DNA of 52,778 nt from Sulfurimonas sp. (GCA_016744115.1 JADGEZ010000010.1:1-52778), one strand, 5' to 3'; counted from the first letter of the stretch, positions 1-52,778 are shown. The notes: a model not told the origin generated them from the letters alone. A program made the numbers and translations.

Positions 1-49
1 GTTTAAATTGCTCTGGTTTTCTATTTTCTATTTTTTTATATTTGCTCAT
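1..49 (-). pseudogene. Possible start of a second transposase, cut by the window edge
   Basis: An ATG at 49 opens 16 codons (MSKYKKIENRKPEQFK) that run off the window. The KIENRKPEQFK pattern resembles the N-terminus of IS5-type transposases, which often begin with a short Tyr/Lys stretch and then KPEEFKR. It lies directly downstream of a truncated IS3-type OrfA, so one element may have inserted into another. Only 16 residues are visible, so the family call is tentative. Confidence 0.3.
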
Positions 50-57
50 ACTTTACA

Positions 58-177
58 CTAAGCAATTTCTGCTCCTACTTTTGAAAGAAGTCTATTAATT
101 GTTTTTTCACCTTCTAAAACTTCAAGCACCAGTTTAGCTTTGAAATCTGCACTATAACTTTTTCTTTTTACACTCAT
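58..177 (-). pseudogene. Truncated IS3-family OrfA transposase
   Basis: This 39-codon ORF begins MSVKRKSYSADFKAK and continues LVLEVLEGEKT. That is the helix-turn-helix N-terminus of IS3-family OrfA proteins, which are normally about 90-100 aa. The reading frame stops after GAEIA and the rest of OrfA and OrfB is not visible. The stop is followed within 10 bases by the start of another transposase-like frame, so the element is probably disrupted. The family call rests on recognised N-terminal sequence. Confidence 0.6.
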
Positions 178-238
178 TTTCTTATCCCTATTTTTTCTAT
201 TTCAATTTTAACATTTTAGAAATAAGAAAACAATTTTT

Positions 239-261
239 ACTGGTTTAGTTTTAGGGGTTCA
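239..261 (-). repeat. Candidate terminal inverted repeat of the IS3-type element
   Basis: Read on the minus strand from 261, the sequence begins TGAACCCCTAAAACTAAACC. It sits about 85 bases upstream of the OrfA start, the usual place for the left end of an IS3-family element, whose ends typically start with TGA or TG. The opposite end lies outside the window, so neither the repeat pairing nor the target duplication can be confirmed. Bases 262-370 hold no gene that I can see. Confidence 0.35.
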
Positions 262-370
262 TTTATACTATTTCAATCAGTAGTAAACCCAACTTACTTT
301 AGAGTTTTATATATGGTAATCTTTTGTTTTTTTGTTTGTTAAATTTGCATATTTTGTAGCATATTTTTTA

Positions 371-1030
371 TTATTTCATACTCTTATGAACAGAACGATT
401 AAGTATCTCTTGTATCAAGATAGGAAATTCTTTTTCAAAATTATTTAAAAAGTTACTATCTATGATATTTATATTATCAAGTAAAGCAATTGGAAAACTT
501 TTTAAACGCACTATCAATTCTTCTGTACTAAAACCAGCTTTATCGTGGGCAGAGTCTAAAATATCACTCCATGAGAAGTTATAAAACTTCGATATAAGAT
601 AAATATCAAAAATATCTTTTACATCATCTCTTCCTATGACTGCTGTTATTTTATTGCTTAAAATATTTTCTATATTATCTATAAGATAATTTTGAGGTGT
701 AACAACTACATCTTTGTACCGTGAAGCTATATCGTTTATAAAATCTATTTGCAATAGATTATCAACTTTATAACGGATAAAATCTTTTGATTGAACCTCT
801 ATACTTACACTAAATTTTTTTAATAAAGCAATCTTTATATTTTTTACAGCAAAGTTAAAACGGGGTGAGGCATTGGTAAAAAAGTCTAAATCATCTGAAT
901 ATCTTTTTTCTTGATAAAACCGACTCAGACAAGTACCACCTGTGAGATAAAATTCATTTTCAACTTCAAAAATACTTTCCAAAACTTTATCTTGAAGTGC
1001 ATACAGCTTTTTATAATTTAAGCTACCCAT
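371..1030 (-). CDS. AbiEii-type nucleotidyltransferase (putative toxin)
   Basis: This 219-aa protein has the minimal nucleotidyltransferase signature of the AbiEii/MenT family: GGT at residues 31-33 followed by SDDLDFF, with the metal-binding Asp pair at 47-49. Family members transfer nucleotides from NTPs, and several act as toxins of type IV-like toxin-antitoxin or abortive-infection systems. The gene overlaps the upstream small gene by 13 nt, the usual order of partner first and nucleotidyltransferase second. It is the last gene of the minus-strand run before the IS remnants. The length is slightly short for the family (about 220-300 aa). The family assignment is firm; the toxin role is inferred. 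Confidence 0.75.
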   Translation of the reverse strand: MGSLNYKKLYALQDKVLESIFEVENEFYLTGGTCLSRFYQEKRYSDDLDFFTNASPRFNFAVKNIKIALLKKFSVSIEVQSKDFIRYKVDNLLQIDFINDIASRYKDVVVTPQNYLIDNIENILSNKITAVIGRDDVKDIFDIYLISKFYNFSWSDILDSAHDKAGFSTEELIVRLKSFPIALLDNINIIDSNFLNNFEKEFPILIQEILNRSVHKSMK

Positions 1031-1329
1031 TTTAATTCATCTATGAGCAAAGGTTTGTCTAAAAAATAAACTTCAACAAGATTTTTTCTTCTAAAGATAT
1101 AATCATGGTTAAATCTTGGTACTTTAAAATCTTCAGTAAGTTTTGATATATCTTCAATCGAAAATATACTTATATCTTTAAAAAGTTGTGTACTATTAAG
1201 CAAGATTTTTTGATAAAGAAAAGCTTTTTGTTGAGGCTTATCTTGAAGTAAAATATCATCTATATTACTTTTTGACATAGATATATCCCAAAAACAATCT
1301 TTTTTTATTCTTTCATAGTCAATCATCAT
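1018..1329 (-). CDS. Small partner of the AbiEii-type gene (putative antitoxin)
   Basis: This is a 103-aa protein beginning MMIDYERIKKDCFWD. The CFWD motif near the N-terminus recalls DUF6922-type small proteins found beside AbiEii nucleotidyltransferases. It is rich in Lys, Asp and Ile and has no signal peptide or membrane segment. A good ribosome site (AGAGGGG) lies about 8 nt before the ATG. The 13-nt overlap with the downstream nucleotidyltransferase indicates translational coupling and a paired function, most simply antitoxin or regulator. No DNA-binding motif is obvious, so the role comes only from context. Confidence 0.6.
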   Translation of the reverse strand: MMIDYERIKKDCFWDISMSKSNIDDILLQDKPQQKAFLYQKILLNSTQLFKDISIFSIEDISKLTEDFKVPRFNHDYIFRRKNLVEVYFLDKPLLIDELKWVA

Positions 1330-1342
1330 TTTCCCCTCTATC

Positions 1343-1477
1343 TTAATTCAGAACATATAAAGATATAAAAAGAGGAGAAGACTCAAAATCAAGTATCTTA
1401 TTTTCTTTTAAACCATGATACTTAGTTTTAAGTTTAAGAGTAGATAGCTCAAATAAATTGTTTAATATATTTTTCAA
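1343..1477 (-). CDS. Small hypothetical ORF, TTG start
   Basis: This is a 44-codon ORF starting at TTG, with AGGATAAGA just upstream and an in-frame stop immediately before it. The predicted peptide starts (M)KNILNNLFELSTLK and ends LFISLYVLN. It stops 13 nt before the start of the putative antitoxin, whose ribosome site follows it directly. It is too short for most gene finders. It could be a genuine small protein, a leader peptide, or the tail of a decayed gene. I recognise no family. It is the only coding signal in the gap 1330-1589. Confidence 0.3.
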   Translation of the reverse strand: MKNILNNLFELSTLKLKTKYHGLKENKILDFESSPLFISLYVLN

Positions 1478-1589
1478 TCTTATCCTTTAGTCGTAAAGTT
1501 AATTTTACTATTATATGTAAAAATAGTTTAATTAAAGATGAATATTTATTTTTCCTTGTTCCAAGGTTTTACTTTGCAATACCTATTAA

Positions 1590-2315
1590 TTACCCAACCC
1601 TTTGCATATCAACAACTGTTCCATCTTCAACACAATAAGCACTAAGAGTATGGTAACCATGCTTTTTAATATAACATCCCGTATCAACATTTACAAAGTG
1701 TTCTTCTATCTCCACTCCAAAATCAACAGGAGTATGTCCAAAGATATTAAATATCGTACTATCTTTTCTTGGCTCTTTTCTATTCCATAGGGCATATTCT
1801 CTAAAAGTATTAACTCCATCTTTATTATCGTGATGATGCCAAACATCAGCACAACTTGCATGAGTTATAACTACTGGTTTATCATTGATTTTATTTGGAA
1901 GTTTTATGTAAAGTGGTAAAGCTTTGAGCCACTCTATATCATCTTTAAATTGATTCATACCTTCTTCATTTTCTGTGCACTCTAAGCCACCTAGAGTATA
2001 TTTTAAAATTCCATACGAATAAAGTGTTTCACTTCCACCATTATTATACCATGTGTGCATAAAAGATGGATTACTTGCTCTTGGATAAGTCTTTGTAAAG
2101 CTTTTACCGTAGTCAATCATAAACTCTTCATGATTACCTAATACGCATCTATAGTTATTATTTCGTATGAACTGAATAACTTCTCTTGACTTAGCCCCTC
2201 TATCTATTAAATCACCTACAAATATAATATCTGCGTTTTGAGGTAGCTTTTTGACAAGTTCTATAAGCGTGTCATACTCTCCATGTACATCGCCAACTAT
2301 GTATGTATTTTTCAT
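1590..2315 (-). CDS. PrpA/Ap4A-hydrolase-like calcineurin-type phosphoesterase
   Basis: This 241-aa protein carries the metal-binding motifs of the PPP/ApaH-like metallophosphoesterases: GDVHG (residues 8-12), GDLIDRG (34-40) and GNHE (60-63). Later His residues in VITHASC and FGHTP complete the site. Such enzymes dephosphorylate phosphoproteins or split dinucleoside polyphosphates in the cytoplasm. It lies 67 nt downstream of the NADAR gene on the same strand, after an NAD-synthesis pair, so a nucleotide or ADP-ribose-like phosphate substrate is plausible. Which substrate is used cannot be told from sequence. Confidence 0.8.
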   Translation of the reverse strand: MKNTYIVGDVHGEYDTLIELVKKLPQNADIIFVGDLIDRGAKSREVIQFIRNNNYRCVLGNHEEFMIDYGKSFTKTYPRASNPSFMHTWYNNGGSETLYSYGILKYTLGGLECTENEEGMNQFKDDIEWLKALPLYIKLPNKINDKPVVITHASCADVWHHHDNKDGVNTFREYALWNRKEPRKDSTIFNIFGHTPVDFGVEIEEHFVNVDTGCYIKKHGYHTLSAYCVEDGTVVDMQRVG

Positions 2316-2382
2316 TTATTGCCCCTCTATACAAAATGTGATACTTGAAAAAGATAGTTTATATACTTGTATTGATTTATTT

Positions 2383-2904
2383 CTAATTTTTCTGTAGAAA
2401 CATTTTAGTGGTATTTTTAGTAAAAAACAACTCAGCTCTAATTTTCATAAGAATTAAGCCTAGTAAGTTTTTACCTTTCCACTTGTTTTGGTCTCTTAAA
2501 TATGGATTATTTGGAGAAAGTCCACAAGCCCAAACTATATCATTTGGGTTTGCTTCTATGATGAGTTTTTCTTTTGTAGAGAGTAAATACTTTTTAAACT
2601 CTTCATTTTGAGAGAACTTTAAGTAGTTACCCTCATAAACTATTTGCTCTTTTTTTTCATCCCATAGTTTTTGATTAAACTGTGTGACTTTTTGACCAAG
2701 TTCTTTTATAGTTTGCATATCTTCGCTATGCATTATTTGAGTATAAAGACCATCTTTATCTTCAAAGAGTAAAGATTTTTGTGCCATCATATACTGTTCT
2801 GTTGAATTGTAGGAAATAGCTGAGTTATCTTTAAAAGTACATTTATACCATTGACTTAGTATGTCTGTATCTTGTGAGAATATTTCATACATCTCTTCAC
2901 TCAT
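2383..2904 (-). CDS. NADAR/YbiA-family protein
   Basis: The 173-aa protein matches the YbiA/NADAR fold: STEQYMMAQK near residue 34, ACGLSPNNP in the middle, and the C-terminal pattern WKGKNLLGLILMKIRAEL, all typical of the family. Known members are N-glycosidases acting on riboflavin intermediates, or hydrolases that remove ADP-ribose from guanine bases in DarT-NADAR pairs. The name itself comes from its recurrent link with NAD and ADP-ribose genes. Here it overlaps the hydrolase gene upstream by 4 nt and belongs to the nadM-nadV run. No DarT-like transferase is visible in the window. Confidence 0.85.
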   Translation of the reverse strand: MSEEMYEIFSQDTDILSQWYKCTFKDNSAISYNSTEQYMMAQKSLLFEDKDGLYTQIMHSEDMQTIKELGQKVTQFNQKLWDEKKEQIVYEGNYLKFSQNEEFKKYLLSTKEKLIIEANPNDIVWACGLSPNNPYLRDQNKWKGKNLLGLILMKIRAELFFTKNTTKMFLQKN

Positions 2905-3749
2905 CTATTGCTACCATTTACTTTTAGCCAACCTACCATATGCGTATGGCAAATATCCCAAGCTTTTTGAATACTTACAGAGGATTCTTTTATGGCTTTG
3001 GATGAATCATATAAAGCATTTGCTAACTTCTTTCTGCCTCTAGCCTCATCTGCTAGGGCATCTATGTGCAACTTCTTATGCAAGTTATTTAAAAATTCGG
3101 TTAAATCATCGTAGTATAAGTCTCCAACTCGTAAAGCTAACTCTTCATTTGAGAACCCTACACCCTTGACTTTTCTTGTATGTTTAAACTGGTTTCCTAT
3201 AGCAAAATAAGTTCTTATAAACTCAAAATGTTTTTCTACACCATCAAAACTATGACTACCACCATCTTCTATAACTATTTTTGCATCTTGAAATTTATCT
3301 ACTGCTTCTTCATAGTTTAGAAGTTCATCGCCTTTTTGAACTAAGAGCATAAAGTTACTCTCATTTACATTTTTCACTTCATAGTTATTTAACATCTCTA
3401 AATGAGACTTTTTCCACTCATAACTGCTCTGATCATAAAAATTTGGGCTATTCTCCATAGTCTTGTCTAATGTTGTATAAGGATATATAGAAGGGTTCAT
3501 AAGAACTGCTTGGAGATTATACTTTTGAGATAAATAAATTGTATAAAAACCACCAAGAGAAGAACCTATAAGCTTTACATCTCCATAGTATGATTCTATT
3601 AACTCCTCTAAAGTTTTTATAGCTAGTTCTGGAACATAAGACAAAGAGGGGGCTATAAAACCCTCATCTATACTTTTGAAGTATTCTCTAAAAAGTTTTG
3701 CTTTATTTCCCTGTCCGCTTCCTCCAAAACCATGTATATAGATTACCAT
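2901..3749 (-). CDS. YqiA-like alpha/beta hydrolase with extra C-terminal domain
   Basis: Residues 1-183 form a YqiA/YcfP-type esterase: oxyanion motif HGFGGSG (6-12), nucleophile GSSLGG (Ser64), and likely acid and base residues Asp141 and His166. YqiA proteins are normally about 190 aa. This one continues to 282 aa with a Lys/Arg-rich helical region (from about KGVGFSNEEL to AWDICHTHM) that looks like a separate small domain fused on. The gene overlaps nadV by 7 nt and the NADAR gene by 4 nt, so the three are translationally coupled. The substrate is unknown; an ester or acyl-linked nucleotide would fit the context but is speculation. Confidence 0.75.
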   Translation of the reverse strand: MVIYIHGFGGSGQGNKAKLFREYFKSIDEGFIAPSLSYVPELAIKTLEELIESYYGDVKLIGSSLGGFYTIYLSQKYNLQAVLMNPSIYPYTTLDKTMENSPNFYDQSSYEWKKSHLEMLNNYEVKNVNESNFMLLVQKGDELLNYEEAVDKFQDAKIVIEDGGSHSFDGVEKHFEFIRTYFAIGNQFKHTRKVKGVGFSNEELALRVGDLYYDDLTEFLNNLHKKLHIDALADEARGRKKLANALYDSSKAIKESSVSIQKAWDICHTHMVGWLKVNGSNR

Positions 3750-5107
3750 GTTAAACTCCTAATCTCTTGGAATGTGTACTCTTTTTTCAACTCACCATTT
3801 CTATAAACAACTTTTAAAAGGTTTTCTCTAGCTTTTAAATCATCTAAAGAAATACACTCATAATTTTCTAAAAGTGCTAAGCGACCTTTTTTTGAGCGTT
3901 TCTTACTATCTGTTATAGGGTCTTTATAAATATCTTTGTACTCTCCATTTATTCGTATGGCTGATGCTTTCATCGCAAAACTAAAGGTATCTCGATTAGC
4001 TTGCTGAAGCAATGCTCCACCCATACCAAAGGCTATGTTTTCAGCAGAAAAACCTTTTTCTTTTAATGCTTTAAGTATATCCTCTATAGCCTTAGCATCT
4101 ACACCGTCACCTTGAATGATACGAACACAATCATCTAAAACTATGAAACCTTTTTTATTTGTATATCCACCAAAAGCTTTATAAACTCTCTGCATTACAT
4201 TTAAAACAATTTTTTTAGGTTCTCCAGAATCAGGACGGATAACAAGAATAGCACCACTCTTTTTAACTTTTTCTTTTAACATTTTACCCCAGATATTATC
4301 TATAGCATTAAAAATATCATAAGAATCAGATACAACGGCAAAGATACTTCCTTTTTTTGCAAATTGATTTATCATGTTTTCATACGCATCTATTTCTCCA
4401 TCTCTTTGCCATGATGTCATAGTAGAGTGCTCACTCGCAGGGATAGAAAATCCTGCCATATCTGCTTGATAATATTCTCTAGCTCCAACAATGGAAGATA
4501 AGTTATCTGTTCCCATAAAGTTTACTAAGTGAGCCATACCACCTAATGTTGAAGTTTCTTCACTTGAAGCACCTCTAGCACCAAAATCGTGTAACTTAAA
4601 GGCTAGTTGCTCTTTTGTGCTATCTGAAGTTTCATCAAGGTACTTTTTAATCGTTTGCTTGATACCATAAGATATAGTCGCTACAGTAGTTGGATACCAT
4701 ATAGCTCTTAAAAGTGCTGTTTCTATATAAGAAGTTAGCCAAGCTAATTTTTTGTCTGTGTTTATCACTTGAACAAGTGGAGATTTCAAAGGTACAAGAC
4801 TTCCCTCTTCAACTGCACTAATCTCTAAGGGTAAAAAACCATTATATTTTTCTAAGATATAAATCCAATTAGCGTAGTTAAAAGGCAAACCATGTGCTTC
4901 TATGATTACTTTTGCATCATCAATATTTTTTCGAGTGATCGGAGTTAATAAGTACTCCTTTATAAATGCTTGTAAACCAAAAAATAAAGTTTTATTTTCT
5001 TGAGAATCTCTTGCTTCTATATACGAAGATATATACTCAGTGTTTTGTGGGTACTGTAAGTAGTGACTTGATTTGTAGCTGTCTGTGTTTAAAATTATGT
5101 TTTTCAT
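3743..5107 (-). CDS. nadV: Nicotinamide phosphoribosyltransferase (NAMPT/NadV)
   Basis: This enzyme makes NMN from nicotinamide and PRPP. The 454-aa protein follows the NAMPT pattern: TDSYKSSHY at the N-terminus, HDFGARG (173-179), the catalytic-His motif SEHSTM (His227), SDSYDIF (about 261) and IRPDSGEP (Asp293). I chose the ATG at 5107 (MKNIILNTDSYK) because AGAAGG lies 7 nt before it; an upstream in-frame start at 5134 would add nine residues. It lies 60 nt downstream of nadM, so the two enzymes give a two-step nicotinamide to NAD route. Such NadV-NadM pairs occur both in bacteria and in large phages. Confidence 0.92.
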   Translation of the reverse strand: MKNIILNTDSYKSSHYLQYPQNTEYISSYIEARDSQENKTLFFGLQAFIKEYLLTPITRKNIDDAKVIIEAHGLPFNYANWIYILEKYNGFLPLEISAVEEGSLVPLKSPLVQVINTDKKLAWLTSYIETALLRAIWYPTTVATISYGIKQTIKKYLDETSDSTKEQLAFKLHDFGARGASSEETSTLGGMAHLVNFMGTDNLSSIVGAREYYQADMAGFSIPASEHSTMTSWQRDGEIDAYENMINQFAKKGSIFAVVSDSYDIFNAIDNIWGKMLKEKVKKSGAILVIRPDSGEPKKIVLNVMQRVYKAFGGYTNKKGFIVLDDCVRIIQGDGVDAKAIEDILKALKEKGFSAENIAFGMGGALLQQANRDTFSFAMKASAIRINGEYKDIYKDPITDSKKRSKKGRLALLENYECISLDDLKARENLLKVVYRNGELKKEYTFQEIRSLTW

Positions 5108-5167
5108 AGAAAATCCTTCTATTGTTGTTATCAAGAGTTGTCTCTCAACTCTCGTTTGTCTAAATGT

Positions 5168-6175
5168 TTACCCTATCATCGCCTGTATAATGTGATAATG
5201 GTCTTCAAACATTAACTCAGGGTCTATCTCTGCAAAGGGAATCCAAAAAGCCTTGTGTGCGTCATCGCCACCTTTTACTTTTGCTAATTCTTCACCTGTT
5301 AGTTCTATCAGGTAGGCATGTGTTATTGTACGACCACGATCAGAACGATATGGGTCATCAAAAACCTCTGTCTTTGTGATACTTCCAGCTAAAACTGGGG
5401 CTGGAACTTTTATGCGTGTTTCTTCTCTAAGTTCTCGTATCACTGCATTTTTTAGTGTTTCTTTAGGGTTTATAAATCCCCCTGGAAGTGCCATAAGACC
5501 ACGACCAGGTTGAGCTTTTCTTTGTATAAATAAAATATGTCCAGACTGAATAACTAAGGCATCAACTGTTATAAACATTGGAGTATAAGGAGAACTGATC
5601 CACTGTTGCTTATATTTTTTGACAAATAAAAACTCATCTGCGACTGTTTGATACTCTGGTGTTTTTTGGAATATTTCTAATTGCTTGGATACTTTTTCAC
5701 TTACATTATCAGCAATACTTCCACTACTAAAGTAAAGTTCTCTTATATCTGTTGAAGATATATTGTCAAAGTTAGTACACTCTTCTCGCTCCCATTGGGG
5801 AAACTGTGAAAGGTAGTAAGAACTATCATCTTTTTGGTGTCCTATAAGACCTATCTTTAAATCACTTGCTATCTTAGTATGCACTATAGCAGATATAATC
5901 TGTTGAATAGACTTAATCCATAAGGATTCATTATAGGTATAATCAAGTAAAGGGAAAGTTAAAATCTTTTGATTGTCTTCTTTTGAAAAGTTAGCTTTTA
6001 TAAAAGATTCTCTCTCATGAAAGTTCCATGGATTACGAACACTTCTTGGTTGATACGCTGAACCTACAAGTACAATAACTTTGGATGATAACGATAAGGC
6101 AGTCTTAATAACCTGCTCATGTCCTGTGTGAAATGGCTGAAATCTGCCAATGAAAATAAGATAATCATATCTCAT
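5168..6175 (-). CDS. nadM: Bifunctional NMN adenylyltransferase / Nudix hydrolase (NadM-type)
   Basis: The N-terminal half is an NMN adenylyltransferase of the NadM type: GRFQPFHTGH (residues 10-19) and ISSTDIR. The C-terminal half holds a Nudix box, GGFINPKE...REEI-like (visible as GGFINPKETLKNA then RELREET), near residue 232. The two-domain form of about 340 aa is known and often hydrolyses ADP-ribose as well as making NAD from NMN and ATP. I prefer the ATG at 6175, which follows AGGAG at 7 nt; a GTG at 6178 is only 4 nt from it. It is the first gene of the minus-strand NAD operon. Confidence 0.92.
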   Translation of the reverse strand: MRYDYLIFIGRFQPFHTGHEQVIKTALSLSSKVIVLVGSAYQPRSVRNPWNFHERESFIKANFSKEDNQKILTFPLLDYTYNESLWIKSIQQIISAIVHTKIASDLKIGLIGHQKDDSSYYLSQFPQWEREECTNFDNISSTDIRELYFSSGSIADNVSEKVSKQLEIFQKTPEYQTVADEFLFVKKYKQQWISSPYTPMFITVDALVIQSGHILFIQRKAQPGRGLMALPGGFINPKETLKNAVIRELREETRIKVPAPVLAGSITKTEVFDDPYRSDRGRTITHAYLIELTGEELAKVKGGDDAHKAFWIPFAEIDPELMFEDHYHIIQAMIG

Positions 6176-6265
6176 CACTAAACTCCTTAGTGAAACAAAT
6201 TTACATATTGGGTCTATCCCTATGCATTTACAATTTAAGTAATCCTCTTAAATATGTGAAAGTGT

Positions 6266-6271
6266 ATCATA
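6266..6271 (-). promoter_or_regulatory. Possible -10 box for the nadM operon
   Basis: Read on the minus strand this is TATGAT, a near match to TATAAT, about 90 bases upstream of nadM. No convincing -35 is seen, as is common in Campylobacterota. The gap 6176-6465 otherwise holds only AT-rich spacer between divergent genes and an imperfect dyad (CACAT/ATGTG) near 6335. Confidence 0.25.
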
Positions 6272-6422
6272 AATTTTGATTTTTTGTATTTATGTAAAAA
6301 TTGATGATATTGCATCACATATAATGTGTATATAAGTAACACATAAAATTCTAAATAGAGAATATATTTTAGCTTAATTTTGATATATACACAAAGAATA
6401 TATAATTAGAAGACAAATAAAT

Positions 6423-6438
6423 TGGTATGAAATATGCT
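6423..6438 (+). promoter_or_regulatory. Candidate sigma-54 (RpoN) promoter for the diguanylate cyclase
   Basis: The sequence TTGGTATGAAATATGCTT has GG at 6424-6425 and GC at 6436-6437 with exactly ten bases between them, the invariant spacing of -24/-12 promoters. It deviates from the consensus at the CAC and at the first T of TTGC. The predicted start point lies near 6449, about 17 bases before the ATG. Confidence 0.4.
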
Positions 6439-6465
6439 TGTAGTTTATAAATATTAGGATGTACT

Positions 6466-7713
6466 ATGAAGTTTTTAGAAGCCTTAAAATTAAGAAGTAA
6501 ACTTTTTTTTCTGTTTATTTTAATTACAGTAGGGCTTGTTGGGATTGGAATTATGGGTGCTATAAATGTTCAATCTATGAAAAAAAACCTTGATTCTCTT
6601 TATTTTGGTTCTCTGTTACCAGTCACAGAGCTAAACACAATCTTACAGTCTTACCATAGTGGATTAACATCCACTCTGTATAAAGCAAGATCTTTAGAAT
6701 TAAGCAAACATCAAGCTAGTAAGGCAATCAAAAACACAGTTAAAGATATAAATAGAGTATGGTCAAATTATGAAACTCACTTTAAAAGAGTCCAAGAGAT
6801 ACAATATTTAAAATATGCTGGATCAGAAATTCAAAAATTAAATCAATATTTTTTAAATCTACTAAAGAACTCTAAGGATGTTAATGATGTGTCTATAGAA
6901 GAATTTGAAAAAGAAATTTTGCATATAGATAATATTTTACATAGATTAATCAATTATGAAGTTGATATGGCTAAATATGAGAGAAAAGTATTCCTACAAA
7001 AGTATGATGAATCAGTTTTTAGGCTAGGGATTATTTTGGCTTTGATAATACTTGCCGTGCTTGTAATCATGTACTCAGTTTTTAGGAGTATACAAAGTGA
7101 TCAGACAAGGTTAGAGTTAGTGAGTAAAAAACTTAAAATTTCAAATAAAAAACTTGAAACAGTATCCTATACGGATACTTTAACATCAATGCACAATAGA
7201 AGATATTTTAACCTTGTATATGAGAGAGAGTTAAAACGAGCAAGGCGTACTCATAGTTATATAACATTTATGATGCTAGATATTGACTATTTTAAGCAGT
7301 ATAATGATACTTATGGACATATAGAAGGTGATTATGCACTTAAGAGTGTAGCAAAAGTTTTGAAAAAAACTCTAGTGAGAGCGAGTGATTTCGTTTTTCG
7401 CTTAGGTGGAGAGGAATTTGGTGTTCTGTTAACTCAAACAGATGAATCAAGTAGTGCAAAATTAGCTCGTGAGATAGGAGATCAAGTCCGAGATGAGATG
7501 ATAGAACATAGTGGCTCAAAGGTAAATAAATACCTTACCATATCTATAGGTGTAGTTTGTTGTAAGGCTGATGATACTTTAAATGAAGATATATTAATCT
7601 CTCGTGCTGATGAGATGCTGTATGAGGCAAAAGAAACAGGAAGAGATAGATATATAATAACATCTAATGTAAGTGAATCTCAAACACAATCTATAAAGGA
7701 ATTAACGGTCTAA
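6466..7713 (+). CDS. Membrane-bound diguanylate cyclase (GGDEF)
   Basis: The 415-aa protein has an N-terminal membrane segment (about 12-34), a helical periplasmic sensor domain of the four-helix-bundle type (about 40-183), and a second membrane segment (about 186-204). A GGDEF domain follows, with the active-site motif GGEEF at 314-318. RASD at 305-308, five residues before it, is the inhibitory RxxD site, so product feedback by c-di-GMP is expected. It makes c-di-GMP from GTP in response to a periplasmic signal. It is a single gene with a possible sigma-54 promoter, which in this phylum would link it to flagella or surface behaviour. Confidence 0.9.
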   Translation: MKFLEALKLRSKLFFLFILITVGLVGIGIMGAINVQSMKKNLDSLYFGSLLPVTELNTILQSYHSGLTSTLYKARSLELSKHQASKAIKNTVKDINRVWSNYETHFKRVQEIQYLKYAGSEIQKLNQYFLNLLKNSKDVNDVSIEEFEKEILHIDNILHRLINYEVDMAKYERKVFLQKYDESVFRLGIILALIILAVLVIMYSVFRSIQSDQTRLELVSKKLKISNKKLETVSYTDTLTSMHNRRYFNLVYERELKRARRTHSYITFMMLDIDYFKQYNDTYGHIEGDYALKSVAKVLKKTLVRASDFVFRLGGEEFGVLLTQTDESSSAKLAREIGDQVRDEMIEHSGSKVNKYLTISIGVVCCKADDTLNEDILISRADEMLYEAKETGRDRYIITSNVSESQTQSIKELTV

Positions 7714-7868
7714 AGCTCTTTTCAAAACCTAAATATCAGAAATAAATTATAACTTATCTAAAATAAGATTTCAATTTTTTAACTATCGAAATTAAATTAG
7801 CAATTTTTGTAGGAATTTACAAGTGGCTCAGCTATAATGTTTTTACAAATTTATTTTACGGAGATTCA

Positions 7869-8261
7869 ATGCTAATTCAAAAACGAGAGATACAAAAAGT
7901 ACCAAATGAGATGATGAATATGTTACATGAAGATGAACTAGAAGTTGTTAATGACTTGCATGATGCAGTTCTTACAAGAGATATAGAGAAAATTGATGAA
8001 CTTTTTGAAGCTCTTCTGGCGGAAACAGAAGTTCATTTTAAAACTGAAGAAGATATGATGCAACAAGTAGAGTTTGATGGCTATCAACTTCATAAAAGTG
8101 ATCATGACACTATGAGAGAAAAGTTGCAAAACTATCATAAACGATGGGAAGTACTCAAAGGTCCAAAAGAGTTAAAAGGTTTTTTAGAAAAAGAGTATAA
8201 GAAGTGGTTTATTTTACACATCTCAAAATGGGATGCTGATGCTGCATTGCATCTTGGATAA
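7869..8261 (+). CDS. Bacteriohemerythrin
   Basis: This 130-aa single-domain hemerythrin has a complete di-iron set: His31, His56 with Glu60 (HFKTEE), His75 and His79 (HKSDH), His117 and Asp122 (HISKWD). The protein binds O2 reversibly at the di-iron centre. Campylobacterota living at oxic-anoxic boundaries carry many copies, for O2 sensing, storage or protection. ACGGAG lies just before the ATG. Its 3' end overlaps the N-terminal codons of the following lipoprotein gene. Confidence 0.92.
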   Translation: MLIQKREIQKVPNEMMNMLHEDELEVVNDLHDAVLTRDIEKIDELFEALLAETEVHFKTEEDMMQQVEFDGYQLHKSDHDTMREKLQNYHKRWEVLKGPKELKGFLEKEYKKWFILHISKWDADAALHLG

Positions 8262-9198
8262 TACTCTCAAAAGATATAACACAATATTAGTGATTATTAC
8301 TGTATTGTTTTTATTGACTGCTTGTAGTGAAAAAAGAGCTTATGAGCTAGTTGTTGATTTAGGAAGATACCAAAGTGATTTGATACTAAAACAAGAAACT
8401 ATTTCAAATGATTTAAGTGTATCATATCTTGATAATAATATTAAAAGTGATAAAACATTAGTTTTAATTCACGGCTTTGGAGGAAATAAAGATTATTGGC
8501 TACAATTTGCCAAAGAATTAAAAGGTAAATACCATTTAATAATTCCTGATTTAATTGGCGATGGAGAAAGCTCAAAACCCATAAATATAGATTATACAAT
8601 TTCTAATCAAACAAAAATGTTAAAAGAATTTTTAAATAAATTTAAAAATAAAAATATAATTTTAATTGGAAATTCGATGGGTGGGCAAATTGCATTAAAC
8701 TATGCATATCATCATCAAATAGATTCTCTTGTTTTAATTGATCCTATGGGTATTAAAGTTGAAGAGTCATTTATAGATAAATTAGGTAAAGAAAAATTAC
8801 AAGAGATCTATTTAAATGTTTGCACAGTTGAAAAAATGCAAAAAATGATTGAAACTGGATTTAGTAAAGTACCTTATATTCCAAGTTCTATTTTAGAACA
8901 TTTGACAAAAGAAAAATGTAAAGTATCAAATTTAGATAGACTAAAATATAAAGGTTTATTTGATGAAAAATTAAATTTACTTGATAATGCGACGGAGAAA
9001 TCTACAAAATTAAATTTACCAACATTAATTTTATGGGGAAAAGAAGATAAAGTCTTTCATGTTAAAAATGCTAATGCGTTTAATAAAAATATTAAAAATT
9101 CAAAATTAATTATATTTGATAAATTAGGACATATGCCAATGATTGAAGATGCAGAATTAACTGCAAATAGCATTACAGAGTTTTTAAGTCTAAATTAA
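8233..9198 (+). CDS. Alpha/beta hydrolase, probable lipoprotein
   Basis: This hydrolase carries the motifs HGFGG (oxyanion loop), GNSMGG (nucleophile Ser), WGKEDKV (acid) and GHMPMIE (His). A hydrophobic stretch ending LLTACS is a lipobox, so the mature protein is a lipid-anchored periplasmic or outer-membrane esterase/lipase. The open frame starts at ATG 8233, inside the hemerythrin gene. A TTG at 8254 gives a more normal signal peptide, so the true start is uncertain. Codon use is even more A/T-rich than that of the neighbours. Its 3' end overlaps the convergent gene by 9 nt. Confidence 0.8.
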   Translation: MLMLHCILDNTLKRYNTILVIITVLFLLTACSEKRAYELVVDLGRYQSDLILKQETISNDLSVSYLDNNIKSDKTLVLIHGFGGNKDYWLQFAKELKGKYHLIIPDLIGDGESSKPINIDYTISNQTKMLKEFLNKFKNKNIILIGNSMGGQIALNYAYHHQIDSLVLIDPMGIKVEESFIDKLGKEKLQEIYLNVCTVEKMQKMIETGFSKVPYIPSSILEHLTKEKCKVSNLDRLKYKGLFDEKLNLLDNATEKSTKLNLPTLILWGKEDKVFHVKNANAFNKNIKNSKLIIFDKLGHMPMIEDAELTANSITEFLSLN

Positions 9199-10920
9199 AT
9201 TTAATACAGTATTTGTATCATTTAAAATTATTTTAAATGATACTCTTCTAGACTTTTCTTTATTTTCTACATCACCAATCTTTATTTTTTTAGAAAATCC
9301 TAGACCACTTCCTTTTAAAATATCAGCTAACCATACCTGTGTACTTTTATTTTGTAACATAAATACATAGCTTAGTGTTGAGTAGGCTCGACCCATAGAT
9401 AATTTTTCGTTATTAAGATAGTTTGTGCTAAAGCTTGACTTATTCCATTCACTTGAAGTATGACCATTGACTTCTAAGTTAGCTATAAATTTTTTATTTT
9501 TATCTAAAAAAGGAAGTAGTTTTTTAGAAAATCCATCTATAAACAATTTTTGTTTTTTGTTGAGTTTATATTTGCCTATTTTAAATAATAGGTTCTTGTC
9601 TATAAGCTCTATGGTTAAATCTTTTTTGATTTTGATTTGATTGGCTTTTATCTCATCTTTAAACAGTTTGCTTAATGAAGTATAAAAATTATCTATTTTT
9701 GCATATACCTGAGTTATTGTGCCATCTTGATTTATAAGGCAAACCCACATATTTGATTCTTGAGATATTGGACTTGTGCTGATTCCAGCTACGCCAGCTT
9801 GAGAGTTATTTAAAATTGTTACAGCGTTAAACGCATCGTAATTTTCATCTCCGTAATGCTCTTGATTAATCATTGTGAGTTTATCATCTAAAATCATTAC
9901 TAGGGCATCGGTATTGTAAGTGTCTTTAACATAACCAACGCCTATGATATTTCCATTTGAATACTCTTTTATATCTTTGAGTACACTTGAATAAGAAGTA
10001 GGTATTTTTGCATCTATAAGGATATTTTTTTGTAGGTTGAATTTCATGAGTCTTATTTGCTCTTTGTTGAGTGCATTTCTTCTTGTTAAGGAGAGTAGAA
10101 AATTGTTATCTCGTAATCTAATGATTTTATGAGGTGTTATGTTATTTTCTTCTTTATAGTGTTTAAGCCATATTTTGTTGCCATTTTCGGTGATTCTCAT
10201 TAGCGTAATATTTTTATTTTTATCGTAGGATGTTGTGCTTATAACAATGATAGAACCATCCCTTGCTTCAACGGCATCTATACCTCTATCATCATACTCT
10301 GTTCCATATTTTTTACTCCATAGCTTTTTACCATCTTTTGAATAACGACTTAGATATATATCATTGAGTCCAAGTCCCGTTTCAAACATACTATCACTAG
10401 GGGATCTTGAAGTACTAGATGTTCCAACTGCTAAAACACCGCCATCACTCAAAAGGATGAGTTTATTCATTCTATCGTAGTTTTTTGTGCCAAATATTTT
10501 AGAAAAAATTATGTTTGCATTTGCATCAAGTTTGACTATGAGGAGTGAACCATCTAAGGTATATCCACCGATAAAGTAACCATTATTAGGTGTTTTAACC
10601 AGTGCGATTGCTTCACTAAATGTCGCTATTTTACTAGTTTTATTGATAATCACATTTGCGTTTTCATCAACTTTTATAAAAGCTATTTGTGAACCATAAG
10701 AATCAGAAAAACTATCTAAGTAATCAAAGGCACTTTTATAAGTTGTTCCGCTAGATGCAGATTTCTTATAGTTTTTTGTGATACCAATAGCAGAAATAGT
10801 CCTATCATAATCTTGAGTAATATCAAGAAGTGATTGATCAAACTGTTTATCTATAATAATAGAAAAATCTTTTGCATAAAGCGTTAGTAGAGATAATAAG
10901 AGAAGTAAAATATATTTCAT
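9190..10920 (-). CDS. Secreted beta-propeller protein with OmpA-like C-terminal domain
   Basis: This 576-aa protein has a signal peptide (MKYILLLLLSLLTLYA). Repeated blades of the type GGxLxxGxTxS, LxxLDxNGxxxWxKxYG follow (about 40-400), a propeller of the sort seen in many secreted WD-like proteins. The last about 150 residues fit an OmpA/MotB peptidoglycan-binding domain: FKIGKYKLNKKQK, VNGHTSSEW, LSMGRAYSTLSY, SRRVSF. The likely role is a periplasmic or outer-membrane protein attached to peptidoglycan; the ligand of the propeller is unknown. It is a single gene, convergent with the hydrolase. Confidence 0.7.
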   Translation of the reverse strand: MKYILLLLLSLLTLYAKDFSIIIDKQFDQSLLDITQDYDRTISAIGITKNYKKSASSGTTYKSAFDYLDSFSDSYGSQIAFIKVDENANVIINKTSKIATFSEAIALVKTPNNGYFIGGYTLDGSLLIVKLDANANIIFSKIFGTKNYDRMNKLILLSDGGVLAVGTSSTSRSPSDSMFETGLGLNDIYLSRYSKDGKKLWSKKYGTEYDDRGIDAVEARDGSIIVISTTSYDKNKNITLMRITENGNKIWLKHYKEENNITPHKIIRLRDNNFLLSLTRRNALNKEQIRLMKFNLQKNILIDAKIPTSYSSVLKDIKEYSNGNIIGVGYVKDTYNTDALVMILDDKLTMINQEHYGDENYDAFNAVTILNNSQAGVAGISTSPISQESNMWVCLINQDGTITQVYAKIDNFYTSLSKLFKDEIKANQIKIKKDLTIELIDKNLLFKIGKYKLNKKQKLFIDGFSKKLLPFLDKNKKFIANLEVNGHTSSEWNKSSFSTNYLNNEKLSMGRAYSTLSYVFMLQNKSTQVWLADILKGSGLGFSKKIKIGDVENKEKSRRVSFKIILNDTNTVLNLI

Positions 10921-11017
10921 AACTTAGTTAGTAGCAAAAAATATTCCTACTTATAAATATTAAGAAGAAGTCTAGTTGATTAAAAAGATAAAAAGCATTA
11001 TTAAAGAGAATATTAAG

Positions 11018-11023
11018 TATAAT
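11018..11023 (+). promoter_or_regulatory. Probable -10 box of the pyrH operon
   Basis: A perfect TATAAT lies 27 bases before the pyrH start codon, within AT-rich spacer. No clear -35 is seen, as usual for housekeeping promoters in this phylum. Confidence 0.45.
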
Positions 11024-11050
11024 AAAAAGATTTTATAAAAAGGTGTATGA

Positions 11051-11761
<711 letters not shown>

Positions 11762-11786
11762 ATTAAATGAACAGGAAACTAAAAAT

Positions 11787-12008
11787 ATGAAAACAGAAGA
11801 ATTAACAGCAAAGATTTTAGATGATAATCCTAGTATGGATAACTACCAATTAGCAATAGCTGTGTCAAAAAGAACTGATGAACTTTTAAATGGTTCACCA
11901 AGTAAATTAAACATAGATCCTAAAAAAATAAAAGCTGCTGATTTAGCACTTATGGAAATGGCTGAGGGCTTGTTGAAAGTCAAAGGGTTTGTTGGTGTAG
12001 TAAAGTAA
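11787..12008 (+). CDS. rpoZ: RNA polymerase omega subunit
   Basis: The 73-aa protein matches omega from Campylobacterota. It has the RpoZ core DNYQLAIAVSKRTDELL and a C-terminal helix rich in Ala, Leu and Glu. Omega helps assemble RNA polymerase and forms part of one ppGpp site in some bacteria. It lies 25 nt after pyrH and 6 nt before the ppGpp synthetase gene, a common rpoZ-spoT arrangement. Confidence 0.93.
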   Translation: MKTEELTAKILDDNPSMDNYQLAIAVSKRTDELLNGSPSKLNIDPKKIKAADLALMEMAEGLLKVKGFVGVVK

Positions 12009-12014
12009 TTTATT

Positions 12015-14168
12015 GTGAGTTTGAGCCAAATAGATATTGAAAAAGTTAAACATCTTCATAGTATTGACTCAGCCTCAGCATATCTTTTTTCTCATATTGA
12101 GTCTAGTGAGAAGCTAAAAAGAGCCTTAGAGTATTCAAAAAAAGCACATACTTCTCAAACTAGAAAGAGTGGTGAGCCTTATGTTATACATCCTATCTTA
12201 GTTGCGAGTATTGTAGTTTCTATCACGAATGATGAGGCGATGGCTATAGCTGCTTTGCTTCATGATATTGTAGAAGATACAGACATTAGCATAGAAGAAG
12301 TATCTCAACTTTTTGGTGAAGATGTTGCACACTTAGTTGAGGGTCTTACTAAGATAGATATTTTACGAGATTCAGAACTTATTCCTTCCGCATCAAATGA
12401 AAGGCTTATAGTTTCAGCACTCTCCTTTAGAAAAATGCTTTTAGCAAGTGTAAAAGATGTCAAAATTTTAGTGATAAAGCTATGCGATAGGCTTCACAAT
12501 ATGCTCACTCTTGATGCTCTTCCTGAACATAAACAACTCCGAATTGCGGAAGAAACCTTAGTTGTGTATGCTCCTATTGCCCATCGTCTAGGTATTTCCT
12601 TTTTAAAAAATATATTAGAAGATTTGAGCTTTTCATACTTGTTTAAAGAAGAAAAACACCATATTGATAATTATTTAGACACAAATTATCATGCGATGGA
12701 GATGAAACTCAACGAATTTAAAGAATCTGTTACAAGATTACTTAGTAAAAATGGTTTTTGCGAAGATGATTTTGAGATAATTTCTCGCGTAAAACATCGC
12801 TACTCAATATACCTAAAGATGCAAAGAAAAGGGGTCTCAATTGATGAAGTCCTTGACCTTTTAGCACTTAGAATTTTAACTACTGATGCTGTTAGATGTT
12901 ATAATATTCTAGGCTTGATACATTTGCATTATCAACCGCTTTCTTCAAGGTTTAAAGATTATATTGCTGTTGCTAAAGATAATGGTTACCAAACTATACA
13001 CACGACAGTTTTTTGTAATACTGCCATTTTTGAAGTTCAAATTAGAACCTATGATATGCACAAAACTGCGGAGCTTGGAGTTGCTGCACATTGGAAATAT
13101 AAAAGCGGTGGAAACAATGATATAAAATTAGATTGGTTGCATAATCTTCAATATCAAAATGAATCCGTAGAAGATTTTTATGAACTTATTAAAAATGATT
13201 TGTACTCTGAAGATATATCAGTTTTTTCTCCAAAAGGGGATGCTTTTACACTCCCTCGTGGTGCTGTTGTTTTGGACTTTGCTTACGCAGTTCATACAGA
13301 AGTGGGAAATAAAGCAGACACTTGCCTTATAAACAAAACTAAAGCATCACTCTTAAGTGAACTTAGTAACGGTGATATTGTTAAAGTCAATACAACAGAC
13401 GAAATCATAACAAGATGCTCTTGGATTGATGCTGTGAAAACTTCTAAAGCGACATCAAGTATGAGGTTAAATTGTAATGCTAGAATTAGAGAGATTAATT
13501 CTAAATCTAGTGTTTTGATTGTTTCCACGGTTATGGGCTTAAAAGCTTCAAGAATTGAAGAATGGTTAGATAACAATATTAGTGATGGACGCTCAAATAT
13601 TCCTTGTGACATAGAAAACTTTAGATCCGTTATAGGAAATTATACAGCAGATATTAGTAAAAACAATAGATTTACATCCTTTTTATCTCGTCATAAATTT
13701 AAATTAAAATCAAAAAAAATTTCAGGACTAGAGATATTTACTAATCGTCATATCAGTGATATAGTCTTTGATTATTGTTGTCATCCAAAATCTGGTGATG
13801 AGATTATGGCATTTATTGAAAAAGCAAAAGTACATGTCCATCATAAAATGTGCGGGCATGCTTATAAAAAACTTGAAAAGCATGAACCTATGGTTTTTAT
13901 TCGTTGGCAAAAGAAAAATAAACATAAATACAATTTAATTGGATCTTTACATAATGAAAAAGGTGCATTAGCAGACTTTTTAACATATCTTGTAAAACTA
14001 AACATAGATCTTAGTTCCATAGAGTTAGGAAAAGATACTGCTGATTATGTAAAATATTGTGAGTTAGGATTTGAATCTGATGAAGCAGATATTAACGCAC
14101 TTCGTGTTAAAATAAGTAATAAAATAAAAGTCATTCACTTCATTAGAACAGATGATGCTTACAGATGA
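12015..14168 (+). CDS. spoT: Bifunctional (p)ppGpp synthetase/hydrolase (Rel/SpoT)
   Basis: This 717-aa protein has the full RSH layout. The HD hydrolase domain includes HPILVAS and LLHDIVEDTD, so the hydrolase site is intact. The synthetase domain includes RVKHRYSIY, FKDYIAVAKDNGYQ and HTTVF. A TGS domain (VFSPKGDAFTLPRGA) and a C-terminal ACT domain (from about GSLHNEKGALADFL) follow. It makes and degrades (p)ppGpp in the stringent response. The start is a GTG at 12015 with a weak ribosome site, 6 nt after rpoZ; coupling to rpoZ translation is likely. Confidence 0.95.
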   Translation: MSLSQIDIEKVKHLHSIDSASAYLFSHIESSEKLKRALEYSKKAHTSQTRKSGEPYVIHPILVASIVVSITNDEAMAIAALLHDIVEDTDISIEEVSQLFGEDVAHLVEGLTKIDILRDSELIPSASNERLIVSALSFRKMLLASVKDVKILVIKLCDRLHNMLTLDALPEHKQLRIAEETLVVYAPIAHRLGISFLKNILEDLSFSYLFKEEKHHIDNYLDTNYHAMEMKLNEFKESVTRLLSKNGFCEDDFEIISRVKHRYSIYLKMQRKGVSIDEVLDLLALRILTTDAVRCYNILGLIHLHYQPLSSRFKDYIAVAKDNGYQTIHTTVFCNTAIFEVQIRTYDMHKTAELGVAAHWKYKSGGNNDIKLDWLHNLQYQNESVEDFYELIKNDLYSEDISVFSPKGDAFTLPRGAVVLDFAYAVHTEVGNKADTCLINKTKASLLSELSNGDIVKVNTTDEIITRCSWIDAVKTSKATSSMRLNCNARIREINSKSSVLIVSTVMGLKASRIEEWLDNNISDGRSNIPCDIENFRSVIGNYTADISKNNRFTSFLSRHKFKLKSKKISGLEIFTNRHISDIVFDYCCHPKSGDEIMAFIEKAKVHVHHKMCGHAYKKLEKHEPMVFIRWQKKNKHKYNLIGSLHNEKGALADFLTYLVKLNIDLSSIELGKDTADYVKYCELGFESDEADINALRVKISNKIKVIHFIRTDDAYR

Positions 14169-14192
14169 ATATTATAAATAGGAAGTAAATAT

Positions 14193-15392
14193 ATGCTAGA
14201 AGAAGCGTTAAGAGAAATTAAAAGAGGTACTGCTGAAATAATTGATATTCAAAGAATTGAAAAGCTCTTGACTTCATACTTTGAAGATGCTAAAACATAT
14301 ACAGTAAAAGCTGGATTTGATCCTACTGCTCCAGACTTACACTTAGGGCATACTGTACTTTTACAAAAACTTGCAACATTTCAAAAATACGGTGCAAGAG
14401 TTCAATTTTTAATCGGTGATTTTACTGCAACTATCGGTGATCCAACTGGCAAATCGGCAACAAGAAAAGTCCTCACAAATGTAGATATTGTAAAAAATAT
14501 TGAGTCCTATACTACGCAAGCTTTTAAGATTTTAGATAAGAGCAAGACAGATATTGTTTATAACAAAGACTGGTTAGAACCTCTTGGCTCTATAGGAATG
14601 TTAGAACTTGCCTCAAACCTTACAGTAGCAAGAATGCTAGAGCGTGATGACTTTTCAAAAAGATATGAATCTCAGACTCCAATTGCGGTAAGTGAGTTTA
14701 TATATCCATTACTTCAAGGTTATGATAGTGTATATTTAAAAAGTGATATCGAGATAGGTGGAACTGATCAGAAATTTAACCTTTTGATGGGAAGACAATT
14801 ACAAAAAACTTATGAAGTTAAAAAACAACAAGCAGTTTTAATGATGCCTATTTTAGAGGGGCTTGATGGTGTTCACAAGATGAGTAAATCTTTAGGAAAC
14901 TATATTGGTGTGTCTGATGAAGCTAATGATATGTTTGGTAAAATTTTGAGTATATCTGATGAGTTAATGTGGAGATATTTTGAGCTATTGAGTACAAAAT
15001 CTTTAGATGAAATAGATTTGATAAAAACAGGTGTACAAAATGCTTCTATTCATCCTAAAATGGTCAAAGAAGACTTGGCTCATGAGATAACTACAAGGTT
15101 TCATTCTTATGAAAAAGCAACAGCTGCGAAAGAAGAATTTGATAGAGTTCACACAAAAAGTAAAATTCCTACAGATATAGCTCAATTTTTAATAAATGGA
15201 GAAGTTTGGATAGCAAAAGCCTTAGTTGAATGTAAAATTTCTCCATCAACTTCACAAGCAAGGCGAGATATTAAGCAAGGTGCTGTTAGAATAGACCAAA
15301 TAAAAGTCTCAGATGAGCAATTACAACTTACAAGCGGTGAGTATGTACTCCAAGTTGGAAAAAGAAAATTTGCAAAATTAAAGGTTATTTAA
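14193..15392 (+). CDS. tyrS: Tyrosyl-tRNA synthetase
   Basis: TyrRS attaches tyrosine to its tRNA. The 399-aa protein has the class I signatures HLGH (in DLHLGHTVLL) and KMSKS (in VHKMSKSLGN), FIYPLLQGYD for substrate binding, and an S4-type RNA-binding C-terminus (SQARRDIKQGAVRI). It belongs to the longer TyrS subtype. It lies in the pyrH operon and its stop directly abuts the next start. Confidence 0.97.
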   Translation: MLEEALREIKRGTAEIIDIQRIEKLLTSYFEDAKTYTVKAGFDPTAPDLHLGHTVLLQKLATFQKYGARVQFLIGDFTATIGDPTGKSATRKVLTNVDIVKNIESYTTQAFKILDKSKTDIVYNKDWLEPLGSIGMLELASNLTVARMLERDDFSKRYESQTPIAVSEFIYPLLQGYDSVYLKSDIEIGGTDQKFNLLMGRQLQKTYEVKKQQAVLMMPILEGLDGVHKMSKSLGNYIGVSDEANDMFGKILSISDELMWRYFELLSTKSLDEIDLIKTGVQNASIHPKMVKEDLAHEITTRFHSYEKATAAKEEFDRVHTKSKIPTDIAQFLINGEVWIAKALVECKISPSTSQARRDIKQGAVRIDQIKVSDEQLQLTSGEYVLQVGKRKFAKLKVI

Positions 15393-16484
15393 ATGAGTTT
15401 TAAATCTTTACAAATCGGAAAATATACAATTGAGAAGCCTATTGTTCAGGGTGGAATGGGTGTTGGTATCTCTTGGGATCAATTGGCAGGAACAGTTTCA
15501 AAAGAGGGCGGACTTGGTGTAGTTTCTTCTGTAGGAACAGGTTATTTTATGGATAAAAAATATTCTAAAAAACTTGTCTCCGAGAGACCTTTAAATGCTA
15601 TAAATTTTTACTCAGCAGAGGGCTTTAAAGCGATTCATGATAGTGCTAGAAAAATTTGTGGAGATAAACCACTTGCTGCTAATGTTTTATATGCTATAAA
15701 TGATTATGGGCGTGTAGTTAAAGATGCTTGTGAAGCTGGATTTAATATGATTATAACGGGGGCTGGACTTCCTACTAATATGCCTGAATTTACTGAAGGT
15801 TACCCTGATGTTGCTTTAATCCCTATTGTATCATCTGCAAAAGCACTTAAAATCATTTGTAAAAGATGGAAAAAAAGATATGACAGGATACCTGACGCAG
15901 TAATAGTTGAGGGTCCAAAGTCTGGTGGACATCAAGGCTTTTCTTATGAGCAATGTAAACTACCAGAGAATCAGTTAGAAAATATCGTTGCTCCAGTGGT
16001 AGAAGAAGCAGCTAAATGGGGAGATATTCCAGTTATTGCGGCTGGAGGCGTTTGGGATAAAACAGACATAGAAGAGATGATGAGTCTGGGTGCTCGTGGG
16101 GTTCAAATGGGAACTCGTTTTATAGGTACACAAGAATGCGATGCACATGATAATTTTAAACAAGTTCTTTTAAATGCTAAAAAGGACGATATTAAACTTA
16201 TGTCATCCCCTGTAGGTTATCCTGCTCAAGGTGTTGTGACAAACCTTACTCATTTAGTAGCAAAAAGAGAAGGTCCAGCTATTAAATGTATCTCAAACTG
16301 TGTCGCTCCATGTCACCGTGGTGAAGAAGCTAAGGCAGTTGGTTTTTGTATAGCCGATAGATTAAGTGATGCTTATAGAGGTAAGCTTGAGACTGGGTTA
16401 TTTTTCTCTGGAACTAATGGATATAGATTAGATAAAATTATTACAGTCAAAGAGTTGATAGTAAAATTAACACAAGGCGAATAA
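15393..16484 (+). CDS. Nitronate monooxygenase-like flavoprotein
   Basis: This 363-aa TIM-barrel FMN enzyme belongs to the NMO/FabK-related family. Motifs include PIVQGGMGVGIS at the N-terminus, GAGLPT, VEGPKSGGHQG, PVIAAGGVWD and GARGVQMGTRFIGT (FMN phosphate binding). A Cys-rich stretch, CISNCVAPCHRG, near the C-terminus is shared with clostridial and epsilon homologues. Members oxidise nitronates, or serve as enoyl-ACP reductases or propionate-3-nitronate detoxifiers; the exact substrate here is open. It starts with no gap after tyrS. Confidence 0.85.
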   Translation: MSFKSLQIGKYTIEKPIVQGGMGVGISWDQLAGTVSKEGGLGVVSSVGTGYFMDKKYSKKLVSERPLNAINFYSAEGFKAIHDSARKICGDKPLAANVLYAINDYGRVVKDACEAGFNMIITGAGLPTNMPEFTEGYPDVALIPIVSSAKALKIICKRWKKRYDRIPDAVIVEGPKSGGHQGFSYEQCKLPENQLENIVAPVVEEAAKWGDIPVIAAGGVWDKTDIEEMMSLGARGVQMGTRFIGTQECDAHDNFKQVLLNAKKDDIKLMSSPVGYPAQGVVTNLTHLVAKREGPAIKCISNCVAPCHRGEEAKAVGFCIADRLSDAYRGKLETGLFFSGTNGYRLDKIITVKELIVKLTQGE

Positions 16485-16491
16485 AACTCGA

Positions 16492-17877
16492 ATGTTGCGT
16501 CTTATAGTAGTTCTTTTTATTTTTGCTCTTTCTCTTGATGCCTTGAGTGATTCTCAAATTGTAAAGCGTGCAAATGACTTTATGAAATCAAGTAATAAAT
16601 CTAATCATTTTAGAGCTTATAATGACTATAAAAACCTGTATTTACGCTCTATCATGTCTGAGGACAATAGTCTAAGAATTATATCTTTAAAAGGTATTGT
16701 TAATAGTGGAAAAAAACTCCATATTGATACTAGCTCTTATAAAAATGAACTCAATGATTTAAAACTGCATGATCCTCAGGCTACAAAAAAGATAAAGCAA
16801 ACTAAAACACATATAAAACAAAAAACTATCACCGTTAATTCTTCTCATAAATTACAATCAATAAATTTTCAAGGTGATGAACTTATTTTAAGCTTCGATA
16901 AAAAATTAAAATCTAAACAAGTAAATTATTTTACTCTCTATGATCCAAAAAAACAACAGTATAAATATGTTTTTGACATTCATGCTTCAATGCTTATTCA
17001 ATCAAAAACATTACGCAAAGAGGGTATTAAGCGTATAAAATTAGCACAATATAAACCAAACACCATAAGACTTGTAATTCAAAATAATTCTAAATTAAAA
17101 ATAAATTTTAAAAAAAAAGCTGAACTGCTAATCGTAAAAATAAAGCATTCACTAAAAACAAAAAAAACTAAAGTACGAATACCCTTAAGACTCGACAGAA
17201 ATAAAATTATAGTTATTGATGCTGGACATGGTGGAAAAGATCCAGGTGCAATAGGGTACAAAAAATATCAAGAGAAAGTTGTTGTTTTCCAAGTTGCAAG
17301 AGAGTTAAGGCAGATATTAAAATCTCGTGGGTATAAAGTTTATATGACTCGTAATAGAGATAAGTATGTAAAACTTAGCGAGAGAACAAAGTATGCAAAT
17401 AAAAAAAATGCTGATATATTTGTGTCAGTTCATGCTAATGCAGTTGCAAAAAAAAATGCACACAAGGTTCAAGGGATAGAATGCTACTTTTTGTCTAAAT
17501 CAAAATCTTCAAAGGCTAAAAAAGTTGCAGCTAAAGAAAACTCTTCAGATTTAAGTGATATGAATTTTTATGGAAAACAGAGCTTTTTAAATACCCTCAA
17601 TTCTCATAATATTGTAGCATCAAATAAGCTAGCCATTGATTTGCAAAGAGGGATGCTAGGATCACTTAAAAAATCTTACAAAAATGTGCATGATGGGGGA
17701 GTAAGAGAAGGTCCTTTTTGGGTCTTAGTTGGAGCACAAATGCCATCTGTATTGGTTGAAATTGGTTTTATGACACATCCATCAGAAGCAAAAAGATTGG
17801 TAAGCTCAAAATATCAAAAAAAAATAGCACATGGCTTAGGCAATGGAATCGAGAGATATTTTTTAAATTCTAAATAA
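16492..17877 (+). CDS. amiC: N-acetylmuramoyl-L-alanine amidase (AmiC-type)
   Basis: AmiC-type amidases cleave peptide side chains from peptidoglycan in the periplasm during cell separation. This 461-aa protein has a signal peptide (ends near LDALS), a Lys-rich linker, an AMIN targeting domain (about 115-215) and a C-terminal Amidase_3 domain (about 233-458). Zinc ligands are visible in DAGHGGKDPG, in the Glu of YQEKVV and in SVHANA, with the catalytic Glu in LVEIGFMTHPSE. It lies 7 nt after the flavoprotein gene. Confidence 0.93.
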   Translation: MLRLIVVLFIFALSLDALSDSQIVKRANDFMKSSNKSNHFRAYNDYKNLYLRSIMSEDNSLRIISLKGIVNSGKKLHIDTSSYKNELNDLKLHDPQATKKIKQTKTHIKQKTITVNSSHKLQSINFQGDELILSFDKKLKSKQVNYFTLYDPKKQQYKYVFDIHASMLIQSKTLRKEGIKRIKLAQYKPNTIRLVIQNNSKLKINFKKKAELLIVKIKHSLKTKKTKVRIPLRLDRNKIIVIDAGHGGKDPGAIGYKKYQEKVVVFQVARELRQILKSRGYKVYMTRNRDKYVKLSERTKYANKKNADIFVSVHANAVAKKNAHKVQGIECYFLSKSKSSKAKKVAAKENSSDLSDMNFYGKQSFLNTLNSHNIVASNKLAIDLQRGMLGSLKKSYKNVHDGGVREGPFWVLVGAQMPSVLVEIGFMTHPSEAKRLVSSKYQKKIAHGLGNGIERYFLNSK

Positions 17878-17908
17878 TTTTAAGTACTAAAACTAGGAGA
17901 AAAAAGTA

Positions 17909-18613
17909 ATGGCAAAGATAGTTATTTTAAGTGGGGCAGGATTGAGTGCTGAATCTGGGATTTCTACATTTAGAGATAGCGGTGGACTTTGGGAAGAATA
18001 TGATGTTTCAGTAGTTTGTAATCATGACTCACTTGATATTAACAAAGATATAACTATAGAATTTTATAATAAAAGACGCTCAGAGTTAGAAGACAAAGAA
18101 GCAAATCATGCTCATAAAGTGATAGCTCAACTTAAAAGTGAATATCCAAATGATATAGCTGTGATAACACAAAATGTAGATAATCTTTTTGAAAAAGCAC
18201 AAATGAAGAGTGATGAAGTGATTCATCTTCATGGTTTTATGCCTGAAATTAGATGTAGAGAGTGTGAGAAAGTATATGATATAGGCTATAAAAAACTCCA
18301 AGACTTTAATGATGGGCAGTGTCTTGAATGTTCAGCAGATTTAAGACCAAATATAGTTTTCTTTGGAGAGTCTGCACCAATGTATGAGCGTTTAAATGCA
18401 GAAATTAGTAATTGTGAACTTTTTATTGTTATAGGAACTAGTGGTGAAGTAGTAGGTGTAAACTCTATAGCACAGTATGTTACTAGGTCTATTTTAAATA
18501 ACTTAGAACCTAGCCGTGCTATAGAAGATAGCTTGTTTTCAAAAGTTTTATATATGAAAGCAACTGAAGCTATAGATGAAATTGCTAAAGAAATTGATGA
18601 TTTTTTAGAATAA
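17909..18613 (+). CDS. cobB: Sir2-family NAD-dependent protein deacylase
   Basis: The 234-aa sirtuin has GAGLSAESGISTFRD (NAD binding), TQNVDNLFEKA, the catalytic HLHG, and a zinc knuckle formed by CRECEKVYDIG and CLECSADLRP, then PNIVFFGE. It removes acyl groups from protein lysines using NAD and releases nicotinamide, the substrate of the nadV product found elsewhere in this window. A good ribosome site (AGGAG) precedes the ATG. It is the last gene of the housekeeping run. Confidence 0.93.
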   Translation: MAKIVILSGAGLSAESGISTFRDSGGLWEEYDVSVVCNHDSLDINKDITIEFYNKRRSELEDKEANHAHKVIAQLKSEYPNDIAVITQNVDNLFEKAQMKSDEVIHLHGFMPEIRCRECEKVYDIGYKKLQDFNDGQCLECSADLRPNIVFFGESAPMYERLNAEISNCELFIVIGTSGEVVGVNSIAQYVTRSILNNLEPSRAIEDSLFSKVLYMKATEAIDEIAKEIDDFLE

Positions 18614-18689
18614 ATTCTATTAATAATGTAGAGAATTTGTAAGAAGTCTAATACTAGTCCATAATAAAATTTAAAAGTGAGAAATAAAG

Positions 18690-18914
18690 TTGTTAGTAAA
18701 AATTTGTGGAACAAAAGTGATCTTCTTAGTTCTGATGGTAAGTCTATTATTAAACGCGTGTTCTAATGTAACAATGGGCTTTGAAAAGGAGAGTATTTTT
18801 TATACAAAAGAAACAGCAATTGAAATTCCAAAAAGAGAAATTAAAGAAGATAAGATAGATGAAGATATAGATAATCCTACAACTTTTTATTATAATCCAT
18901 ACGAAGGAGAATAA
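18690..18914 (+). CDS. Small lipoprotein upstream of the sox regulators
   Basis: This 74-aa protein (TTG start) has a hydrophobic signal sequence and a lipobox, LLLNACS, so the mature part is about 50 residues. That part is acidic and charged (ending NPYEGE) and has no recognised domain. Its last codons contain the ribosome site (AAGGAG) of the following sensor gene. It is probably a periplasmic accessory of the sensor operon; its function is unknown. Confidence 0.55.
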   Translation: MLVKICGTKVIFLVLMVSLLLNACSNVTMGFEKESIFYTKETAIEIPKREIKEDKIDEDIDNPTTFYYNPYEGE

Positions 18915-20009
18915 ATCTTAAAAATAATAGTTTCAGTATTCCTTGTATTAGCAAGTATTACTTCCCTTGGTTTTATTTATTATAAAAATGAGATTAAAGA
19001 AGAAAAGCTTGACAATATAATGGATCAAATTATTATGACCTTAGATTCACAATTACATTTTCATAAGATGGATGATCTTAAAATGGCTCTTTTTTTGTCT
19101 CAGAACAAAGGTATTATAGAAGCCTTAGAAAATGATGATGAAGATTTAGCTTACGAAATACTCTCAGATATTACCAAAGCAATTAGTAAAAATACAAATA
19201 TACTTATGAAATCACAAATAATTACAAAAGAACATAATATTTTTGCAAGAAGTTGGGATGATATATATTCTGGAATGCCTATTGGTGATTTTAGAGTAGA
19301 TTTTGATTATTTTAAAACAAATAAAACACCTCGTACCTCAATAGAGGTTGGAAGACTTTTAGGGATAAAAGCAACCGTTCCTATATACAAAGATGATGTT
19401 TTTCTCGGTTTTGTTGAGGTAATATCATTTTTTAAATCAATCACAACTTTTTTTAGCTCTATGGGGGTTGATTTATATGTCTTACTTGATGTTAAACATG
19501 CAGATAGTGCTGTACTAATGATGCAAAATTTAACAATTGATGAATATATACTTTCAAATAGGAACTACAATTATAGTCATATTCAAATGTTAAATGAGAT
19601 TGATTTTAAAGAGTTAAAACTAAGTAAAACTCTTTATGTTGATAATAAATATATATTTTATAAAACAATGTATGATGGAAACCATAAAGCAATAGGTGGG
19701 TTTGTATTTGTTTTACCAGAAAGATATTTAGAGTATTTTAGAAATCCTGAAGACAATATATCTTTTTTAATTAATGTAACGAGAAGTGGTCTGTATGATG
19801 TAATAAAGGAAGAAAAATATGAAAATAATGTATATGAAAAATATTCTGCTAGCTCTATGGTATATCTTCAAGATGTCATTAGTAAAGAAGACAGGCAAGT
19901 GTTTTTAGATGAAGCTTATGAAAAGTTTGATAAATTTACGAAAGATGAACTAATACAGATGATGCTCAATAGAAATATTGTAAAAAAGATAGAGGGAAAA
20001 ATTAAATGA
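18915..20009 (+). CDS. Membrane-anchored periplasmic Cache-like sensor protein
   Basis: The product is one N-terminal membrane helix followed by a large extracytoplasmic domain resembling double-Cache sensor folds (VGRLLGIKATVPIY, LGFVEVISFF, AIGGFVFVLPE) and a short C-terminal helical tail with no kinase domain. The first ATG (19020) would omit the membrane helix. Codons from 18915 encode LKIIVSVFLVLASITSLGF in frame with no ATG, GTG or TTG, and AAGGAG ends 5 nt before ATC at 18915. I therefore place the start at this ATC. The gene overlaps the response regulator by 4 nt. It probably supplies ligand sensing to the downstream kinase. Confidence 0.65.
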   Translation: MLKIIVSVFLVLASITSLGFIYYKNEIKEEKLDNIMDQIIMTLDSQLHFHKMDDLKMALFLSQNKGIIEALENDDEDLAYEILSDITKAISKNTNILMKSQIITKEHNIFARSWDDIYSGMPIGDFRVDFDYFKTNKTPRTSIEVGRLLGIKATVPIYKDDVFLGFVEVISFFKSITTFFSSMGVDLYVLLDVKHADSAVLMMQNLTIDEYILSNRNYNYSHIQMLNEIDFKELKLSKTLYVDNKYIFYKTMYDGNHKAIGGFVFVLPERYLEYFRNPEDNISFLINVTRSGLYDVIKEEKYENNVYEKYSASSMVYLQDVISKEDRQVFLDEAYEKFDKFTKDELIQMMLNRNIVKKIEGKIK

Positions 20010-20659
20010 AAATATTATTATTAGAAGATGAATATTCATTACGCATAAGTATAGAAGAGTTTTTAAGTGATTTAGGTTATGAAGTAGATGGTTTTATGGA
20101 TGGTGAGGATGCTTATGATGCCATCTATAATAAATCATATGATATTTTACTTTTAGATGTAAATGTGCCCTCTTTAAATGGTTTTGAACTTTTGAAAAAG
20201 ATCAAACAAGATGGTAACAATGTTCCAACAATTTTTTTAACATCTATGACAGATATAGATGATTTAAAAGAGGGTTATAAAAGAGGATGTTGTGATTATA
20301 TACGAAAACCATTTGATTTAGAAGAATTAGAATTACGAATAGAACAAGCATTAGCAAATATACTTGATGAGAATAGTTCTGTAATACACATTAATTATGA
20401 GGTAACTTATGATATGAAAAAAAGAAAGTTACTTTTTGGAGATAAAGAGATAATACTTAGAAAAACAGAACTAGATATTTTAGAATCACTTATAAAAAAT
20501 AAAAATGCAGTAGTCTCAATGCAAATGCTTCAAGATGAGGTTTGGGGTGAGTATGTAGAACCTGCAACAATAAGAGTGCAACTTAACAATTTACGCAAAA
20601 GATTACCAGATAAAATAATCCAAAATAGAAGAGGTTTGGGGTACATAATTGAAAGGTAA
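20006..20659 (+). CDS. OmpR/PhoB-family response regulator
   Basis: This 217-aa protein has a receiver domain with acidic pocket EDE (7-9), phospho-acceptor Asp51 (LLLDVNVP), Thr in FLTSM and Lys in RKPFDL. A winged-helix DNA-binding domain follows (RKTELDILESL, VSMQMLQDEVW, RVQLNNLRKRL, RRGLGYII). It is coupled to the Cache-like sensor and kinase genes by overlaps of 4 and 11 nt. The direct repeat in front of soxX, about 1.2 kb downstream, is a plausible target, so it may control soxXYZAB. Confidence 0.93.
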   Translation: MKILLLEDEYSLRISIEEFLSDLGYEVDGFMDGEDAYDAIYNKSYDILLLDVNVPSLNGFELLKKIKQDGNNVPTIFLTSMTDIDDLKEGYKRGCCDYIRKPFDLEELELRIEQALANILDENSSVIHINYEVTYDMKKRKLLFGDKEIILRKTELDILESLIKNKNAVVSMQMLQDEVWGEYVEPATIRVQLNNLRKRLPDKIIQNRRGLGYIIER

Positions 20660-21812
20660 GCAGTACTCAGCAAAATACGCACTGATATATACATCACTAA
20701 TATCAGTAGTTTTTTTGATACCTTTGTTTTTCTATTTTATATATATGAAAAATATACATTCTATAAAAAATGAGTTATTACTAAAAGAGAAATCTTTTTT
20801 AGTAATAAAAGCGATGCAAGAGTACAATCAAAATGAAGAGTACTTTGAATATCCAAGATTTAACACATTTCAATCAGGATTATATAATGAAAAGTTTGAG
20901 CCAATTTTTTCTTTAATACAATATAAAATAAAATATTTTAAAGATGCTTATCATTTAGATAACAATAACGCATACTTAATTGTTAAGCTTCCCAAAAGAA
21001 GGTATTTTGATGCTAAGTATCTTATAGTAAAAAATCAAATCTCTTTTTCTATAGTGTATGAGAAACTTATGTTAATACTTTTAAGTATGATAATCTTAGT
21101 TTTTATACTCAGTATATATTTTTTAAAAAGTTTTGCAAAACCCTATAAGAAGCTCAATGAAACCTTAGATAACTTTATAAAAGATTCTATGCACGAGATA
21201 AATACACCCTTATCAATTATAAGCGTAAATATAGATCTTTATAATAGAAAAAATTCCGCCAACAAATATATGAATAGAATGAAAGCAGCAACAAAGGTTT
21301 TATCAAATATATACAATGATATGGATTATCTCATAAAGAACGATAGATTAAAGCATGAAAAAGAGGAAATTGATATATCAGAATTTTTAAAAGACAGAAT
21401 TGACTATTTTAGTGAGGTTGGAAAGATGAAAGAACTTAAAATCAATTCTCAAATACAAAAATCCTTGAAGATAGATATGAACCCTAAACAACTTCAACGA
21501 GTAATAGACAATACTATATCTAATGCAATAAAATACTCTTATGAAAATTCTAGTATAGATATAGAGCTTTATATGAAAGAGGGGCAATGTTATCTAAGTT
21601 TTAGAGATTATGGTGTGGGTATTGAAAATGTTAAAAAAATATTCAGTAGATATTATCGTGAAGATACTAGAAAAGGTGGATTTGGGATAGGTCTTAATAT
21701 TGTGAAATCTATTATTAATGAACTTGGTATTGATTTGAAAATAAACTCTACTCTGAAAAAAGGAAGTACATTTTTATACATATTTCCAGTAATGCCTCAA
21801 AAAGATATATAA
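20649..21812 (+). CDS. Sensor histidine kinase
   Basis: The 387-aa kinase has two membrane helices (about 10-33 and 137-160) flanking a roughly 100-residue periplasmic region. A HisKA domain with the phospho-acceptor in SMHEINTPLS follows, then an HATPase domain with N box NTISNAIKYS, G1 DYGVGI, F box FSRYYRED and G2 GGFGIGLNIV. It starts at TTG 20649, overlapping the regulator by 11 nt. It should phosphorylate the upstream regulator; the signal may come through the separate Cache-like protein. Confidence 0.92.
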   Translation: MKGKQYSAKYALIYTSLISVVFLIPLFFYFIYMKNIHSIKNELLLKEKSFLVIKAMQEYNQNEEYFEYPRFNTFQSGLYNEKFEPIFSLIQYKIKYFKDAYHLDNNNAYLIVKLPKRRYFDAKYLIVKNQISFSIVYEKLMLILLSMIILVFILSIYFLKSFAKPYKKLNETLDNFIKDSMHEINTPLSIISVNIDLYNRKNSANKYMNRMKAATKVLSNIYNDMDYLIKNDRLKHEKEEIDISEFLKDRIDYFSEVGKMKELKINSQIQKSLKIDMNPKQLQRVIDNTISNAIKYSYENSSIDIELYMKEGQCYLSFRDYGVGIENVKKIFSRYYREDTRKGGFGIGLNIVKSIINELGIDLKINSTLKKGSTFLYIFPVMPQKDI

Positions 21813-21819
21813 ATAAAAC

Positions 21820-21840
21820 AAATTTTACATAAATTTTACA
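21820..21840 (+). promoter_or_regulatory. Direct-repeat operator upstream of soxX
   Basis: Two identical 10-mers, AAATTTTACA, lie at 21820-21829 and 21831-21840, one helical turn (11 bp) apart. Tandem sites with this period are the standard target of OmpR/PhoB-type regulators, and such a regulator is encoded just upstream. The repeat overlaps the expected -35 region of the promoter at 21850. Confidence 0.5.
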
Positions 21841-21849
21841 CTCTACAGT

Positions 21850-21855
21850 TATACT
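21850..21855 (+). promoter_or_regulatory. Probable -10 box of the sox operon
   Basis: TATACT lies 37 bases upstream of the first soxX start codon and 10 bases after the direct repeat. No good -35 hexamer is present, which fits an activated promoter. Confidence 0.45.
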
Positions 21856-21870
21856 TACTCTTGAAACTAA

Positions 21871-21924
21871 CTTAAGAGGAAAAACAATGAAGAAAACCTT
21901 AAGAGGAAAGATAATGAAAAAAAC
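21871..21924 (+). repeat. Tandem 27-bp duplication of the soxX ribosome site and start codon
   Basis: Copies at 21871-21897 and 21898-21924 each contain CTTAAGAGGAAA, an ATG and the codons for Met-Lys-Lys-Thr, with three or four mismatches. The unit is a multiple of three, so the two starts (21887 and 21914) are in the same frame and each has its own ribosome site. Confidence 0.85.
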
Positions 21925-22468
21925 TTTGCTTATGTCATTAGTTCTTGCTGGATCCCTTATCGCCGCTGATTATAGCAGTGTAATACAACATCCCGATGCA
22001 AGTAAGTTGATTCAAAAAGATTTATTGCCACCTGCAAAGCATTTTAAAATGCCAGCGAATTGTGTGACAACAAATTCAGAATCTATAGCTAGAGGTGCTT
22101 TTTTATTCCATAATTTAAATGGAAAAAAAGCAAAAAAGAACCCACCTAAAGGTTTGTCTCGTAAACAAATGAAACCTGGTAAAACATATCTTCCAGGAGA
22201 TAAAATACCATCAAAGCAATATGGTAACTGTATAGCTTGTCATGACATTGAGGGTTCAGTTGGTCCGGGTAATGTAGGTCCATCTTTAGTTGGATATAAG
22301 AAAATGTTTGTAGATAGTGGTGTGAGAGATGCTCAGTTTGTGTATCAACAAATTGCAGATGCTCGTGCCCTAAATCCAGAATCACTAATGACCATTAATC
22401 TAGCAAATGGTTTATTCTCATCAAGTGAAGTATGTGACCTTACATCATATATCTTAGCACCAAAATAA
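21887..22468 (+). CDS. soxX: Sulfur-oxidation c-type cytochrome SoxX
   Basis: SoxX is the small haem subunit of SoxAX, which attaches thiosulfate to SoxYZ in the periplasm. The protein has one haem site, CIACH, in YGNCIACHDIEGSVGPGN, with a Met in SLMTINLA as the likely sixth ligand, and a signal peptide (KKTLLMSLVLAGSLIAA). Two in-frame starts exist; the second (21914, 184 aa) gives the more typical signal peptide, while the first adds nine residues. It is the first gene of soxXYZAB. Confidence 0.93.
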   Translation: MKKTLRGKIMKKTLLMSLVLAGSLIAADYSSVIQHPDASKLIQKDLLPPAKHFKMPANCVTTNSESIARGAFLFHNLNGKKAKKNPPKGLSRKQMKPGKTYLPGDKIPSKQYGNCIACHDIEGSVGPGNVGPSLVGYKKMFVDSGVRDAQFVYQQIADARALNPESLMTINLANGLFSSSEVCDLTSYILAPK

Positions 22469-22478
22469 AAGGAATATT

Positions 22479-22940
22479 ATGAAAAGAAGAGATTTTTTTA
22501 AACACTTAGGTTCTGCAGCCGTAGTTGCCGCAACAGTAACACCAACGATGAGTTTTGCAGCAGCAAAGCAGGCAAATACGATTAGTTATAAAAATGCTTT
22601 AGATGCAATAACTGGTGGCAAATCAGCTAAAACATCAAAAAGTGTACATTTAAAAGTTCCAGAAATTGCTGAAAATGGTGCTGTTGTGCCAGTAACTATT
22701 ACAGTTGATTCTCCAATGACTGATGCTGATTATGTGAAAGCAATTCATATTTTAGTAAGTAAAAATGGTAATGCTCGTTGTTTAGACGCTCATTTAACTC
22801 CAGCAAATGGTAAAGCAATGCTTGCAACTCGTGTTAAACTTAATGGAACACAAGATGTATCAGCAGTAATTGCATTGAGTAATGGTGAATTTTTAATAGC
22901 AACTCAGGGTGTTAAAGTAACTATCGGTGGTTGTGGTTGA
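22479..22940 (+). CDS. soxY: Thiosulfate oxidation carrier protein SoxY
   Basis: SoxY carries sulfur intermediates on a C-terminal Cys. The 153-aa protein has a twin-arginine signal (KRRDFFKHLG), an immunoglobulin-like body and the family end motif GGCG, all intact. It lies 10 nt after soxX and 44 nt before its partner soxZ. Export by Tat as a folded SoxYZ dimer is expected, because SoxZ has no signal peptide. Confidence 0.96.
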   Translation: MKRRDFFKHLGSAAVVAATVTPTMSFAAAKQANTISYKNALDAITGGKSAKTSKSVHLKVPEIAENGAVVPVTITVDSPMTDADYVKAIHILVSKNGNARCLDAHLTPANGKAMLATRVKLNGTQDVSAVIALSNGEFLIATQGVKVTIGGCG

Positions 22941-22984
22941 TAATCAACTCAAAATAAATTAAAAAATAAATTAAGGAAATAAAA

Positions 22985-23320
22985 ATGGCAAAAAGAAAAT
23001 CACTGATTAAGATCAAACCAAAAAAATATAAAGATGGTGACATTGTAAAAGTAAGTTTTATGGTTATGCATCCAATGGAAACTGGAACACGCAAAGATAA
23101 AAAAACAAAACAAGTGTTGCCAGCTAAGTATATAAATAATGTGAAGTTCGCGTATAACGGAAAAGTTATAACAACTTTAAATGTATGGGAAACATTGTCA
23201 ACTAACCCAGTATTTACAACGTATATGAAAATAAATGGTAAGGGTAATCTTACTGTAAACTATACAGACAATACTGGCGAAGCTAATGAAAAAAGTAAAA
23301 AGATTAAACCAAAAGGATAA
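22985..23320 (+). CDS. soxZ: Thiosulfate oxidation carrier complex protein SoxZ
   Basis: SoxZ is the 111-aa partner of SoxY. It has the family pattern KPKKYKDGDIVKVSFMVMHPMETG and WETLSTNPVF, forms an all-beta sandwich, and lacks a signal peptide, as is normal. AAGGAAA precedes the ATG. The stop is directly followed by TTGATG of soxA. Confidence 0.96.
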   Translation: MAKRKSLIKIKPKKYKDGDIVKVSFMVMHPMETGTRKDKKTKQVLPAKYINNVKFAYNGKVITTLNVWETLSTNPVFTTYMKINGKGNLTVNYTDNTGEANEKSKKIKPKG

Positions 23321-23323
23321 TTG

Positions 23324-24097
23324 ATGAAACCAGGAATTAAAATAGTATTGTCACTCGCTCTTCTTTCTTCATTGTCTTTTGGAGGAGAATCATTTGCAAT
23401 GAGTGATGCTGACCGTGCAATGTACACAGAGATGTTAGAAAACAACCCAGCAGATATTTTGGTTGAGAGTGGAAATGAGTTACTTGAAGAGTTAGTAGGT
23501 GGTGATGCTGCATTAGCTGCATTTTATAAGGTGACTGAGGATGATTTAGCTAAGTATATAGCAGGTTTCCCTCGTTATATAGAAGATTTTAAGCAAGTTG
23601 TTACAATTAGTCAATCTTTACAAGGACTTATGCATAAACATGGACATAAACCATTCAAACTAAAAAGTGCAAAAATGTTTGAACTAAGTTCTTATGTTAA
23701 ATCAATTGCAAATGGTGAAAATATTAATATTGACATCAATGCAAATAAACATATAAAAAAATCTTATGCTATGGGTGAAAATAATTATATGACACCTCGT
23801 GGTGGAAGAGGTTTAGCTTGTAATTCTTGTCATTCAGATGCAGTTATCGGAACTGTATTAAGAACACAGCCATTACCAGATTTGAGTTCTAAAGGTGTGG
23901 CAGTTGCTGCTACTTGGCCTGCATATAGAATGACTAAGTCATCTCTTAGAACTTTACCTAGACGCTTTCAGGGTTGTATGAAAAATGCACTCTTAAAAGT
24001 TATACCTTTAGGTTCAGAAGAGATGGTTGCACTTGAAGTTTATTTAACGCATCAAGCAAAGGGCTCGGAAATAGCAATTCCAGGTCTAAAAAGATAA
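23324..24097 (+). CDS. soxA: Sulfur-oxidation c-type cytochrome SoxA
   Basis: SoxA is the catalytic subunit of SoxAX. This 257-aa protein has a signal peptide (ends SLSFG), a single haem motif CNSCH in GGRGLACNSCHSD, and the active-site Cys in RRFQGCMKNAL, where a Cys-persulfide haem ligand forms. It is the mono-haem type; some bacteria have a second, inactive haem site. I chose ATG 23324, with the ribosome site AAAGGATA inside the end of soxZ. SoxB starts 10 nt later. Confidence 0.95.
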   Translation: MKPGIKIVLSLALLSSLSFGGESFAMSDADRAMYTEMLENNPADILVESGNELLEELVGGDAALAAFYKVTEDDLAKYIAGFPRYIEDFKQVVTISQSLQGLMHKHGHKPFKLKSAKMFELSSYVKSIANGENINIDINANKHIKKSYAMGENNYMTPRGGRGLACNSCHSDAVIGTVLRTQPLPDLSSKGVAVAATWPAYRMTKSSLRTLPRRFQGCMKNALLKVIPLGSEEMVALEVYLTHQAKGSEIAIPGLKR

Positions 24098-24106
24098 GGA
24101 ATAAAC

Positions 24107-25867
24107 ATGGATATTTCTAGAAGAGACTTTATGCATATTGCAGCTGTTCTTGGATTGAGTGCTGCAACAGCAGGGAACGCAAGTCCAAAAACATCATCAC
24201 AAATATCGCTTAAAGATATTTATGCTTTTAATGCTAAAGGTAATTTTACATTGTTACATATGTGTGATATTCATGCACATATAAAGCCACTATATTGGAG
24301 AGAGCCATCTACTTTATTGTCTGCTCCAAACTTAACTGGAACACCTGGTTTTTTATGTGGTGAAGCTTTTGCAAAGCATTATGGACTAGAGCCTAGTTCA
24401 CTTGATGCTTATTTCGATACACATGTTGATTTTGAGACATTAGCAAAGAAGTTTGGTAAAATGGGTGGAATTGCCCATATGAAAACATATCTTGAGCATG
24501 TAAGAAAAGAAAGAGGAAAGGAGAATGTTCTTTTCCTTGATTCTGGAGATACATGGCAAGGTACAGGTGTAGCATTAAAAACTCGTGGTGAGGCTATCGT
24601 TAAGGCACAAAATTACCTCGGCGTTGATGTTATGACTGGACATTGGGAATTTACTTACGGTAAACAAAGAGTTATGGAACTGCTTAAGATGTTAGATGCA
24701 AAATTTGTGGCTCAAAATGTTGTTGGTAATGACCCTTTTGCTGATGAGTACGAAGAGCTTATTTTTGAGCCATATACTATTGAAGAAAGAGGTGGAGCGA
24801 AGATTGGTATCATCGGTCAAGCTTTTCCATTTACTTCTACTGCTAACCCTAAAGAGTTTACAGAGGGTTGGAGTTTTGGTATCAGACCTGATACACTTCA
24901 AGACTATGTAAATGAGTTAAGAAAAGAGCATAAGGTTGATTGTGTTGTTGTTATTTCTCATGATGGATTTAGTGTTGATCAAGAAGTAGCTCGTATGGTT
25001 CATGGTATTGACTTTATATTAAGTGGACATACTCATGACCCATCACCAAAACCTATTACGGTTAATGGTACAGTTATCGTTATCGCTGGTAGTCATGGTA
25101 AATATGTAGGTCGGTTAGATATTGATGCTAAAGACGGAAAAGTACTTGATTATGAGTATAAATTAGTTCCTATAGCTTCAAATATGATTCCAGCAGACCC
25201 AGAGGGTATTGCGCTTGTTAATAAGCTTTATGCACCATTTGACAAGGAATTTAGTGAAGTTTTAGGTACGACTAAAAATACTTTATACAAAAGAGATACA
25301 TTCTTCTCAACATTTGATGAGTTGATTAATAATGCGATTTTAGATGAGATGAAGTGTGATATGGCCTTTACTCCTGGGTATAGATGGGGTACAACCGTTT
25401 TAGCAGGTGAAGATATTTTAATGGAAAATGTATATGAGATGTGTGGTATCACATATCCAAATGTATATACTTTTGATTTAAAAGGTCAGCAGATTGCTAA
25501 CTTACTTGAAGATATTGCAGATAATGTATTTAATGCAAACCCTCTTTATCAGCAAGGTGGAGATATGAGCCGTCTTGGTGGAGTTACTTATAGTATCCAA
25601 GTGGCTGGAAAAGCTGGAAAAAGAATAAGTAAACTTATGATTGGTGGTAAGGCAATAGATTTAAAGAAAACTTATGTGGTTTCATCATGGGGTGGTAATT
25701 TACAAAATGCTGGTACTAATCTTCAAGAAAAGAAGATTAGAGCCGTGTATGATGTAACTCGTGATTATATTAAAAGACAAAAAGTAGTTGATGTTAGTAA
25801 TGCTGGAAATGTTACTATAGTTGATTACGATTGTGGATGTCCTGTTAAAGGTGCAACAAGCTGTTAA
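24107..25867 (+). CDS. soxB: Thiosulfohydrolase SoxB
   Basis: SoxB hydrolyses sulfonate off the SoxY-bound intermediate to release sulfate. The 586-aa protein has a Tat signal (SRRDFMHIAAVLG) and the di-manganese metallophosphoesterase motifs HMCDIHAH, DSGDTWQG, GHWEFTYG, VISHDGFS and SGHTHDP, then a 5'-nucleotidase-like C-terminal domain. The size is typical. It ends the soxXYZAB unit and is followed by a hairpin. Confidence 0.97.
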   Translation: MDISRRDFMHIAAVLGLSAATAGNASPKTSSQISLKDIYAFNAKGNFTLLHMCDIHAHIKPLYWREPSTLLSAPNLTGTPGFLCGEAFAKHYGLEPSSLDAYFDTHVDFETLAKKFGKMGGIAHMKTYLEHVRKERGKENVLFLDSGDTWQGTGVALKTRGEAIVKAQNYLGVDVMTGHWEFTYGKQRVMELLKMLDAKFVAQNVVGNDPFADEYEELIFEPYTIEERGGAKIGIIGQAFPFTSTANPKEFTEGWSFGIRPDTLQDYVNELRKEHKVDCVVVISHDGFSVDQEVARMVHGIDFILSGHTHDPSPKPITVNGTVIVIAGSHGKYVGRLDIDAKDGKVLDYEYKLVPIASNMIPADPEGIALVNKLYAPFDKEFSEVLGTTKNTLYKRDTFFSTFDELINNAILDEMKCDMAFTPGYRWGTTVLAGEDILMENVYEMCGITYPNVYTFDLKGQQIANLLEDIADNVFNANPLYQQGGDMSRLGGVTYSIQVAGKAGKRISKLMIGGKAIDLKKTYVVSSWGGNLQNAGTNLQEKKIRAVYDVTRDYIKRQKVVDVSNAGNVTIVDYDCGCPVKGATSC

Positions 25868-25870
25868 TTA

Positions 25871-25898
25871 TAAATAGATGCTAATAAGCATCTATTTA
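25871..25898 (+). terminator. Hairpin between soxB and the porin gene
   Basis: A perfect 11-bp stem (AAATAGATGC paired with GCATCTATTT, plus one T-A pair) encloses the 6-base loop TAATAA, starting 3 nt after the soxB stop. The following T tract is poor, so it may be a partial terminator or a 3'-end stabiliser. Confidence 0.6.
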
Positions 25899-25939
25899 TT
25901 AAATCTGTTTATAATTAAAAAAAATAAGGAAATAATACT

Positions 25940-27103
25940 ATGAAAAAAAATTCTATGATTAAGTTAGCAGTATCGGCTGCAACTCTTATGCTAATGACTA
26001 CATCAGCAAATGCTGGTTACACAATGAAGAAAAAAGTCGGAGGTGTTGATACTAAGCTTACAATGTTTGGTTTTTCACAAATAACTGCACAAAATGGCAC
26101 AGGTAAAGCTGGAGCAGATACTGATCAAAATGTAAAATTTGGTGCTGATAGAATTCGTCTTGGTTGGAAATATGTAGCTGGAAAAGTTCGTGGTAAAGTT
26201 TTCTTAGATTTTAATCAAGCTACAGATAAAAAAGAAGATGTTGGAATGCGTAGAGTTATTAAAGATGCATTTATCTCTTATGTTGCAGACCCTGCTTTTG
26301 TTGTTAAAGCTGGTGTTATTAAAACTCCAGTAGGAATGGGATTTACTATTCCTGGTTGGAATCTTGATGTAATTAAGCGTGGTTTTGACAAACACCTTGC
26401 ATTTGAGCGTGGAAATGGTCTTATGATTTCTGGTCGTGCAATTGGAGGAAGTGGTAAGGTAAATGGTTTTGAGATGGGACATGAGCGTCCAATGACTGGT
26501 TTTGGTTATGATGTTATGATTGCTAATCAAACAACTCGTGGAGGGTCTATTGTAGAAACTTCAGAATCAGGAGCAAAAAAGAATGCTTATATGGGTAGAT
26601 TACATTATGATCAAGGTGAAGCACTTCACTTAGAAGTTGCTTATGGTACGAACCCTCATGCTGGTGGTACAGTTGCAAGTGAAGATTTTAATGCTTTAAA
26701 TATTGGTCTTGATTCTCACTTTGGTAATGGTATGAATGTTAAAGTAGAATATTATGATGTTTCTGGCATCAAAGGTAAGAAACATGATATGCAAACTTTA
26801 GCATTAACTTATACTGCTTACGTAACTGATTCTTTTGAAGTAGCGATTAAGTCTATTAATGGTTCTGAAGATAAAGATGGTAAAGAAGCTGATATAGGAA
26901 ATCACTTTGTTGGCTTTAACTGGTACCCAAGTCAAGTAAACACTGGTAAAAGTAGAAGTGCTAAAAGAAAAAATAATCAGCATGTAGTTAAAGTGAATTA
27001 TGTTGCAACGACTGGTGATAAAGATGGTGCTAATGCATGGCAAGGTAATAAAAAAGCATATACTGATGATTTAATATTAGCAATGTACCAATTTAAATTC
27101 TAA
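25940..27103 (+). CDS. Outer-membrane porin (OprP/O-like)
   Basis: This 387-aa protein has a signal peptide (ends TTSANAG), alternating beta strands throughout, aromatic girdles and a C-terminal Phe (LAMYQFKF), as expected of a trimeric porin. Motifs such as DRIRLGWKY, VRGKVFLDF and IKDAFISYV match phosphate-selective-porin-like proteins of Campylobacterota. Its place directly after soxB and before the SoxH-like gene suggests it passes thiosulfate or another sulfur anion, but anion choice cannot be read from sequence. Confidence 0.8.
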   Translation: MKKNSMIKLAVSAATLMLMTTSANAGYTMKKKVGGVDTKLTMFGFSQITAQNGTGKAGADTDQNVKFGADRIRLGWKYVAGKVRGKVFLDFNQATDKKEDVGMRRVIKDAFISYVADPAFVVKAGVIKTPVGMGFTIPGWNLDVIKRGFDKHLAFERGNGLMISGRAIGGSGKVNGFEMGHERPMTGFGYDVMIANQTTRGGSIVETSESGAKKNAYMGRLHYDQGEALHLEVAYGTNPHAGGTVASEDFNALNIGLDSHFGNGMNVKVEYYDVSGIKGKKHDMQTLALTYTAYVTDSFEVAIKSINGSEDKDGKEADIGNHFVGFNWYPSQVNTGKSRSAKRKNNQHVVKVNYVATTGDKDGANAWQGNKKAYTDDLILAMYQFKF

Positions 27104-27131
27104 AAAATAAATTTAGATTAAAGGTTATGCT

Positions 27132-28037
27132 TTGAAGTTACTTCTTTTATTACTTGTGTGTATTGAGATTCTCCCCGCATTTGATTATGCACTTAAGCCA
27201 AAGAAAGTCAATGAGTTTACTCATTGCTTTTTTGGAGTATCCGAAGTGATGGACGAGCGTAACAATGGTAACATGTCAAACTCCTGTTTTGTTAATATGG
27301 GGACTAATTATATCGTGATAGATAGCGGTCCTACATACTTTTATGCACAACAAGCATATAAAAAAATGAAAAAGATTAAGAATCTACCTATATCTTATGT
27401 GATAAATACTCATAACCATGATGACCATTGGTTAGGAAATAGCTATTACTCTGAACTAGGTGTTAAGATTGTCGGTTCAAGTGCATTTTCTTTCGAGACA
27501 AAAGTAAAAATGACTAGAATGCAAAAAAGAATAAGTCCAGAAGCTTTTTTAAAAACTACTCAAGTATTCCCTTTTATTTTTGTAGAAAATGAAAAGCTTT
27601 TAGATTTTAATGGAAAAAAAGTCCATCTAATAAATGTAAATCAAAAAGCTCATACAAATAGTGATCTTTTAGTTTATGTCCCTAGTGATAAAATAATATT
27701 TGTAGGTGATTTGATTTTTAATGATAGGTTGCCATTTATAATAGATGGTGATTTATTAGCTTGGATTAAAACATTAGATAAAATTAAATCAATGGATCTT
27801 AATTATGTGATAGGTGGACATGGAAAAATTGTAGATAAAAGTTCAATTGATATGACATATAACTATTTAAGAACACTTAACAAAGAAGTTTCAGCTTTAC
27901 TTGAAGAGGGTAAAGATATAGGTGATGTTGTTGAGCTTGTAAGTATGAAAAAATACGAAAATGTAAATTTTTATGATACGATGCATAAACAAAATGTAGA
28001 GATAGCTTATAGAATATTGGAGTGGGCTGATGAATAA
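27132..28037 (+). CDS. SoxH-like metallo-beta-lactamase-fold hydrolase
   Basis: The 301-aa protein has a short signal peptide and the zinc motif THNHDDHW (HxHxDH), then His in QKAHTNSD, Asp in FVGDLIF and His in IGGHGKIV, a complete di-metal site. Similar proteins are called SoxH or quinoprotein-relay zinc hydrolases. SoxH is linked to sox clusters but its reaction is not established. It starts at TTG 27132, after AAGG. It overlaps the thioredoxin gene by 8 nt. Confidence 0.8.
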   Translation: MKLLLLLLVCIEILPAFDYALKPKKVNEFTHCFFGVSEVMDERNNGNMSNSCFVNMGTNYIVIDSGPTYFYAQQAYKKMKKIKNLPISYVINTHNHDDHWLGNSYYSELGVKIVGSSAFSFETKVKMTRMQKRISPEAFLKTTQVFPFIFVENEKLLDFNGKKVHLINVNQKAHTNSDLLVYVPSDKIIFVGDLIFNDRLPFIIDGDLLAWIKTLDKIKSMDLNYVIGGHGKIVDKSSIDMTYNYLRTLNKEVSALLEEGKDIGDVVELVSMKKYENVNFYDTMHKQNVEIAYRILEWADE

Positions 28038-28404
28038 AATATTTTTTTCAATAATATTGAGTAGTGTTTTATCATTTGGAGCTGATTGGACGAGTTATAC
28101 AGAAGCCTTTTCTCAGCAGACAAAAAATACTAAAATGATTATGATTAAAGTTATTAAAGATAATTGCCGATATTGTATTGAGATGCAAGAACAGGTATTT
28201 GATAATTTAGAGATGAAAAAATGGCTAGATAAGCGTTTTAATATTGTTAAATTAGAGTACCTAAAGGATGAACTTCCTTTAGGTTTAAAACCTATTGTTA
28301 CTCCAACTTTTTATTTTATAAATAAAAAGGAAAAACTCATAAAAGAGATAAAGGGAGCTTGGAATATTGAAGATTTTAAGCACCTTACAAGGAATATAAA
28401 ATGA
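28030..28404 (+). CDS. Periplasmic thioredoxin-fold protein (SoxW-like)
   Basis: This 124-aa protein has a signal peptide (ends LSFGA) and a redox motif CRYC in DNCRYCIEMQ. The cis-Pro region IVTPTFYF is also present. It should be a periplasmic thiol reductant of the SoxW/DsbD-partner kind, which keeps SoxY or SoxA cysteines reduced. It overlaps its neighbours by 8 and 4 nt, so it is co-translated with the SoxH-like and DsrE-like genes. Confidence 0.8.
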   Translation: MNKIFFSIILSSVLSFGADWTSYTEAFSQQTKNTKMIMIKVIKDNCRYCIEMQEQVFDNLEMKKWLDKRFNIVKLEYLKDELPLGLKPIVTPTFYFINKKEKLIKEIKGAWNIEDFKHLTRNIK

Positions 28405-28835
28405 TAAAAAAAGTACTTATTTTAGTTTCACTATGTTTTGTTTTATCCGCTGAAACTGAACTAGCAGAGCCAATACCATCTATGTTTGAACAGAGAAAAA
28501 TTCTCTTTTCTATAAGTAGTGCAGATGACAAAAAAATCCATGCTTTACTGAGTACAGCTAACAATGTCTTAAAGTTTTATTCTCCAGAAAATGTGCATAT
28601 GCGTATAGTTGCTTATGCTGATGGGATGAAAATGTTGTTAGAAAAAAACAAAGACATTGCCATAAGAGTAAAAGCCCTAAGTCTTATAAATGTTGAATTT
28701 GTAGCATGTGGTAATACAATGAGAACAAAAAAAATCAAAGAAGAAGAGTTGATAGAGGATGTTAAGATAGTAACAGCAGGCATAGCAGAATTAGTTGAAA
28801 GATCAGTTGAGGGATGGACAAATATAGTTCCATAG
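28401..28835 (+). CDS. Periplasmic DsrE-like protein 1
   Basis: This 144-aa protein has a signal peptide (ends VLSAE) and a DsrE/DsrF-type fold: KILFSISSADDKKIHALLSTANNVL, RIVAYADGMKMLL, then a conserved Cys in VEFVACGNTM. DsrE proteins carry sulfur on such a Cys. An exported version beside sox genes may bind or relay sulfane sulfur in the periplasm. A paralogue follows 16 nt later. Confidence 0.7.
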   Translation: MIKKVLILVSLCFVLSAETELAEPIPSMFEQRKILFSISSADDKKIHALLSTANNVLKFYSPENVHMRIVAYADGMKMLLEKNKDIAIRVKALSLINVEFVACGNTMRTKKIKEEELIEDVKIVTAGIAELVERSVEGWTNIVP

Positions 28836-28851
28836 TATAAGGAGTTTAATC

Positions 28852-29319
28852 ATGAAAAATTTATTATTAGTATTTTTGCTATTTACATCTTTGCTTAATG
28901 CACAAGAAAGTGTAAAAAAGGTTGTTTTTGACTTGACAACTGGAAGTATTGAAGTTTTTGAGAAAAAAGTTTTATCTGGAATATCATTTCATAAAATACA
29001 TTATGAAAATAATTTAGAAGAACTAAAAGTAGCTGTTATTGTACATGGCGATGCGTATAAATTTTTCATCAAAAATTTAAATATCTCTAGATATAAAAAT
29101 GATTTAAAGTTACTTAAGGAACAAAAAAGTTTATCAAAAAGACTTAAAAGTTTAGCTGATATATATGAGGTTGAATTTTTAATATGTGAATCAGGAGTGA
29201 ATAAACTTAAAATTAATAAAAATAATCTTTACAAATATACAAAACTAGTAGCAACTGCAACTGTAGGACTTATCGAAAAACAATCAGATGATTATGTATA
29301 TGTTCCTATTTTTAAATAA
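28852..29319 (+). CDS. Periplasmic DsrE-like protein 2
   Basis: This 155-aa protein has a signal peptide (ends SLLNAQ) and the same plan as the preceding gene: a beta-alpha core (KVVFDLTTGS, KVAVIVHGDAYKFF) and a single Cys in VEFLICESGV at the position of the first protein's CGNTM. It is clearly a diverged paralogue with a longer middle helix. The two could form a heteromeric complex like DsrEF, but periplasmic. The function is inferred from fold and context. Confidence 0.65.
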   Translation: MKNLLLVFLLFTSLLNAQESVKKVVFDLTTGSIEVFEKKVLSGISFHKIHYENNLEELKVAVIVHGDAYKFFIKNLNISRYKNDLKLLKEQKSLSKRLKSLADIYEVEFLICESGVNKLKINKNNLYKYTKLVATATVGLIEKQSDDYVYVPIFK

Positions 29320-29406
29320 TTTTGTAAATATTAAGAAAAATAATGACTAAAATTTAAGAAAATATCACTAAAATTCATCTATATTTTATAAAGGTTTTTT
29401 CTTTAA

Positions 29407-29850
29407 ATGTCCTATTCATGTCCTCTCAATTTCGTACAAGTTGATTCTAACGCTTCAAGATTAAGTTCTCTTATCGTTGCTACTTTAGTACTTACTTATT
29501 TATTTACATCACTAACATTTATTTTATATTTTTTAGTACTAGACTTTTCTTTAAAATTATTTATTAATAAAAAATATTCACTTATATCGTTTTTTGCACT
29601 ATATTTTCGAAAATCATTTAATATGAAAGAAATATTTACTGACGGTGGAGCAAAAAAACTAGCTGGAATTTTTGGTTTAGTCTTTGTTCTATTGTTACTT
29701 CTTACAGATTTATTAGCCTTACAATCTTTATCATTTTTAATAGCTGGAATATTTTTATCATGTTCGCTCTTAGATTTACTTTTTAACTATTGCTTAGGAT
29801 GTAAGATATATCATCTTATTAAAAAAATATATCCAAATTTTATGAGTTAA
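29407..29850 (+). CDS. DUF4395-like membrane protein
   Basis: The 147-aa integral membrane protein begins with a CP pair (YSCPLNFVQVD), has about four hydrophobic helices and ends with CLGCKIY. The CP start and the C-x2-C near the end are hallmarks of DUF4395 proteins, which often lie beside sulfur-transfer or thioredoxin genes. A role in thiol or sulfur handling at the membrane is possible. It is 87 nt from the DsrE pair, so it may have its own promoter. Confidence 0.65.
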   Translation: MSYSCPLNFVQVDSNASRLSSLIVATLVLTYLFTSLTFILYFLVLDFSLKLFINKKYSLISFFALYFRKSFNMKEIFTDGGAKKLAGIFGLVFVLLLLLTDLLALQSLSFLIAGIFLSCSLLDLLFNYCLGCKIYHLIKKIYPNFMS

Positions 29851-29865
29851 GGAATTATTATTAAT

Positions 29866-30186
29866 ATGCAAATGCTGGTTGATTCTCTTCGTTTACAGGG
29901 AAAAATTTATAAAAAAATGTTAGAAATTTTTCCTAAAGAATTAGGAATAAGAAATAAAATTAAAATCTACAAAGCAATTGATACAAGTAATAAATATTGG
30001 GCAATTTTTGTCGTGAGCCAAAAAAGTAGAATTTTAATCAAAGATGTGGCGAAATTTGAAGAAATTTGCACTAAGTTATCTATTTTTTGTAAGCATAACT
30101 TTGATTATAAAATGATTTTTATTGACGCTCCCTTATGTTCTAAGGCAAAAGAAGAGTTTAAAACTAACTCTTGGAAAGTACAGTAA
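29866..30186 (+). CDS. Conserved hypothetical protein upstream of coaX
   Basis: This 106-aa, Lys/Ile-rich soluble protein has no signal peptide or recognised motif. Its C-terminal region FDYKMIFIDAPLCSKAKE has one conserved-looking Cys. The stop overlaps the coaX start as TAATG, so the two are translationally coupled. I do not recognise the family. ATG 29872 is a possible alternative start. Confidence 0.55.
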   Translation: MQMLVDSLRLQGKIYKKMLEIFPKELGIRNKIKIYKAIDTSNKYWAIFVVSQKSRILIKDVAKFEEICTKLSIFCKHNFDYKMIFIDAPLCSKAKEEFKTNSWKVQ

Positions 30187-30803
30187 TGTTACTTTGTGAC
30201 ATTGGTAACAGTTCTTATCATTTTCTTGATAAGAGTACTGATTATAAAAAAAGTGTACAAAACTTTAATCCTCAAAGTATGCAAGAAAAAATCTATTACA
30301 TCTGTGTAAATGTAAAAATTAAAAATATTTTAGAAAAATTAGATAATTGGATAAACCTAGAAGAGTATTTTTCTAAAAAGAATTATTATAGCACTATGGG
30401 AATAGACCGTATCTGTGCTTGTGAAGCAATAAAAGATGGAGTTATCATTGATGCAGGAAGTGCAATAACTGTTGATGTAGTTAATGCTGGTGTATTTCAA
30501 GGTGGCTTTATCTATCCTGGTATAAAGGCAATGAGTGAAACTTATAAAAATATTTCATCAAGCCTAGAATATCCATTTAATTATAATCTTAATTTAAATG
30601 CTTTAGCAAAAAATTCAAGAGATGCTATCAGTTATGGTTATCTCAAAACTCTTCATAGAGAAGTCATTTCACACAAAAAAGATATATTTCTAACAGGTGG
30701 TGATGCAGATAAACTTTGTAATATTTTCCCAGATGCTAAGATAAATCAGTATCTAATTTTTGATGGGATGAAAAATATTTTACAAAGAGTAGATGCACGG
30801 TAA
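30186..30803 (+). CDS. coaX: Type III pantothenate kinase
   Basis: CoaX phosphorylates pantothenate in the first step of coenzyme A synthesis. The 205-aa protein has the ASKHA-fold motifs CDIGNSSYHF (phosphate-binding loop), GIDRICACEA, DAGSAITVDVV, GGFIYPGIKAM and FLTGGDA. The short form is usual in Campylobacterota. I chose ATG 30186, which overlaps the previous stop, over an upstream TTG. Confidence 0.92.
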   Translation: MLLCDIGNSSYHFLDKSTDYKKSVQNFNPQSMQEKIYYICVNVKIKNILEKLDNWINLEEYFSKKNYYSTMGIDRICACEAIKDGVIIDAGSAITVDVVNAGVFQGGFIYPGIKAMSETYKNISSSLEYPFNYNLNLNALAKNSRDAISYGYLKTLHREVISHKKDIFLTGGDADKLCNIFPDAKINQYLIFDGMKNILQRVDAR

Positions 30804-30817
30804 ATTAAAATTAATGT

Positions 30818-30882
30818 CATTCTCAGCTTGAATGGCACAGCTGATTTATACAGCCTGTCATTCTGAACTTGATTCAGAATCT
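30818..30882. repeat. Palindromic intergenic repeat between convergent genes
   Basis: The gap between coaX and pepA holds GTCATTCTGAACTTGATTCAGAATCT, written here only in part: arms GATTCTGAA and TTCAGAAT can pair around a short loop. A diverged half-copy (GTCATTCTCAGCTTGAATGG) lies about 35 bases upstream. This type of GTCATTCTGAA palindrome is a common dispersed intergenic repeat and may also serve as a two-way terminator. Confidence 0.55.
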
Positions 30883-30892
30883 AGCTAAGATT

Positions 30893-32290
30893 TTATTTTA
30901 TATTTTGTAAAAACCTACTCATAAAGCGTACACCTGCACCAGTTCCACCATATACATTACAGTCCCAATTAGTCTCAGTATAGGCTGAACCAGCTATATC
31001 AAAGTGTAACCATTTCTCTTTGTTCTCTTCACGGATAAATCTATCTAAAAATAATCCAGCAGTAATAGCTCCACCATAAGGCTTTGAAGATACATTTGAT
31101 ATATCAGCTATACCGCTTTTAAGAAGTTTTTTAAGATGCTTATTAAACGGCAACGAACCTATAAACTCACCCGAAGAGTTGGCGGCTGAACTAAAACTGT
31201 GTTTGAGTCTATTTGAGTGACCCATAACTCCTGTTGTGTATTGACCTAGAGCGACCATGCAAGCACCTGTAAGAGTTGCAAAGTCAAACATATAATCAGC
31301 CTTTACCTTATCTTGTGCGTAGTCAAGTACATCACAAAGTACTAAACGACCCTCTGCATCAGTGTTTCTAACTTCAACAGTTAATCCACTACGAGTAACT
31401 AGAACATCATCAGGTTTATAAGCATCACCCCCGATCATATTTTCAACCGCACCGATGAACATATGAACTTCAAGATCAAGTTTTAGCTCACTTATAGCTT
31501 TCATCATACCAAGAACAGCACAACCACCAGCCTTATCCATCTTCATAGTAACCATAGAGGTAGCAGGTTTAAGACTTAATCCACCGCTATCATAAGTTAA
31601 ACCTTTTCCGATGAGAGAGATGATTTTTCTAGCTTTTTTCTTAGGTTTGTATGTGAGATGGATAAGCTTACTCTCATGTCTTGATGCACGACCAACTCCA
31701 AGCATCGCTTCCATCTTCTCTTTAGAAAGTTCTTTCTCTCCTAGTATCTCACATTTGAGACCATTTTCTTTTGCTAATTTTTTAGCAATATCGGCGAAAG
31801 TAGGGGGATTTAAATCTTCTGGAGTAGTGTTTACGATGTCCCTAGTAAAACAAGTAGCATCGGCAATGATAATAGCCTCTTCAAAACGAGACTTTATTTT
31901 TTTAATATCATTACAAACTAGATAAATATTTTTAAGTTTTGTTTTCTTTGGTTTGGACTTATATTTATTAAACTCATAACCACCAAGAACTAGACCCTCA
32001 ACAGTAGCTTGAATATTTGACTCTTGCACATCAAAGCTAACTGATTTATACTTAGAGGACTTGAGTGCTTTTATAGCAACACTACAAGAGCTTCTAATAT
32101 CATCATTTGTGCTACTCTCAACTCCGCACACAAGAAGAGCTTTCTCATGTAAAAAACAGATACTATCTTGAGATGCATTAAATCCTGCTAAATGCAATGT
32201 TTTATATTGTTTATGATTTTTGAGAGTTTTTTCGCTTAAAAACTCTACTTTTATATCACCTTTAATATCAGTTACTAAATCAATTTTCAT
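30893..32290 (-). CDS. pepA: Leucyl aminopeptidase
   Basis: This 465-aa M17 aminopeptidase has the metal and active-site motifs GKGLTYDSGGLSLKP, KMDKAGG, NTDAEGRLVL and DFATLTGAC. It removes N-terminal residues from cytoplasmic peptides; some homologues also bind DNA. The start overlaps the upstream 60-aa gene by 4 nt (ATGA). It is the last gene of a long minus-strand operon starting at folD. Confidence 0.95.
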   Translation of the reverse strand: MKIDLVTDIKGDIKVEFLSEKTLKNHKQYKTLHLAGFNASQDSICFLHEKALLVCGVESSTNDDIRSSCSVAIKALKSSKYKSVSFDVQESNIQATVEGLVLGGYEFNKYKSKPKKTKLKNIYLVCNDIKKIKSRFEEAIIIADATCFTRDIVNTTPEDLNPPTFADIAKKLAKENGLKCEILGEKELSKEKMEAMLGVGRASRHESKLIHLTYKPKKKARKIISLIGKGLTYDSGGLSLKPATSMVTMKMDKAGGCAVLGMMKAISELKLDLEVHMFIGAVENMIGGDAYKPDDVLVTRSGLTVEVRNTDAEGRLVLCDVLDYAQDKVKADYMFDFATLTGACMVALGQYTTGVMGHSNRLKHSFSSAANSSGEFIGSLPFNKHLKKLLKSGIADISNVSSKPYGGAITAGLFLDRFIREENKEKWLHFDIAGSAYTETNWDCNVYGGTGAGVRFMSRFLQNIK

Positions 32291-32469
32291 ATATGTTCCC
32301 CTTTAGTTGGTATAATTTTGTTTGTAAGTCCAGATTTTTTTCTAAACTCTTGTTCACGAGGATCAATTCGCATGATTGTTAAAAATATATAAACATAAAG
32401 CCCTACCCATATAGCAAAGCCTCCTAAACATAATGGAATTATGTATAATAAATCTGATACATCTAGCAT
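32287..32469 (-). CDS. Small single-pass membrane protein
   Basis: This 60-aa protein has one long hydrophobic segment (about 6-33) followed by a basic cytoplasmic tail (IDPREQEFRKKSG). AAGGAG lies 6 nt before the ATG. It sits between trpB and pepA with a 13-nt gap and a 4-nt overlap, which supports a real gene. The function is unknown. Confidence 0.6.
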   Translation of the reverse strand: MLDVSDLLYIIPLCLGGFAIWVGLYVYIFLTIMRIDPREQEFRKKSGLTNKIIPTKGEHI

Positions 32470-32482
32470 TGTTTCTCCTTAG

Positions 32483-33682
32483 TTAATCAAAATGTAAAAT
32501 ATCTTTTGCTTGAATCATATCTTTATCGCCACGACCAGATAGATTTACAATGATAAGTTTACCTTTTATGTTTGGCATTTTCTTTAAGTATGCTACAGCA
32601 TGAGAACTTTCAAACGCAGGTATTATACCCTCTTTTCTTGATAGCCATACAAAAGCATCAAGTGCTTCTTCATCTGTTACATTGTCATATTTTATTGATT
32701 TGTTATCATGATGAAAAGCATGTTCAGGTCCAATACCAGGATAATCAAGTCCAGCAGAGATTGAATGAGCTTCTAAAATTTGTCCATCATCATCTTGAAG
32801 AAGATAGGACATTTGACCATGTAAAACACCAGGGCGACCTTTTTTGAGTGAACATCCATGCTTATCGGTGTCAATTCCAAGACCACCAGCTTCGATACCG
32901 ATGCACTCCACAGAATCATCTCCTAGGAAGTGTTGAAACATACCAATGGCATTACTTCCCCCACCAATACAAGCGATAACAGAATCGGGAAGTCTCTCTT
33001 CTTTTTCAAGTATCTGAGCTCTTGCCTCATAGCCTATGATTGCTTGAAAATCTCTAACCATCATAGGGTAGGGATGAGGACCCGCCACTGTACCGATAAT
33101 ATAAAATGTATCCCTAGCATGAGTAACCCAATGACGAATAGCATCGTTCATGGCATCTTTGAGTGTTCTACTTCCACTCTCAACAGAGTTTACTTTTGCC
33201 CCTAAAAGCTTCATTCTAAAAACATTAAGTTCTTGTCTTTGAACATCTTTAGCACCCATAAATATCTCGCATTCAAGTCCTAGTAAAGCACATATAGTAG
33301 CAGTTGCTACGCCATGTTGTCCAGCTCCTGTTTCGGCGATAATTTTTTTATAACCAAGTCGTTTAGCCATAAGGCCTTGAGCGATTACATTGTTTACCTT
33401 ATGTGCGCCTGTATGATTTAAATCTTCTCGTTTTAAGTAAATCTTAGCACCAAGTTCATTTGATATATTTTGAGCAAAGTAAAGAGGAGAGGGGCGACCA
33501 ACATAATCTTTTAAGTAGTAGTGAACCTCTTTCCAAAACTCTTTATCAAAGCGAATTTTTTCGTACTCATCCTTAAGTCGCAAAAGAGCAGGCATAAGTG
33601 TTTCAGGAACATACCGCCCACCAAAAATTCCGAAGTGTCCATTTTTGTCAGGATCGTATTTTGAAGATTCTGGCATATACAT
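32483..33682 (-). CDS. trpB: Tryptophan synthase beta subunit
   Basis: TrpB condenses indole and serine using PLP. The 399-aa protein has [16 protein letters not shown], the PLP-lysine motif [17 protein letters not shown] and [10 protein letters not shown]. The start ATG 33682 overlaps the apt stop (TAATG) and has GAGG at 7 nt; a longer open frame upstream runs through apt and is not real. No trpA is present in the window, so trpB is separated from its usual partner here. Confidence 0.95.
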
Positions 33683-34230
33683 TAAGAGACCTCTATCAAA
33701 GTATAAACAGGAGTTTTTTCTTCTAATTTTTTGATGCCATCTAAAAATGTAAGACCTATTATAAAACAAGATTCAACACAGGTTGCTCCTGCTTTGTTTA
33801 TGAGTGAAGCAGCTGCATTTGCTGTTCCACCTGTTGCTATTAAATCATCTATCATTAATACTCTTGCATTTGGTATGTTGGAGAAAGCATCAATATGCAC
33901 TTCAACTTCATCTATACCATATTCTAAAGAATATTTTTCACTTATAGTAGTGTAGGGGAGTTTGCCTTTTTTTCTGATAGGGACAAAACCGATACCTAAC
34001 ATTTGAGCTAGTGCGGCACCAAATATAAAACCCCTCGCATCAATACCTGCGACATAATCTAAGTTATACTCTTTGTATCTTTGATATAAATGGTTCATTA
34101 AGACACCGTAAGCTTGAGCATTGTTTAAAATTGTAGTTATATCTTTAAAAACTATTCCAGGTTTTGGAAAATCAGGAATATCTCTAATGGAACTTTCTAT
34201 TATCTTTCTCTCAGTTTCATTTAATATCAT
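33682..34230 (-). CDS. apt: Adenine phosphoribosyltransferase
   Basis: Apt salvages adenine to AMP with PRPP. The 182-aa protein has the PRPP-binding motif [14 protein letters not shown], the family N-terminus [15 protein letters not shown] and the adenine-loop region [10 protein letters not shown]. Size and motifs are typical. It lies 8 nt after the coiled-coil gene and is coupled to trpB. Confidence 0.96.
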
Positions 34231-34238
34231 TTTAATCC

Positions 34239-34571
34239 TTATAGTAGAGCATCTACACGACCCTCAAGAGCTTTAATTTTAGCATTTAATCTATCTGTTT
34301 CTTGTCTATGTTTTGTATTTCTTGATTTAAGTACTTTAAGCTCATTTCTAAGTTTTGTGAGTTCTTCACTTAATATATCTACATTACCAAGAGCTCGTTG
34401 GAGTTGAATTTGGTACTTTCTTATAAGTATTTCTGCTTCTTTGAGGGTGAGTTTCATCAAATCATTACTTCGTTGTTCACGGTTAGTGATACTTTTAAAA
34501 TAATACATTTTAACAAAGAGATATACAGATAAAATAGATAATATTGTTAAAAGTGACCATTCCCAAAACAT
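34239..34571 (-). CDS. Membrane-anchored coiled-coil protein
   Basis: This 110-aa protein has one N-terminal membrane helix (about 3-24). The rest is a long coiled coil with heptads of Leu and Ile and many Lys, Glu and Arg (from about REQRSNDLM to the end). It lies 4 nt after rpiB and 8 nt before apt in the same operon. Such small envelope coiled-coil proteins are conserved in the phylum without known function. Confidence 0.65.
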
Positions 34572-34575
34572 TGTT

Positions 34576-35013
34576 TTATCCCTCTTGAAGTTCTATTTTT
34601 GCCACTCTATTGGAGTGCCTTCCACCATCGAAACTTCCCTCACACCAAGCATCAAGTATGGACTCAGTAACACCACGCCCAACTATTCTTTCTCCAAAAC
34701 ATAAAACATTTGCATCATTATGCCCTCGTGCTACTGTTGCAGTATAAGCATCATGACAAAGTGCAGCTCTGATACCAGCGTGACGATTTGCTGCCATACT
34801 CATACCTATACCCGAACCACAAATGAGGATACCGTAAGTTCTTGCATCCTCTAGCACCTCTTGACAAAGCTTATGGGCATAATCAGGATAATCAACACGG
34901 TCTCTTGTAAATGGACCTAAATCTATTACCTCGTGACCTTTATCTTTTAAAAGTTTAACAGTATAATCTTTGAGGTCAATTCCAGCATGGTCTGTAGCGA
35001 CAAAAAATTTCAA
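34576..35013 (-). CDS. rpiB: Ribose-5-phosphate isomerase B
   Basis: RpiB interconverts ribose-5-phosphate and ribulose-5-phosphate. The 145-aa protein has DHAGIDLKD, DYPDYAHK, the active-site Cys in LICGSGIGMSMAANR, and RAALCHDAYTA, followed by HNDANVLCFGERIVG. Length and motifs are standard. It is 57 nt after the site-2 protease remnant. Confidence 0.95.
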   Translation of the reverse strand: MKFFVATDHAGIDLKDYTVKLLKDKGHEVIDLGPFTRDRVDYPDYAHKLCQEVLEDARTYGILICGSGIGMSMAANRHAGIRAALCHDAYTATVARGHNDANVLCFGERIVGRGVTESILDAWCEGSFDGGRHSNRVAKIELQEG

Positions 35014-35070
35014 ATAATCTCCTTAAGAACTTAATAGTAAGCTTAGTATTGTTTGCACGGGCATTAACAG

Positions 35071-35707
35071 CTAGTAGTCTTTTAATGGTGTCATAAGCAC
35101 AAGAAAAACAATAATAATTCCATATTTTTCATTTTTATAAAAAAATTCTGCAACTGAATTTATCTTATGTTTTAGTGCAAGGTGCATAACTACATGAGCC
35201 CCATCAAATTGTGGGATTGGAAGTAGGTTAAATACTCCTAGAACAACATTAATTATAAGGAGTTGAAATACAAACAGATATATAAAAATATATTCAAGTC
35301 CATCAGAAGTTGTTGGTTTGTCCATAGCGACAATAGCGATAGATGCAAATACTGCTAGAGTAAAGTTATAGACAATTCCTGCTAAATCAACTTGCATAGC
35401 ACCATTGTAACCTGCATTTTTTATAACTGTAGCCATATTTACAGGAACTGGTTTTGCCCAACCAAATAAAAATCCACTCTCTCCACCTAAAAGCATAGGA
35501 ATAAAGTACATTGAGGCTGGAACTATTATAGTACCAACTAAATCTACATGAACTATAGGATTTATAAAGCCTACCTGCATTTTTTGCTGTATTGTCACCA
35601 TAGATATATGCAACAAGCCCATGTCCTATTTCGTGTCCTATAATAGCTATTGCCAAAGCTAAAACTGCAGCTATGATTTTGAGTATATCAATAGATTCCA
35701 TGATCAT
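35071..35707 (-). pseudogene. Site-2 protease (M50) family protein, split by a +1 frameshift
   Basis: Two overlapping frames together encode one M50 membrane metalloprotease of about 211 aa. The N-terminal frame carries the zinc motif GHEIGHG and YGDNTAKNAGR. The second frame continues INPIVHVDLVGTIIVP with four membrane segments and the second metal motif LLPIPQFDGAH. Removing one A from the AAA run at 35566-35568 (a T in the coding strand) joins them as NAGRLINPI. Either the gene is disabled or the base is an error. It overlaps lepB by 20 nt. Confidence 0.8.
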
Positions 35708-36500
35708 CTTTATCTGTTTTTAGTCTCTCTTCTTTTGCTAAATCAAGATGAAAAGGTGCTTCTAAATCACGAGGAGTTTTCCCCATTCTATCCCATCTAA
35801 TTTCCCAATTTTCATCGACAGAAAAGTAGATAAACCAAGGAGTTCCTTCTATATTCTCATAAGGTACTGCTCCCCAAAAACGACTATCGTTTGAATGATC
35901 ACGATTATCACCCATCATAAAATAATCATTTTTAGCTATTTTAATAGGGGAAAAATTAAACAATGGCATCATCCTTGGATCACCTTTGTTAATGATCTTA
36001 TCATCATGATGAATACCTGGATGTTTTTTCATATAGGGATTTTTAACCCAAACTTTTCCAGCAAAAACAATAGTCTCATAAGCTTTAAAATTTTCTTTTA
36101 TCCAAGCATCTCCCTGAGCATGATGAATAAATAAGTCTTTATTAATGAGAAAAAGTTCATCCCCCTCAATAGCTACACATCTTTTAACAAAATGTTGTTT
36201 AATGTTATGAGGGTATCTAAAAATCACAATATCTCCACGTTGAGGTGTATCTCCATTCAAAAGACGAAGAGAATCACTCCATGGCATGATTGATACTTCA
36301 AGAAAAGGGAGATGTGGCATAGGGACACCATAAGCGAATTTTTTAGCAAAAAGATGATCTCCGATAAGAAGAGAATCTTTCATAGACCCAGAGGGGATTC
36401 TAAAAGCTTGTGCTATAAAAAATATTACAAATAGAACAATGATTACAGTTCCCGTCCATGAGTTAGAAAATTTATATGCTTTGGATAAGATTTTTTTCAT
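35688..36500 (-). CDS. lepB: Signal peptidase I
   Basis: LepB cleaves signal peptides from exported proteins at the membrane. The 270-aa protein has an N-terminal membrane helix (about 16-33), the Ser nucleophile in IPSGSMKDS (Ser39), the general-base Lys in FVKRCVAIEGD, and GDNRDHSNDSRFWG. The insert between these motifs is long, as in other Campylobacterota. The start overlaps the folD stop as TAATG. Confidence 0.95.
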   Translation of the reverse strand: MKKILSKAYKFSNSWTGTVIIVLFVIFFIAQAFRIPSGSMKDSLLIGDHLFAKKFAYGVPMPHLPFLEVSIMPWSDSLRLLNGDTPQRGDIVIFRYPHNIKQHFVKRCVAIEGDELFLINKDLFIHHAQGDAWIKENFKAYETIVFAGKVWVKNPYMKKHPGIHHDDKIINKGDPRMMPLFNFSPIKIAKNDYFMMGDNRDHSNDSRFWGAVPYENIEGTPWFIYFSVDENWEIRWDRMGKTPRDLEAPFHLDLAKEERLKTDKDDHGIY

Positions 36501-37357
36501 TATTGTTTTTCCTTAGCATTCATTTGAGCGGCTTTTAAAGTATTTTGCAAAAGCATAGAGATTGTCATAGGTCCAACTCCACCTGGAACTGGTGTAATGT
36601 AAGAGCATTTTTCGCTCACATTAGCATAATCAACATCACCAACAAGTTTACCATCATCATCTCTATTTATTCCAATGTCGATAATAATTGCATCCTTTTT
36701 AATCATATCTTCTTTGATAAGATTTATCACTCCAACACCAACGAAAATAATATCAGCATTGAGAGTATGTTTTTTTAAATCATCTGTAAATATATGGCAT
36801 ATTTCAACCGTAGCATCTGCGTTTAAAAGAAGTGAAGCCATGGGTTTACCAACGATATTTGAAGCCCCTACAACTACGCAATTTTTACCTTTAACATCAA
36901 TCTTATATTGGGCTAATAACTCCATAACTCCTAGAGGGGTACAAGGAACAAAACCATCAAGCCCAGTTGTTAATCGTCCAACATTAAAGGGGTGAAAACC
37001 ATCTACATCTTTTGCAGGATTTACAAGTTCTAGTATTTTAGTGGTATCTATTTGAGAGGGAAGTGGGAGTTGGATTAAGATTCCATCAATACTTTTGTTT
37101 GTATTCATCATAGAAATTGTACTCTCAATTGTTTCTTGTGAAATATTTTCTGGCATCTCGTGTGTTACTGAGTAAAAACCAACTCTATCACAGGCTTTTT
37201 TCTTCATCTTTACATATGCAGCACTTGCTGGATCTTGTCCTACTAGTACAACAGCAAGACCTGGAGTACAGCCACATCTCTCTTTGAGTATTTTTACCTC
37301 ATTTGCAACATGGGTTTCTATTTTTTTTGAAAGTTTTTTTCCATCAAGAATCTGCAT
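36500..37357 (-). CDS. folD: Methylenetetrahydrofolate dehydrogenase/cyclohydrolase
   Basis: FolD interconverts methylene-, methenyl- and formyl-tetrahydrofolate. The 285-aa protein has YVKMKKKACDRVGF (catalytic Lys), GILIQLPLP, DVDGFHPFNVG, CTPLGVMELL and GASNIVGKPMA (NADP binding), ending PVPGGVGPMTISML. It is the first gene of the minus-strand operon folD-lepB-S2P-rpiB-coiled coil-apt-trpB-60aa-pepA. Confidence 0.96.
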   Translation of the reverse strand: MQILDGKKLSKKIETHVANEVKILKERCGCTPGLAVVLVGQDPASAAYVKMKKKACDRVGFYSVTHEMPENISQETIESTISMMNTNKSIDGILIQLPLPSQIDTTKILELVNPAKDVDGFHPFNVGRLTTGLDGFVPCTPLGVMELLAQYKIDVKGKNCVVVGASNIVGKPMASLLLNADATVEICHIFTDDLKKHTLNADIIFVGVGVINLIKEDMIKKDAIIIDIGINRDDDGKLVGDVDYANVSEKCSYITPVPGGVGPMTISMLLQNTLKAAQMNAKEKQ

Positions 37358-37417
37358 TTAAACCTCATAAATTATTTTTTTGATATTATACCCTTATAAA
37401 ATTACAATAGGATTATA

Positions 37418-37756
37418 ATGAAATACGCAATATTACTTTTCTTAGCACTTGAATTATTTAGTGAATCTGATTTTATTACCCCTCTTGAGTATTCTACTCA
37501 ACTTTATAAAGATCCTAGAGGTATAGGGTGTCAGCACTGTCATGGTGAAAATGGTGAGGGTAAGTTAGTAGCTAAATATTCGCATAAAAATAAAAATAAA
37601 GAGTTCCGTGGTCCAAAAATTAGTGGTTCAAGCTTTAAATATTTTTTTAAAGCACTCAACAAAACAAATAAGGGTATGCCTAGATATTATCCAACAAAAA
37701 AAGAAGCACAAGCCTTATATTTTTACCTAAACCAAGTAACCATAAATGCTAAATGA
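37418..37756 (+). CDS. Periplasmic monohaem cytochrome c
   Basis: This 112-aa protein has a short signal peptide and one haem site CQHCH in GIGCQHCHGENGEG, the class I pattern, with a Met in KGMPRYYP as the likely sixth ligand. It is an electron carrier of unknown partner. It is divergent from folD and overlaps the following CitE-like gene by 11 nt. Confidence 0.85.
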   Translation: MKYAILLFLALELFSESDFITPLEYSTQLYKDPRGIGCQHCHGENGEGKLVAKYSHKNKNKEFRGPKISGSSFKYFFKALNKTNKGMPRYYPTKKEAQALYFYLNQVTINAK

Positions 37757-38693
37757 TGATTTACAGGAGATTAAAGAAGCGTATGAGCGAAGAGACCTTG
37801 GAAGTCTTGATACGCTAGCAGTACCAAAGTTTAGAGAAATAAATACTAAAAATGATTTTAAATCAGTTTTGATGCTCTCGTGCAATAATCTTCAACACTT
37901 AATGAAAATCACATCCCTTGATGCTGATTGCATAATGTTAAACCTTGAAGATGGAGTTTCGCTTGAAGATAAACCTTTTGCCTTAGTTTTAAGTGCTATA
38001 TTTCTATCTAGGATTAGACAAAGTGAAAAAAAGATAGTTATACGGGTAAATGCTTTAAATGAAGGTGGGTACGAAGAGATAACATATTTAAATCAGTTTA
38101 TGCCTGATGCCATTAGAGTACCTAAAATAAAAAATTCAAATGAGGTAAAAAGTGTTTTAGCTCTTTTGAATGAAGAGATAGACTTACATCTCTCTATTGA
38201 AACATCTTTAAGTTGGTACAATATTTCAAGTTTAAATGTAGATAAAAGAGTCACTGTTTTTTACCTTGGAATCTTAGACCTTTTTGTAGATATGAAATTA
38301 TCGCAAAGCTTGATACATAGGGATAATCCTACAATGCAATACATATTATCGCACTTTTTAGTAAGTTGTAAGGCTATGAATATTAAACCTGTTTCTTTTG
38401 TGTATCAAGAATTTAAAAAGCTTGATGAGTTTTCTCTTTGGTTGGATTTGGAAAAAAGTATGGGTTATGATGCAAAAGGGTGCATATCCCCAGATCAAGT
38501 AAAACTTGTCAATGAAAAGTTTGTAAACGAAGAGGCTCTAATAAATCGTGCAAAGATAATCATAAAACTTTTTGAAATGCACAAGCAAGAGGGAAGTACA
38601 GGATTTGTTGATGAGGAATACGGCTTTATTGATGAGCCAATCTATAAAGGGGCTTTAGCAATGCTAGCGAGCAGTTTTGTGTTGAGTCATTAG
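37746..38693 (+). CDS. CitE-like HpcH/HpaI-family lyase
   Basis: This 315-aa TIM-barrel protein of the citrate-lyase-beta/malyl-CoA-lyase family has MLNLEDGVSLEDK (metal Glu/Asp), VIRVNALN, PDAIRVPKIKN and LSIETS. The first 30 residues are helical and unlike standard CitE. No citrate lyase alpha or gamma genes are near, so it is one of the stand-alone CitE-like proteins that split short acyl-CoA or acyl thioesters. The substrate is unknown. Confidence 0.75.
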   Translation: MLNDDLQEIKEAYERRDLGSLDTLAVPKFREINTKNDFKSVLMLSCNNLQHLMKITSLDADCIMLNLEDGVSLEDKPFALVLSAIFLSRIRQSEKKIVIRVNALNEGGYEEITYLNQFMPDAIRVPKIKNSNEVKSVLALLNEEIDLHLSIETSLSWYNISSLNVDKRVTVFYLGILDLFVDMKLSQSLIHRDNPTMQYILSHFLVSCKAMNIKPVSFVYQEFKKLDEFSLWLDLEKSMGYDAKGCISPDQVKLVNEKFVNEEALINRAKIIIKLFEMHKQEGSTGFVDEEYGFIDEPIYKGALAMLASSFVLSH

Positions 38694-38723
38694 CTAGAAG
38701 TTATTTATGCCCTATTACTTATC

Positions 38724-39230
38724 CTAAACTAAAGTCTGAAGCTTCAACAAACCTTGCCAAATTAAAGCACTAGAAATTCCTGCTGCAAATCCTGCGATTA
38801 TGTCATCGCCCATTACTCCTAGTCCACCCTTTACTTCACGGTCTATTCTTCCTATGATAGATGGTTTTGCAATATCGAAATATCTAAAGAGTGCAAATGA
38901 TAAAAGAGATTGAATTAAAAAACCATTTTCTAGGGCTGTAATGTCATCCATTCCTATCATTACAGCAGGTGCGATGCTTAGAGCAAACCACATTCCAGCG
39001 AGTTCGTCTATTACAATTCTTTTATCATCATGAATGCCTGTTCTTTTTTCATATTTATTTATAGACTTTATGGCTATTATACTTATAAGGGCTGTAGCTA
39101 AAAATAAAGTTTGTGAACCAAAATACATTAGTATTAGCATTCCTAGTGGAAGAGATACTATCGTTCCTACTGTTCCGGATGCTTTTGGTGAGAGACCGCT
39201 GTAAAAGAGTGTTATAAAAAAGTAATTCAT
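38724..39230 (-). CDS. pgpA: Phosphatidylglycerophosphatase A
   Basis: PgpA removes phosphate from phosphatidylglycerol phosphate in the inner membrane. The 168-aa protein has the motif GLSPKASGTVGTIVSLPLG at the N-terminus, several membrane helices, DDKRIVIDELAGMW and GVMGDDIIAG, all typical. It lies 7 nt after the ATP-sulfurylase-like gene. Confidence 0.93.
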   Translation of the reverse strand: MNYFFITLFYSGLSPKASGTVGTIVSLPLGMLILMYFGSQTLFLATALISIIAIKSINKYEKRTGIHDDKRIVIDELAGMWFALSIAPAVMIGMDDITALENGFLIQSLLSFALFRYFDIAKPSIIGRIDREVKGGLGVMGDDIIAGFAAGISSALIWQGLLKLQTLV

Positions 39231-39237
39231 GTGTTTC

Positions 39238-40437
39238 CTATGTGAATGAAGTTGTTTGATAAAGTTTCATAAGTTCTAAATAAAAGTCATTTTCAGTATG
39301 TTCTTTTAAGAGACCCTCAACTGGAAATATATCATAGTAAAGTTTTTCCAATTTTTTAAAGCGATCAGGAAAAAGTTTTGAGAGTAAAAACGCAGAAATT
39401 TCTTTTCTTATTAAGATACTTGGAGGTAATAGTCCCACTTCTAAAAGTTCTAGTATTGAATCTGCATGATATGATATTTGATGATGCTGACCATGAGGAC
39501 AAGTGTTTTTGCCCACTAAGGTCGTACATTCATTACAATATACATACTCACTCTCTAGTTTGATTTCTAAATCTATCCCTACTAAATTGTCTATGATTGA
39601 TTTACCAGTATTTTCATCATAAAAAATTCCAAGTCCTATTTGATCTCTACAAATTGTGAGTCTGTCACAACCATAATTTTTAGTGACAATTGCATTGATG
39701 ATATGCTCATGATAACCAGCGAATAAATAACTTTGCTCAAGTGGAACGACAAGAACTCGATTTTTTGGAAGAAAATTGTTAATAAAAAATTCTAAAGATT
39801 CTTCTCTTAGTGTATAGTCTAAATTATTTGTATTATAAGGGCGTAATAAAAATATTACCAATAAATCACTTGTATCAATAGCCTGCCTAATGAGATGCTC
39901 ATTAGCACGGTGGAGAGGATTTGCAGACATAATAAGTGCAGTAGTATGTTTTGCATTAATGAGTTCTTTGGCTTTTTTTATAGTTTTTTTGTTTTTTAGA
40001 TTTTGATGAGATTGAGCATGTACTATAGTATATTCTCCACTTATCGCCCATGAGCCAAGTCTTTTTATAGCTCTTTCTACCTCAGGGTGCGTAATGTCAC
40101 TTGTACCAAATATATGCTTTGTTCTAATACTAGGATCAGTTTGAAAAGTCTCTTCAACGATAAGCGTAGCAAATTCTTCATCGTCACAAAGTATAGTTAT
40201 CTCTTCTCCGATCTCCAAAGATTTAATTATCCTTTCATTTTTAGCACCCGCTGGTGCTAATATAAAGGGAATTGGAAATGTTTTATCAGTCAAAAAACCA
40301 GTTTCTATAACAGATCGCTTTTGAGCTTGACTCATGAGTCCATTAAGTGGTTGAAGCAAATCACATTTTACTAACTCTAGTGCTGATGCTGCTTCTCTAT
40401 CTATTAAAATAGTTTTATTTTTTCTTAATGATGTCAT
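39238..40437 (-). CDS. ATP-sulfurylase-like protein with altered active site
   Basis: This 399-aa protein follows the ATP sulfurylase plan: PUA-like N-domain, catalytic domain, and a zinc site C301-x2-C304...CPH at 313-315. Key motifs are changed. QTRNPxHR is SANPLHR (171-177), losing the sulfate-binding Gln and Arg. GRDHAG is CRDQIG, with the second catalytic His replaced by Gln266. It may be inactive, have another substrate, or act as a regulator. It overlaps the upstream regulator gene by 23 nt, so the two are co-expressed. Confidence 0.7.
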   Translation of the reverse strand: MTSLRKNKTILIDREAASALELVKCDLLQPLNGLMSQAQKRSVIETGFLTDKTFPIPFILAPAGAKNERIIKSLEIGEEITILCDDEEFATLIVEETFQTDPSIRTKHIFGTSDITHPEVERAIKRLGSWAISGEYTIVHAQSHQNLKNKKTIKKAKELINAKHTTALIMSANPLHRANEHLIRQAIDTSDLLVIFLLRPYNTNNLDYTLREESLEFFINNFLPKNRVLVVPLEQSYLFAGYHEHIINAIVTKNYGCDRLTICRDQIGLGIFYDENTGKSIIDNLVGIDLEIKLESEYVYCNECTTLVGKNTCPHGQHHQISYHADSILELLEVGLLPPSILIRKEISAFLLSKLFPDRFKKLEKLYYDIFPVEGLLKEHTENDFYLELMKLYQTTSFT

Positions 40438-41302
40438 ATTTCTTGCGTCTCTCCCAAAGACTTTTTCTGCTTATACCTAGTTTTTTGGAAAGTTCTGTAT
40501 CTGGGTATTTATGCTGATAATTGAGTACAATAAATTTTACATAATCTTCTATTAGAAGAATTTCACCTTGTGCAAAAACATTGTTTTCGCTTTTGATATT
40601 GATAATGTTATGAAGAACATTTTCAATATTCTCTGTACTTGAGACAATGACATTTTTATTTGCTATGAGTTCACAAAACTTTTTTTTATCTGTTTTTTTA
40701 AGAGATTGATAATTGATGGCATAAAGTACAGAGTTTGAAGATAAGGATTCGATTTTTGCTAAAGATTTTGAATCACTAAGTGAGATGAACTCTATAGGTT
40801 TATTCATCTCTTTGGCATGCTTAAATGCAAATGAATCCGCATGTTTTTGAAAGCTTGATGAAATATAGACAGGAAGGTTAATTCCACTATGATTATGATT
40901 ATGGGTCAATGAAGAAAAAGTATATTCTAAATATTTTTCATAAGATTTAGTTTTGATTTTCAATTTTTCATAATCTTGATAGTGATCTATTTTCCTAATA
41001 AGTTCTTCAATCATAAAAGGTTTTAAAATATAATCTTTTGCACCAGCAGCCAGAGGTTTAGAAACGGTATCATTACTAATATATGAAACCATTAAAATAA
41101 CGATTGATTTTTTAAAGGTTTCTATAACAGGAAGAAAGTCTTGACCATTAATATTTGTAGAAAGCAATACAACATCGTAATTGTTACTTTTAATCGCATC
41201 TTTAGTCGAGGTACACATTTCACAAATATGACCCAACTCACCTAATTTTGTAGCAATACTTTGTGCTAAATAAATTTCGTTTTCAATAATAAGTATTTTC
41301 AA
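40415..41302 (-). CDS. Atypical response regulator with Fis-type C-terminus
   Basis: The 295-aa protein has a receiver-like N-domain whose phospho-acceptor Asp is replaced by Ser48 (VVLLSTNI). The acidic pocket is reduced to Glu-Asn (7-8), while Lys94 in ILKPF is kept. A middle region (about 125-245) has no Walker motifs and looks like a vestigial NtrC central domain. The C-terminus is a Fis-type helix-turn-helix (TELSKKLGISRKSLWERRKKY). It is probably controlled without phosphorylation. It is sandwiched between ispDF and the ATP-sulfurylase-like gene with overlaps of 4 and 23 nt. Confidence 0.75.
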   Translation of the reverse strand: MKILIIENEIYLAQSIATKLGELGHICEMCTSTKDAIKSNNYDVVLLSTNINGQDFLPVIETFKKSIVILMVSYISNDTVSKPLAAGAKDYILKPFMIEELIRKIDHYQDYEKLKIKTKSYEKYLEYTFSSLTHNHNHSGINLPVYISSSFQKHADSFAFKHAKEMNKPIEFISLSDSKSLAKIESLSSNSVLYAINYQSLKKTDKKKFCELIANKNVIVSSTENIENVLHNIINIKSENNVFAQGEILLIEDYVKFIVLNYQHKYPDTELSKKLGISRKSLWERRKKYDIIKKK

Positions 41303-42420
41303 ATTTCAGTCCAATCATAATATTTTAAATTTGCATTTGCAATCACACCAACACCTTCGCCTCTACCGACAAATCCTAGTTTTTCCGTTGTTGTTGCTTT
41401 TATATTTACACGACTTGCATCAATATTTAAAATATTTGCAAGTGTTTTTCTTATAGAGAGTTTGTACTTTGAAATTTTTGGTTTCTCCGCAGCTATTGTA
41501 ATGTCTATATTTACAAGTATAAATCCAAAGCTGTTTATTTTACTCACAACAGTTTGCAAGAGTTTTTTAGAATCAATACCCTTGTAAGCATCATCTTCAT
41601 CAGGAAACATCATTCCAATGTCCCCCATTCCAGCAGCGCCTAGTAAAGCGTCAATAAGAGCATGAATAGCCACATCACCATCACTATGGGCTTTAAAGCT
41701 TAGTTTAGAATCAATCTTTACTCCACCAAGCCACATCACTCCACCGTCTTTAAAAGCATGAACATCAAAACCAGTTCCGCTTAATGTATCACGAGAAGCT
41801 TTTTCTAAACAAGCAAGCTTTTGTAAATCATGGATATAAGTAATCTTATTTGCTTCTTCTTCTCCTAAAATAAATTCTCTACTTCCACCATTAGCTACAA
41901 TAGCACTACTTTCATCTGTAAATTCTTCATCATTTGAGAGTGCAGATTTTAAAGCACAAGTAAGTGAGAGTTGAGGGGTTTGAATCCGTTTAACTTTATC
42001 TCTATCAATTGTCTTGTCTTGATATACAATGGTGTCTGTAACTTTGAGGTAGGGAACGATAGAATCAGCGCTATTTTGTTTTGCAATTATACGAGATAAA
42101 AAATCTTCATTTATACAAGGTCTAGCTATATCACTTACTAAAACAAATTTTGTATTTACTTCTTGCATTGCATTTTTCAGAGATTTTTGTCGAGTTGCTC
42201 CACCGCTAACAATTGTATAATCTGAGTAATTTTTCATAAACTCTATATCTTCTTTAGCTGAAGTTATGATAATCTTTGAAAAAAAACCAGTTTTATGAAG
42301 TCTATCTGCTACAAATTGCCACAATGGTTTGTGATTTATACGTAACCATTGCTTCTTAACAGTTAAGTCAAACCTAGCAGAAGCACCAGCAGCAAGTAAT
42401 ATAAGTGTAACTTGAGACAA
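41299..42420 (-). CDS. ispDF: Bifunctional IspD/IspF isoprenoid enzyme
   Basis: The fused enzyme catalyses two steps of the MEP pathway: CDP-ME synthesis (IspD) and MEcPP synthesis (IspF). The N-domain has LLAAGASARF and KKQWLRI; the C-domain has GTGFDVHAF, AHSDGDVAIHALIDALLGA and ATTTEKLGFVGRGEG. The fusion is a hallmark of Campylobacterota and some alphaproteobacteria. I chose TTG 42420 (MSQVTLILLAAG), with GAGG 7 nt before it; the open frame could begin 15 nt earlier. Confidence 0.95.
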   Translation of the reverse strand: MSQVTLILLAAGASARFDLTVKKQWLRINHKPLWQFVADRLHKTGFFSKIIITSAKEDIEFMKNYSDYTIVSGGATRQKSLKNAMQEVNTKFVLVSDIARPCINEDFLSRIIAKQNSADSIVPYLKVTDTIVYQDKTIDRDKVKRIQTPQLSLTCALKSALSNDEEFTDESSAIVANGGSREFILGEEEANKITYIHDLQKLACLEKASRDTLSGTGFDVHAFKDGGVMWLGGVKIDSKLSFKAHSDGDVAIHALIDALLGAAGMGDIGMMFPDEDDAYKGIDSKKLLQTVVSKINSFGFILVNIDITIAAEKPKISKYKLSIRKTLANILNIDASRVNIKATTTEKLGFVGRGEGVGVIANANLKYYDWTEI

Positions 42421-42573
42421 TATTAGACCTCGCAATTTAAAAGTGTTACGAAATTATACACTTCAAAACTTTTTTTTATCTTTTATTGGAAGTGAATTAT
42501 ACAAAAAATAGGTATTTATGCTAAATAATTAGAAGATAAAAAGAAGATGAAACTTTACTTTATATTAGATTAA

Positions 42574-44019
<1,446 letters not shown>

Positions 44020-44034
44020 AACTTTCAACTTAAA

Positions 44035-44067
44035 ATCTAAATAAGACAAAAAATGTCTTATTTAGAT
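44035..44067 (+). terminator. Hairpin downstream of thiC
   Basis: A perfect 14-bp stem (outer arms ATCTAAATAAGACA and TGTCTTATTTAGAT) encloses the loop AAAAA, starting 15 nt after the thiC stop. It is AT-rich with no T tract beyond its own arm, so termination may be partial, allowing readthrough into mrp. Confidence 0.65.
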
Positions 44068-44114
44068 ACTATCTAAAAATCCAAATCAATAAAATTAATT
44101 TTAAGGAAAAATAA

Positions 44115-45287
44115 ATGACTGAAGCGATTGTAAAATCAGCACTTTCAAAAGTTATGTATCCTGGTTTTACCAAGGATATAGTAACTTTTGGTTTTGTAAA
44201 TAATATAGAAATTAAAGGTAAAGATGTACACCTAACTGTGGAGATTACCTCAAGTGCTCCAGAAGTAGGGCAGCAGATTACAGATGATGCTACTAAAGAG
44301 TTAAAAAATGTTGGAGCTGGAGATGTAGCTATAAATATTAAAGCACCACAAATACCAAGAGAAGATTCTTCTAAGGGAAGAAATATTGCTCCTCATGTTA
44401 AAAACTTTCTTATGGTTAGTTCAGGAAAAGGCGGGGTTGGTAAATCAACAACATCAGTAAATCTTGCTGTCGCACTCGCAGCACAAGGACTTAAAGTTGG
44501 TCTTCTTGACGCTGATATTTATGGTCCAAATATCCCTCGTATGTTAGGTGTAGCTGATGTTAAGCCAGAGGTAAATGGAAATAAAGTTCTTCCTATTAAA
44601 GCTTATGGCTTAGAGATGATGTCAATGGGCGCACTCATGGAAGAGGGACAATCGCTTATGTGGCGTGGGGCTATGGTAATGAAGGCTATCGAGCAGTTCT
44701 TGCGTGATATTTTATGGTCTGAGTTAGATGTATTAGTTATAGACATGCCTCCGGGAACTGGTGATGCACAATTAACACTGGCTCAATCTGTTCCTGTAAC
44801 GGTTGGTTTAACAGTAACAACGCCTCAAACTGTATCTTTAGATGATTCTCGTCGTTCATTAGATATGTTCAAAAAACTTAATATTCCAATAGCAGGGATT
44901 GTTGAAAATATGAGTGGATTTATCGCTCCAGATACGGGTGTAGAGTATGATATATTTGGTAAAGGAACTTCTGGACCAATGGCAGAAGAATTTGATACTA
45001 AGATTATCGCAGAGATTCCCATAGAGATGTCTATAAGAACAGGTGGAGATGAGGGTAAACCGATTACTTTCGTAGATCCAAGTTCTGAGTCATCTAAGAG
45101 ATATATAACTGCTGCTGCTGCTATCTGGACTCAAATCCAAGAGATAAATGCAAATGGCGGAGTTGATAATGCAAGCGTACAGCCAAATACACCACCAGGT
45201 GTAAGTGCATGTTCAACTGCCCCACAAAAAGCCGCTGCACCAGCTCCTCAAGGTGAGTCGTGTGGAACAGGTTGTGGTTGTCACTAA
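44115..45287 (+). CDS. mrp: Mrp/NBP35-family iron-sulfur carrier ATPase
   Basis: This 390-aa protein has an N-terminal MIP18/DUF59 domain (about 5-80). A deviant Walker A P-loop, SGKGGVGKSTT, and VLVIDMPPGTGDAQ place it in the ApbC/Mrp group, which loads iron-sulfur clusters onto target proteins. The family CxxC is not obvious in the core. Instead the C-terminus ends in an Ala/Pro linker and a Cys-rich tail, GESCGTGCGCH. AAGGAAA precedes the ATG. Confidence 0.9.
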   Translation: MTEAIVKSALSKVMYPGFTKDIVTFGFVNNIEIKGKDVHLTVEITSSAPEVGQQITDDATKELKNVGAGDVAINIKAPQIPREDSSKGRNIAPHVKNFLMVSSGKGGVGKSTTSVNLAVALAAQGLKVGLLDADIYGPNIPRMLGVADVKPEVNGNKVLPIKAYGLEMMSMGALMEEGQSLMWRGAMVMKAIEQFLRDILWSELDVLVIDMPPGTGDAQLTLAQSVPVTVGLTVTTPQTVSLDDSRRSLDMFKKLNIPIAGIVENMSGFIAPDTGVEYDIFGKGTSGPMAEEFDTKIIAEIPIEMSIRTGGDEGKPITFVDPSSESSKRYITAAAAIWTQIQEINANGGVDNASVQPNTPPGVSACSTAPQKAAAPAPQGESCGTGCGCH

Positions 45288-45294
45288 GTAAATT

Positions 45295-45315
45295 GCAACG
45301 CACTAACTGCGTTGC
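45295..45315. terminator. Two-way hairpin between mrp and the helicase gene
   Basis: An 8-bp GC-containing stem (GCAACGCA / TGCGTTGC) with loop CTAAC lies between the convergent stops and is followed by TTT on the plus strand. It likely ends transcription of mrp and perhaps of the opposing helicase gene. Confidence 0.65.
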
Positions 45316-45329
45316 TTTAAGAGAACTTA

Positions 45330-46904
45330 TTAGTCTCTATGTCTTGAAGAGCTAGAGCGGTTACCACGGTAACCTCCTCCATCTCTACTTCCACCACCTT
45401 CTTTATTCCCACGGTAACCACCGCCTCCACCTGAACGATTTTTATCTCGGTTTCCACGGTAACCACCGCCGCCACCATTTCTCGAACGACCACGACCACG
45501 ACTGTTTCCACCGCCTCTTTGTGCCGCACGAGCAAGAACTGCGTCAAGTCTATCAGCTGGAATCCCTATAGTGTTTGGACCTTTAATCTCTTGTTGATCT
45601 AATAGCATTGAGATGAGTTTATACGCCATTTGTTCTTCATCAATATCTTCACGAAGTTTATCCAACACTCTATGTGCCTCATCATAGATTTTATGATCTT
45701 CAACTTTTTTCACAAGTACATCAATAGTCGATTCTCTCAAATCATTTTTACTAGGGATAAAAGCATGACCCATTGAAGTTCCAACCTTATTTTTAATACG
45801 CTGAAGTTCTTTAAATTCTAAAGGAGTTAAAAGGGTTACTGCCTTTCCTTTTGTACCTGCTCTCCCAGTTCTACCAATACGGTGAACATAAGACTCAGGA
45901 TCAAATGGAATATGATAGTTAAATACATGGGAGATGTTATTTACATGGATACCACGAGCAGCTACATCAGTTGCAACAAGAACTTTTACAGAGTTTTGTT
46001 TAAAACCTTTGATGACAGTCTCTCTTTGGCGTTGTTCCATATCTCCGTGAAGACCATTTGCAAGGTATCCAGCATTTGAGAGAACATTACTTAATCTATC
46101 TACTTCAGATTTTGTTCTACAAAAAACAACACATTTATTAGTCTTTTCAGCGTCCATAAGACGGATAATCGCATCATCTCTTTCACTCTCTTCTATTACA
46201 TAATAAAGTTGTTCAATATCAGAGTTGGTAGTCTCGCCTTTAGTGATAGAGATAAACTCAGGTTTTTCAAGGATTCTTGACGCAAGAGTTTTAATCGGTT
46301 GAGGCATAGTTGCTGAAAAAAGTAGCGTTTGGCGATTTGTTGGAAGGTAAGAAAATATCTCATTAATATCGTCTAAAAATCCCATATCAAGCATCTCATC
46401 AGCTTCATCTAAAACTACGACATTTGGAGAAAAGTTTTTGAGCATTCCTCGTTTGAGAATGTCTAAAAGACGACCTGGAGTTGCTACAACAACAGAAGCC
46501 CCACGATTGATAAGGTCAAGCTGACGGTTGTATGAACTACCACCATAAACAGTAACAGTTTTAACATTCATATTTCTACCGTACTTAAAAATCTCATCTG
46601 AAACTTGAGTTGCAAGTTCACGAGTTGGAGTGATAACTAACATCTCTACTGAACCATCTACTTTCATATTATGAAGTGCTGGAAGTGCAAAAGCTGCAGT
46701 TTTCCCTGTTCCTGTATGGGCTTGACCAACTATGTCACGACCATCCATGATAAATGGTATCGCTATCTCTTGGATAGGGCTTGGGTTAGTAAAACCTGCG
46801 AATTTTACGCTTCTTAAAAGTTCTTCTCTTAAATTTAAATCATCAAATGTGATCGCTTTTTTTTCTTCTGTAACTGTTGTTTCTTGTTGCTCTTCTTGCA
46901 TCAT
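45330..46904 (-). CDS. deaD: DEAD-box RNA helicase (CsdA/RhlE-like)
   Basis: The 524-aa helicase has the Q motif FTNPSPIQ, AHTGTGKT, PTRELATQ, DEADEMLD, SATMP, VFCRTK, ATDVAARGIH and HRIGRTGRAG. A C-terminal RNA-binding tail rich in Arg-Gly-Gly follows (about 455-520: repeated GGGYRGNR). It remodels RNA in ribosome assembly or decay, often under cold stress. ATGATG start with AAGGATT upstream; either ATG may be used. The 5' leader is structured. Confidence 0.95.
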   Translation of the reverse strand: MMQEEQQETTVTEEKKAITFDDLNLREELLRSVKFAGFTNPSPIQEIAIPFIMDGRDIVGQAHTGTGKTAAFALPALHNMKVDGSVEMLVITPTRELATQVSDEIFKYGRNMNVKTVTVYGGSSYNRQLDLINRGASVVVATPGRLLDILKRGMLKNFSPNVVVLDEADEMLDMGFLDDINEIFSYLPTNRQTLLFSATMPQPIKTLASRILEKPEFISITKGETTNSDIEQLYYVIEESERDDAIIRLMDAEKTNKCVVFCRTKSEVDRLSNVLSNAGYLANGLHGDMEQRQRETVIKGFKQNSVKVLVATDVAARGIHVNNISHVFNYHIPFDPESYVHRIGRTGRAGTKGKAVTLLTPLEFKELQRIKNKVGTSMGHAFIPSKNDLRESTIDVLVKKVEDHKIYDEAHRVLDKLREDIDEEQMAYKLISMLLDQQEIKGPNTIGIPADRLDAVLARAAQRGGGNSRGRGRSRNGGGGGYRGNRDKNRSGGGGGYRGNKEGGGSRDGGGYRGNRSSSSRHRD

Positions 46905-46929
46905 AATCCTTTTGATTAAGGAGATGATA

Positions 46930-46965
46930 CAAGCTTTAGCATGTCATGCTTGTACTTATAAGTAC
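46930..46965 (-). promoter_or_regulatory. Structured 5' leader of the helicase gene
   Basis: The leader between the predicted start point and the ATG contains a perfect 14-base palindrome, GTACTTATAAGTAC (46952-46965), and next to it a nested dyad, ACAAGCATGACATGCT with a distal GCTTGT arm (46930-46951). These could form two adjacent RNA hairpins just upstream of the ribosome site, or the palindrome could be a DNA operator. Confidence 0.4.
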
Positions 46966-46987
46966 CTTCACCTTAAATAATAAGCGA

Positions 46988-46993
46988 ATTATA
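46988..46993 (-). promoter_or_regulatory. Probable -10 box of the helicase gene
   Basis: On the minus strand this is a perfect TATAAT, 84 bases before the first ATG, preceded by a T-rich stretch. The start point near 46980 would give a leader of about 75 bases. Confidence 0.45.
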
Positions 46994-47113
46994 CCTAAAA
47001 AAACTAAAGAATAATTAAAAAGACGAATATTTTTAATAACCTAGCTTTATAATGTGTAAATATACATATAAATATTAGGATATAAAAATATAGAGTGAAA
47101 GTAATACTCTATA

Positions 47114-47497
47114 TTAAAATGTACTACGCCTAAGACTTGAATATTTAGAGGCGATTTTAGTAGTTCGAGTTGATGCAAAGATTGCAACAATAAATGTTAT
47201 TAGAAAAGCGTATGCATATTGAACATCTATTAAATATGACGCTAGCAATAAAGCGGATAATGGTATAAAAACAAAGAAGATACCAATTATTGATTTTAGT
47301 TTAAGTTTTATAGATTTTTCAAAGTTTGAACTTTCATGATTTATGTTTACAAATGGATCAAATTCTAAATTTTTTAATTCTTTATCAAGATTTACTTTAA
47401 GTTTTTTATTTTTATAATTTGTTTCTAATTTTTCAAATATACTTTTCATATTTGTACAAATAAAATCATCTGTAGTGTTTAAGAAATATTTCAACAT
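47114..47497 (-). CDS. Hypothetical two-helix membrane protein
   Basis: This 127-aa protein has a basic, soluble N-terminal half (about 1-68) and two hydrophobic helices (about 70-90 and 93-110) joined by a short turn (IDVQYA), ending in a basic tail (RRSTF). AGGAGAG lies just before the ATG. It stands alone between the helicase and the surface-protein locus. I recognise no family. The flanking gaps (46994-47113 and 47498-47640) show nothing further. Confidence 0.55.
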   Translation of the reverse strand: MLKYFLNTTDDFICTNMKSIFEKLETNYKNKKLKVNLDKELKNLEFDPFVNINHESSNFEKSIKLKLKSIIGIFFVFIPLSALLLASYLIDVQYAYAFLITFIVAIFASTRTTKIASKYSSLRRSTF

Positions 47498-47640
47498 GAT
47501 AACTCTCCTTTATATTTATTATAAGTAAATTGTAACATAAATATAATAACAAGGATATAAAGTAAGATGTTAAAATTTAAAAGTTAAGGATGGCGAATTT
47601 TATCATGCATCAAACTTTTTTTTACTGAGTTAAAAGATGA

Positions 47641-48027
47641 TTAAAAATCACTTATATCTACTATCAATAATCCTGCCATTGTATCTGCAATATATGCTTT
47701 TGTGCCATCAGTTGAGAGTGTAACACTCCATGCGTCTCCTGGTGTATCTATAGAGCCTATTATAACAGGCTGAGTAGGGTCACTTATGTCCACTATCTGT
47801 AGCCCTAAATCTATATCTAGAATATATGCTTTTGTGCCATCAGTTGAGAGTGTAACCCTCCATGCTTCTCTAGGTGTATCTACAGAGCCTATTATAACAG
47901 GCTGAGTAGCTTCCCTTATGTCTATTATTTGTAATCCTGAGATTCTATCTGCTATATATGCTATTGTACCGTCTGATGAGAGTGTAACACTCAATGCTTC
48001 TCCAGGTGTATCTACAGAGCCTATAAT
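47641..48027 (-). repeat. Tandem 132-bp repeat encoding LVIVD units
   Basis: Three nearly identical units of 44 codons (the last has 40) encode IIGSVDTPG..., VTLS(S/T)DGT.AYI, GLQIVDIS. High identity at DNA level points to recent duplication and a chance of unit-number variation. The protein ends at a unit boundary. Confidence 0.8.
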
Positions 48028-48771
48028 TCGTTGAAATAAATTGATACTAAGGCTTGCCTCATATAGGGTATTTACCCTAACTACTAAAGAATAATACTCT
48101 TGTTTTGAATCCTTTAAGCTCACACCTTGATTTACTCGGATTATGCCATTTAAGTCTACTTGAAAGTCTTCACTTCCCTCTCCACTTAAGACGATACTCT
48201 CTATGGTATTTCCATTTTTTACAATAGAGATTTTAGCTATTTGAGTGTTCTCTACAGTATTATCATACAAATTCATAAATAAATCATCTATGAGCGGAGT
48301 TGTTACAAGTGATATATTTATACTCGCATTATTACTCTCTCCAAAAGTGTTGATGGCTTTTACACTTAGAGTAAAGGAGTCGTCAGTTTGCTTTAACAAA
48401 GATCTACTTACTTTAACATCTCCATTTAAACTCACTTCAAACCAAGAGCTTTGAGATAAAACTATAGAACTTATAGCAGAGTCGCCTGTGTATTGGAAGA
48501 TGTTTCCTATAGTTGTTCCAACTACTGTTTCTTTGTTTATACTTAGGTCTAAATCCTTGAGGATTGCCGCTTCTTCAGCTAGGTTGTTTAAGTTTATTAC
48601 AAGCTCTTTACTTCTACTATCTCCGATAACATTTGTGGCTATGACACGAAGAGTAATTTTAGATCTTGTTTCATAATCTAAAACTGTATTTTGTGCTACA
48701 CGAATAGTTCCATGGTTATCAATCACAAACTCTGAACTATCACTAAGGGAGTAAGATATGATAGGGCTGTC
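47641..48771 (-). pseudogene. Downstream part of the giant surface protein: cadherin-like and LVIVD repeats
   Basis: This stretch continues the frame of the 48772-51762 gene past a single TGA (48772-48774). It adds 376 residues: about three further cadherin-like modules (FVIDNHGTIRVAQ, FEVSLNGDVKVS, FQVDLNGIIRVNQ) and three LVIVD-type repeats (VTLSTDGTKAYI...GLQIVDISDPTQPV). If translated separately, ATG 48726 is the first start, but it lies inside a module and has no good ribosome site. So this is probably the detached C-terminus of one 1373-aa protein. Confidence 0.75.
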
Positions 48772-51762
48772 TCAATCACTCACTACTCTAACAGTCGCCA
48801 CGATACTATGTGCTAGTGTATTTTCATCAATGTTAGCATATACATTCTCAATATTTGGTATATCTCTTCTATCTGCAACATTTATAGTGATACCAACAGC
48901 TAAACTCTCTCCAGAATCATTGACTGCAACAACATCAAAGAGATATGCTTTTTTTACAAAAAAATCTTCCAATGCCTTACTTGTCCTAATAGTTCCGTTT
49001 GTGTCTATACTAAAGTAAGTGCTATCTCTTCCTAGTAATCTTATCGAAGTGATTTGAGAACTTCCACTTTCAAATACGATTTGTCCAACTTTTGAGTGAA
49101 TGTCTACATCTGCATAAACACTCTCAAAGTCAAATGAAACCGTATAAGGTGCATCTACCTCATCTTTAACTTCTATATATATAGTCGTATACTTACTGTA
49201 GCCATCAGCATTTAAAGCACGAACAAACAATTTATAAGATTGTTCATTTTCATAATCAAGGGATTTCTCAAGTATAATACTTCCAGATGCATCGAAACTA
49301 AAGTTTTGTGAACCTTGACCCTTAAGCTCCATACTTTCTATACTAGAGTTACCCTCATACTGAACGATAATATCTCCTATACTCTGTCCAATACTCTCAG
49401 CCTCAGAAACTACATATATATGACTCTCTAAAATAGGCACTACTCCATCAGAATGGTAAACAAGATTATAAGAACTTTGGTAAATGTCATTTCCAAGTAA
49501 AAGATTTTCAACTATAGGCTTCACTTGTTTGTCATAACTTGCATGAAGAATAGTTCTGTCTACCGTTGGCATCCATTCTAAAAGGTCTACATTTGCTAAT
49601 GGTTCTGTGCTACTTGGATAGACTTTTGAGAGGAGTAACCTTGATGCTATTTCATCAAGCTTTTGAGTGATTTGTACTTGGCTTAAAGAAGAGTCTTCTA
49701 AAGAGCTTTTGAGTACTTGGTAGGCTATTTCTGTAAGTATATTTACTTTTGGTTTTAAGTCCTTTAACTCTTTGCCACTTATGATGGCATGAAGAGTTCC
49801 ATGGTTTTGGCTTGGGAATAGGTCTACTATCATGTTGTCATCTGCATCTATATCTAAACCCCCATGTACTGCGATAATGTAAAGGGAAGTATCATCAAGA
49901 GCGTGAATGGTATCTTCTGGTATATCTAGTTTTCCTGCTGTGTATAAAGTGTCTCCAGTACTTGTTTTTCCACTATAAAGTGAGCTATGATTTTTAAATC
50001 CCTCTAAATCATACAAAGAGACATCTGCACCACTAAGAGGACCCGCCATTGCGATACTAAAGTGTGAAGTTATCCAGTAATCACAAGGTTTATCTCCACA
50101 ACTATATCCTGAAATTGTTGGGTGATAGTTCCCTGTACGCACCTGACTACTTTTACTAGAAGTGCTACTACCACTACTATAAATGACTCTACCACCACTG
50201 TGAGTACTAGGTCTACTCCCACTAAATACTAACTTAGCAACTCTTGTATGCTCTAGTACCACTACGGGTTTATTATCAACATACTTTACATTGATATCTG
50301 CTATATGACCTGTTTGGTTGGCGTCAAGAGATAAAATCTTAGTCGTACCAGGGGCTTGAATCTTTAGATAGTAAGTTCCATTTACATCATTTTGAGAAAT
50401 ATTTTCAATGTTAATAGCATATTTACCAGGATATATCTCATACTCACTTTGAACATAGGCATGTTCCATGTTGCATGATTTTACATCTTTAACACTGTTT
50501 GGCATCGCTAGTTCTAAGTCATAATCAGCTCCATTATCCCAACTAAGAGTAACTTCTACCGCTCCACTTGTGATAGTTGGAGTAGTGTTGCTACCAAACA
50601 TCTGATAGACAAGAGTGTTTTGAGAATCTTGTAAATCATAACAAATATCAGCATGGTCATTTTCTAAAAAAGCATCACCATTATAAGCTCCTTTTACATA
50701 CTGTCCATCTAACATATAAAGCTTAGCATATATATCAAAGGGAAGGACTTCTTCACTACTCACATTTGCATCTAAAGAACTGTCATGTTTATGAGCTACT
50801 GTTATATATTTGTCTTTGCAATCGCATCCGAATTGTTTTTCTTTTTTGTATTGGGAGGGGGTAAACACGCTATTGTGAAACTCTATAGCTTTTGTTAAAG
50901 AGTTATATATTTTAGTGGATGTTATTGGAGTTTTCATATAGTAACTAAAGGCATGAAAAGCAATAGAGTCACTTTCTACTTCATTCCAATTACTATTATG
51001 ACAATAAGGCTGTGTTTCTTTTGGAAGTATGACTGAGGCACAAGGAACAGTAGTATGTGTATCGATATTTACACTTGAATTAGCCACCCAGTAGTAATAT
51101 CTCTTAGGATTAGATAGTATACTTCCTGCTCCATTAAGTACATGAATAGGGTCGTTATCGAAGGTTAGGTAATTACTATGAGGTATCTTTATTTTAGATG
51201 GAGATGCTATTCCTACCGTTATAAAGTACTTTCTCATCCAAGGAGTGATACCTCCAGTAGAATTATAAGCTTTATTTGTAAAGAAGTTCCCTTGTGAATG
51301 AGCTAAAACTAGTACACCATGACCTAGTTTTATGCTTTTTTCATAGGCTGTTACTTGTACTTTTATATCTTCTTTTTGATAATGATAACTAACTGCTTCT
51401 GTTAGTACAACTGCAATATTTACTCCTTTGCCTACGATAGGCACTTTTCCTAAAAACTCTTTAAAAGCATCCCACCAAAGTTTTTGACTAAGATCTTCAT
51501 CTTTAAGCTGTAACCATGCTTCAAAGTATTCGGGGATGACACCCTGTCCTGTGTTAAAGGCTAAGTCGTATTTTCCTATGTACTTTTGGGTGCTTGGGGT
51601 GGCGATTATATACTTTCTTATCTCTACTTGTCCTTGTTTAAAAGAGTTGAGCCTTGCACCTGCACCAACACCATTAGCAAAATAAATATCTGTTTTTCTC
51701 TCATCAATACTTTCAGCAATAATAAACGATGAGAATAGTAGTAGGATTATTAAAGATTTCAT
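48772..51762 (-). CDS. Secreted hydrolase with cadherin-like repeats (N-terminal part)
   Basis: This is a 996-aa protein with a signal peptide (ends FIIAES). The first about 330 residues contain a lipase-like nucleophile motif, LAHSQGN, and several Cys. A pre-peptidase-like beta domain follows (about 400-500: GADYDLELAMP...YYLKIQAPG), then a Ser/Gly-rich stretch, a middle region with AVHGGLDIDADDN, and at least two cadherin-like modules (FSFDASGSIILEKSLDYE, FSIDTNGTIRTSK). It stops at a TGA after VRVVSD, but the same frame continues. The start overlaps the upstream stop (TAATG). It is probably a cell-surface adhesin with esterase activity. Confidence 0.75.
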   Translation of the reverse strand: MKSLIILLLFSSFIIAESIDERKTDIYFANGVGAGARLNSFKQGQVEIRKYIIATPSTQKYIGKYDLAFNTGQGVIPEYFEAWLQLKDEDLSQKLWWDAFKEFLGKVPIVGKGVNIAVVLTEAVSYHYQKEDIKVQVTAYEKSIKLGHGVLVLAHSQGNFFTNKAYNSTGGITPWMRKYFITVGIASPSKIKIPHSNYLTFDNDPIHVLNGAGSILSNPKRYYYWVANSSVNIDTHTTVPCASVILPKETQPYCHNSNWNEVESDSIAFHAFSYYMKTPITSTKIYNSLTKAIEFHNSVFTPSQYKKEKQFGCDCKDKYITVAHKHDSSLDANVSSEEVLPFDIYAKLYMLDGQYVKGAYNGDAFLENDHADICYDLQDSQNTLVYQMFGSNTTPTITSGAVEVTLSWDNGADYDLELAMPNSVKDVKSCNMEHAYVQSEYEIYPGKYAINIENISQNDVNGTYYLKIQAPGTTKILSLDANQTGHIADINVKYVDNKPVVVLEHTRVAKLVFSGSRPSTHSGGRVIYSSGSSTSSKSSQVRTGNYHPTISGYSCGDKPCDYWITSHFSIAMAGPLSGADVSLYDLEGFKNHSSLYSGKTSTGDTLYTAGKLDIPEDTIHALDDTSLYIIAVHGGLDIDADDNMIVDLFPSQNHGTLHAIISGKELKDLKPKVNILTEIAYQVLKSSLEDSSLSQVQITQKLDEIASRLLLSKVYPSSTEPLANVDLLEWMPTVDRTILHASYDKQVKPIVENLLLGNDIYQSSYNLVYHSDGVVPILESHIYVVSEAESIGQSIGDIIVQYEGNSSIESMELKGQGSQNFSFDASGSIILEKSLDYENEQSYKLFVRALNADGYSKYTTIYIEVKDEVDAPYTVSFDFESVYADVDIHSKVGQIVFESGSSQITSIRLLGRDSTYFSIDTNGTIRTSKALEDFFVKKAYLFDVVAVNDSGESLAVGITINVADRRDIPNIENVYANIDENTLAHSIVATVRVVSD

Positions 51763-52778
51763 TATTCTAACTCCAACATTTTAGTAATATTAAAGTCACA
51801 ATTTTCTTTATTATCATCTCTTGGTAATGGTATATGAAACACTCTTCCACTTGATGCTACATTAAATTCAATATATGCTCTCATTCTCTCTTTAGTGTTA
51901 AAATAAGAATTTTCCATAAAATCAATAGGTTTTAAGATTTCGATATTTTGCGACATTAAATATCCATCGCAAGTAGCTGTATCCCAATGTTCTTTCTCAA
52001 ATTCTTCAGAAGTAGCTGTCGCAATAGGGTTTTCTAATATATATGGATATATTTTTGCATCCTGCATCATATAAGCCTGCTCAATTGGTCTCTTATATCT
52101 AAAGTATATCTTTCTCTCCACATCATCTCTTACCCCATTATTGTTTACATCTATCCCAAGAAGTGTAGAATCATTGAGTGCTTTGTTAGGCTCAGGTGGG
52201 AGTTTATGTCCGTTTATCTCTTTGTATATTCTTATGTTTAGGGCTTTTGTGGTGGTGATGTTATTGTATCTTGCATCTATACTAAGTAAACCCTCTTTGA
52301 GTGCTTTTAGTCTTGTTTGTTGTATCTCTACTTCTTGTGTGTTTGGTAGTATCCATTGTACTTTTGAGCTTATATCTTCTTGTGACTTGTCTTTATATCT
52401 TGCAAAGACTTGAATAAGTGTAGTATCTCCCTCTTTGAGTTCTATAGTATCTGTTTGAAACTCTAAGGCTATGAGTTCTTTTGTGGATGTAGGGGTGTTT
52501 GTGGGCTTTTTGGATTTGTTATAGTTTGGTTTTGGTCTGTGTTAGTTGCATTATTTTGCGTTTGGTCTGTGTTTGTTTTGTCGTCTTGTGTTTGGTTTTG
52601 GTCTGTACTCGTTTCATCGTCTTGATTTTGTTCTGTGTTTGTCTTATCATCTTGTTTCTTGTCTGTGCTTGTTTTATCATCTTGCGTTTGGTTTTGGTCT
52701 GTGTTTGTTTTATCGTCCTCTGTTGTTTCTTTCTTTTTTAGGTACTCTACACTAAAGCTTATGCTTTTACTAAAAGTA
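51762..52778 (-). pseudogene. Surface protein with repeat linker, 5' truncated and frameshifted
   Basis: The gene runs off the window. Its upstream frame (52777-52469) holds a Thr/Asn/Gln/Asp linker of DDKTNTDQNQTQ units and then hits a TAG. The next frame, open from 52541, continues smoothly as KKPTNTPTSTKELIALEFQTD, a beta domain with YKEINGHKLPPEP, then the calcium-loop motif GIDVNNNGVRDDVE and a 110-residue C-terminus. Adding one A in the A-run opposite 52507-52511 joins the frames. A start at GTG 52121 would give a 119-aa product, but coding sequence plainly extends upstream. It is coupled to the hydrolase gene by TAATG. Confidence 0.65.
52514..52717 (-). repeat. Imperfect 30/36-bp repeats encoding a DDKTNTDQNQ linker
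   Basis: Six units of 10, 12 or 14 codons follow one another, beginning DDKTNTDQNQTQ, DDKTSTDKKQ, DDKTNTEQNQ, DDETSTDQNQTQ, DDKTNTDQTQ and NNATNTDQNQTITN. The array forms a flexible, polar linker and is prone to slippage. Confidence 0.8.

Follow-up and report, generated by a model that had tools for sequence, protein, structure and literature searches.

An exported DsrE-family protein that accompanies SoxB in Campylobacterota is a candidate handler of the sulfane sulfur left on SoxY

In the Sox pathway, SoxXA loads thiosulfate onto SoxY and SoxB removes the sulfonate, with the sulfane sulfur staying on SoxY. DsrE sulfur carriers, studied as cytoplasmic proteins, are exemplified by the DsrEFH and TusBCD complexes that serve the rDsr and tRNA thiolation pathways. 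Genes encoding exported DsrE proteins are found here in the block that follows soxB in a Sulfurimonas-like genome. The window (the whole stretch of 52,778 nucleotides that was analysed) makes up contig 22 of a genome that spans 2.05 Mb and whose nearest named relatives, as judged from loci matched by DsrE1, are Sulfurimonas. A sequence-only reading had described here an accessory module for periplasmic sulfane sulfur, made up of a porin, a SoxH-like hydrolase, a thioredoxin, two exported DsrE-like proteins and a DUF4395-like protein. Its observations were borne out in part, as was its interpretation. Gene families were assigned with Pfam curated cut-offs and NCBIfam, and ORF reading confirmed that the genes lie where they had been placed, all in one direction and directly after soxB (Table 1).

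Table 1. Genes of the sox operon, the adjoining module and the upstream regulatory trio in the window
Feature	Position	Strand	Basis
Sensor protein, upstream of soxX	19020-20009	+	
Response regulator, upstream of soxX	20006-20659	+	
Histidine kinase, upstream of soxX	20649-21812	+	
soxX	21887-22468	+	NCBIfam SoxX equivalog over cut-off
soxY	22479-22940	+	Pfam SoxY 4.7e-35
soxZ	22985-23320	+	Position and homology
soxA	23321-24097	+	NCBIfam SoxA equivalog over cut-off
soxB	24107-25867	+	NCBIfam SoxB equivalog over cut-off
Porin-like outer-membrane protein, 387 aa	25940-27103	+	Signal peptide; Phe at the C-terminus; located between soxB and MBL
Exported MBL-fold hydrolase, SoxH/'soxH1' type, TTG start	27132-28037	+	Pfam Lactamase_B 6.6e-19
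Exported thioredoxin-fold protein, putative SoxW-like role, C46-x-x-C49	28030-28404	+	Pfam Thioredoxin_2 1.8e-7
DsrE1, exported, Cys103	28401-28835	+	Pfam DsrE 4.8e-7
DsrE2, exported, Cys112	28852-29319	+	Pfam DsrE 3.5e-9
DUF4395 membrane protein	29407-29850	+	Pfam DUF4395 1.9e-21

The overlaps of a few bases between the MBL and thioredoxin genes (8 bp) and between the thioredoxin and DsrE1 genes (4 bp), together with the 16 bp spacer that separates DsrE1 from DsrE2, suggest that these four genes share one transcript. A terminator scan between DsrE2 and DUF4395 found none, so the 3′-end of the operon is not fixed; downstream of DUF4395 the same strand carries a small gene followed by what we take to be coaX, a name given from reading with no library assignment. 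The sensor, response regulator and histidine kinase are likely to regulate the sox operon, and the order cache sensor, response regulator, histidine kinase, soxX is also annotated in Sulfurovum mangrovi and seen at locus L076.

Export was assessed by simple N-terminal hydropathy, a crude test and not SignalP, by which all five proteins from the porin-like protein to DsrE2 have strongly hydrophobic N-termini (2.1-3.3), whereas the cytoplasmic controls within the window, with a single exception, score no higher than 1.4. Both DsrE proteins exceed the PF02635 (DsrE/DsrF) cut-off of 22.7 bits, DsrE1 with 30.4 and DsrE2 with 37.3, and with their hydrophobic N-termini they agree with the description of two exported DsrE proteins. 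The same crude test gives an export signal in 46 of 46 relatives of DsrE1 and 28 of 32 relatives of DsrE2; Cys103, within the motif F-x-A-C-x-N-T-M, is conserved in 45 of the 46 and Cys112 in all 32, so that neither feature is generally lost in homologues. These two residues are presumed to be the sulfur-carrying cysteines. The thioredoxin likewise proved to be as described, with its Pfam match, its CxxC and an N-terminus that is hydrophobic in the crude test, and both C46 and C49 are present in 40 of 40 relatives. For the MBL protein, all seven metal ligands (H94, H96, D98, H99, H174, D193 and H230) are retained in 42 of 42 relatives, and two additional cysteines are conserved, Cys32 in 41 and Cys52 in 42 of these.

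A model of DsrE1, at pLDDT 91, shares its fold with MTH1491, ST0148, YchN and DsrEFH (1l1s, 2pd2, 1jx7 and 2hy5; query-normalised TM 0.61-0.74, with 2hy5_A as the DsrEFH chain), and in the alignment Cys103 falls on the C-x-N of MTH1491 and ST0148. The likeness to the DsrEFH/TusBCD relay lies in this fold and in the conserved cysteine. Those complexes are, however, cytoplasmic hetero-oligomers of three different subunits, whereas the loci here encode one or two DsrE proteins, which bear export signals and are tied to SoxB. Where DsrE2 lies away from sox genes in relatives, its neighbours are an ArsR-like regulator, an exported rhodanese, a DsrE-like gene and DsbD.

The porin-like protein has no match in Pfam, NCBIfam or the PDB. 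Homologues with 50-54% identity occupy the same slot, this type filling about a quarter of the slots across ~40 loci and an OprD porin most of them; the designation as a porin is therefore unconfirmed, being suggested by the features in Table 1 and by OprD in the slot of relatives. The best NCBIfam models for the MBL protein are SoxH_rel_PQQ_2 (TIGR04559; 192 bits, cut-off 280) and SoxH_rel_PQQ_1 (TIGR04558; 170 bits, cut-off 300). It is SoxH-like in the loose sense of an exported MBL fold with a full set of di-metal ligands in a sox cluster, but does not reach the cut-offs of the SoxH models. The link to a PQQ quinoprotein relay that the model names evoke was rejected given these scores and the lack of alcohol dehydrogenase or PQQ genes in the surrounding ORFs. 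The structures closest to the MBL model (pLDDT 92) are 8d2z and 6uxu, a Burkholderia MBL protein and chlorothalonil dehalogenase, and B1/B2 MBLs; no persulfide dioxygenase (ETHE1/PDO) is among the top 50 structural matches, and the fold search does not favour such an activity. The DUF4395 gene and its family were correctly recognised, but its membership in a conserved module was ruled out, as no homologue was found at 40 relatives' loci and the family is present in SoxB-negative relatives (for example G099, G107 and G111).

How closely DsrE1 is bound to the Sox pathway was surveyed in 298 Campylobacterota genomes, each at least 90% complete, with DsrE1 called by a profile at 115 bits or more and three genomes with weak matches (23-34 bits) not scored as carrying it. 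SoxB is over its curated cut-off in 53 of the 298, and in G367 it is truncated (532 bits). The 54 genomes with SoxB are precisely those with DsrE1, which is in none of the 244 others. In 48 of them soxB is followed on its own strand, at a distance of 0.5-6.2 kb downstream, by DsrE1; in 5 the two are on different contigs. In the closed genome G239 the two genes are 272 kb apart, a distance that counts against the best explanation given below. The Fisher value for the association (1e-60) is not a true probability, as related genomes share history, and more weight falls on the lack of a single exception among some 20 genera. A second survey took in 151 genomes of the window's family, 87 of which have SoxB orthologues (at ~70% identity and above, counting fragments). 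Of these 87, 82 have DsrE1, as do 2 of the 64 SoxB-negative genomes, and all seven exceptions are MAGs with 56-89% completeness; in the 72 family genomes with both genes on one contig, DsrE1 is 0.45-5.0 kb downstream of soxB. MBL is found in 76 of the 87 SoxB-positive genomes and DsrE2, inside the sox operon or elsewhere, in 62. G038, with a SoxB homologue at 40% identity that was left out of the count, has a DsrE1 homologue (31%) ~1.1 kb away. The association with sox genes on which the sequence-only reading depended thus extends through the phylum, and DsrE1 is probably a standard, so far unstudied, part of the Campylobacterota Sox pathway, to judge from these gene distributions.

The usual gene order across ~40 loci is soxXYZAB, porin, MBL, thioredoxin, DsrE1 and DUF302, in some cases followed by DsrE2. 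The MBL, thioredoxin and two DsrE genes proposed for the module are real, and the usual set has DUF302 and not DUF4395. The DUF302 protein (~305 aa, exported; Pfam 2e-7) has two cysteines conserved in 44 of 45 cases and is missing from the window. A relocated copy was sought in the window's genome, but the best candidate (305 aa, HMM E 6e-73), on contig C74 among efflux and transporter genes, is diverged and not clearly an orthologue; a DUF302-related gene also adjoins soxH2 on contig C48. In several relatives the module is joined by DsbD and another thioredoxin, and in the window's genome DsbD is located elsewhere. In other families the set is reduced to soxB, thioredoxin, in some cases a small gene, and DsrE1. 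Relatives also have a second sox cluster with the order soxC, soxD, soxY, soxZ, MBL, thioredoxin, MOSC, DUF302 and flavoprotein. MBL, thioredoxin and DUF302 thus occur twice, each set with a SoxYZ pair, and their repetition beside soxCDY2Z2 indicates that the set goes with the SoxYZ carriers.

The suggestion that the module replaces SoxCD was not upheld. The window's genome has soxC (621 bits, cut-off 420) and the soxH2-MOSC-DUF302-flavoprotein-thioredoxin end of a second sox cluster, so replacement is rejected for this genome, and in general it is unsupported, neither the presence nor the absence of SoxC deciding whether DsrE1 is there. Of the 54 family genomes that have both SoxB and SoxC, 52 have DsrE1; it is present in 30 of 33 with SoxB but without SoxC, in none of 41 with SoxC only and in 2 of 23 with neither. 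The presence of SoxC here and these counts place the module in the thiosulfate half of Sox and, as DsrE1 tracks SoxB and not SoxC, at the step made by SoxB; its presence in SoxB genomes without SoxC also means that bridging to SoxCD cannot be its sole role.

Some parts of this arrangement are already in print. Sulfurovum indicum ST-419 has dsrE, soxW and soxH1 beside soxABXY1Z1, the same genes by the same sox genes as in the window, and their expression is 2.2-3.8-fold up on thiosulfate; soxH2 adjoins soxCDY2Z2 (PMC10045233). That report describes one dsrE, called a thioredoxin, and holds no survey, whereas the window has two DsrE genes and no DUF302. In Sulfitobacter a DsrE gene can occur between soxB and soxC, with DUF302 near soxF/soxH (PMC11034169), so that DsrE, DUF302 and SoxH are sox neighbours as in the module here, but in Alphaproteobacteria with one complete sox cluster and with functions called unknown (PMC11034169). 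A Methylosinus trichosporium OB3b plasmid (L191) has the order soxY-soxZ-soxB-DsrE-DsrE-DUF302, again with two DsrE genes directly after soxB, but in another phylum, at ~32% identity and in a stretch without annotated MBL or thioredoxin genes. Indioceanicola has a pair of DsrE genes ~5 kb from a soxB on the opposite strand, and the second of the pair shares 43% identity with DsrE1. An exported DsrE beside soxB is not peculiar to this locus; it is general in SoxB-carrying Campylobacterota and occurs in some Alphaproteobacteria (PMC11034169). The periplasmic thioredoxin beside sox genes also recalls SoxV/SoxW of Paracoccus and Rhodovulum, but here there is DsbD, outside the operon, rather than SoxV, and the thioredoxin is of the Thioredoxin_2/DsbH-like type. 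No statement of a strict DsrE1-SoxB rule was found in the open-access literature searched; this rule gives a sharp target.

Tentatively, and with somewhat less than even confidence, we read the module as a periplasmic accessory set that would take sulfane sulfur from SoxYZ, or reset the carrier, after SoxB has acted; the chemical steps are what we infer from gene order, export signals in the crude test, conserved residues and co-occurrence with SoxB. As DsrE1 follows SoxB whatever lies downstream, it most likely acts on the SoxY sulfane sulfur that SoxB leaves. DsrE1, with DsrE2 where present, would most likely accept this sulfur on its conserved cysteine, thereby freeing SoxYZ, and the sulfur could stay as a DsrE-bound persulfide until SoxCD oxidises it on SoxY2Z2, the second carrier, or until it is released as polysulfide. 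The thioredoxin, reduced through DsbD, would reset the cysteines of DsrE and SoxY, and blocked forms of the carrier would be cleaved by the SoxH-type hydrolase. The DsrE fold with a single conserved cysteine would suit a protein that accepts sulfur, and the thioredoxin would suit a partner that resets it. MBL, DUF302 and DsrE2 vary more in their occurrence than DsrE1 and so may not share one pathway with it.

It is possible, although we think it doubtful, that the set serves redox rescue, thioredoxin and DsbD keeping the SoxY cysteines reduced and DsrE1 and SoxH only clearing dead-end adducts, with no sulfur passed onward. The conserved CxxC, the DsbD neighbours in relatives, the occurrence of DsrE1 with or without SoxC and the reported reduction of periplasmic SoxW by SoxV in Rhodovulum (cited in PMC2147049) are all consistent with this, yet it needs no DsrE with a conserved cysteine and DsrE1 is the most constant member, and DsrE1 is kept at Sulfuricurvum-type loci (L042, L046, L047 and L050) at which no thioredoxin was detected in the operon. 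A broadening of substrate range, in which polythionates or SoxY-bound thiosulfonates are substrates of the hydrolase and DsrE proteins, giving tetrathionate, trithionate or S0 a way into the Sox cycle, would accord with the hydrolase-like fold of the MBL protein (SdsA1, an alkylsulfatase, is in the top 50 matches), with the reported reaction of an archaeal DsrE3A with tetrathionate (PMC4175335), and with the proposed role of DUF302 in trithionate use (PMC5037610). SoxH, otherwise described as of unknown function, has also been proposed, for cases in which SoxB is missing, to free SoxY of sulfate (PMC10045233, PMC11237559), in the latter case in Sulfurimonas CVO. The higher expression of Sulfurovum dsrE, soxW and soxH1 on thiosulfate than on S0 (PMC10045233) argues against such broadening, which we consider improbable. 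Most improbable is a sensory role, with the DsrE proteins signalling periplasmic sulfane sulfur to the sensor kinase system that precedes soxX: that system is conserved and at L076 DsrE2 is just upstream of the sensor-response regulator-histidine kinase regulator, but DsrE1 is at the opposite side of the operon, among enzymes, and Arcobacter-type loci keep DsrE1 with the regulator not seen beside soxX.

Among the sulfur oxidisers of vents and redoxclines, Campylobacterota hold a leading place, and for those with two Sox clusters we know of no explanation of how sulfane sulfur passes between them. In most Sulfurimonas and Sulfurovum species the Sox genes are in two such separate clusters (PMC10470523). 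Beyond the accessory role in SoxYZ turnover that we favour, DsrE1 might be an obligatory Sox component in Campylobacterota, moving sulfane sulfur from SoxY1Z1 to SoxCD-SoxY2Z2 or, without SoxCD, into polysulfide, a stronger proposal that we hold to be rather unlikely. If it were true, transfer by DsrE1 would explain how the split Sox system is joined. Found wherever SoxB is in the 298 near-complete genomes and indifferent to SoxC, DsrE1 is a concrete candidate with one conserved cysteine, and a periplasmic DsrE tied to Sox would extend the role of the DsrE family.

The SoxH-type metallo-beta-lactamase-fold hydrolase (MBL) has, in addition to its metal ligands, two near-invariant cysteines, C32 and C52, that are present also in the soxH2 group (MBLs of the second sox cluster) and that could form a disulfide or be a target of thioredoxin (Trx). 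Nearly all relatives have, between the genes for the exported DsrE-family proteins DsrE1 and DsrE2, a gene for an exported DUF302 protein of ~305 aa with two conserved cysteines; this gene is absent from the window. In Arcobacter-type sox loci (L192-L194), genes similar in size to that of a MOSC-domain protein adjoin DsrE1.

Coordinates of the features (L, loci in relatives)
Feature	Position	Setting
SoxH-type MBL	window 27132-28037 (+)	
DUF302 protein	L038:6276-7190 and relatives	between DsrE1 and DsrE2
MOSC-domain protein	L031:1317-1754, L032:8844-9299	soxCDYZ cluster
Exact tandem triplication	L195:5240-16889	single-contig genome G386
Full sox module, Sulfurovum mangrovi	L190:4785-8243	395-kb record listed as plasmid
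Sox-independent DsrE2	L073:8339-11965, L080:7019-10314, L085:6721-7729	

The triplication has a period of 3883 bp, with 7767 bp identical in self-comparison when shifted by that distance. The repeated segment contains a truncated MBL, two Trx, DsrE1 and DUF302, and either the module was amplified as one unit or the repeat is an assembly artefact. In the S. mangrovi copy, broken frames are read in soxB and the porin gene.

At its second, sox-independent home, DsrE2 is accompanied by an ArsR-like regulator and an exported rhodanese; some of these loci also have DsbD with a thioredoxin, and a small gene resembling DsrE. The set looks like another periplasmic persulfide system.
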